From Clostridiales bacterium (GTDB lineage Bacteria > Bacillota > Sulfobacillia > Sulfobacillales > Sulfobacillaceae): a DNA stretch of 33,174 nucleotides. Positions 1-33,174 of the stretch are shown in pieces. Numbering within the stretch: position 1 is the stretch's first letter; the number at the start of each line of letters is the position of its first letter. The notes below the pieces were generated by a model. That model saw only the letters and a program-made list of their open reading frames with translations, was not told the DNA's origin and did not search any database. The position numbers were made by a program, and so were the translations under genes. The stretch lies in the NCBI GenBank assembly GCA_027365485.1, contig DAHXNH010000104.1, positions 1 to 33,174 on the forward strand, given 5' to 3'.

Positions 1-53
1 TATTAAGCACGCCGCCAGCGTTCGTCCTGAGCCAGGATCAAACTCTCCATTGC
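1..53 (-). rRNA. rrs: 16S ribosomal RNA, 5' end (partial)
   Basis: Read on the minus strand, positions 46 to 1 give the universal bacterial 16S start (AGAGTTTGATCCTGGCTCAG, then the ACGAACGCTGGCGGCGTGC block). The mature 5' end is placed at about 53 by analogy with E. coli numbering, where AGAGTTTGATC starts at nucleotide 8. Only about 53 nt are present; the rest lies beyond the left edge of the window. The gene points the same way as the upstream fumarase/aspartase gene. Confidence 0.97.
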
Positions 54-148
54 TCAGTCGCGCATGGGCTGGCCCATACGCCTTGATCGTGATATACAGT
101 GTTTCGATTCTGACGATGTAGTTTTCAAGGACCGGGTCGCATCAATCG
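54..148 (-). other. 16S rRNA leader region
   Basis: Transcribed leader between P2 and the mature 16S. It contains a short inverted repeat, ATGGGC-TG-GCCCAT (64-77), about 10 nt before the mature 5' end, and CCTTGAAAACT (read on the minus strand), a string common in Firmicutes pre-rRNA spacers. It probably takes part in processing; that is inference. Confidence 0.45.
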
Positions 149-177
149 ATTCTACTACCGACTTTTCTTCAAGTCAA
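149..177 (-). promoter_or_regulatory. rRNA promoter P2 (sigma-A type)
   Basis: On the minus strand there is a -35 box TTGACT (172-177), a 17-bp spacer and a -10 box TAGAAT (149-154). The predicted start is near 142, giving a leader of about 90 nt before the 16S. Spacing is ideal and the position directly upstream of 16S fits an rRNA operon promoter. No functional data; this is motif evidence only. Confidence 0.75.
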
Positions 178-219
178 GTCTCCTCGAATGACACTCACTC
201 TCTCGCGAGAGCAAGGAGT

Positions 220-248
220 ATCTTACCGCCTGCTGCGATAGCATACAA
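220..248 (-). promoter_or_regulatory. rRNA promoter P1 (sigma-A type)
   Basis: A second minus-strand promoter: -35 TTGTAT (243-248), 17-bp spacer, -10 TAAGAT (220-225). It lies 71 bp upstream of P2, the tandem arrangement usual for rRNA operons. A perfect palindrome CTCTCGCGAGAG (200-211) falls just inside its transcript and may form a hairpin. Confidence 0.6.
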
Positions 249-376
249 CACCCATTACGACCCGTTCTCTCGACTTTACCGTCACATTACGCTATATATC
301 TCTCATCATCTCCGATTTTCGACTATTTTTGCGTTGAGCAACCGTTCGCCTCCATTCCTCTGACTGCTGTTCTGGA

Positions 377-1771
377 TTACTCCATGGGGGTAATTCGATC
401 GAGGTCCAGCGCTTCGTCCAATTTAGCTTCATCTAATAGTCCACGCTCTCTTACCACCTCGCGCACACTCTTTCCCTCAGCGTAAGCTGCCTTGGCCACG
501 GCTGCCGCTTGGTCATACCCTATATAGGGATTGAGGGCGGTAGCCAACGCCGTATTCATTTCCACAAAACCAGTCACGCGTTCGACATCGGCGCTAAGTC
601 CAACAAGACCTCGTTCTCGAAAGGCACGAATCCCCTGCGCTAAAATGTGAATACTGTGCAAGAGATTGTACGCTGCTACGGGCATCATTACATTGAGCTC
701 AAGTTGGCCTGCAGCCACCGCCGACTGCACTGCAAGATCGTTGCCATAGACCTGAAAGCATATCATATTCATCATTTCCGCCATAACGGGGTTGACCTTT
801 CCTGGCATAATCGATGAACCCGGCTGCACTGGCGGCAAAGCCAATTCTGCTAAGCCTGTGCGTGGACCCGAACTCAACAATCGAATATCGTTAGCAATCT
901 TCCCCCAAGCCGTTGCGACACCGCGCAGCCATCCTGACGTTTCAAGCACGGCATCCATATTTTGAATAAACGTAAACATGTTATCGGGTTGCCGAAAGGA
1001 AAGGCCTGTCTTTTCGCGCACTCCTTCAATAGCCCGCTTGCGATATTCTGGGTGCGCGTTAATTCCCGTGCCGACCGCGTTTCCTCCGAGCCCTATCCCA
1101 TAAAGTCCGGCCAGGACCGAATCTAACTGACCGCGCCAATAAGCGATCGCCCCGGCCCAACCTCCGACTTCTTGCCCAAGGCGCATAGGCACCGCGTCTT
1201 GCAGGTGGGTGCGCCCGGATTTGACCACGGCCATCCACGCCTTCGCCTTGTCTTCCAACACCGTCTGAGCCAAGAGCAATTCGGGAGCCAAGTCGTGAAC
1301 CAACGCCTCCGCCGCAGCAATGTGAATCGCCACATGAATGGTATCGTTGGTCGATTGGGCCATGTTCACCTGATCGTTAGGGTGTACGAAATGACCGCTT
1401 GAGCCGTGTTTCCCCAAGATTTCATCCGCCCGGTGGGCAATAACCTCGTTAGCGTTCATGTTTTGGGACGTGCCGGCACCCGCCTGATAGACATCGACCA
1501 CGAACTGGCTGTCCCACTGACCTGCAATAACTTCATCGGCCGCCTGCATGATGGCATTGGCCACCTCCTCAGAAAGCGCGCTTACCTCTCGATTAGCCTT
1601 AGCCGCCGCCCATTTAATAATTCCTTGAGCGCGAATAAATCGTCGCGGCAACCGCAGTCCACTGATGGGAAAGTTCTCAATCGCACGCTGGGTCTGAGGC
1701 CCCCAATAGGCCGAACTCGGAACTTTAACTTCCCCTAACGAATCCTTACTCACCCGATACTCTTCACTCAT
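377..1771 (-). CDS. Class II fumarate hydratase / aspartate ammonia-lyase family enzyme
   Basis: 464 aa, full length for the fumarase/aspartase superfamily, whose members reversibly add water or ammonia to fumarate. The signature GSSIMPGKVNP is intact, as are GRTHLQDAVP and the HPNDQVN and QSTND segments. Several features lean towards aspartase: GAGTSQNMN instead of the GSGTQSNMN common in FumC, PVMAE after the signature, AGQLELNVM, and a C-terminal GKSVREVVRERGLL resembling E. coli AspA. Other positions (N-terminal WGPQTQRAIENF) are fumarase-like, so substrate is not settled. The start ATG at 1771 has GGGGAGA about 10 nt upstream. It is expressed towards the rRNA promoters, and no terminator is visible between its stop and P1. 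Family assignment is very secure; fumarase versus aspartase is open. Confidence 0.93.
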   Translation of the reverse strand: MSEEYRVSKDSLGEVKVPSSAYWGPQTQRAIENFPISGLRLPRRFIRAQGIIKWAAAKANREVSALSEEVANAIMQAADEVIAGQWDSQFVVDVYQAGAGTSQNMNANEVIAHRADEILGKHGSSGHFVHPNDQVNMAQSTNDTIHVAIHIAAAEALVHDLAPELLLAQTVLEDKAKAWMAVVKSGRTHLQDAVPMRLGQEVGGWAGAIAYWRGQLDSVLAGLYGIGLGGNAVGTGINAHPEYRKRAIEGVREKTGLSFRQPDNMFTFIQNMDAVLETSGWLRGVATAWGKIANDIRLLSSGPRTGLAELALPPVQPGSSIMPGKVNPVMAEMMNMICFQVYGNDLAVQSAVAAGQLELNVMMPVAAYNLLHSIHILAQGIRAFRERGLVGLSADVERVTGFVEMNTALATALNPYIGYDQAAAVAKAAYAEGKSVREVVRERGLLDEAKLDEALDLDRITPME

Positions 1772-2899
1772 ATCGATCGTCTCCCCAAGCCATTTTTCCT
1801 CGATGGGATGCGTCCTTGCCTTTTCAGCCCGGCCGCACTCTCACCGAATCAGTTGCCTCACCACTCATTGACCCTGTCCATCGCTCGTGTCAACTCGAGG
1901 CGAATCATTTAACATTCGCTTGTCCCGCTGGGACACACCAAGCGGTGAAACGCCCCGGTTGATTTTGGTTAAGTCGTCAACGTAATAACACGCCAGTCTC
2001 ATAAAATTATACGATAGAAAAACTCGGTTCAACGCCATTTCCAGCATAATCAGGCGTGTTGCGGTGAGAGTCCCCCGCACTTTTGATTCGACAGAATAAA
2101 AATCCGAGATTGGAGGTGAGCGATGAGAATGCCAGTCATATGGTTTCACATGGCGATTGACCTCGGACAACAAGGAGTTTTTTCGTAGGGGCTGGCTAAT
2201 TTTCGACCCCAACCGTGTTAGGCTTCTTCCAAACATCTGAATAAGGCTTTTGAGTAGATAAACCTGACCGGGCGTTCTTTGCGACGAAAAAACATACGCC
2301 CCTCTGAACTCCTCATCAAGAAGACCACGGCTTTTTCTGACTGGTTTGAGCTTCAGTTGGCATCGCGTCGAACACTCAACCAGGTCCGTGAAGCCTAAAA
2401 CCCCGCTGCCATAACGGAATCGCCGCTCGAGATCCGCCCATGGCAGGGCTCGAGGAACCGATCATCCAAAACACTCCCGATGCCTCTAATCGGTTCATAG
2501 AGATGAACTTAGCTGGGCCATGCTCCCTTCAATCCCCAGAGTCAGCGCTCAGTATCCGTGGCTCGAGAAAGATCCAGGCAAGACGTTCGCCGGACCCTCT
2601 TCGCAGCGCGCCAACACGCTCGTCATTTCAGGCCAAACGTCGAATTCGTACGGGCTTAATCTTTCCCCGTTGGCCGCGATCGGCCCGTAGAATGTTTTCC
2701 CAAAACCCGAGCCCTCAATATCTTGAGGCCAAGGAGTCCCTGAGCATTGCTAGACCGAGACGACGGCCCCGAAGGGCCGTGGCGTTTTATTCCTCTCGCG
2801 ATGGCAAAATCGATGAGGCATAGAGGGTGCGGCCCACTGACAGTCGATCTCCACCATGAAATCCGACGACGGTTTTCATCACGCATTTCATTCCCGTGA

Positions 2900-3435
2900 C
2901 CCAGTGATCCCTTTGGCTCACAACCCGACCCCGCCGCCAACTTAGACCTAATTGCTGCTCACCCGGTCCATATCGCCTGGCCCTATGGTCATAAACACAG
3001 GTTCTTTACGATCCCTGACGAAGCATCTAGAAAAACGTTGGAGTTTCTCCAATAAGAGTGTGAGATCGTAGCCTGCGTCTTTGATACCGGGCCCCATCCA
3101 CGACCACTGGATACAACCTCGCATCCGAAAACACCCTTCTTCCCGGGTTCCCTACCCAAGGACCCAAACTTTCCCCTCCACTGGGCAGCCCTCTTCCATA
3201 CCACTCAACCCGCTTTGGATATCAAACCGCTCGTCGACACGGTGGTGCTTTCTTAAAAGGACTAGCCTTCATCGCCCGCGCCGACAGCCAACTCGTCCGC
3301 AGCGATTTTGTGGCGATCTCTTCTTCACACGCATTTACCCGATCACCTAGACAAACCGCATCAGAATTTATTCGAGCTTTTTTCGACGAAGATGAAGGGT
3401 CATTCGAGTGCAAAGCCTGCTCGATGCTTCGTTAA
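2900..3435 (+). pseudogene. Possible decayed protein-coding remnant
   Basis: One plus-strand frame runs from 2900 to a stop at 3254-3256 with a single internal TAA (3053-3055), so 117 sense codons in all. A second frame, shifted by two, continues from 3259 to the stop at 3433 (58 codons). The translations look protein-like (for example GHKHRFFTIPDEASRKTLEF, then GLAFIARADSQLVRSDF), but I do not recognise the family. A dead transposase is one possibility. Chance open frames at this GC remain a real alternative. Confidence 0.25.
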
Positions 3436-3704
3436 AAACGAAGAGGTCGAACGAGAGAGACATAAGGCTTCAACCCCGCTAAAGTACATCGTCTATTGAT
3501 CATCGCCAAAATCAGCAGCAGGTTGAACCGATTTTGTCGTGTGATGGTTCTCTCGCCCGTACCTACCGATCGCTCCCTCAACACCAAGGAAATCACTCCC
3601 TCGCCTTAGTCCTGGCTGACCAATGGGCCCCTCAGCGATATCGACAGAACATCACCGAGCCTCCCTACATCGAGCCGGAGGCCCCACTCGCGCTTCATTT
3701 GAAA

Positions 3705-3741
3705 TCCGCGGCTAGATCTCCCTCGGAGGTCTAGCCGCGGA
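3705..3741. repeat. Long inverted repeat (17-bp stem, 3-nt loop)
   Basis: The left arm TCCGCGGCTAGATCTCC (3705-3721) pairs with the right arm GGAGGTCTAGCCGCGGA (3725-3741), with one G-T wobble and loop CTC. No T-run follows on either strand, so it is not a standard intrinsic terminator. It could be a relic of a mobile element end, a REP-like unit or a protein-binding palindrome. Confidence 0.8.
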
Positions 3742-4095
3742 GCCCCGTGCCCTGTCGTTGCCTCGGATGCCTGAAGCCTGGCCCGGAAACGATCTAGGGC
3801 GTAGACCCGAGCCACCGATGATTTTTCCGATTCACCGCAAACCGAGCGCTACGTCCTTTTTCGCATCGTACAGCCCTAAAATTCACCCGAATTTTTCGGC
3901 GTTTGGTTATCTACCGGCTTCAGATTTCGATATGATGGTCGTACTTGTGAGCGCACCAGCTTGATGGCGCTTCGGATGTCTCCCATCGCTTATCGGCTAC
4001 CAACGATGGACACGCGGACACTCGGGTTGGTGCGACCGCGGTGGACTCACCGGACGCCATCAAAAGCCGGATGTCACGGACAAGGAGGGTCAGCG

Positions 4096-4377
4096 ATGCG
4101 AACGATACAACTCTTCGAATGGGCCGACGATGGAGGACCGGGAGGGACCATGGAACTATGGGATTGGCGTCAAGACTTGAGTGGTGTCAACTGGGGGCGA
4201 CCTCACCAACCAGAGAACGCCCCCTGGTCTCCATGGCCCAAGAGCTATATTCAATTGGGGCCCACCCAGTGGGCAAAGTACTGGCGATATTGCGTCCATG
4301 CTCCTGGAGATCCGCTTTTCCTCGATGCCGAACAGGATCTCTGGGGTCTAAGTTCGCCCCCAAGACAAGCCCCATAA
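4096..4377 (+). CDS. Small tryptophan-rich hypothetical protein
   Basis: A 93-aa frame preceded by an excellent Shine-Dalgarno sequence (AAGGAGGG, 6 nt before the ATG). The product starts MRTIQLFEWADDGG and holds nine tryptophans, many in W-x-W or WSPW-like settings, with one Cys and no membrane segment. I do not recognise a family. It lies about 100 bp upstream of acs in the same direction and could share its transcript. The strong ribosome binding site argues that it is real; the lack of a known family and the decayed DNA to its left argue for caution. Confidence 0.5.
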   Translation: MRTIQLFEWADDGGPGGTMELWDWRQDLSGVNWGRPHQPENAPWSPWPKSYIQLGPTQWAKYWRYCVHAPGDPLFLDAEQDLWGLSSPPRQAP

Positions 4378-4479
4378 TAATCGGTTCGAACCATCGGGCA
4401 GGACCTTGGGGCTGATTGTCGAATAAGTTCGGTACCGTAGACGACTGCGGCGATAACGAGTCTCTCAGGAGGTGTTTGG

Positions 4480-6444
4480 ATGTCATTGGACGAAGAAAAC
4501 TTTGATACTTTGCTCCATGAAACCCGCAAGTTCCCGCCCCATCCCACTTTTCGCCAACAGGCCACCGTATCCTCGGCCGACCTCTATCACCAAGCGGCGG
4601 CCAACGGGGAGACGTTTTGGGCCGAGCAAGCCCGAGAGCTCACCTGGTCGAAACCCTTTACCGAAATCTTGGCCTGGGATCCACCCCATGCTCGCTGGTT
4701 TTACGATGGCGAATTGAACGCCGCCACCAACACCGTCGATCGCCATCGTCAGGGCGCGACTAAAAACAAGGCGGCCTTGATTTGGGAAGGCGAACCCGGC
4801 GACCAGGTCGTGCTCACCTACGACATGCTCGGCCGAGAGGTGGATCGCGCCGCTCATATGTTGACCGCCTTAGGCGTCCAACCCGGCGACCGCATCACTT
4901 TGTATCTGCCCATGATCCCAGAGTTAGTCATTGCCATGCTGGCGGCCGCCAAAGTCGGCGCCATCCACTCCATCGTCTTTGGCGGATTTTCTGCGGAGGC
5001 GCTGCGCGAACGCATTAACGATGCCGGCTCACGCCTCGTCATCACTGCGGATGCCGGCTGGCGACGAGGAAAAACCGTGCCCCTGAAGGCTAATACCGAT
5101 GCCGCCTTAACCGGCTGTCCCCAGGTTGCGCAGGTGGTGGTGGTGGAGCGCATCGGGCAGATCGCCGGGCTGAGCATGCTCCCGGGACGGGATCGGTGGT
5201 GGCATCAGGCCATGGCCGAAGCCTCCACCGCTCCTTTTGCCCCGGTGCCCCGCAACGCCGAAGACATCTTATTCACCCTCTATACCTCAGGCACTACCGG
5301 CAAGCCCAAAGGCATTGTCCATTCGACGGGCGGCTATTTGACGGGCGCCAATACCTCCTGTCGCCTGGTCTTTGACCTCAAGCCCGAGGATGTCTACTTT
5401 TGTACCGCCGACATTGGCTGGATTACCGGCCATACCTATGTGGTCTATGGACCGCTCAGTTGCGGAGCCACGGTGGTCATGTACGAGGGTGCGCCCGACT
5501 GGCCGGACCGCGATCGCTATTGGGCCCTCATCGAACGCTATGGCGTCACCGTGCTCTACACGGCCCCCACCTCCATTCGCACTTTTATGAAGTGGGGCCC
5601 GGAATTACCCGGTCGCCACCGCCTAGATTCCTTGCGCCTTTTGGGCACCGTCGGCGAGCCGATTAATCCCGAAGCCTGGATGTGGTATTACGACGTCATT
5701 GGGGGTTCACGCTGCCCTATTGTCGATACCTGGTGGCAAACGGAGACCGGCGCCGCAATGATTTCCCCCCTCCCTGGGGTGACCGATCTGAAACCCGGGT
5801 CGGCCTCCGTACCCGTTCCCGGCATTTTCGCCGATGTCGTCGATACCCACGGACATTCGGTCCCGCCCGGAGGCGCCGGCTACCTGGTGCTCACGCGGCC
5901 GTGGCCGTCGATGCTGCGCACCATTTGGGGAGATGACCAACGGTATCAAGACACCTACTGGAATCGTTTTCCGGGCCGCTATTTTACCGGTGATGGGGCT
6001 CATCGGGATGAAGACGGCTACTATTGGATTTTGGGCCGTGTCGATGATGTGATGAACATCTCGGGGCATCGCATCGGCACCATGGAAGTGGAAAGCGCTC
6101 TGGTCGACGATCATCGCGTGGCTGAGTCCGCGGTCATCGGCCGTCAGCATGATCTGAAGGGGCAAGCGATTAGCGCCTTCGTCACCCTCAAAGACGGCAT
6201 TGACGGCACCCCCGAACTAGTCACCGAATTGAAGCAGCACGTGGCCGCAAAAATTGGCCCCATGGCACGACCCGAAGAAATCTTCTTTACCGCCGAACTC
6301 CCCAAAACGCGCAGCGGCAAAATCATGCGTCGTCTCCTGCGCGATGTCGCCGAAGGGCGAGCGTTAGGCGACACCACCACGTTGGCCGATCCGAACGTGG
6401 TCGAATCGTTAAAACAGCAATACGAGGCCCAGGACCCCGATTAA
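4480..6444 (+). CDS. acs: Acetyl-CoA synthetase, AMP-forming
   Basis: 654 aa, the usual length for Acs, which converts acetate, ATP and CoA to acetyl-CoA, AMP and PPi through acetyl-AMP in the cytoplasm. The order is an N-terminal Acs domain, the ATP/AMP motif YTSGTTGKPKG (268-278), the WWQTETG adenylate-forming motif, the hinge/A8 region with ISGHRIGT near 527-534, and the C-terminal PKTRSGKIMRR with the catalytic Lys at about 614, the residue that is acetylated to control Acs in many bacteria. The start ATG at 4480 has AGGAGG 6 nt upstream. The gene stands alone on the plus strand; its stop overlaps the stop of a convergent small gene. Two shadow frames do not compete. Confidence 0.97.
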   Translation: MSLDEENFDTLLHETRKFPPHPTFRQQATVSSADLYHQAAANGETFWAEQARELTWSKPFTEILAWDPPHARWFYDGELNAATNTVDRHRQGATKNKAALIWEGEPGDQVVLTYDMLGREVDRAAHMLTALGVQPGDRITLYLPMIPELVIAMLAAAKVGAIHSIVFGGFSAEALRERINDAGSRLVITADAGWRRGKTVPLKANTDAALTGCPQVAQVVVVERIGQIAGLSMLPGRDRWWHQAMAEASTAPFAPVPRNAEDILFTLYTSGTTGKPKGIVHSTGGYLTGANTSCRLVFDLKPEDVYFCTADIGWITGHTYVVYGPLSCGATVVMYEGAPDWPDRDRYWALIERYGVTVLYTAPTSIRTFMKWGPELPGRHRLDSLRLLGTVGEPINPEAWMWYYDVIGGSRCPIVDTWWQTETGAAMISPLPGVTDLKPGSASVPVPGIFADVVDTHGHSVPPGGAGYLVLTRPWPSMLRTIWGDDQRYQDTYWNRFPGRYFTGDGAHRDEDGYYWILGRVDDVMNISGHRIGTMEVESALVDDHRVAESAVIGRQHDLKGQAISAFVTLKDGIDGTPELVTELKQHVAAKIGPMARPEEIFFTAELPKTRSGKIMRRLLRDVAEGRALGDTTTLADPNVVESLKQQYEAQDPD

Positions 6445-6602
6445 GAGGGCTCCTGGGTCCCAGGCTTCAAGGCTTCGCTCAAAACCGTCCGTAAGACTTC
6501 CGAAGGAGGGCGCCGGGTTTCCCGCGAAATTCGGCGCAACTCCGCAACCTGCCAATTGTACAAGTAATACTCAGCCTTTTTTTGGTTCTCATGAGCCTTC
6601 AT
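6441..6602 (-). CDS. Small ribbon-helix-helix-like protein
   Basis: A 53-aa gene convergent with acs. The TAA stop codons overlap through a shared TTAA, so the two ends overlap by 3 bp. The protein is charged: MKAHENQKKAEYYLYNWQ, then a typical second half VAELRRISRETRRPPSEVLR followed by TVLSEAL. A beta-strand-like segment followed by ELRRISRETRRP-SEVLR is the layout of CopG/MetJ-type (RHH) DNA-binding proteins and some antitoxins. The ATG at 6602 has a modest GAGAGG upstream. No toxin gene adjoins it. It may regulate itself or acs, but that is inference. Confidence 0.65.
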   Translation of the reverse strand: MKAHENQKKAEYYLYNWQVAELRRISRETRRPPSEVLRTVLSEALKPGTQEPS

Positions 6603-6641
6603 CGCACCGCCGCCTCTCTTCGCTCTTTGAACTTCCTTCTT

Positions 6642-6669
6642 CTCTTAGAATAAACGCCAACCATTTCAA
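6642..6669 (-). promoter_or_regulatory. Possible promoter of the small RHH-like gene
   Basis: Minus-strand TTGAAA (6664-6669), 16-bp spacer, TAAGAG (6642-6647), ending 40 bp upstream of the ATG at 6602. The match is only fair. The rest of 6670-6950 shows no gene I can support. Confidence 0.3.
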
Positions 6670-6953
6670 TTTGGTTACGGGCTCGGTCAAGTTTTTTTGG
6701 TATGCTCTTTCCCTCCGAATACGAGAACGATCCCCCAGGTTATCTCTCATCAGAGTCGGAGTGAAGAAATCGGGCGTCACGGCATGGAGCCTTTACAGAT
6801 CCAAAGATCACCCGCAATCGCTGTACGTTTCCGTAGCCAAGGCCCATCCGCACCAGCCCCGGGCATTAAACGAGGCGACAAGCCCCTTTGGAGCCAACCA
6901 GGCAGCTAATACCCTACCCGGTTGCTTGCCGTCACTGCGATGTCTGCCACCAC

Positions 6954-6991
6954 AAAAAGGCCCCGTCCGCTACGTTCTGCGGACCGGGGCC
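6954..6991 (-). terminator. Intrinsic terminator of the ABC ATPase gene
   Basis: GGCCCCGTCCGC (6959-6970) pairs with GCGGACCGGGGCC (6979-6991) with one bulged base, 8-nt loop. On the minus strand the stem is followed by TTTTTG. It lies 19 bp past the stop of the gene at 7010-8110 and ends that operon. Confidence 0.85.
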
Positions 6992-7009
6992 GATGACAGG
7001 CGGTTTGCC

Positions 7010-8110
7010 TTATGCTAAAGCTTGCTCGGTTTCAGGATCGAACGCATGCAGACGGGTCGGGTCAAAGGCGCAGGTCACCGTATCCCCCAGTTGAGCGTGC
7101 CAATCATTCGGTGCCCGAGCCACCAATGTCTCTTCGCCAATGGCCAGATACACCATGTTCTCGTGGCCCATGGGCTCAATCACCCGAACTGTGGCCTTCA
7201 TCTGCAAGTCTGGATGCTGATCGTAAAAGTCTGGGGACAAGTGCACGTCCTCAGGACGGACGCCTAATGTCAACTTGCGTCCCGTCAATCCGGAAGCCGC
7301 AGATCTTAGGACATCGGGGAGCACGATCTGTTGGCCGTAGGTGTGAAAGCTGAGTGCGCCTGCCGATTGCCCAAGCTCTCCGGGTAGCAGGTTCATCGCC
7401 GGAGTCCCTACGAAGGTGGCCACAAACTGATTCGCCGGCCGATTATACACATCGTCGGGAGTAGCCACTTGTTGGACCACACCGTCACGCATGACGACGA
7501 TTCGGGTGCCCATCGTCATGGCTTCGGTCTGGTCATGGGTGACGTATAAGATAGTCGCTCCGAGCCGTTGGTGAAGCCGCTTCAATTCAACCCGCGTCTG
7601 AGTCCGCAACTTGGCGTCCAAGTTGGAGAGTGGCTCGTCCATGAGGAAGGCTTTGGGCTCGCGCACGATAGCACGCCCTAGTGCAACCCGCTGGCGCTGT
7701 CCTCCTGACAACTCCTTGGGCTTCCTGGTCAGTAAACTGCCCAATCCCAAGATTTCCGCTGCTTCCTTCACCCGCCGTTCAATTTCTGGCCGCGGCACCT
7801 TGCGAAGCTTAAGGCCAAAAGCCATGTTTTCGTACACCGTCATATGCGGATAGAGCGCATAGTTCTGAAAGACCATGGCAATATCACGATCTTTCGGAGC
7901 GACCTGGCTAACTTCCCGATCACCAATAAAGATCGACCCATCGCTGAGTTCCTCGAGCCCTGCGACCATCCGCAAGGTGGTGGTCTTTCCACATCCTGAC
8001 GGTCCTAAAAGGACCAAAAATTCCTGGTCGGCGATATCCAGATTGACATCACTGACGGCATCCACGTTTCCAAACCGCTTGAAAACGTGTTCGAGTCGTA
8101 CACTAGCCAT
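7010..8110 (-). CDS. ugpC: Sugar-type ABC transporter ATP-binding protein (UgpC/MsmX/MalK family)
   Basis: 366 aa. The ABC domain (about 1-235) has Walker A GPSGCGKTT, Q-loop, signature LSGGQRQRVALGRA, Walker B FLMDEPLSNLDAKLR and the H-loop YVTHDQTEAM. The C-terminal TOBE/regulatory domain (about 240-360) is that of the CUT1 carbohydrate importers. No permease or binding protein gene adjoins it. This is known for MsmX-type ATPases of Firmicutes that energise several sugar importers, so a shared role is likely. It lies 125 bp downstream of the nucleoside hydrolase gene on the same strand, and may share its transcript or have its own promoter. GGAG occurs about 13 nt before the ATG. Confidence 0.93.
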   Translation of the reverse strand: MASVRLEHVFKRFGNVDAVSDVNLDIADQEFLVLLGPSGCGKTTTLRMVAGLEELSDGSIFIGDREVSQVAPKDRDIAMVFQNYALYPHMTVYENMAFGLKLRKVPRPEIERRVKEAAEILGLGSLLTRKPKELSGGQRQRVALGRAIVREPKAFLMDEPLSNLDAKLRTQTRVELKRLHQRLGATILYVTHDQTEAMTMGTRIVVMRDGVVQQVATPDDVYNRPANQFVATFVGTPAMNLLPGELGQSAGALSFHTYGQQIVLPDVLRSAASGLTGRKLTLGVRPEDVHLSPDFYDQHPDLQMKATVRVIEPMGHENMVYLAIGEETLVARAPNDWHAQLGDTVTCAFDPTRLHAFDPETEQALA

Positions 8111-8235
8111 CGATTCTTCCGCTCCTTCACCTTTACCTATGGGAATCTAGAAACTGACGTTTTGGAACCGATATGAGAATTCCCCATCGGCCATCAGAAT
8201 CCCTGCCCATTTTTGCAAAAATTTTTAGTGTCCGG

Positions 8236-9168
8236 TTATCTCTTTACTTGGTAAGCGCCGAGGCTCTCCCAAACCCAGCTTAAAAACCACTGGCTATCCA
8301 CGTCAACGGCCACGTCCACTAAGGGTCGGCGCTCGCCGTGCAAGACCTCGACGACCGTACCACGGAGTTCACCTTCCCGAACGATCTGAAGTGGCACTTG
8401 CTTCCAAGTAAACTTCTCAGGATGCGCGGTTGCCGCGACCGCCACCACATCATGGAGATAGATTTGGTCAGAGGCCTCCCCTAGGCGAACAATCGCTTCG
8501 GCGTAATATCCCAACAGGCCAGCCAACACAGCGCCTACCGTACCCATTTCGCCTAATTTTGCTAAATCTTGAATCGGTAGTCCCGGCCGCATGGTCACAT
8601 CCAACCCCACCATGCGCACCGGCCACCCTGAGCCCAGCACGAAGTCGGCAGCATCCGGGTCGGCGTAAAAGTTAAACTCGGCGGTGTCGGTCACGTTCCC
8701 GCCACAAAGTGATCCCCCCATCACGGTGATGGTTCGCACTCGCGCTCGATAGCGATCGTCGTCATAGGCGGCTAAAAACCTAGCCACGTTGGTCAAAGGC
8801 CCCGTGGCCACCCAGTCGACAGGCTGGTCTTCATTGCGCAAACACTCTGCCATCCACTGCCAAGCAGGCAGGTCCGATGCGGCTTGCAGGCCCTCTTCGG
8901 CTAAGGGATATCCATCGAGTCCACTCCGACCATGAACGTGCTCAGCATACGTAGGCACTGCCAAAAACAGCGGACGTCGAGCCCCTGGAACCACTGGCAC
9001 CTCAGGCCGCCCAAACACCTTCAACAGGCGTCCAGCATTTCGAAACGTCTTCTCGCCATCCACGTTGCCCGCCACCGTCGTAATCCCAGCCACATCGCCG
9101 CGGTTTAAAGCCACAGCCAAGGCTACCGCATCATCAATTCCCGGGTCCATATCCAGATACCACCGCAT
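8236..9168 (-). CDS. Nucleoside hydrolase (inosine-uridine preferring family)
   Basis: 310 aa, typical for the family. It hydrolyses the N-glycosidic bond of ribonucleosides to a free base plus ribose. The calcium/ribose-binding motif DMDPGIDDA stands at residues 6-14, NFYADPDAADFV in the middle and the YLHDVVAVA active-site His segment near 240. The ATG is 3 nt past the ribokinase stop, so the two are translationally linked: the hydrolase releases ribose and the kinase phosphorylates it. Base preference (purine, pyrimidine or both) cannot be read from the sequence. Confidence 0.93.
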   Translation of the reverse strand: MRWYLDMDPGIDDAVALAVALNRGDVAGITTVAGNVDGEKTFRNAGRLLKVFGRPEVPVVPGARRPLFLAVPTYAEHVHGRSGLDGYPLAEEGLQAASDLPAWQWMAECLRNEDQPVDWVATGPLTNVARFLAAYDDDRYRARVRTITVMGGSLCGGNVTDTAEFNFYADPDAADFVLGSGWPVRMVGLDVTMRPGLPIQDLAKLGEMGTVGAVLAGLLGYYAEAIVRLGEASDQIYLHDVVAVAATAHPEKFTWKQVPLQIVREGELRGTVVEVLHGERRPLVDVAVDVDSQWFLSWVWESLGAYQVKR

Positions 9169-9171
9169 ATC

Positions 9172-10107
9172 TCATCGCTCCTTCTCTTTTTGTCCTTGTT
9201 GGTAGGCGTATTGGCGCACACTTTCCCAATGGGGAAAGGATGGTTGCGCTCCGGATTGGGTGGTGGACAGCCCGGCGGCCAAATTCGCCCAAAAAACAGC
9301 ATCTGCCAGTGGGTCCCCACGGTCTAGGCGGGCCGCCAAGGCGCCGGCAAAGACGTCGCCGGCGCCTACCGTATCGACGACACTCACCGAAACTGCAGGA
9401 AGGTAAAATACCCCATGCGGCGTGGCCCAGACCACCCCTTCGCCTCCCAACTTCACAATGCCCGCGCCCGCGCCTCTATCCATCAGGTGACGAGCGGCCG
9501 CCTTGGCGGCACGAACATCCGTGACTGGCTCCTTCAAGATCGCTTCCGCTTCGCCCTGATTCGGAATCACGATGTCGGAAGACCACAGTCCTCGAGGCGG
9601 ATCAACCAGAGCTGGCGCCGGATCCCAGATCACCTTAGCTCCATGTTGATGCGCGATCCAGCGGGCTCGGTCCGAAGTCGCCAGGGGAATCTCATTTTGT
9701 ATGACTAACCAGTCGTCCGCTTTAACCAGTCGATCCAAATGGGTCAGCGCAGTTTCTTGGGTCGCTCGATTGGCCCCATCTGCCACCGTAATCGCATTTT
9801 GTCCATCCTGATCCACCCCAATCATAGCCAACCCTGTGACTAAATCCGGATGACTGTCAAGATAGGTAAGATCCACGCCCTCTTGACGCAAGAGGGCGCT
9901 GGCCTGGCGGGAAAACGCATCTTTCCCGACCGTACCCAAGAATGTCGTCGAGGCCCCCATGCGACGAGCCGCCAAGGCTTGATTGGCGCCTTTGCCCCCC
10001 GGACTAATCGCTAAGTGATGGGCCAACCGCGTCTCGCCCGGTCCAGGAATCCGATCGATCTGGGCAATTAAGTCTAGGTTGATGCTACCGACCACGATAA
10101 CCGCCAT
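9172..10107 (-). CDS. rbsK: Ribokinase
   Basis: 311 aa from the ATG at 10107, chosen because GGAGGAG lies 7-8 nt upstream and MAVIVVGSINLDL is the normal ribokinase start; a longer frame to 10149 adds only 14 unrelated residues. PfkB-family motifs are clear: GGKGANQALAARRMG near 40 and the C-terminal anion-hole/catalytic DTVGAGDVFAGALAARL. The product phosphorylates ribose to ribose-5-phosphate in the cytoplasm. It is the first gene of an operon with nucleoside hydrolase, so its substrate is probably ribose from nucleosides rather than imported ribose. It diverges from the serine hydrolase gene across 87 bp. Confidence 0.93.
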   Translation of the reverse strand: MAVIVVGSINLDLIAQIDRIPGPGETRLAHHLAISPGGKGANQALAARRMGASTTFLGTVGKDAFSRQASALLRQEGVDLTYLDSHPDLVTGLAMIGVDQDGQNAITVADGANRATQETALTHLDRLVKADDWLVIQNEIPLATSDRARWIAHQHGAKVIWDPAPALVDPPRGLWSSDIVIPNQGEAEAILKEPVTDVRAAKAAARHLMDRGAGAGIVKLGGEGVVWATPHGVFYLPAVSVSVVDTVGAGDVFAGALAARLDRGDPLADAVFWANLAAGLSTTQSGAQPSFPHWESVRQYAYQQGQKEKER

Positions 10108-10194
10108 TTGATTTCTCCTCCACTCGCTGTCAGGCGATTCGTTTCCCACACCACGTGCTATGATACCGATATATCGTTCGCAAGGAGGGGTCTC

Positions 10195-11001
10195 GTGACC
10201 TTAGAAACTCTATTGGAAAAGGCTCCTGGCCGTTATGGCATCTACGCTAAAGAACTCGAAAGCGGTGCCATTCTCGCCTATCATCCCCACGACATTTTCC
10301 CCTCGGCCAGCACCATCAAAGTTCCGATTATGGCAGAAGTCTATCGCCGCGTGGAAGAGGAGCATGCTTGTTTAGACGACTTGGTCGTCATGCACCGAGA
10401 GGACCAAGTTGGGGGTTCAGGTGTGCTCCAAGACCTCACCCCCGGTTCCAAGTTTTGCATTCGCGATTTAACCACGCTCATGATTACCGTTTCCGACAAC
10501 ACCGCGACCAACCTCCTCATCGATTATCTCGGGCCCGACGCGATTAATCAAATGATCGCGCGTTTAGGCATGAAAAATACCGAGTTGGTGCGTCGCTTGC
10601 AGCGACTTCCGGCCGATCGGCCCGACACCTATAACCACACCACGGCGTTTGATCTTAGTTTGGTGATGGAGAAACTCGCCTGTGGACAATGTGTCTCGCA
10701 GTTGGCTTCTCAGCACATGGTCGAACTCTTGCGACGATGTCAAGGCCCGGTCAGTATCATCGACAAGACTCGGTCGGGGCACTATATCGGAGAGCCGGGA
10801 GCGATTACGGTCGCCCATAAAACGGGCTCGTTAGATCAGGCCCGACACGACACCGGTATCGTCTACCGCTCCGATGGACGGGTCTATGTCGCTACCATCC
10901 TCAGCGATGGAGCCCCTTTTGACCAACTAGCCAAAGTGATGGAACAATTAGCACGATATCTACCACGCTGGTTGCGAAGCGTTCCTCTCCAATCATCATA
11001 A
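10195..11001 (+). CDS. Class A beta-lactamase-like serine hydrolase
   Basis: 268 aa from GTG 10195, which follows AAGGAGG at ideal spacing. All three penicillin-interacting elements are present: S39-T-I-K42, S100-D-N102 and K209-T-G211. The omega-loop Glu that deacylates in true class A beta-lactamases (Glu166 region, ExxLN) is not visible; that stretch reads TELVRRLQRLPADRPDTY. No signal peptide is evident, so the protein appears cytoplasmic. It therefore fits the beta-lactamase2-type serine hydrolases of unknown substrate better than a resistance enzyme. It diverges from rbsK, with -10-like TATGAT at 10159-10164 and no good -35. A terminator follows immediately. Confidence 0.85.
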   Translation: MTLETLLEKAPGRYGIYAKELESGAILAYHPHDIFPSASTIKVPIMAEVYRRVEEEHACLDDLVVMHREDQVGGSGVLQDLTPGSKFCIRDLTTLMITVSDNTATNLLIDYLGPDAINQMIARLGMKNTELVRRLQRLPADRPDTYNHTTAFDLSLVMEKLACGQCVSQLASQHMVELLRRCQGPVSIIDKTRSGHYIGEPGAITVAHKTGSLDQARHDTGIVYRSDGRVYVATILSDGAPFDQLAKVMEQLARYLPRWLRSVPLQSS

Positions 11002-11002
11002 A

Positions 11003-11040
11003 ACCCAGGGAACTCGCGACCAGTCGCGGGTTCCCTGGGT
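11003..11040 (+). terminator. Terminator hairpin after the serine hydrolase
   Basis: An 18-bp stem (11003-11020 with 11023-11040; arms start ACCCAGGGAAC) with one G-T wobble and a 2-nt loop, 1 bp past the stop codon. The plus strand continues CGTCTTGATCTTG, a weak T-tract; the minus strand continues TTTTATG, so it may also stop transcription from the right. Confidence 0.7.
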
Positions 11041-11070
11041 CGTCTTGATCTTGCCTGCTAGTCCTCCGCT

Positions 11071-11103
11071 CCACCAGCGCTGCATGCATTGGAGCGCTGG
11101 TGG
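11071..11103. repeat. Perfect 11-bp inverted repeat
   Basis: CCACCAGCGCT (11071-11081) and AGCGCTGGTGG (11093-11103) flank an 11-nt spacer GCATGCATTGG. It follows the terminator by 30 bp. No T-run. Function unknown; the remainder of 11104-11394 shows no supportable gene. Confidence 0.65.
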
Positions 11104-11394
11104 CCTGACGCAATGATCCCGATCGTCCGCGCTCGACCAGAATCCGATTGCCCCAACCGTTCTCAACTGCATCGAATTGCCAGATTTTGGCGTGAATCAC
11201 AACCAAGAGGCGTCGAAGCGCTTTCCCATTTTGGCTTCAAAGCACTGCCTCGTCCGCATCTCCATTCAGCCAACATTTCTAATTAAGCCAATTTTCCATC
11301 GACAGAAACGGAGCGATGGTCCATAATCTATACCAAGGCCTTCGACGACCTTATTCTCCATGCGCGATGCCATAACCCACCAACAGACAAAATT

Positions 11395-11420
11395 GGGTTG
11401 GGGTTGGGGTCGGGAGGGGG
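11395..11420 (+). other. Putative G-quadruplex motif
   Basis: Five runs of three or more G separated by 1-2 nt: GGG-TT-GGGG-TT-GGGG-TC-GGG-A-GGGGG. This fits the G4 consensus with very short loops, which favours a stable fold. It lies downstream of the Spo0E-like gene (whose transcript would be C-rich here). Formation is inferred from sequence only. Confidence 0.6.
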
Positions 11421-11607
11421 CGAGATCAGGTCGCGTCCGGGTAAGAACCCCTACCCGCAACCAACAGGCTGAACTTACCGAATCTTCTTTAAAGCCTAGG
11501 CAACGAGGACTGGTGCCAGAGCTTGCCCTGGTTCAGTGGCGTAAAAAAGCCAAGGCCGTCCTATCTGTGAAGGATGGTCTTCCGTGGCTCCGCCCAAAAA
11601 CACTGGC

Positions 11608-11865
11608 TTAATCCTTTGATTCTGAATCCTCGGTCCCTGCCGCTAAGTGTTCTTGGATGCAGACGATAAGAAGATCCAGCGCCCTCGATAGGATAACGAC
11701 TCGAGCCTCGGTCGGTGCCAACCCTTGGCTTACCAAGGCTTCCAATTGAGTTTTCTTTTCCGACAATTCGGTTCGCAATTGAGTCAGTCGCAGTGGGTCC
11801 ATGGTTGGATATTTTGCCAAAAACGCCTTCGTCTGTCTACCATCTAGCCCAATAGCATGTGACAT
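11608..11865 (-). CDS. Spo0E-like sporulation phosphatase
   Basis: 85 aa. The core LTQLRTELSEKKTQLEALV plus ...EARVVILSRALDLLIV matches the two-helix Spo0E layout, in which an S-x-x-L-D motif on the second helix contacts Spo0A~P; here it reads S60-R-A-L-D64 (canonical SQELD). Known members dephosphorylate Spo0A~P and delay sporulation. The protein is a little longer than usual, with an N-terminal extension (1-21) and an acidic tail (TEDSESKD). The SD before ATG 11865 is weak (GGACGGA). It diverges from the XRE-TPR regulator gene across 78 bp. Assignment rests on pattern, not a search. Confidence 0.65.
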   Translation of the reverse strand: MSHAIGLDGRQTKAFLAKYPTMDPLRLTQLRTELSEKKTQLEALVSQGLAPTEARVVILSRALDLLIVCIQEHLAAGTEDSESKD

Positions 11866-11943
11866 TCCGTCCGTAGCAGAGGATTTTAAGCAAGGCCCCT
11901 CGAATTGATGACAGTCGAGGATTAGCCTCTAATCGTTAGAAGG
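11866..11943. promoter_or_regulatory. Divergent control region with inverted repeats
   Basis: CCTCGA (11898-11903) and TCGAGG (11915-11920) form an inverted repeat, followed at once by ATTAG-CCT-CTAAT (11921-11933). A possible minus-strand promoter for the Spo0E-like gene (TCATCA at 11906-11911, 17 bp, TAAAAT at 11883-11888) has its -35 inside the first repeat. These are candidate operators for the neighbouring XRE regulator. Confidence 0.45.
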
Positions 11944-13161
11944 GTGGCAGAAGCAAAAATGGAACCCTTAGAACGACAAAAGCTCGCCGATTCGATTCGC
12001 GAACGACGTCTTAAACAAGGGCTAAGACAAATCGATTTGGTCGTGGCCGGCCAGGTGGCACGAAGCACCATCAGCGCGTTGGAACGCGGTCAAATCGAAA
12101 ACCCTTCAGAACACTTGATAGATAGGGTCGCCTCGATGCTTTCGGTCCGGCGCCAGGATTTATTAATGTGGCCTAAGGCCGAAGCCTCCGTGCTCGACGA
12201 CCTCAAGCTCGCGCGTGCGTCGCGGCAGCGATCTCCCCATGTCGCGTTACGGAGGGCTCAACGGGCTCTGATTCGAGCCCGTCGCCTCCAACTCAGCGAC
12301 GTTGAGCGATCAGCCGCAGAGCTGTTGGCGGAATTGCATAGTCAACTAGGCCACCCGGTTGCCGCCACGACCTATGCCGGCTGGGCAGTGGCTCATCCGA
12401 ACCGCTTTAGCCCCGTCGAACACGAGGCCGTGATCGTGTTCGGCGAACGTCTGCGAAATATCGGAGAATTGTCGGCGGCCATTGCCCTCTATCGTCAATT
12501 TCTGGCAGGGATTTCTCGTAATAGTTCGCGATCAGCGAAGGTGTTTTTACGCTTGGGACAAACCTATGCGGACGCACATCAATATCCCAAAGCAATGCGA
12601 ATCTTTCAGCGCGCCTATCGCGACGCGTTGGTTCTCGGCGATGCCAATCTTTCTGGGTGGGCATTGATCGGTCTCTCTTTAGCGCTGGGCTTTTCGGGGA
12701 GGCACCAGCAAGCCGAAGACGCGCGCGTTCGGGCCGCCATCCTCGCGCAAACCTATCATTGGACTGATATGCAATACGCGGCTCGCCGCGCCGAAGAACA
12801 AGTAGCAGTCTTATCCAGTCCCTCTTTGGACGCCGCTCGACACCGTTGGCAACAATCAACGCGCGTCATCGAAGAGTTGGCGGGCGCAATTGACGACCAA
12901 CTTCAGTTGCTTTACAGTTGGGTTTTCTACGCGTCCAACCACCAAGCGTGGGCTGAGGTCATTCAGGCCACTGGCTCCGGGCTCGCCCTCATCAGGCGGG
13001 CGGATCATGGAGCGGCCGATCAGCAGATGAAAGGGACCTTCCTCCGGGCCCGTTCCCGGGCCAAGCAGCAATCCGGCGAGTCTTGGCAAGATGACAGAGA
13101 ATGGGCGGAAGATTTACTGTGCAGGGGACAGAGGTCAAAGTCCTCAAGCCCGAAAGGGTGA
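11944..13161 (+). CDS. XRE-family regulator with TPR domain
   Basis: 405 aa. An N-terminal helix-turn-helix (about 13-68: LADSIRERRLKQGLRQIDLV, then STISALERGQIENPS) is followed by about 300 residues of helical repeats with TPR features (FLRLGQTYADAHQYPKAMRIF; GWALIGLSLALGFSGRHQQAEDA). This is the layout of Firmicutes HTH-TPR regulators, some of which (PlcR, NprR, Rgg types) sense short peptides. No peptide gene was found beside it. The start is GTG 11944 or ATG 11959; an AGAAGG just upstream of the GTG fits the latter loosely. It faces away from a Spo0E-like gene and probably controls it or itself. Downstream it converges on an unassigned gene. Confidence 0.85.
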   Translation: MAEAKMEPLERQKLADSIRERRLKQGLRQIDLVVAGQVARSTISALERGQIENPSEHLIDRVASMLSVRRQDLLMWPKAEASVLDDLKLARASRQRSPHVALRRAQRALIRARRLQLSDVERSAAELLAELHSQLGHPVAATTYAGWAVAHPNRFSPVEHEAVIVFGERLRNIGELSAAIALYRQFLAGISRNSSRSAKVFLRLGQTYADAHQYPKAMRIFQRAYRDALVLGDANLSGWALIGLSLALGFSGRHQQAEDARVRAAILAQTYHWTDMQYAARRAEEQVAVLSSPSLDAARHRWQQSTRVIEELAGAIDDQLQLLYSWVFYASNHQAWAEVIQATGSGLALIRRADHGAADQQMKGTFLRARSRAKQQSGESWQDDREWAEDLLCRGQRSKSSSPKG

Positions 13162-13207
13162 ATCAAAGGACCGATACCCACTTCGCACATCCGAAACCAG
13201 CCCGGCT

Positions 13208-13729
13208 TTAGAGTGATTTGCCGGTGATATAGGGCACATGCCCGCTGGGAGCCGCCATCAAGTCTGGACCTTCTGCCAGAAATAAGCAGAGGGACATCCG
13301 AGGATGGAGCATACTGGTCCAGACGGTCGAGCAACGCGGCGAGTCGGCAGGGTTATGGGTTCCAATCCACCACCACGCTGTCTCCGTAGAAATTAAGACC
13401 TGTCCGTCACGCTCGTAGCCGGGTCGCTGCAAGGGCACATTGAGCCATTTGGCGATGCGCTGCACTCGAATTTCCGTCTGCGAATCACAGCCATCATAGA
13501 TTCGCACCCCAGCTTGTTGAGCAGCCTTTAGATAGCTTGCCACGGCGATGCTCTGATGGGCAGGGCTCACTGCACAGTGCCAAAACCGCTTCGTCAATAA
13601 AGAGACCTGACCTGTCACCAAATTTTCCACCGCTCCGATTATCCTCGCCGCTTCCAAGCAGATTCGCCCGCCTTCACCCTCCAGCACTAAGCAGTTCGAT
13701 TCTCTGGATGTAGGAGCACTATACCCCAT
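13208..13729 (-). CDS. Hypothetical protein, weakly phospholipase D-like
   Basis: 173 aa from ATG 13729; the frame extends to 13834 but the extra 35 residues look non-coding. The middle has a pattern seen in PLD-fold nucleases: YLKAAQQAGVRIYDGCD, a short helix, then DGQVLISTETAWWWIGTHNP, which resembles the strand pair after the HxK motif and the usual I-G-(S/T)-x-N. The catalytic HxKxxxxD itself is not present. No signal peptide; no good SD. It may be an inactive or decaying PLD-like protein, or something else. It converges on the XRE-TPR gene, with 46 bp between stops. Confidence 0.4.
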   Translation of the reverse strand: MGYSAPTSRESNCLVLEGEGGRICLEAARIIGAVENLVTGQVSLLTKRFWHCAVSPAHQSIAVASYLKAAQQAGVRIYDGCDSQTEIRVQRIAKWLNVPLQRPGYERDGQVLISTETAWWWIGTHNPADSPRCSTVWTSMLHPRMSLCLFLAEGPDLMAAPSGHVPYITGKSL

Positions 13730-14008
13730 TTTCCAAGCGCTTGACCATCCCCTATTATGCCACAACTCGGAGCCAGGGGTCCTACGGCTACTGGATGCGA
13801 ATACCCTATGAAGGCCATGACCGACATCCCTCAATAGTCATCCGCGAGCCTTGAACGACGCAATGACAGCACTGAGTTTCAATTCGGTATCCATCCACCA
13901 TCGCCACCGCCATCAGCCTAGGTGCGTGCCATCCGAGGCGTGACCAGCTTCAATCTCAAGCCCGGCCGCATGGTCCACCGCCGAGAGCCCGCCCCGAAGC
14001 CACCTAAC

Positions 14009-14929
14009 CTATTCCTCCACCGGAGGTTTTCGAAAGCCTTCGCCCACCACCTCGTGGACATTGCCTACGACCACAAAGGCATCCGGATCGATGCCATAGA
14101 TTAATGATTTCAGCCGCGTCACCTCGGCCCGTCCGACAACGACAAACAGGATGTCGCGGGACTCACCCGTATAGGCCCCTTCCCCTCGGGTATGAGTAAC
14201 CCCCCGGCCCATCTCTTGCAAAATGCGATGGCTAAGTTCATCCGCGTGTTGGGTAATAATCGTAAAGGCTCGCGCATACTCGATGCCCTCTTGGACTAAA
14301 TCAATGGCTCGGCTAGAGATAAACAACGCAATCAACGAGTACATGGCATGGGTCGGGTTGAAGGCGACACCAAAACCGGCAATCACAAATACGTCCATAA
14401 ACAGCATGCCTTGACCCATACTGACGGGCAGCACATGGGTCAGGAACCGAGCCACGACGTCCGTGCCGCCCGTCGTCCCTTTGGAGCGAAACACCAAGCC
14501 TAAGCCGACCCCGGACAATACCCCCCCGTAGACCGTCGCCAACAGGATGTTGTGGGTAAACGGATGCCAATGCAAGAGAGCCACCCACAGGGACAACATG
14601 ACCGTCCCAAAGACGGTTCGCGTACTCACCCTGCCCCCCCACAAGCGATGCGACAGCCATAATAGAGGCAAGTTCAAGGCAATTAAGGTAAGCCACACCG
14701 GCACATGCAGCACATAAAGCAAGATGATGCCGAGACCGGAAACTCCACCGTCTGAGATTTGATTGGGGACATAAAAGGCATTGACCGCCGTTGCCGTCAT
14801 CGCGGTGCCAACGATGATGATGAGATAATCGATTGCATTCCTCTTAACCCATCTGCCCATTTTGCCCGTGGTCGCTCGCCGATTGTGGTCTACGGCTTTG
14901 ACCTTCCTCCTCCGCCCACCGATGCCCAT
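14009..14929 (-). CDS. YitT-family membrane protein (DUF161 + DUF2179)
   Basis: 306 aa. Five or so hydrophobic segments cover about 33-200 (YLIIIVGTAMTATAVNAFYV; NQISDGGVSGLGIILLYVL; further helices), with the typical GTTGGTDVVARF motif. A soluble C-terminal DUF2179 domain (about 220-300) reads AFTIITQHADELSHRIL ... ESRDILFVVVGRAEVTRLKSLI. Family members are integral membrane proteins of unproven transport function. The start is uncertain: ATG 14929 or ATG 14860 (residue 24); neither has a good SD. It follows the DUF2993 gene by 47 bp and is the last gene of the secA-prfB block. No clear terminator is seen downstream. Confidence 0.88.
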   Translation of the reverse strand: MGIGGRRRKVKAVDHNRRATTGKMGRWVKRNAIDYLIIIVGTAMTATAVNAFYVPNQISDGGVSGLGIILLYVLHVPVWLTLIALNLPLLWLSHRLWGGRVSTRTVFGTVMLSLWVALLHWHPFTHNILLATVYGGVLSGVGLGLVFRSKGTTGGTDVVARFLTHVLPVSMGQGMLFMDVFVIAGFGVAFNPTHAMYSLIALFISSRAIDLVQEGIEYARAFTIITQHADELSHRILQEMGRGVTHTRGEGAYTGESRDILFVVVGRAEVTRLKSLIYGIDPDAFVVVGNVHEVVGEGFRKPPVEE

Positions 14930-14976
14930 CTTTGGATCCGATCTCGTCTTCCCTCGACCACCACCAAATTGCCGAA

Positions 14977-15639
14977 CTAGCGATTCTGAAAGGACAAAGA
15001 CAGCCCGTTATGGGAGATCTGGAGCCTGGTCAATGCCAAGCGGACCGGCAGCTTGAGTTGAGACACTTTCAGTACGGTAATGGTCGCGGGCAAGGGCAAG
15101 TTGGCCTGATTCAACTCTTGAGGACGAAATGTGACGCTCCCCCCCTCATCCGCTATCGCCAACGGTCCCCGAACCGTCAAGTGAACACGCCGTCCATCCA
15201 ACGCTAAAACCCCAGCAATAGTCATTGCTCCAGGCTCTAAGCTTACCGTGCTGTGTTGCAAAATCGCACGCTCGTCTAACAGTCGCGCAATCTCCTGAGC
15301 CGAAATGTTCACTTGGCCTTTGAGATGGCCGACTCGGATGACCCGTACCGGCTGGCCGTGGTGCCCTAAGCCTATTTGCCCGTCTCGCCAATCGAGGCCA
15401 AACGATTTCACCACGACGCCGCTTAAGCTCGCATCGTGGCCTCGAATGACGACCCATTGAAATTTACCTGACGCCAGTTCCCAAAATGGAATCGCACTGA
15501 CTTCGACGGTCGGTCGGGGCCCTTTCAGCGCTTTGCCCAACCAATCCGCGGAGGCCCCTCCAATCCACCCCGGTACCAACCACTGCAATCCAAATACCAT
15601 CACCACGAACACAATCAACCAGCCCAACAGCCGGTTCAC
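14977..15639 (-). CDS. DUF2993 (LmeA-like) family protein
   Basis: 220 aa. An N-terminal hydrophobic segment (about 4-23) acts as signal or anchor, followed by a beta-rich region with the DUF2993 pattern: repeated amphipathic strands, WVVIRGHDASLSGVVVKSF, VNISAQEIARLLDE, LALDGRRVHLTVRGPL, and a C-terminal LALTRLQISHNGLSLSF. Mycobacterial members bind phospholipids in the envelope; the role in Firmicutes is unknown. The GTG start overlaps the prfB stop by 4 bp (GTGA), so the two are translationally coupled. Confidence 0.8.
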   Translation of the reverse strand: MNRLLGWLIVFVVMVFGLQWLVPGWIGGASADWLGKALKGPRPTVEVSAIPFWELASGKFQWVVIRGHDASLSGVVVKSFGLDWRDGQIGLGHHGQPVRVIRVGHLKGQVNISAQEIARLLDERAILQHSTVSLEPGAMTIAGVLALDGRRVHLTVRGPLAIADEGGSVTFRPQELNQANLPLPATITVLKVSQLKLPVRLALTRLQISHNGLSLSFQNR

Positions 15640-16767
15640 AAATCCTCAGAATCGAAGCTTAAACTGCCTCTGGCCTGAGCTTGCAGGTAAGACTCGATGA
15701 ACCCATCTAGGTCGCCATCCATGACCTGAGTAACGTTGCCTGTCTGATACCGGGTACGATGATCGCGGACGGTCGTATAGGGCTGAAAAACATACGACCG
15801 AATTTGCGAACCCCAACCGATATCTGCCTGCACGCCTCGCACCTCGGCCATTTTCGCTTCCCACTCCCGCTCCTTGAGCTCCGCCAACTTCCCCAATAGG
15901 AGCTTCATCGCCGTCTCACGATTCGACCGCTGAGAACGTTCCGACTGACAACTCACCACCACCCCCGAGGGCAGATGGGTAATGCGCACGGCAGAATCGG
16001 TCTTGTTAATGTGTTGACCGCCAGCCCCCGACGCCCGAAAGGTGTCCACTCGCAAGTCCTCCGGGCGAATGTCGATGGTCTCGTCCATTTCTAAATCCGG
16101 GATCACTTCCACCGAAGCAAACGAAGTATGCCGCCGACCGGACGCATCAAACGGTGAAATTCGCACCAGCCGATGAATCCCCCGCTCGGGACGCAAGAAG
16201 CCAAACACATTGGTGCCTTGCACCTCAATGCTCACACTCTTGAGCCCCGCCTCCTCGCCAGGCAGTTGGTCTAATATTCGGGTACTGAACCCTCGCCGTT
16301 CTGCCCAACGCAAGTACATGCGCAACAGCATTTCCACCCAATCTTGGGCCTCGGTTCCACCCGCCCCCGCATGCAAGGTCAAAATGGCATCTTCGCCATC
16401 ATAGGGGCCAGTTAAAATCAGCGTCAGTTCCAGTTGGCGTAATTCTGCCATCAGTTCGGACCCTTCTTTTAAGAGTCCACGGATCAATTCATCATCGGGG
16501 TCGGACCTCAAGAGATCCCACAAATCCGTCCATTCGTCCAAATGGTGCTTCAGTCGCGTATAATTGTCGAGCGGCCCCCGCAACACCCCTAACTGCTTGG
16601 TCATTCGCCGGGCCTGTTCAGGCCGTTCCCAAAAGTCGGGTTCGGCCATCGAGCTCTCTAACCGTGCCACTTCTTGTAAGCGCCGGTCGTGGTCAAAGAG
16701 ACCCCCTAACTCGATCAATGACCGTCTCCAGTTCTTGCCTTAACTCTTCAACCTCATCTTGTACCAT
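15636..16767 (-). CDS. prfB: Peptide chain release factor 2 (programmed +1 frameshift)
   Basis: RF2 releases the chain at UGA and UAA codons. The reading starts at ATG 16767 (AAGGGGA about 10 nt upstream) and gives 24 residues (MVQDEVEELRQELETVIDRV, then RGSL) to an in-frame TGA at 16695-16693. A +1 shift at CTT continues into DHDRRLQEVARLE and on to the stop at 15636, about 376 aa in all. The GGQ motif (ASGAGGQHINKTDSAVR) and the RF2 stop-codon region are intact. The gene lies 50 bp after secA and overlaps the DUF2993 gene by 4 bp. Autoregulation through RF2 level is established for this arrangement. Confidence 0.97.
16693..16707 (-). promoter_or_regulatory. RF2 programmed frameshift site
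   Basis: On the minus strand AGGGGG (16702-16707) acts as an internal SD three nucleotides before the slippery CTT (16698-16696), followed by TGA (16695-16693) and then C. This is the conserved RF2 recoding signal. When RF2 is scarce, the ribosome slips from CUU to UUU and reads GAC. Confidence 0.95.
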
Positions 16768-16817
16768 GCCGCGTCGGTCCCCTTTATCTCCATCGTGTCC
16801 AGGCTGTCTTCCTGGGG

Positions 16818-19370
16818 TTATTCGAGGACCTCGGACGTCCCGTGACAGTTTCGATACTTCTCACCACTTCCACACCAACAGGGATCGTTCGCGCCGGGCG
16901 CATGGCTCGGACGCCCTCCCTGAATGACCTGAAACGGTCGCTCCCCTCCCGGAACACTGTCAGCTTCAGGCGTGCTGTCAACCACCTTAGCCACTGGCTG
17001 AGCCTCGCCCAACGACTCTTCCGACGCCATTTCAACGTGGAACAAAATCCGTACCACCTCTTCGCGCAGGCCGACTTTCATCTCTTCGTACATATTGTAG
17101 CCTTCGCGCTTATATTCCACCAAAGGATCGCGCTGACCATAGGCTCGAAGCCCGACCCCTTCGCGCAGCGCATCCATCGCATCCAAGTGTTCCATCCACT
17201 TAGAATCCAGCACTCTCAGCAAGACCATCCGTTCCAGTTCCCGCATGGCCTCCTGGCCCAATTCTTGCTCCTTGGCCTCATAGGCCAATTCACCGCGGTC
17301 TAAAAAGTCCTCGATTAATTCCTCGCGCGTCTTGCCATCCATGTCATCCAGACTAACACTGCCACGCGGCAGGTAGATGTCTTCCAACATCTCTAATAAG
17401 GGTTGCAGGTCCCACTCATCTGGGTGTAAATTGGCGGGACAGTGCGCCGAAACCACCGCTTCGATTTCTCCTTGCAAAAGATGCATGACATCGTCGCGCA
17501 AAGATTCTTTGGTCAAAATCTCACGCCGTTGCTTGTAAATCACCTCGCGCTGCAAGTTCATCACGTCATCATACTGAAGAACTTGCTTTCGCGCGTCAAA
17601 GTTGCGCCCTTCCACCTTTTTTTGCGCGGACTCAATCGCCCGGCTTAAGACCGGGGACTCGATGGGCTCGTCCTCATCCACACCCAATCGGTCCATTAAG
17701 GAGGCTAAAGTGTTGGCCGCAAAGAGTCGCAGGAAGTCATCCTCTAACGAGAGGTAAAAGCGCGAAGAGCCTGGGTCGCCTTGGCGGCCCGCACGGCCTC
17801 GCAACTGGTTGTCGATCCGTCGAGACTCGTGGCGTTCGGTACCGATGATGTGCAGTCCACCCATCTCCACTACCCCTTCGCCGAGCACAATGTCAGTACC
17901 TCGCCCAGCCATGTTGGTGGCGATGGTGACCGTTCCGGGCTCGCCAGCATGGGAGATAATCTCCGCCTCTTGTTCGTGATACTTGGCATTCAACACATTG
18001 TGAGGCACGTCCCCTTGTTTCAACAACTCGCTAATCCGTTCCGACTTCTCAATAGACACCGTGCCCACCAGCACCGGCCGCCGGCTCTTGTACAACTCTT
18101 CGATTTCGCGCACCACGGCCCGAAACTTCGCCGCCTCCGTCTTATAAACCACATCCGGGTAGTCTTTTCGAATCATGGGCTGGTTGGTGGGAATGACGAT
18201 CACGTCGAGTCCATAGATCTTTCGAAACTCTTCTTCTTCAGTCACCGCAGTCCCCGTCATCCCTGATAGTTTTTCGTACATGCGAAAGTAGTTCTGAAAC
18301 GTAATCGTCGCCAACGTCTGGGTCTCGTCAGCGATGGTCACTCCTTCTTTAGCTTCAATCGCTTGATGCAGTCCGTCCGAATAGCGACGGCCAAACATCA
18401 GTCGTCCGGTAAACTCATCGACAATGATAACCTCGCCGTCCTTGACCACATAGTCGCGATCACGTTTCATCAAGGCCGTCGCCTTCAATGCCTGGTTCAA
18501 ATAGTGAGACAAATCTATATGGGCATCATCGTAGAGGTTAGGCACTCCCAACATGCGCTCGACCTTGGCCACTCCGCGCTCCGTTGGACTCACTGCCTTC
18601 ATTTTCTCGTCGACGCTGTAGTCCACTTCATTTTTAAGATTGTTGGCGATGCGGGCAAAGGTGTAATAAAGCTCCGTAGGCCGATCCGCCTGCCCGGAGA
18701 TGATTAAAGGCGTTCGCGCTTCATCGACGAGGATCGAGTCCACCTCGTCAACGATGGCAAAGTAAAGGCCCCGCTGCACCATTTCATCCGTCGTCATGAC
18801 CATATTGTCACGCAAATAATCAAAACCAAACTCGTTGTTCGTCCCGTAGGTGATGTCAGCGGCATACGCCTTACGTCGATCCTCCGGTTCCAAATCATGT
18901 TGAATCAAGCCAACGGTTAGCCCTAAAAATTCGTACAACTGGCCCATCCACGACGAGTCGCGGCGGGCTAGATAATCATTGACGGTCACCACATGCACAC
19001 CACGCTCGAGCAACGCGTTTAAGTAGGCCGCCAGCGTCGCCACCAAGGTCTTACCTTCACCGGTGCGCATTTCCGCGATCCGCTTATCGTGCAACGCCAT
19101 GCCGCCGATCAACTGCACATCAAAATGGCGCATGCCCAACACGCGTTTTGAAGCTTCCCGCACCACTGCAAAGGCCTCGGGCAGCAAATCATCAATGCTT
19201 TCGCCCTGGGCCAGCCGAGCTCTAAACTCACCAGTTTTCGCCTGAAGGGCCTCATCGCTAAGCGTCTGCATCTCAGGTTCCAACCGATTGATCTCCACTA
19301 CCACACCGCGGTAGCGCCGTACCTCCCGCTCACTAAACCGATTCACCCATCCGGCCAACATTTTCAGCAC
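16818..19370 (-). CDS. secA: Protein translocase ATPase SecA
   Basis: 850 aa, the motor that pushes preproteins through SecYEG. Motifs in order: [20 protein letters not shown] (Walker A, near 100), [20 protein letters not shown] (Walker B), the preprotein cross-linking domain, [30 protein letters not shown], the helical scaffold, and a C-terminal zinc-binding [14 protein letters not shown] that binds SecB or phospholipids in other bacteria. The start may be GTG 19370 (GGAGG 9 nt upstream) or ATG 19361 three codons later. secA-prfB is a common neighbour pair in Firmicutes. Confidence 0.98.
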
Positions 19371-19395
19371 CTAAGGCCGCCTCCCATATCATAAC

Positions 19396-19423
19396 GAAAA
19401 AGGAACCGGGATCGGTCCCTCCT
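19396..19423 (-). terminator. Terminator of the HD-GYP gene
   Basis: On the minus strand AGGAGGGA-CCGA-TCCC-GGT-TCCT forms an interrupted 8-bp stem followed by TTTTTC (19396-19400). It lies between the HD-GYP stop (19467) and the secA start (19370), so secA probably has its own promoter nearby or reads through. Confidence 0.6.
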
Positions 19424-19466
19424 GCTCCACCTGTATTAGAAATTTTAACATGCCCGGGGGCAGGCT

Positions 19467-20768
19467 TCAACCGGGATGAAACGTTCCAGGGGGCGGAGGG
19501 CTCTCACGGCTATCAAACTTTGAGCCTTCCGCCAGCGCTAAGTTGGTGGTTTTGGCCAGATCCAAAAAGGCGTCGACGATCGCTGGATCGAACTGAGTCC
19601 CAGCGCCGAGAGAGATTTCTCGGACCGCAATTTGATGAGCCAGGGCGGCGCGATACGGGCGCGTGGAGGTCATCGCATCATAGGTGTCGACCACGGAAAT
19701 AATTCGCGTTTCCAGGGGAATTTCCTCGCCCTTGAGACGAAAAGGATATCCCGAGCCATCAAAGCGTTCATGGTGATAGACTGCGCCGTTTCGCACGCAG
19801 CCTAAGAGTTCTAAGGTCTCCAAGATTTCGCCGCCAAGCGTAGGGTGCCGTTGCATGACTAAAATTTCCTCAATTTGAAGCCCCGATGGCTTTTTCAAAA
19901 TATCATCGGGCATACCGACCTTGCCAATATCATGAAGACGCCCTGCCTGTTCAATGAGCTCCGCTCGCTCTTCCGAAAGTCCCATATGCCGGGCCAACAG
20001 TTTTGCGTAATGCCCGACGCGCATCGAATGTCCATAGGTATATTCATCTTTCGCCTGAAGACTCGTCAACATCGCTTGCACGCTCAGCGCATACATGCGC
20101 CTAATGCGCAGCAACAACACATAGATCCAGCGCGATAAGGCCAAGGGCACCAAGAAAATGAATTCGGGCCAGGGCCCACCAATCCGATACACCACCACCA
20201 TCAAAAAGACCAAAGGCATCATGACGAAGTAACTTATGCCCATCCAAGAATAATACCTATGCCACACTTTATATATATTCTCGTGCTGACGAAGTGCGAT
20301 AGCAGCAACTACCAAAACCAAGTTGCCTACATAGGCTATTACACACGCCACTACAACGGGTAAAATGATTGCGGCATGTAAGCTTCGCACGTTACCGCCC
20401 AGCCAATAAAAAGCGGCACCGGCGCTCCAGCCTGCCAACCCCATCTGAGCTCGATTGAACAGTACCGACGGCCACTTAACCTGCCCTGTAAGTTGGCGGC
20501 GATTCAACGTCCCGATAATCCCTATCCACAACCCTGCCGTTGGCCCAAGAACGATAGCCGAAGCTACCAGTACCGGTATTTCAACCCCAATGGTCCCGTT
20601 GCCTCTTGGCAACACGACCGGGAAAAAAGCCGCAATAAATACCGCGCCTAAGAAAAGGAATAGATCCCCATGTACCCATGAAACGCCCAACCCAAGACTA
20701 CGAACAAGTAGTACCAAGGCAACCAACTCAACTAAAGTCATATAGATTATTAAACGCCTCGGATACAT
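19467..20768 (-). CDS. Membrane-anchored HD-GYP protein (cyclic-di-GMP phosphodiesterase)
   Basis: 433 aa. About 6-7 hydrophobic segments (about 8-220) form a membrane input domain, followed by an HD-GYP output domain (about 235-410) with LHDIGK, HPTLGGEIL, HHERFDGSGYP and DTYDAMTSTRPYR. HD-GYP enzymes hydrolyse cyclic di-GMP. All metal-binding and GYP residues look intact, so it should be active. A Pro-rich tail ends the protein (ESPPPPGTFHPG). The ATG at 20768 has AAAGGA 10 nt upstream; the closer GGAGG would be only 1 nt away. A terminator follows. What the membrane part senses is unknown. Confidence 0.92.
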   Translation of the reverse strand: MYPRRLIIYMTLVELVALVLLVRSLGLGVSWVHGDLFLFLGAVFIAAFFPVVLPRGNGTIGVEIPVLVASAIVLGPTAGLWIGIIGTLNRRQLTGQVKWPSVLFNRAQMGLAGWSAGAAFYWLGGNVRSLHAAIILPVVVACVIAYVGNLVLVVAAIALRQHENIYKVWHRYYSWMGISYFVMMPLVFLMVVVYRIGGPWPEFIFLVPLALSRWIYVLLLRIRRMYALSVQAMLTSLQAKDEYTYGHSMRVGHYAKLLARHMGLSEERAELIEQAGRLHDIGKVGMPDDILKKPSGLQIEEILVMQRHPTLGGEILETLELLGCVRNGAVYHHERFDGSGYPFRLKGEEIPLETRIISVVDTYDAMTSTRPYRAALAHQIAVREISLGAGTQFDPAIVDAFLDLAKTTNLALAEGSKFDSRESPPPPGTFHPG

Positions 20769-21004
20769 GCCTCCACGATCCTTTCTCCGGTGCCATCTCT
20801 GATCTATATAGTAGTTATTCGGTCGGACTCCATGGCGATTACTCGAACTGAGTGCCTGATCCTAACACAATTAGGCTCAATATACGACGCACCAGATCCT
20901 TCATTTCGGCAAATACTCCACTCGTATTTGCCCACGGCGCCTTTCGCTCGAACGCGCCGCCTGTTTTCGCTCAGGATCCATGGAACCGGCCGAATCTTTG
21001 GGAA

Positions 21005-21670
21005 TTAGTCAGGCTTTCCTCCGGTGTAAAGAACCACCCGCCGATTCACGGCATCTAAGGTCGCCCGCACAACGGTCTCCTCCAACACGCTGTGAACAAT
21101 GGCACTACCCGTCATCAACTCATTCTTGCCAAATCGAATCATTGCCACGACCACCAGGCGTTCTGACTGAGTAATAACCGCAGCGTCCAAGAAAGCTAAG
21201 ATTGGGCCTCCCAGCGCTCGATTGACCGCGGCCACAGTCGCTTCAGCCAAGACGTCGGTGGCGATGCCTCCCACCTCTCGCCCTTCGAACACCACCGTCC
21301 CTCTGCCCAGGCGGCACTTGCCTTCCAAGGCATTGCCCGCTCGCACCAGCGAATAGCCGAAAATCTTCAGACGATGACCGCCCTGGTTCCCATCGTCGAC
21401 GGGGGCAATTTGCACGATAGTGACCATTTCCGGAGTGACCTCGGTCCATCCCATGTTCCTCAATAAAGAAACCACTTGACGAACCATCTGCCGCGGGGTA
21501 GAAATGGCTTGCGCCACCACATGCACACGCGGTTCTTGCTCTTCTTCTTGGTATACCTGAGCCGACATCACACCAGGCATTCGTAAGACCATGCGCTCAT
21601 ATTCCTGGAACGACGGCACCAGATACACCCGCTTCTTTGAAATTTTACTAATACAGATTCTGAAGACCAC
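21005..21670 (-). CDS. Conserved protein of unknown function with duplicated C-terminal domain
   Basis: 221 aa, no signal or membrane segment. Residues 18-90 form an ACT-like unit (VPSFQEYERMVLRMPGVMSAQVY ... RQMVRQVVSLLRNMGW, then VTIVQI), recalling unnamed Firmicutes proteins that read 'PKQIVRDIQSLL ... ISIAQ'. Residues 100-152 and 158-211 are internal repeats of about 53 residues: strand, strand, then a helix, EATVAAVNRAL in the first and RATLDAVNRRV in the second. I infer a dimer or ligand-binding role but no function is known. The frame begins at GTG 21670, but AAGGAG lies about 20 nt away and the true start may be an internal GTG. It lies between hpf and the HD-GYP gene. Confidence 0.7.
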   Translation of the reverse strand: MVFRICISKISKKRVYLVPSFQEYERMVLRMPGVMSAQVYQEEEQEPRVHVVAQAISTPRQMVRQVVSLLRNMGWTEVTPEMVTIVQIAPVDDGNQGGHRLKIFGYSLVRAGNALEGKCRLGRGTVVFEGREVGGIATDVLAEATVAAVNRALGGPILAFLDAAVITQSERLVVVAMIRFGKNELMTGSAIVHSVLEETVVRATLDAVNRRVVLYTGGKPD

Positions 21671-21759
21671 TTTCGACGAAATGCACCAATCTCCTTCTTC
21701 AAAACCTTAACTTTTTTCGACCCTATTCTCGTAAGACATATTACCTCTAGACAAGGCGT

Positions 21760-21794
21760 AAAAAGAAAGAACCCTCGGTGACGTGCCGTCCACC
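21760..21794 (-). terminator. Possible terminator of hpf
   Basis: On the minus strand GGTG(G)ACG-GCA-CGTCACC forms a 7-bp stem with one bulge, then GAGGGTTCTTTC and TTTTT. The T-run starts some distance from the stem, so the call is tentative. Confidence 0.35.
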
Positions 21795-21850
21795 TGAGAG
21801 CTCTTAAAAAGCCTATGGGTATAAGGGTTGCGTGGCCAGAAGAAGCCCGC

Positions 21851-22375
21851 TTACCTCGGTTCCAACAACCCGTAGCTGCCATCCCGACGCCGATACAGGA
21901 CATTGGTGCTGTCGGTCTCGCCATTGGCAAACACAAAAAAATCGTGTCCTAAAAGGTCCATTTGCATCAAAGCCTCGTCCAAACTCATCGGCTTTCGCGG
22001 AAAGGTCTTTTTCCTAACCAAATCCGCGGCCGAGACCTCTTCAGCCAACTCGACTGCTGGCGGCGGATTCCCATGGCCCCCGTGGTATCGGTGCATTCGG
22101 GTCTTAAACTTCGTAAACTGGTGCTCCAATTTGTCTGTCACCCGATCAATGGATCCGTACATGTCCTGCGTCGATTCTTCCCCCCGCAGCAGCATGCCGC
22201 CTTCGAGAGGAATGGTGACCTCAATGATCTGACGATCTTTCTCAATACTTAGCACGGCCGTAGCGACGGCATTTTGGTGATCCAGGAACTTATTCAACTT
22301 AGACAATTTGCGGGTGACGTGATCTCGAAGTGCCGACGTGACCTCTAAGTTCTTACCGCGTACCACTATGTCCAT
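21851..22375 (-). CDS. hpf: Ribosome hibernation promoting factor, long form
   Basis: 174 aa, the length of long HPF, which dimerises 70S ribosomes into inactive 100S particles in stationary phase. The N-terminal HPF/YfiA domain (1-100) starts MDIVVRGKNLEVTSALRDHV and has conserved KLSKLNKFLDHQN; a linker follows (about 100-118); the C-terminal dimerisation domain (about 118-174) has VRKKTFPRKPMSLDEALMQM, then LLGHDFFVFANGET and VLYRRRDGSYGLLEP. The ATG has AAGGGAGCG about 10 nt upstream. An extended -10 promoter precedes it. Confidence 0.96.
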   Translation of the reverse strand: MDIVVRGKNLEVTSALRDHVTRKLSKLNKFLDHQNAVATAVLSIEKDRQIIEVTIPLEGGMLLRGEESTQDMYGSIDRVTDKLEHQFTKFKTRMHRYHGGHGNPPPAVELAEEVSAADLVRKKTFPRKPMSLDEALMQMDLLGHDFFVFANGETDSTNVLYRRRDGSYGLLEPR

Positions 22376-22424
22376 CGCTGGATCGCTCCCTTGGAATCAT
22401 TGTCCACGCTATCTTTACCGTTCT

Positions 22425-22433
22425 AGTATAGCA
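22425..22433 (-). promoter_or_regulatory. Extended -10 promoter of hpf
   Basis: Minus-strand TGC-TATACT (22433-22425) is an extended -10 (TGnTATAAT type), with a start expected near 22418, giving a 43-nt leader. No good -35 is present. A palindrome GCACCGGTGC (22431-22440) covers the spacer and could be an operator. Confidence 0.5.
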
Positions 22434-22474
22434 CCGGTGCCATGACGCTTCGAATGCTATCCACGCAAAACACA

Positions 22475-22500
22475 AAGAGAACCGGAAAACCGGTTCTCTT
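22475..22500 (-). terminator. Terminator of the cold-shock gene
   Basis: AAGAGAACCGG (22475-22485), loop AAAA, CCGGTTCTCTT (22490-22500): an 11-bp perfect stem. On the minus strand it is followed by TGTGTTTTGC. It lies 24 bp past the csp stop and separates it from hpf. Confidence 0.75.
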
Positions 22501-22523
22501 GAATGTCGGATGGTTGGTGCGAA

Positions 22524-22721
22524 TTAGAGTCGGACTACATTGGCGGCTTGCGGACCGCGGTCTCCCTCAACCACATCAAATTCGACACGCTCGCCCTCGT
22601 TGAGCGTACGGAAACCTTCGCCATTTATGGCGCTGTAGTGCACAAAGACATCACCGCCGTCTTCTCGCTCCAAAAAGCCGTAACCCTTTTCCGCACTAAA
22701 CCACTTGACTCTTCCGGTCAT
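22524..22721 (-). CDS. Cold-shock protein (CspA/CspB family)
   Basis: 65 aa from ATG 22721, starting [20 protein letters not shown], which is the canonical CSD start; the frame runs further upstream but those 29 residues are unrelated leader. RNP1 (KGYGFLERE) and RNP2 (DVFVHYSAI) are intact, and the protein ends QAANVVRL. It binds single-stranded RNA and DNA as a chaperone. The SD is AAGGGGG about 12 nt upstream. A near-consensus promoter lies 55-83 bp upstream of the ATG. csp paralogues cannot be told apart from this window. Confidence 0.95.
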
Positions 22722-22775
22722 GCTTAAATATATCCCCCTTCGTAAAGCACCCCAACTTCTGGGATTACCTTTGAC

Positions 22776-22804
22776 AATATAGCATCCACCGTCTAAAAAG
22801 TCAA
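22776..22804 (-). promoter_or_regulatory. Promoter of the cold-shock gene
   Basis: Minus-strand TTGACT (22799-22804), 17-bp spacer, TATATT (22776-22781). The start is expected near 22769, giving a 47-nt 5' leader that contains a small CCCA-GAAG-TTGGG hairpin. Confidence 0.85.
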
Positions 22805-22846
22805 ACATAATCCGCGCTTTTTACAAGGATATTTTTCGTTCTCATC

Positions 22847-22876
22847 TGTGGATAATGGGGATAAGTCTGTTGATAA
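22847..22876. promoter_or_regulatory. Cluster of three DnaA-box-like 9-mers
   Basis: TGTGGATAA (22847-22855) is a perfect DnaA box (TTATCCACA on the other strand). TGGGGATAA (22856-22864) and TGTTGATAA (22868-22876) each differ by one base. All three face the same way within 30 bp. They are followed by GAAAATC-AAC-GATTTTC (22880-22896). This is about 43 bp upstream of the csp -35 box. It is not an origin, as dnaA, dnaN and an AT-rich unwinding tract are absent. Confidence 0.6.
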
Positions 22877-22986
22877 CAAGAAAATCAACGATTTTCGATG
22901 GGGATAGCCCATCCCAATCGAGAATGAAGCGTCGAACAACACGGAGGAATCTCCAAGGCCCGGACCCACGGTCTCAACCCCATAGG

Positions 22987-23016
22987 GAGACCGAAGGCTT
23001 GGCTCCCTTCGGTCTC
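22987..23016 (-). terminator. Hairpin after metK, possible terminator
   Basis: GAGACCGAAGG (22987-22997) pairs perfectly with CCTTCGGTCTC (23006-23016), 8-nt loop, 34 bp past the metK stop. No T-run follows on the minus strand, so termination would be weak or need Rho. Confidence 0.45.
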
Positions 23017-23050
23017 TTCGTGGTGCCCCCAGCGCTCCCTCATCATCGAG

Positions 23051-24238
23051 TTAGGAGGCGCCTGCCAAGGCTTTCAGGATGTCCACCCGGTCGGTTTGCT
23101 CCCACGGCAGGTCAACGTCCGTCCGGCCAAAGTGTCCATAAGCAGCGGTCTTCAAGTAAATCGGCCGGGCCAGATCCAGCGCCCGAATAATGGCCAAAGG
23201 GCGAAGGTCGAACACCCGATCTACCAGGCGCGCCAACTCGGCGTCCGAAATTTTTCCGGTACCGAAGCTATCGACCATAATCGAGAGCGGGCGAGCCACG
23301 CCGATAGCATACGCAATTTGAATCTCAGCGCGGTCAGCCAACCCCGCAGCGACTAAGTTTTTTGCCACCCACCGGGCTGCATAAGAAGCCGATCGATCCA
23401 CTTTGGTCGGATCTTTGCCTGAAAACGCCCCTCCACCATGGCGGGCATACCCGCCGTAGGTATCCACAATAATTTTTCGACCGGTCAGCCCCGAGTCTCC
23501 TCGCGGTCCTCCAATCACAAACCGCCCGGTGGGATTAATCAGCACCCGAATTTTAGGGTGCCACCACGCTCCCAGGGTGGGTTTAATAATCGTGTCCATC
23601 AGACCGTGAGTAATCTCGTCGATGTCGGCCTCGGGACGATGCTGTGTAGAGATCAACACGGTTTCTACCGCCTCAGGGCGTCCATCGCGATACTGCACGG
23701 TCACCTGGGTCTTGCCGTCGGGCCACAAAAACGGTAGGAGTTCCTGTTGGCGAGCCCCATCTAACGATCGAGCCAGCCCGTGCGCTAAACTAATCGGTAG
23801 CGGCATCAACTCTGGGGTTTCATTGCAGGCAAAGCCAAAGACCATGCCTTGGTCGCCTGCCCCGATCCGATCCAGTTCTTCTTCGTCGCCCGCTCGACGC
23901 TCGAACGCCTCATCGACTCCCTGGGCAATGTCCGCAGACTGTTCGTCAATCGATGTGATGACCGCAACGGTATCGGCATCAAAACCCATCTTTGCTCGGG
24001 TATAGCCAATGTCGCGGATCGTTTCGCGCACCGTGCGCGCAATATCTACATAACAACCCGTCGTAATTTCTCCCACCACCAAGGCTAAGCCCGTGGTCAC
24101 TACCGTCTCTGCCGCCACTCGGGCGGACGCGTCTTGGCTTAAAATGCTGTCGAGAATCGCGTCTGAAATTTGATCCGCCACTTTATCTGGATGACCTCGG
24201 GTCACCGACTCTGAAGTAAACTTAAAATCTTTGCCCAC
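23051..24238 (-). CDS. metK: S-adenosylmethionine synthetase
   Basis: 395 aa. It makes SAM from methionine and ATP. Signature regions are complete: [20 protein letters not shown] near the start, [16 protein letters not shown] (115-135), [20 protein letters not shown], the second signature [20 protein letters not shown], and [16 protein letters not shown] 24238 was chosen because GGGGGTGA lies upstream with 5-8 nt spacing; GTG 24247 would put the SD on top of the start codon. A strong promoter and a leader of about 120 nt precede it. The leader has short hairpins but no recognisable SAM-I riboswitch core. Confidence 0.96.
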
Positions 24239-24359
24239 TTGGGTCACCCCCGACCAACAAAAGTCGCTTCCCTCAGTTCCCCGGGGAGCGTCCAGCGCTT
24301 AACATCACACGGTGTCAACAGGGTCTTGCTTGGCCAATCCATACGAGGGACAAATATCC

Positions 24360-24408
24360 AAAAAAGTATAAAGGAGGGCCCCCCATCTGTCAATGCAGGG
24401 GAGCCCTC
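24360..24408 (-). terminator. Terminator of the dpp operon, overlapping the metK promoter
   Basis: On the minus strand GAGGGCTCCCC (24408-24398) pairs with GGGGGGCCCTC (24384-24374), one wobble pair, followed by CTTTATACTTTTTT. The 13-nt loop (24385-24397) contains the TTGACA of metK and the 3' arm lies in its spacer, so one DNA segment ends one unit and starts the next. Confidence 0.75.
24365..24393 (-). promoter_or_regulatory. metK promoter
   Basis: Minus-strand TTGACA (24388-24393), 17-bp spacer, TATACT (24365-24370): a near-perfect sigma-A promoter. The start is expected near 24358, leaving about 120 nt of leader. Confidence 0.9.
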
Positions 24409-24466
24409 GGACAAGGCCGCAATCTCACTTGCTTCCTCTGCCCTGACCTAGGCCTAGATCCGCGTG

Positions 24467-25354
24467 CTAGGCCTGGCGAGCGGTCATCGGGTTGAGATAA
24501 CGGTAACTGAGATCAATGATCAGATTCAAGATTAACACCATCAGCGCCAAGAGAAAGAACGCCAATTCGGTGTTGCTTTGCCCATAGGGCGTCCCCACCC
24601 CGCCCGACAATCCCCCACCGAGCATAGTGGTCAGCCCAGGAATTTGAAAAATCAACTCGATGACCAGCATATTGTTGACCAACATCGCCGCCTGCGGTCC
24701 GAAGAACGTGACCGTGGCCACCACCGAGGGTCGCAACGCATGGCGAAGCAACACCGCCCATTCGGGTAGCCCGCGCGCCCGAGCATGCACGATATAGTGC
24801 TGTTGGAGCACCTCGGTCATCCCTGCCTGCATAAATTTGGCCATATAGCCCACATTGCCCGCCGCCAACGCCACGGTCGGCAAGACCACACTGGCCGGTG
24901 AATTCCACCCGCTAATCGGGAACCAGTGCCAGAGGGTGGCGAAAAAGAACAACAAGCCCACTGCCATCACGTAGGGCGGAATGCCCTGCGCGGTCAAGGT
25001 CCCCACGGTGCCGACATGGCGCAACCAATGGCGATTGTGAATCGCGGCATAGGTCCCAAGTGGAACCGCCACCAACGCGGCCAGAAAGATCGAACCAAAG
25101 ATGAGGATGAGCGAACTCGTAACCGCGGTCTGGAACACGCCGTTGGGATAATTAAAGTCCAGGGGAATGTCACGCTCTGCCTGGCCAATATAGCGGGCCA
25201 AGGCCAAAATGCCATGGGGCGGCACCGGCGCGCCCGGATAGTGTGGCCCCTCAAGACTGCTGTAAAAGACGATGAGTGCGGCCACAGCCACTACCGCAAC
25301 CAACACCAGCGCCATCCCCAACAGCCGGTAGCCGAGATATACGTACCACTTCAT
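24467..25354 (-). CDS. ABC transporter permease (DppB/OppB family)
   Basis: 295 aa with six membrane segments: an N-terminal helix (about 8-30), a periplasmic-side loop, then five helices from about 75. The EAA-type coupling motif (ARARGLPEWAVLLRHALRPS, about 190-210) contacts the ATPase. It is the last gene of the operon, beginning 3 nt after the dppF stop with GGAGG in the junction. Its mate permease is the first gene. Substrate is unknown: peptides, nickel or other oligomers are possible. An inverted repeat AGGCCTAG/CTAGGCCT (24450-24474) covers its stop codon. Confidence 0.93.
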   Translation of the reverse strand: MKWYVYLGYRLLGMALVLVAVVAVAALIVFYSSLEGPHYPGAPVPPHGILALARYIGQAERDIPLDFNYPNGVFQTAVTSSLILIFGSIFLAALVAVPLGTYAAIHNRHWLRHVGTVGTLTAQGIPPYVMAVGLLFFFATLWHWFPISGWNSPASVVLPTVALAAGNVGYMAKFMQAGMTEVLQQHYIVHARARGLPEWAVLLRHALRPSVVATVTFFGPQAAMLVNNMLVIELIFQIPGLTTMLGGGLSGGVGTPYGQSNTELAFFLLALMVLILNLIIDLSYRYLNPMTARQA

Positions 25355-25357
25355 CGC

Positions 25358-26329
25358 TCATCCCTCCTCGACCGCTGCCAGGGCATGGCAAGCGGCCTGA
25401 TGTTGATCCCCGACCGTAAGCCACGGCGGAGCTTCTTGTCGACAAATATCCATTGCCAACGGACAGCGGGTATGAAAGGCACATCCCGATGGCCGATCAA
25501 TCGCCGAGGGCACTTCGCCAGGGATCCCGGTTAAAGACTTGCGCGCCGCTTTGGAGACCGGCACCTCCAAGATCGACTGAAACAAGGCCTGGGTATAGGG
25601 ATGTTTGGGTGCGGCCACCAGGGCCGCGGTGGGGGCCCATTCCACCAGCTCGCCTAAATACATCACGCCGATGCGATCACTCAAGTACGCCACCGCCGAC
25701 AAATTGTGCGAGATAAAGAGATAGGCCAGATCCTCCGTAGTCCTAAGGTCATCCAGCAAGCTTAATACCTGCGCTTGCACGGACAGATCCAGGGCGGATA
25801 AGATCTCGTCGCAGACCAAGAGCTTAGGCCCGAGAGCCAAGGCACGGGCAATCATCACCCGTTGCAATTGGCCACCCGAGAGTTCATCCGGCATGGCCGG
25901 CCCATGGGCCGTCGTCAATCCCACCCGTTCCAAGAGTCGCCCCACGCGGCGCAAGCGTTCATCTCGGGTGCCGATATTGTGCACCACCAAGGGCTCCAGG
26001 ATGTTGGCAGCCACACTCACCCGCGCGTTCAACGCGGCTCCGGGATCTTGAAAGACGATTTGCAACGTCTGGCGCATAGTCCGCAGGGTGCGAGGAGCCA
26101 CGGCACCCAAATTCACTCCAGAGACGGTAACCGTGCCACGATCCGGCGCGAGCAAGCCGATGGCCAACCGGCCCAAGGTCGACTTGCCGGAACCACTCTC
26201 TCCGACCAAACCTAAGGTCTCGGCGGTGCCAATGGACAACGACACGCGGCGTACCGCCTCGATGCGATGCTTCCCCCAGGGAAAGGTCTTGGTCACTTGA
26301 TCGATGGCTAACAAGGCGTTATCCGACAT
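25358..26329 (-). CDS. Dipeptide/oligopeptide ABC ATPase (DppF/OppF family)
   Basis: 323 aa from ATG 26329 (GGAGG upstream); the frame extends 13 codons further, but the overlap with the upstream gene makes 26329 the natural start. Walker A GESGSGKST, signature LSGGQLQRVMIARAL, Walker B LLVCDEILSALD and H-loop SHN are present. The residue after DE is Ile where almost all relatives have Pro (DEPxSALD). The C-terminal oligopeptide domain holds the CAFHTRCPLAMDIC cluster with cysteines for the 4Fe-4S or structural site seen in this family. It overlaps dppD by 11 bp. Confidence 0.94.
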   Translation of the reverse strand: MSDNALLAIDQVTKTFPWGKHRIEAVRRVSLSIGTAETLGLVGESGSGKSTLGRLAIGLLAPDRGTVTVSGVNLGAVAPRTLRTMRQTLQIVFQDPGAALNARVSVAANILEPLVVHNIGTRDERLRRVGRLLERVGLTTAHGPAMPDELSGGQLQRVMIARALALGPKLLVCDEILSALDLSVQAQVLSLLDDLRTTEDLAYLFISHNLSAVAYLSDRIGVMYLGELVEWAPTAALVAAPKHPYTQALFQSILEVPVSKAARKSLTGIPGEVPSAIDRPSGCAFHTRCPLAMDICRQEAPPWLTVGDQHQAACHALAAVEEG

Positions 26330-27302
26330 GAGCTGTCGCCTCCTCCACGCGATGACAAGCGGCCTCATGCCCGTCCGCCAAGGACACTAATCGGGGGCGT
26401 TCGGTATGACAGCGCTCGAACGCAACCGGGCAGCGAGCCACAAAGGGGCACCCCCGGGGCACCTGGTGAAAGATATCGGCCGAGCCTTCAATCGCTTGGA
26501 TGGGCGCATGGGTCCCATTCAAGGGGATCATCGATCCTTTCAGCCCTTGCGTGTACGGATGGACGGAAGCCTGAATGAAGGTATCAATCTCTGCATTTTC
26601 CATGACTTGGCCGCCATACATGACCACCACCCGATCACACACATTGGTCGCCACGCCTAGATCGTGAGTGACCATAATCACCGTCATCTGCCGACGGCGA
26701 CAAGCTTCTTGGAGCACGGACAGCACCTGGAGCTGCACAGTCGTGTCGAGCGCCGTGGTCGGCTCATCTGCAATCAGAAGGGCGGGCTCGGCCGCCAAGG
26801 CCACGGCCATCATTGCGCGTTGACGCATGCCCCCGGATAATTCAAAGGGATAACGCTCAAACTGGCGCTCGGGATCGGACAAGCCCAATTCGGTTAACAA
26901 ATCCAAGGCCCGCCGGCGGGCCTCCGGTTTGGTGCAGATGGCATGCGCCAGCATCGGTTCCATTACCTGCACGCCTACCCGCATCGAAGGATCGAGTCCA
27001 TTGGCCAAATTCTGAAAAATCACCCCGATTTTCCGTCCCAAGATCTCGCGTAAAGGTCGGCGTTTGAGGCGTAACAAATCCCGGCCATCGAACCAGACCT
27101 GGCCTCGGTCGATGCGACTGGTGGCACTCAACAGTTGCAAACTAGCCAAGAGCGACACGGACTTACCGGAGCCGCTTTCCCCGACTACCCCGAGCCATTC
27201 CCCCGTCTCGACCGCCAACGACAAGCCATTGACCGCGTATACCGTCTGGTCTCGGCCAGGAAAACTGACCGCTAAATCGTTAATTTGAAAGAGCGCGCTC
27301 AT
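26319..27302 (-). CDS. Dipeptide/oligopeptide ABC ATPase (DppD/OppD family)
   Basis: 327 aa from ATG 27302, where ATGA overlaps the dppC stop; the frame upstream to 27413 reads through dppC and was rejected. Walker A GESGSGKSVS, Q-loop FQNLANGLDPSMRVG, signature LSGGMRQRAMMAVAL, Walker B LLIADEPTTALD, H-loop VTHDLGV and the C-terminal cysteine cluster GCPFVARCPVAFERC with HPYTQGL are canonical. It pairs with DppF as a heterodimeric ATPase. Confidence 0.95.
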   Translation of the reverse strand: MSALFQINDLAVSFPGRDQTVYAVNGLSLAVETGEWLGVVGESGSGKSVSLLASLQLLSATSRIDRGQVWFDGRDLLRLKRRPLREILGRKIGVIFQNLANGLDPSMRVGVQVMEPMLAHAICTKPEARRRALDLLTELGLSDPERQFERYPFELSGGMRQRAMMAVALAAEPALLIADEPTTALDTTVQLQVLSVLQEACRRRQMTVIMVTHDLGVATNVCDRVVVMYGGQVMENAEIDTFIQASVHPYTQGLKGSMIPLNGTHAPIQAIEGSADIFHQVPRGCPFVARCPVAFERCHTERPRLVSLADGHEAACHRVEEATAHVG

Positions 27303-28204
27303 AGAATACGGTTTCCCTTCGGATTTAATGCGGCCTGCAAGCCTTCGCCGACCACCACCAACGCCACCAAGAGCGAGATCAAGGTGCCGACGGGCATGAC
27401 TAAGAGCCACCAATAGCCAAGGACGTCCTGGGTTCCCTGACTGATCAGTTGGCCAAAACTAATCAAGGGCAACGCCGGGCCGGTCCCATAAAAGAGGCTC
27501 AATTCGGCCTGCAGGGTAATGATGTTGACCGCCACAAACGCGGTGTACACGATAATGCTATTGATCACCTGCGGCAAGATGTACCGCAGAGCAATAAAGG
27601 TACTGGAAGCGCCAATCGCGTGTCCCGATTCGACCAACTCGGAGTGGCGCACCGTCAATACCAACCCTCGGGTCAGGCGGGCAAAGCCAGCCCATTGGGT
27701 TAATCCAAAGACGCCAATGACGACGCCAATCGCACCATGAAAAACCCCAATAATGAAAGCGGCAAACAAAAACCCGGGAAAGGCATACATAAAATCGGTC
27801 AAACGCATGAGGATTTCATCCACCCAGCGAGCCGCCAATCCCGAGGTGAGGCCGACGAGAACGCCAACGACCAGCGCCACCACGGTGGCGCCAAACCCTA
27901 CCGCCAAGGTATAGCGCAATCCATACATTACCATGGTCAGCATATCTTGTCCCAAGCTGTCCGTTCCAAAGGGATGGCTGAGACTCGGACCCTCATTGCC
28001 CGCAAAGAGATTGGCATAGTGCATGGGATAGGGGGCCAATTGGCGCCCCCAGAGGGCCACGATGGAAAACAACACCAACCAGGCCAAACCGATCACGGCC
28101 ACCTTGTTGTCGGCAAATCGCCGCCACCCCTCGAACCACAACGAGGCGCGACTGCGAATCATCACCGACGGCGCATCTACAACAGGAGAGACCAAAGAAG
28201 GCAC
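27299..28204 (-). CDS. ABC transporter permease (DppC/OppC family)
   Basis: 301 aa from GTG 28204 (AAAGGGG 2-6 nt upstream). The N-terminal OppC region (FADNKVAVIGLAWLVLFSIV) precedes the HPFGTDSLGQDMLTMVMYGL motif that is diagnostic for DppC/OppC, then five more helices and a weak EAA loop (ESGHAIGASSTFIALRYILP). It is the first gene of the dppC-D-F-B operon. No binding protein gene is near. Confidence 0.94.
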   Translation of the reverse strand: MPSLVSPVVDAPSVMIRSRASLWFEGWRRFADNKVAVIGLAWLVLFSIVALWGRQLAPYPMHYANLFAGNEGPSLSHPFGTDSLGQDMLTMVMYGLRYTLAVGFGATVVALVVGVLVGLTSGLAARWVDEILMRLTDFMYAFPGFLFAAFIIGVFHGAIGVVIGVFGLTQWAGFARLTRGLVLTVRHSELVESGHAIGASSTFIALRYILPQVINSIIVYTAFVAVNIITLQAELSLFYGTGPALPLISFGQLISQGTQDVLGYWWLLVMPVGTLISLLVALVVVGEGLQAALNPKGNRIL

Positions 28205-28492
28205 AACCCCTTTCGATTAGACATAGCATATCGGCATGGCACTTTCGCCAAAACCGTGCACAATGGACCCCGCCAATGCCAGAAAACACCGTCAAGATAC
28301 TATACTCTCACACAAACATCTGAATCGTATACAACATTTAGAGATAAAGCAATCCGACGAGCTTTTAAATCACGGCCAATGCTCAAAGTCTGCACGCCCA
28401 TCACAACAATCGGTTTTTATTAGCCATCCCGACAAAGCATTGGCATAGTCACGATCGCTTCTGCCTAATCGGTGCCTTTGCCCAAAGTGGAC

Positions 28493-28508
28493 CCAGTCAC
28501 GTGACTGG
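28493..28508. promoter_or_regulatory. 16-bp perfect palindrome, candidate operator
   Basis: CCAGTCACGTGACTGG with a central CACGTG. It lies 9-10 bp downstream of a minus-strand -10 box, so a bound protein would cover the transcription start of a transcript heading to dppC about 290 bp away. No regulator is identified. Confidence 0.55.
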
Positions 28509-28517
28509 ATATGAGCT

Positions 28518-28546
28518 ATTATGCCATATTTCAGTATCCGATTTAA
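28518..28546 (-). promoter_or_regulatory. Candidate promoter for the dpp operon
   Basis: Minus-strand TTAAAT (28541-28546), 17-bp spacer, CATAAT (28518-28523). The -35 is weak. If used, the leader before dppC would be about 300 nt. Confidence 0.35.
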
Positions 28547-28694
28547 TCATTTGAGAAAGAGCCCCAACCGACGCACGATTTGCTAGCAAAAAAACCCTGG
28601 CCGAAAACCCATTTCTTCCACTACTTTTCCAACCACAGGGCTCCCATCTGAGTTTGCTCCTCACCGAATGCGGCCGCTAGGTGGTGGATAAAGC

Positions 28695-28959
28695 GTGACG
28701 GTCGTTGTCGTTATGAATCCAGGGCGACCACTAGGAGCCGCCCAAGGACTATGCATAGCGCGAACTAAAGGCAACCACCTGCTCAAAGCGATCGCGCTTG
28801 GCTACGGCCTAATCCTTTCCCAAGCTTTAGAATCTTTCTTAAAACGCGCCGCCGGCTAACCTGGTGGATGACCTCCGCTGTCTCGAAAACGCCTTCCTCA
28901 GCCATGAGGCTCTGATGCACCGGACCCTCAAAAACTTTTCGGTCCATCGTCCAGTTTAA
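28695..28959 (+). pseudogene. Possible decayed coding remnant
   Basis: GTG 28695 opens a 54-codon frame (VTVVVVMNPGRPLGAAQGLC, later KAIALGYGLILSQALESFLK) that ends at 28857-28859. A one-base shift from 28861 continues LVDDLRCLENAFLSHEALMH to a stop at 28957. The protein-like character on both sides of the shift suggests a frameshifted gene. The family is unknown. Confidence 0.25.
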
Positions 28960-29091
28960 GGATAGGATTCCTCCTTTTCCAATGGGTGGACCCTATCACC
29001 GAGAACGAGAGATAGGCCAGGCCGAGAGCGGCGAGAACCCTCGGTCTGGCTTGATGAAATGCTGAATGATCCGTCACATCCCACCCAGGGA

Positions 29092-29352
29092 CTACGAGGC
29101 TGGGTGTTTCACGCGAAACTTCTGGCGCGTGGCTTCTCCTCCACGCAAGTGGCGTTCCGCCTTATTCACCTCCAAGATTTTCTTCACTTCGGTTGCCAGT
29201 TGCGCATTGATTTTCGGCAGACGTTCAGTCACATCCTTATGCACAGTACTTTTCGAAACGCCAAAGACTTTCGCGGTATCGCGAACGGTAGCACCACTTT
29301 TCAGGATATAGTTCCCGATGTCTACCACTCGCTGCCAGATGTGGTCTTTCAC
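29092..29352 (-). CDS. spoIIID: Sporulation transcription factor SpoIIID
   Basis: 86 aa from GTG 29352, which gives MKDHIWQRVVDIGNYILKSG, aligned with the B. subtilis start; a TTG nine codons earlier is less likely. AAAGGGG lies 8 nt upstream. The HTH (TVRDTAKVFGVSKSTVHKDV) and the hallmark ERLPKINAQLATEVKKILE and RHLRGGEATRQKF are all conserved. SpoIIID switches mother-cell gene expression after sigma-E. It lies downstream of the spoIIQ-like gene, as in B. subtilis neighbourhoods, but with its own promoter after a terminator. Confidence 0.96.
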   Translation of the reverse strand: MKDHIWQRVVDIGNYILKSGATVRDTAKVFGVSKSTVHKDVTERLPKINAQLATEVKKILEVNKAERHLRGGEATRQKFRVKHPAS

Positions 29353-29387
29353 CGCTCCGGCCCCTTTCTCCCCCCGCAATCTGGTTG

Positions 29388-29416
29388 AGTATATGGTTTA
29401 GGACACGCGAAAATGC
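29388..29416 (-). promoter_or_regulatory. Putative sigma-E promoter of spoIIID
   Basis: Minus-strand GCATTTT (29410-29416), 14-bp spacer, CATATACT (29388-29395). The -10 agrees with the sigma-E form CATAnnnT and the gene is sigma-E-dependent in B. subtilis. The -35 overlaps the foot of the preceding terminator. Confidence 0.5.
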
Positions 29417-29439
29417 CAGGGCTTAAAAGCCCTGGCATT
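29412..29439 (-). terminator. Terminator of the spoIIQ-like gene
   Basis: AATGCCAGGGCT (29412-29423), loop TAAA, AGCCCTGGCATT (29428-29439): a 12-bp perfect stem. On the minus strand it ends in TTTTCG. It lies 14 bp past the stop. Confidence 0.85.
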
Positions 29440-29453
29440 AACTTCGACGACCC

Positions 29454-30068
29454 TTACGACGATGGGTGGAGGTAGGCGACCGGATTTGAGGCTAAGCCTG
29501 CATGATACAATTGGAAGTCAACGTGGGAGCCTGCCTGATGAGAATAGAGGTCAGACGCCCCAACGGTTCCCACGGTGTCGCCTTGACGAATAGATTGGCC
29601 CACTCGCACCTCGGCTTTGGCCAAATGAGTGTAGGCTGTCTCAAACCGCTTCCCATCATTGACCACGACCTCGACTCCGGTTTGCGGGTCGGATTGTACG
29701 CGCTCTACCGTACCCGCCCACGCTGCCTTTACCGGGGTGCCTGCCTTTGCTGCAATCGTGAGTCCCGGGTTGTAATACCACTCATTTTGCGTCCCCGAAT
29801 ATTGCCATCCGAAGTCCGTTTCGATCCGACCATTGACCGGCATCATCAATGGCTTGGATGTGGGCGAAGCCACCGTCGAATGGCTTTTGATTCGGGGTAA
29901 ACGCCCCTTCGACCGGTGGACTTTTTTGGAGTGTCGGTGATGGAGCTCTGCCTTAACGCTGACCGCATGCCGTTCGCTGCGAATGGCTAGGGTCAATCCC
30001 GTGCCCACCACTAATATCCCTAGCACCCCAGCCAGTACCCGCCATAAGGTCCTTTGACCGTTACCCAT
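29454..30068 (-). CDS. spoIIQ: SpoIIQ-like M23-fold (LytM) sporulation protein, degenerate
   Basis: 204 aa from ATG 30068 (GGGAGG 4 nt upstream). One N-terminal membrane helix (about 9-28), a basic linker, then a LytM/M23 domain (about 75-200). Zn ligands are largely lost: the usual HxxxD reads N100-PGL-T104, and HxH reads H182-V-D184; H148 and H182 remain. B. subtilis SpoIIQ, a forespore membrane partner of SpoIIIAH, is also inactive, so a scaffold role fits. The context between ywmB and spoIIID supports SpoIIQ over a general M23 peptidase. SpoIIIAH is not in the window. Confidence 0.8.
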   Translation of the reverse strand: MGNGQRTLWRVLAGVLGILVVGTGLTLAIRSERHAVSVKAELHHRHSKKVHRSKGRLPRIKSHSTVASPTSKPLMMPVNGRIETDFGWQYSGTQNEWYYNPGLTIAAKAGTPVKAAWAGTVERVQSDPQTGVEVVVNDGKRFETAYTHLAKAEVRVGQSIRQGDTVGTVGASDLYSHQAGSHVDFQLYHAGLASNPVAYLHPSS

Positions 30069-30192
30069 ATGTCCTCCCGCTTCCTGTGAAGAATGTCCTA
30101 AGAGATTCAAAGCAGTCATGTTTCAACATGCTCAACCCTAGGTTGCCCACGAATCGCCCTTTCTATCCTTCCATTCCCATTTTTCCCAGATT

Positions 30193-30897
30193 TTAGTATG
30201 TCACCGTAATCAGCGGAGTTCCGACCAACACTTGCGTTGCATGAACGTACCCGTCATAATCCATGGCTACTTGCAGGTTCACGGGGTGATTCTCGAGCAT
30301 GTCGTGATTACCGATCTCGGGCGTATTAGCGGCTTCAGAAACCAAAGCCGGAGAGACTACTCCATTGACCTCCTGAGCATTGACCGCACTCAAGGCCTCT
30401 CCGACTCGCTTCGTTTCTTGCTTGCGAGTAAGCACGGGGTGGAGATATCCTTCCAAAGTCAAAGAGGTATGCGCGCTCCCTACCGTCGCCATCAATGTTT
30501 GTGCCCAAGCCACGCTCTCATTGAGACCGTAAAATCCGTCATTCGACGCTCGGTCGATTACCGCATAGGTCGCCCCCGACGCCAAGTGCTCAACGATGAC
30601 CTCGGTGTCCACCCGTCCTATATGGTCGATCACGGTGGCCTTTTGATAGCTGAGCCCGGTTGAAAGGCGAACCGGACCCGAGACATGCGCACGACGCGCC
30701 AAATTCGCCGCCAACACCGCCAATGTGGGTGCTCGCGGGCTCTCGGGCAACACCCACCAATCGTTCAAACTGTATCCCGAAGGGTCCGCCTTTGTGGCGT
30801 TAAATGCGGTTTCTAGCGCGCGATAGGGCATCGCCGAAGTGCGCGCGCCAATCCAGACCAAACCGGCTAGCGCTAACATCCACCAAATATTGCGCAT
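30193..30897 (-). CDS. ywmB: YwmB-family protein
   Basis: 234 aa from ATG 30897, which has AAGGAGG 8 nt upstream; the frame runs on to 31083 but without such a signal. An N-terminal helix (about 5-20) acts as a signal peptide or anchor. The body has the YwmB layout and the end VGTPLITVTY, which matches the conserved GTPIIT-EY terminus of the family. YwmB is linked to sporulation loci (murA-spoIID-spoIIQ region) in Bacillus; its function is unknown. It lies 124 bp upstream of the spoIIQ-like gene on the same strand. Confidence 0.8.
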   Translation of the reverse strand: MRNIWWMLALAGLVWIGARTSAMPYRALETAFNATKADPSGYSLNDWWVLPESPRAPTLAVLAANLARRAHVSGPVRLSTGLSYQKATVIDHIGRVDTEVIVEHLASGATYAVIDRASNDGFYGLNESVAWAQTLMATVGSAHTSLTLEGYLHPVLTRKQETKRVGEALSAVNAQEVNGVVSPALVSEAANTPEIGNHDMLENHPVNLQVAMDYDGYVHATQVLVGTPLITVTY

Positions 30898-31210
30898 CCA
30901 ACCATCCTCCTTGGCAACCTTTCCCAAATTGTTCCACCGAAGGCGCCATCTCATACCTAACAGGGCAAGACAGAAGGTGGCCGCCGACGAGGGTAGTCGT
31001 AAGCCGGCAGACACTTGATTCGCTATGGTCTCAAAGCCGCACCGCTTCCTTCTTACTGGGAGCGTGGCAAGGAGCTCCGTCAAAGGTGTACCGAAGGCCC
31101 TGACGCTAGATCTAGTAGGACCGGGAAGAGCGCAGTATAATCACTTTTAGCATCTTTCAAAAATCACGCTTGCTCGCATCCAACAATATTTGAGCGATGG
31201 AGGGGTTCCC
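30898..31210. promoter_or_regulatory. Divergent intergenic region
   Basis: 313 bp between ywmB and the plus-strand membrane protein gene. A plus-strand TATAAT at 31136-31141 and an overlapping minus-strand TATACT (31134-31139) could serve the two genes, but neither has a good -35. A palindrome CTAGATCTAG is at 31106-31115. Confidence 0.35.
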
Positions 31211-32035
31211 GTGGAGGTCAAAGCTGTGGCGCCATTGCTGGTCCCGGCGATAGGGTTTTTGTTGCTCTTGCTGGGTTGGCTTGTTCGCAGAAGTAGCCGA
31301 CAGACCGCGGATTGGATAGAGCGCGAAGTGCCCCTTCCCCCTGATCGTCACCAGCCCTGGAATGCCGAGGACATCACTCAGAGGTTGTCTCAGGTGAGTG
31401 CCTCCGCCGCTTCCCCGGAGGGCACTGTGGAACTGATCGCAGGATGGATGGCCCTAAGCCTCGGATTGAAGTTTATCCAGGCACCCGTCTGGTGGTGGGT
31501 GGGCATTCTGACCCTGGGCTCGGTATTGTTATGTACACTAAGCGCCGTCGCTTGGTTCCGGTTTGTTCACACACCGGTAGAGCCTTTGCAAGGGACGATA
31601 GCGGAGGTGACTCCCTGGTCGAGAGACCGCGCTAAAGCGACGCGGAGCACCTGGTTTCATGTCATTTTAAAAAGTCCTGACGGCATTCACCACGTTGCCG
31701 TCTCGGCGAAAGGTCTCTGGCGAGCTGGCATCATTTCAGATCATCAAAGCTCACCGGATCGCGGTGTATCCCTTCAGGGCTGGTGGCGGCCGGAGCGTTC
31801 CCCCATTTTTACCCCTCAACCGCTTGTCCCTAGCCGAGTCGATCCCTGGTCACTAGCCATGCGCTACCTTACCCCATTAGCGATGGTGTGGATGACCGGG
31901 CCCCAGTCGACCACCGAGATTGGATGGCGAATCGCAGGCACCTTGGTCGTGGCTCTGGCCGGAATATTACGCTTCGGACCGCGGGCGCTGAAAACGGTAG
32001 TCGGCTGGATTGTTCCGGCTGTTTCGAGGAAATAA
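31211..32035 (+). CDS. Hypothetical membrane protein
   Basis: 274 aa from GTG 31211, which has GGAGGGG 5 nt upstream; TTG 31190 is the less likely alternative. Hydrophobic segments stand at about 6-25, 80-120 (two helices, with a WWWVG motif), 218-232 and 240-256, with a soluble loop of about 100 residues between helices 3 and 4 (FHVILKSPDGIHHVAVSAKG and WWRPERSPIF). It could be a small integral protein with an extracellular or cytoplasmic beta-rich loop; I do not recognise the family. It diverges from ywmB. Confidence 0.75.
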   Translation: MEVKAVAPLLVPAIGFLLLLLGWLVRRSSRQTADWIEREVPLPPDRHQPWNAEDITQRLSQVSASAASPEGTVELIAGWMALSLGLKFIQAPVWWWVGILTLGSVLLCTLSAVAWFRFVHTPVEPLQGTIAEVTPWSRDRAKATRSTWFHVILKSPDGIHHVAVSAKGLWRAGIISDHQSSPDRGVSLQGWWRPERSPIFTPQPLVPSRVDPWSLAMRYLTPLAMVWMTGPQSTTEIGWRIAGTLVVALAGILRFGPRALKTVVGWIVPAVSRK

Positions 32036-32276
32036 TCGGTCGTCTTCTCATTCGCCGTCAGGCCGGCGAAGTCGTTGAAGGACCACGACTCATCCCGATT
32101 TGACTCCTCCGCCAAAGAAATAGCGGCCAACAAGCCGAGCCAAGGGACGCGCTTAAAGCCGCTAAATTTTTTGGGGTCCTCCGCCTCATTTTCTCTTTTC
32201 TTCCCGATCCCGGACTGTTTGACCCGCTCAACTTTCCAAGCGAGAAACGCCCATGAAACCTGTATAGCGCTTGGGC

Positions 32277-32618
32277 TCATCCCATCTTCAGAGCTTCTTC
32301 TGTTTCTGGAAAAGCCGCGATGGGCAACGGGTTGGGGGGAACCGGGCAAAATTGACTTTCCTCCAAGTTTTCACCAAAAAATGCGGGTTTGAGGCACCGA
32401 AACGGGGGCTCGTCCAAAATTTCACCCCAATTATTTCCACGCAAAATCCGGGCGCCTAGAGCCGTGATGCGTTTAGCCCGAGGCAGACGGTCGAGCATCA
32501 TCTCCACAGCCAGAGGTCTGACCTGGGGGTGGTGGTATGGGGATACACGACATACAAACGTGGCCTGGACCGCCAACGGTAGAGCACCAACATCAGTTCG
32601 TTACCCATCTTTCGAGGG
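32277..32618 (-). pseudogene. Possible decayed coding remnant
   Basis: On the minus strand an ATG at 32618 begins GNELMLVLYRWRSRPRLYVV for 36 codons; a second frame nearby continues VRPLAVEMMLDRLPRAKRIT, then LGARILRGNNWGEILDE and onward. The change of frame around 32520 with protein-like text on both sides suggests a frameshifted gene. The family is not identified; a transposase is one guess. The remaining sequence from 32036 to 32717 shows no other gene. Confidence 0.25.
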
Positions 32619-32759
32619 TCAGAAGGGTATATTGGCCGAATTTGTAGCCACAGTGCGATAGTTTTCGCGTTATAGTTAGATTAATTTCCACACACGGAAA
32701 AGTTCTCTTGATATTGAGTGTTATCATTTGTTGAGTTTAGCTTTTTAGCGGGTAGCGAA

Positions 32760-32927
32760 ATGACGAGATTTCCAAGAGGTTCGGAGTGGCGGAAATGGGT
32801 CCTTCATATTCACTCTCCTGGAACAAAACTAAACGATGGTTATAAATGCAGGGATGTTCAATCGGAGCTTGACCTTTTTTGTCATATTCTCCACAACTCT
32901 GATGTGCAGGCATTTAGCTCGAGTTGA
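32760..32927 (+). pseudogene. Truncated N-terminus of a TrlF-type PHP/AAA ATPase
   Basis: A 55-codon frame from ATG 32760: MTRFPRGSEWRKWVLHIHSP, then GTKLNDGYKCRDVQSELDLF and HNSDVQAF before the stop. GSEWRKWDLHxHTPG-(T/S)-KLND is the N-terminal hallmark of TrlF-family proteins, which join a PHP nuclease domain to an AAA ATPase (well over 800 aa) and are linked to phage defence. Here the Asp of DLHxH is Val, and the frame stops just where the next PHP strand (usually ...GVTDYF) should follow. It is thus a stub or the edge of a deletion or insertion. Surrounding DNA (32650-32960) is richer in A/T than neighbours, which suggests transfer. Confidence 0.7.
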
Positions 32928-33174
32928 GAAACGCTTTTTTTCTGTAATTACAAATGACGACATCCATCGGTCAAGGAAGACCGATGCTGACCTATCCTGG
33001 CCCGGGCGGACGGGATCGCTGGTCCCTACCCAATGCATGTAGGGAACCCTGTTACGGGTTATTTGCGGCGGCGACGGATCATTCTCGTAGACGCGGGCTG
33101 AAGGAGGCAGGTTGCTGGCGTTGGCTTTGCGCCTGCGGTTACAAACGTTGCAGCAGCTCATACCGCCGAAGTGG
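32928..33174. other. Unassigned right-end sequence
   Basis: Beyond the TrlF stub, GC content rises again. A plus-strand frame open to the window edge (from about 32980, MLTYPGPGGRDRWSLPNACR) and a minus-strand frame exist, but neither has a recognisable motif. A mobile element junction is possible, since the TrlF reading is cut here. Confidence 0.3.

What the first reader, a model, noticed from the sequence alone, without database searches (positions are those of the whole stretch)
32760..32927. Stub of a TrlF-type PHP/AAA phage-defence gene
The 55-residue frame carries the very distinctive TrlF N-terminus (RGSEWRKW-LHIH-PGTKLND) but lacks the rest of a protein normally many hundred residues long. 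The PHP metal motif is already altered (Asp to Val). Local A/T richness and the abrupt end suggest a horizontally acquired defence locus that was cut by deletion or insertion. The missing part or the rest of a defence island may lie right of the window.
Basis: partly seen in the sequence, partly recalled or inferred. Interest (0 to 1): 0.65.

Follow-up and report, generated by a model that had tools for sequence, protein, structure and literature searches.

The report
Dead remnant of a TrlF gene
This is the first ~50 codons of a known family of probable phage-defence genes, cut off where it runs into the leftover end of a small mobile repeat; the same dead stub is in a sister genome and the rest of the gene was found in neither, so it is an ordinary gene relic.

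Summary
The 55-codon frame at 32760-32927 matches the first 46 of 944 positions of NCBIfam TrlF (E 1.7e-8) and is 55-62% identical to the N-termini of intact ~930-aa TrlF proteins. The truncation is real, not an effect of the contig end. The window is the whole of contig C11. Its last 141 bases equal the end of contig C364, and a contig of a same-genus MAG (JAMCVM010000071.1) spans the joint and carries the same stub. To the right there is no TrlF remainder and no defence island, but a gene-poor, repeat-bearing stretch, then an Sfp-type phosphopantetheinyl transferase and an NRPS gene. The stub ends where TrlF sequence meets a 58-nt right end of a ~260-bp repeat with terminal inverted repeats that is interspersed in related genomes. 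The stop codon and the last few codons therefore belong to the repeat. The Asp-to-Val change is real, but the sister copy still has Asp, so Val arose after the truncation. Best reading: a decayed, horizontally acquired trlF pseudogene, cut by a deletion joining trlF to a mobile-repeat remnant. Interest low.

The parts
32578..32759 (+). A/T-rich DNA upstream of the stub, probably the remaining 5' flank of the acquired gene; no sigma-70-like promoter found
   Evidence: GC 0.40-0.43; promoter scan found none; no homologue other than the sister contig
32760..32911 (+). trlF remnant: codons 1 to about 50 of a ~930-codon gene (MTRFPRGSEWRKWVLHIHSPGTKLNDGYKCRDVQSELDLFCHILHNSDVQ...)
   Evidence: NF045780 E 1.7e-8, profile 1-46/944; tblastn to intact TrlF
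32909..32966 (+). truncated right end (58 nt) of a ~260-bp interspersed repeat with terminal inverted repeats; supplies the stop codon 32925-32927
   Evidence: 83% identity to G022:C123 and 87% over 46 nt to G025:C80; family of copies in related genomes with a shared right terminus; inverted repeats
32976..33104 (.). a second interspersed repeat of the bacterial family, unidentified
   Evidence: 70-83% identity copies in related genomes; no Rfam match
32291..32577 (.). a third interspersed repeat, several copies in the own and the sister genome, bounding the A/T-rich segment on the left
   Evidence: 73-84% copies in G000 and G001
33034..33174 (.). 141-nt contig end, identical to the end of contig C364, through which the locus continues
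   Evidence: spanned by G001:C45

Best explanation
A pseudogene relic. A trlF gene (PHP-like N-terminus plus AAA/SMC-like ATPase, a probable defence gene) was acquired horizontally by an ancestor of two related Bacillota. A deletion (or an insertion followed by a deletion) then removed about 880 codons and joined codon ~50 to the last 58 nt of a ~260-bp mobile repeat, whose own sequence gives the premature stop. Since then the remnant has drifted like its flanks; in this lineage it also lost the conserved Asp before LHIH. It makes no functional TrlF. Shown: the TrlF identity, the truncation, the repeat at the break, the continuation to the right, the shared presence in two genomes. Inferred: horizontal origin, the deletion as the mechanism, lack of function, the defence role of the parent gene.
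For: TrlF match only to profile 1-46 of 944; no other TrlF part in the genome. The sister contig has the same stub and the same break at 97-99% identity and spans the contig joint. The sequence after about 32909 is the right end of a repeat found at 20 places in 10 of 34 family genomes, counting these two stubs, with imperfect inverted repeats at its ends. Extending TrlF past the break is no better than shuffled DNA for two of three queries and marginal for the third (48 of 1000 shuffles). Two replacement and one silent change among 55 codons between the copies, one of them loss of the conserved Asp. Lower GC than the surroundings.
Against: The frame is still open up to the repeat in both genomes, so a short peptide could be made; three differences are too few for a selection test. 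The exact breakpoint is uncertain by several bases (about 32905-32915). The left end of the repeat is lost, so insertion and deletion cannot be ordered. Both genomes are metagenome assemblies.
Confidence: 0.88

Rival explanations
1. Assembly artefact: an intact trlF gene was broken by a misassembly or by the contig end.
For: The stub lies 247 bases from a contig end in a 440-contig MAG, next to repeats, where misjoins are common.
Against: A contig of a separate MAG with 2-4% divergence has the same junction in mid-contig, and no TrlF remainder was found anywhere in the own genome.
Confidence: 0.04
2. An intact or nearly intact gene interrupted only by a frameshift near 32920.
For: tblastn with one TrlF weakly extends past the stop with gaps.
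Against: The extension runs over stop codons and is reached by shuffled tails. The same 58 nt are the end of a dispersed repeat in other genomes. What follows are repeats and then a phosphopantetheinyl transferase and an NRPS gene.
Confidence: 0.02
3. The stub is a retained short protein (for example a regulator or decoy made of the TrlF N-terminus).
For: The frame is open in both genomes, with start codon and LHIH preserved.
Against: The conserved Asp is lost in one copy; no promoter-like site; no further genomes with the stub among those searched; the C-terminus is repeat sequence; most of the PHP-like part and all of the ATPase are missing.
Confidence: 0.05

Closest known systems
TrlF family AAA-like ATPase (NCBIfam NF045780)
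   Same: N-terminal ~50 residues, PRGSEWRKWDLHxHxPGTKLNDGY
   Different: About 95% of the protein is missing; 33.7 bits against the family cut-off of 350
Ppl anti-phage protein (NCBIfam NF042955, PADLOC Ppl)
   Same: Intact TrlF homologues resemble Ppl in the C-terminal ATPase part; Ppl is reviewed as a PHP exonuclease + NTPase defence protein (PMC12904381)
   Different: The stub itself has no Ppl match and no ATPase part

Membership tests
TrlF (NF045780) | TrlF N-terminal signature (profile start) | tested here: met
   E 1.7e-8, profile 1-46
TrlF (NF045780) | whole-protein score at or above the curated cut-off of 350 bits | tested here: not met
   33.7 bits
TrlF (NF045780) | AAA/SMC-like ATPase part | tested here: not met
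   absent in the window, C364 and G001:C45
TrlF (NF045780) | conserved Asp before LHxH | tested here: not met
   Val here; Asp in the sister copy and in the three intact homologues compared
Anti-phage defence gene | protects against phage | not testable with these tools
   no paper on TrlF found in the held library
Anti-phage defence gene | intact homologues lie beside defence genes | tested here: inconclusive
   HsdS, HsdR and an Mrr-type endonuclease near L041 TrlF; C5 methylase and Vsr near L039 TrlF; HsdM and HsdS next to Sulfitobacter TrlF. Suggestive, but only a handful of loci and no statistical test

The most novel reading that the evidence does not exclude
The stub is kept as a short expressed peptide, made of the TrlF N-terminus fused to a few codons from a mobile repeat, with a function of its own.
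Probability: 0.03. Interest if true: 0.4.

Novelty: already known. Interest (0 to 1): 0.1.

Why it matters
It shows that a TrlF-type gene was once present in this Bacillota lineage and was lost through a deletion at a mobile repeat, which is the usual turnover of defence genes. It should be annotated as a pseudogene and not counted as a defence system.

Tried and rejected
Continuation of TrlF in another frame past 32920: rejected. Remaining TrlF parts elsewhere in the genome: none; the other weak profile hits lie in separate open frames of their own and are of the size that control genomes also give. An RNA family for the repeats: no Rfam match. A transposase remnant right of the stub, guessed from the translated sequence RHGIEYGYVYVG: no Pfam match, so not claimed. 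An IS3-like assignment of the ~260-bp repeat, because one partial copy follows a transposase-like reading frame: not established, not claimed. Viral contigs: no relative. Phage records: one 45% match, in Microcystis phage Mwe-JY31, to a hypothetical protein. Literature on TrlF: none found in the held library. A first version of the shuffle test failed for a script error and was rerun.

Full report
Observation. The frame 32760-32927 encodes MTRFPRGSEWRKWVLHIHSPGTKLNDGYKCRDVQSELDLFCHILHNSDVQAFSSS. In NCBIfam it matches only NF045780, TrlF family AAA-like ATPase, E 1.7e-8, profile positions 1-46 of 944; Pfam and PADLOC give nothing for so short a piece. Among public genome contigs the nearest intact relatives are a 936-aa protein of an Aminicenantes MAG (62% over 52 aa) and TrlF proteins of Mycobacterium barrassiae and Demequina, all of which exceed the TrlF cut-off over the full length.

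The truncation is real. The window is the whole of contig C11 of a 4.9-Mb, 440-contig MAG. Its last 141 bases are identical to the end of contig C364, the only other match in the genome; an exact overlap of this kind is what an assembly-graph break leaves (inference). A same-genus MAG, JAMCVM010000071.1 (Bacillota bacterium FK_Sedi_B_Bin.94), has a contig that matches C11 from 20047 to the end (95-98% identity) and C364 over 2.5 kb (99.2%), and so spans the joint. It carries the same stub with the same end. Right of the stub come repeats, several hundred bases without a recognised gene, an Sfp-type 4'-phosphopantetheinyl transferase and an NRPS gene with adenylation, carrier and thioesterase domains. 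There is no TrlF part there, and none was found elsewhere in the genome.

What cut it. The 58 nt at 32909-32966 are not TrlF. They match, at 83-87%, sequences in two related genomes that turned out to be the right end of a ~260-bp repeat. Copies or fragments lie at 20 places in 10 of 34 genomes of the family, counting the two stubs. Aligned, the copies share a right terminus ending in ATATACA (the window has ACATCCA) and have imperfect terminal inverted repeats. The window holds only the last 58 nt. TrlF similarity ends where this piece begins, at about codon 50; the codons for the last few residues and the stop are repeat sequence. A weak gapped extension of one TrlF alignment past this point is matched or beaten by 48 of 1000 shuffled tails, and the other two TrlF queries gain nothing notable. 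The simplest history is a deletion that joined trlF to the inside of a copy of this repeat; the order of events cannot be read from one locus.

Decay after the cut. Between the two genomes the stub differs at three codons: Val/Asp at codon 14, a silent change at 27, Arg/Ser at 31. The sister copy keeps the Asp that the intact homologues have, so the Val is a later change in the window's lineage. The flanking DNA differs by a similar amount. Three changes cannot prove neutrality but fit it. From general knowledge, in PHP enzymes the two His of HxH are metal ligands and the preceding Asp usually is not; HxH is intact here.

Origin. The segment 32640-32970 has GC 0.40 against 0.55 for the window. 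The nearest intact homologues are in other phyla, while in 398 genomes sampled from the same phylum only one other hit was found, at 45%. Together these favour horizontal acquisition (inference). Intact homologues stand beside HsdR/HsdS and an Mrr-type endonuclease (Demequina), a C5 methylase and Vsr (Aminicenantes), or HsdM/HsdS and a recombinase gene on a plasmid (Sulfitobacter), which fits a defence role. They also resemble Ppl in the ATPase part, and Ppl is reviewed as a PHP exonuclease/NTPase anti-phage protein (PMC12904381). I found no paper that tests TrlF itself.

Verdict. An ordinary pseudogene of a known family. The expectation of a defence island to the right is refuted.

Noticed in passing
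window 28633-28966: 334 bases present here but absent at the corresponding place of the sister contig G001:C45; no other copy found in own or related genomes. Either an insertion here or a deletion there.
   Followed up: partly
window 32976-33104: Interspersed repeat found in several genomes of the family at 70-83% identity, no Rfam match; nature unknown.
   Followed up: partly
window 32291-32577: Another repeat with several copies in the own and the sister genome only.
   Followed up: no
L021:3453-3711 and loci L043-L062: A ~260-bp element with imperfect terminal inverted repeats (TGTAT...ATACA), MITE-like, dispersed in this Bacillota family; parent transposon not identified.
   Followed up: partly
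window 29092-30119: SpoIIID (29092-29379, over the family cut-off) and a SpoIIQ-like M23 peptidase (29454-30119), both on the minus strand: probably a spore-former.
   Followed up: no
L019 (C364) 2-3259: NRPS module with thioesterase followed by an Sfp-type phosphopantetheinyl transferase, linked to the right end of the window.
   Followed up: no
L066 (Microcystis phage Mwe-JY31) 3404-6109: A phage record carries a TrlF-like gene of about 900 codons annotated as hypothetical protein.
   Followed up: no
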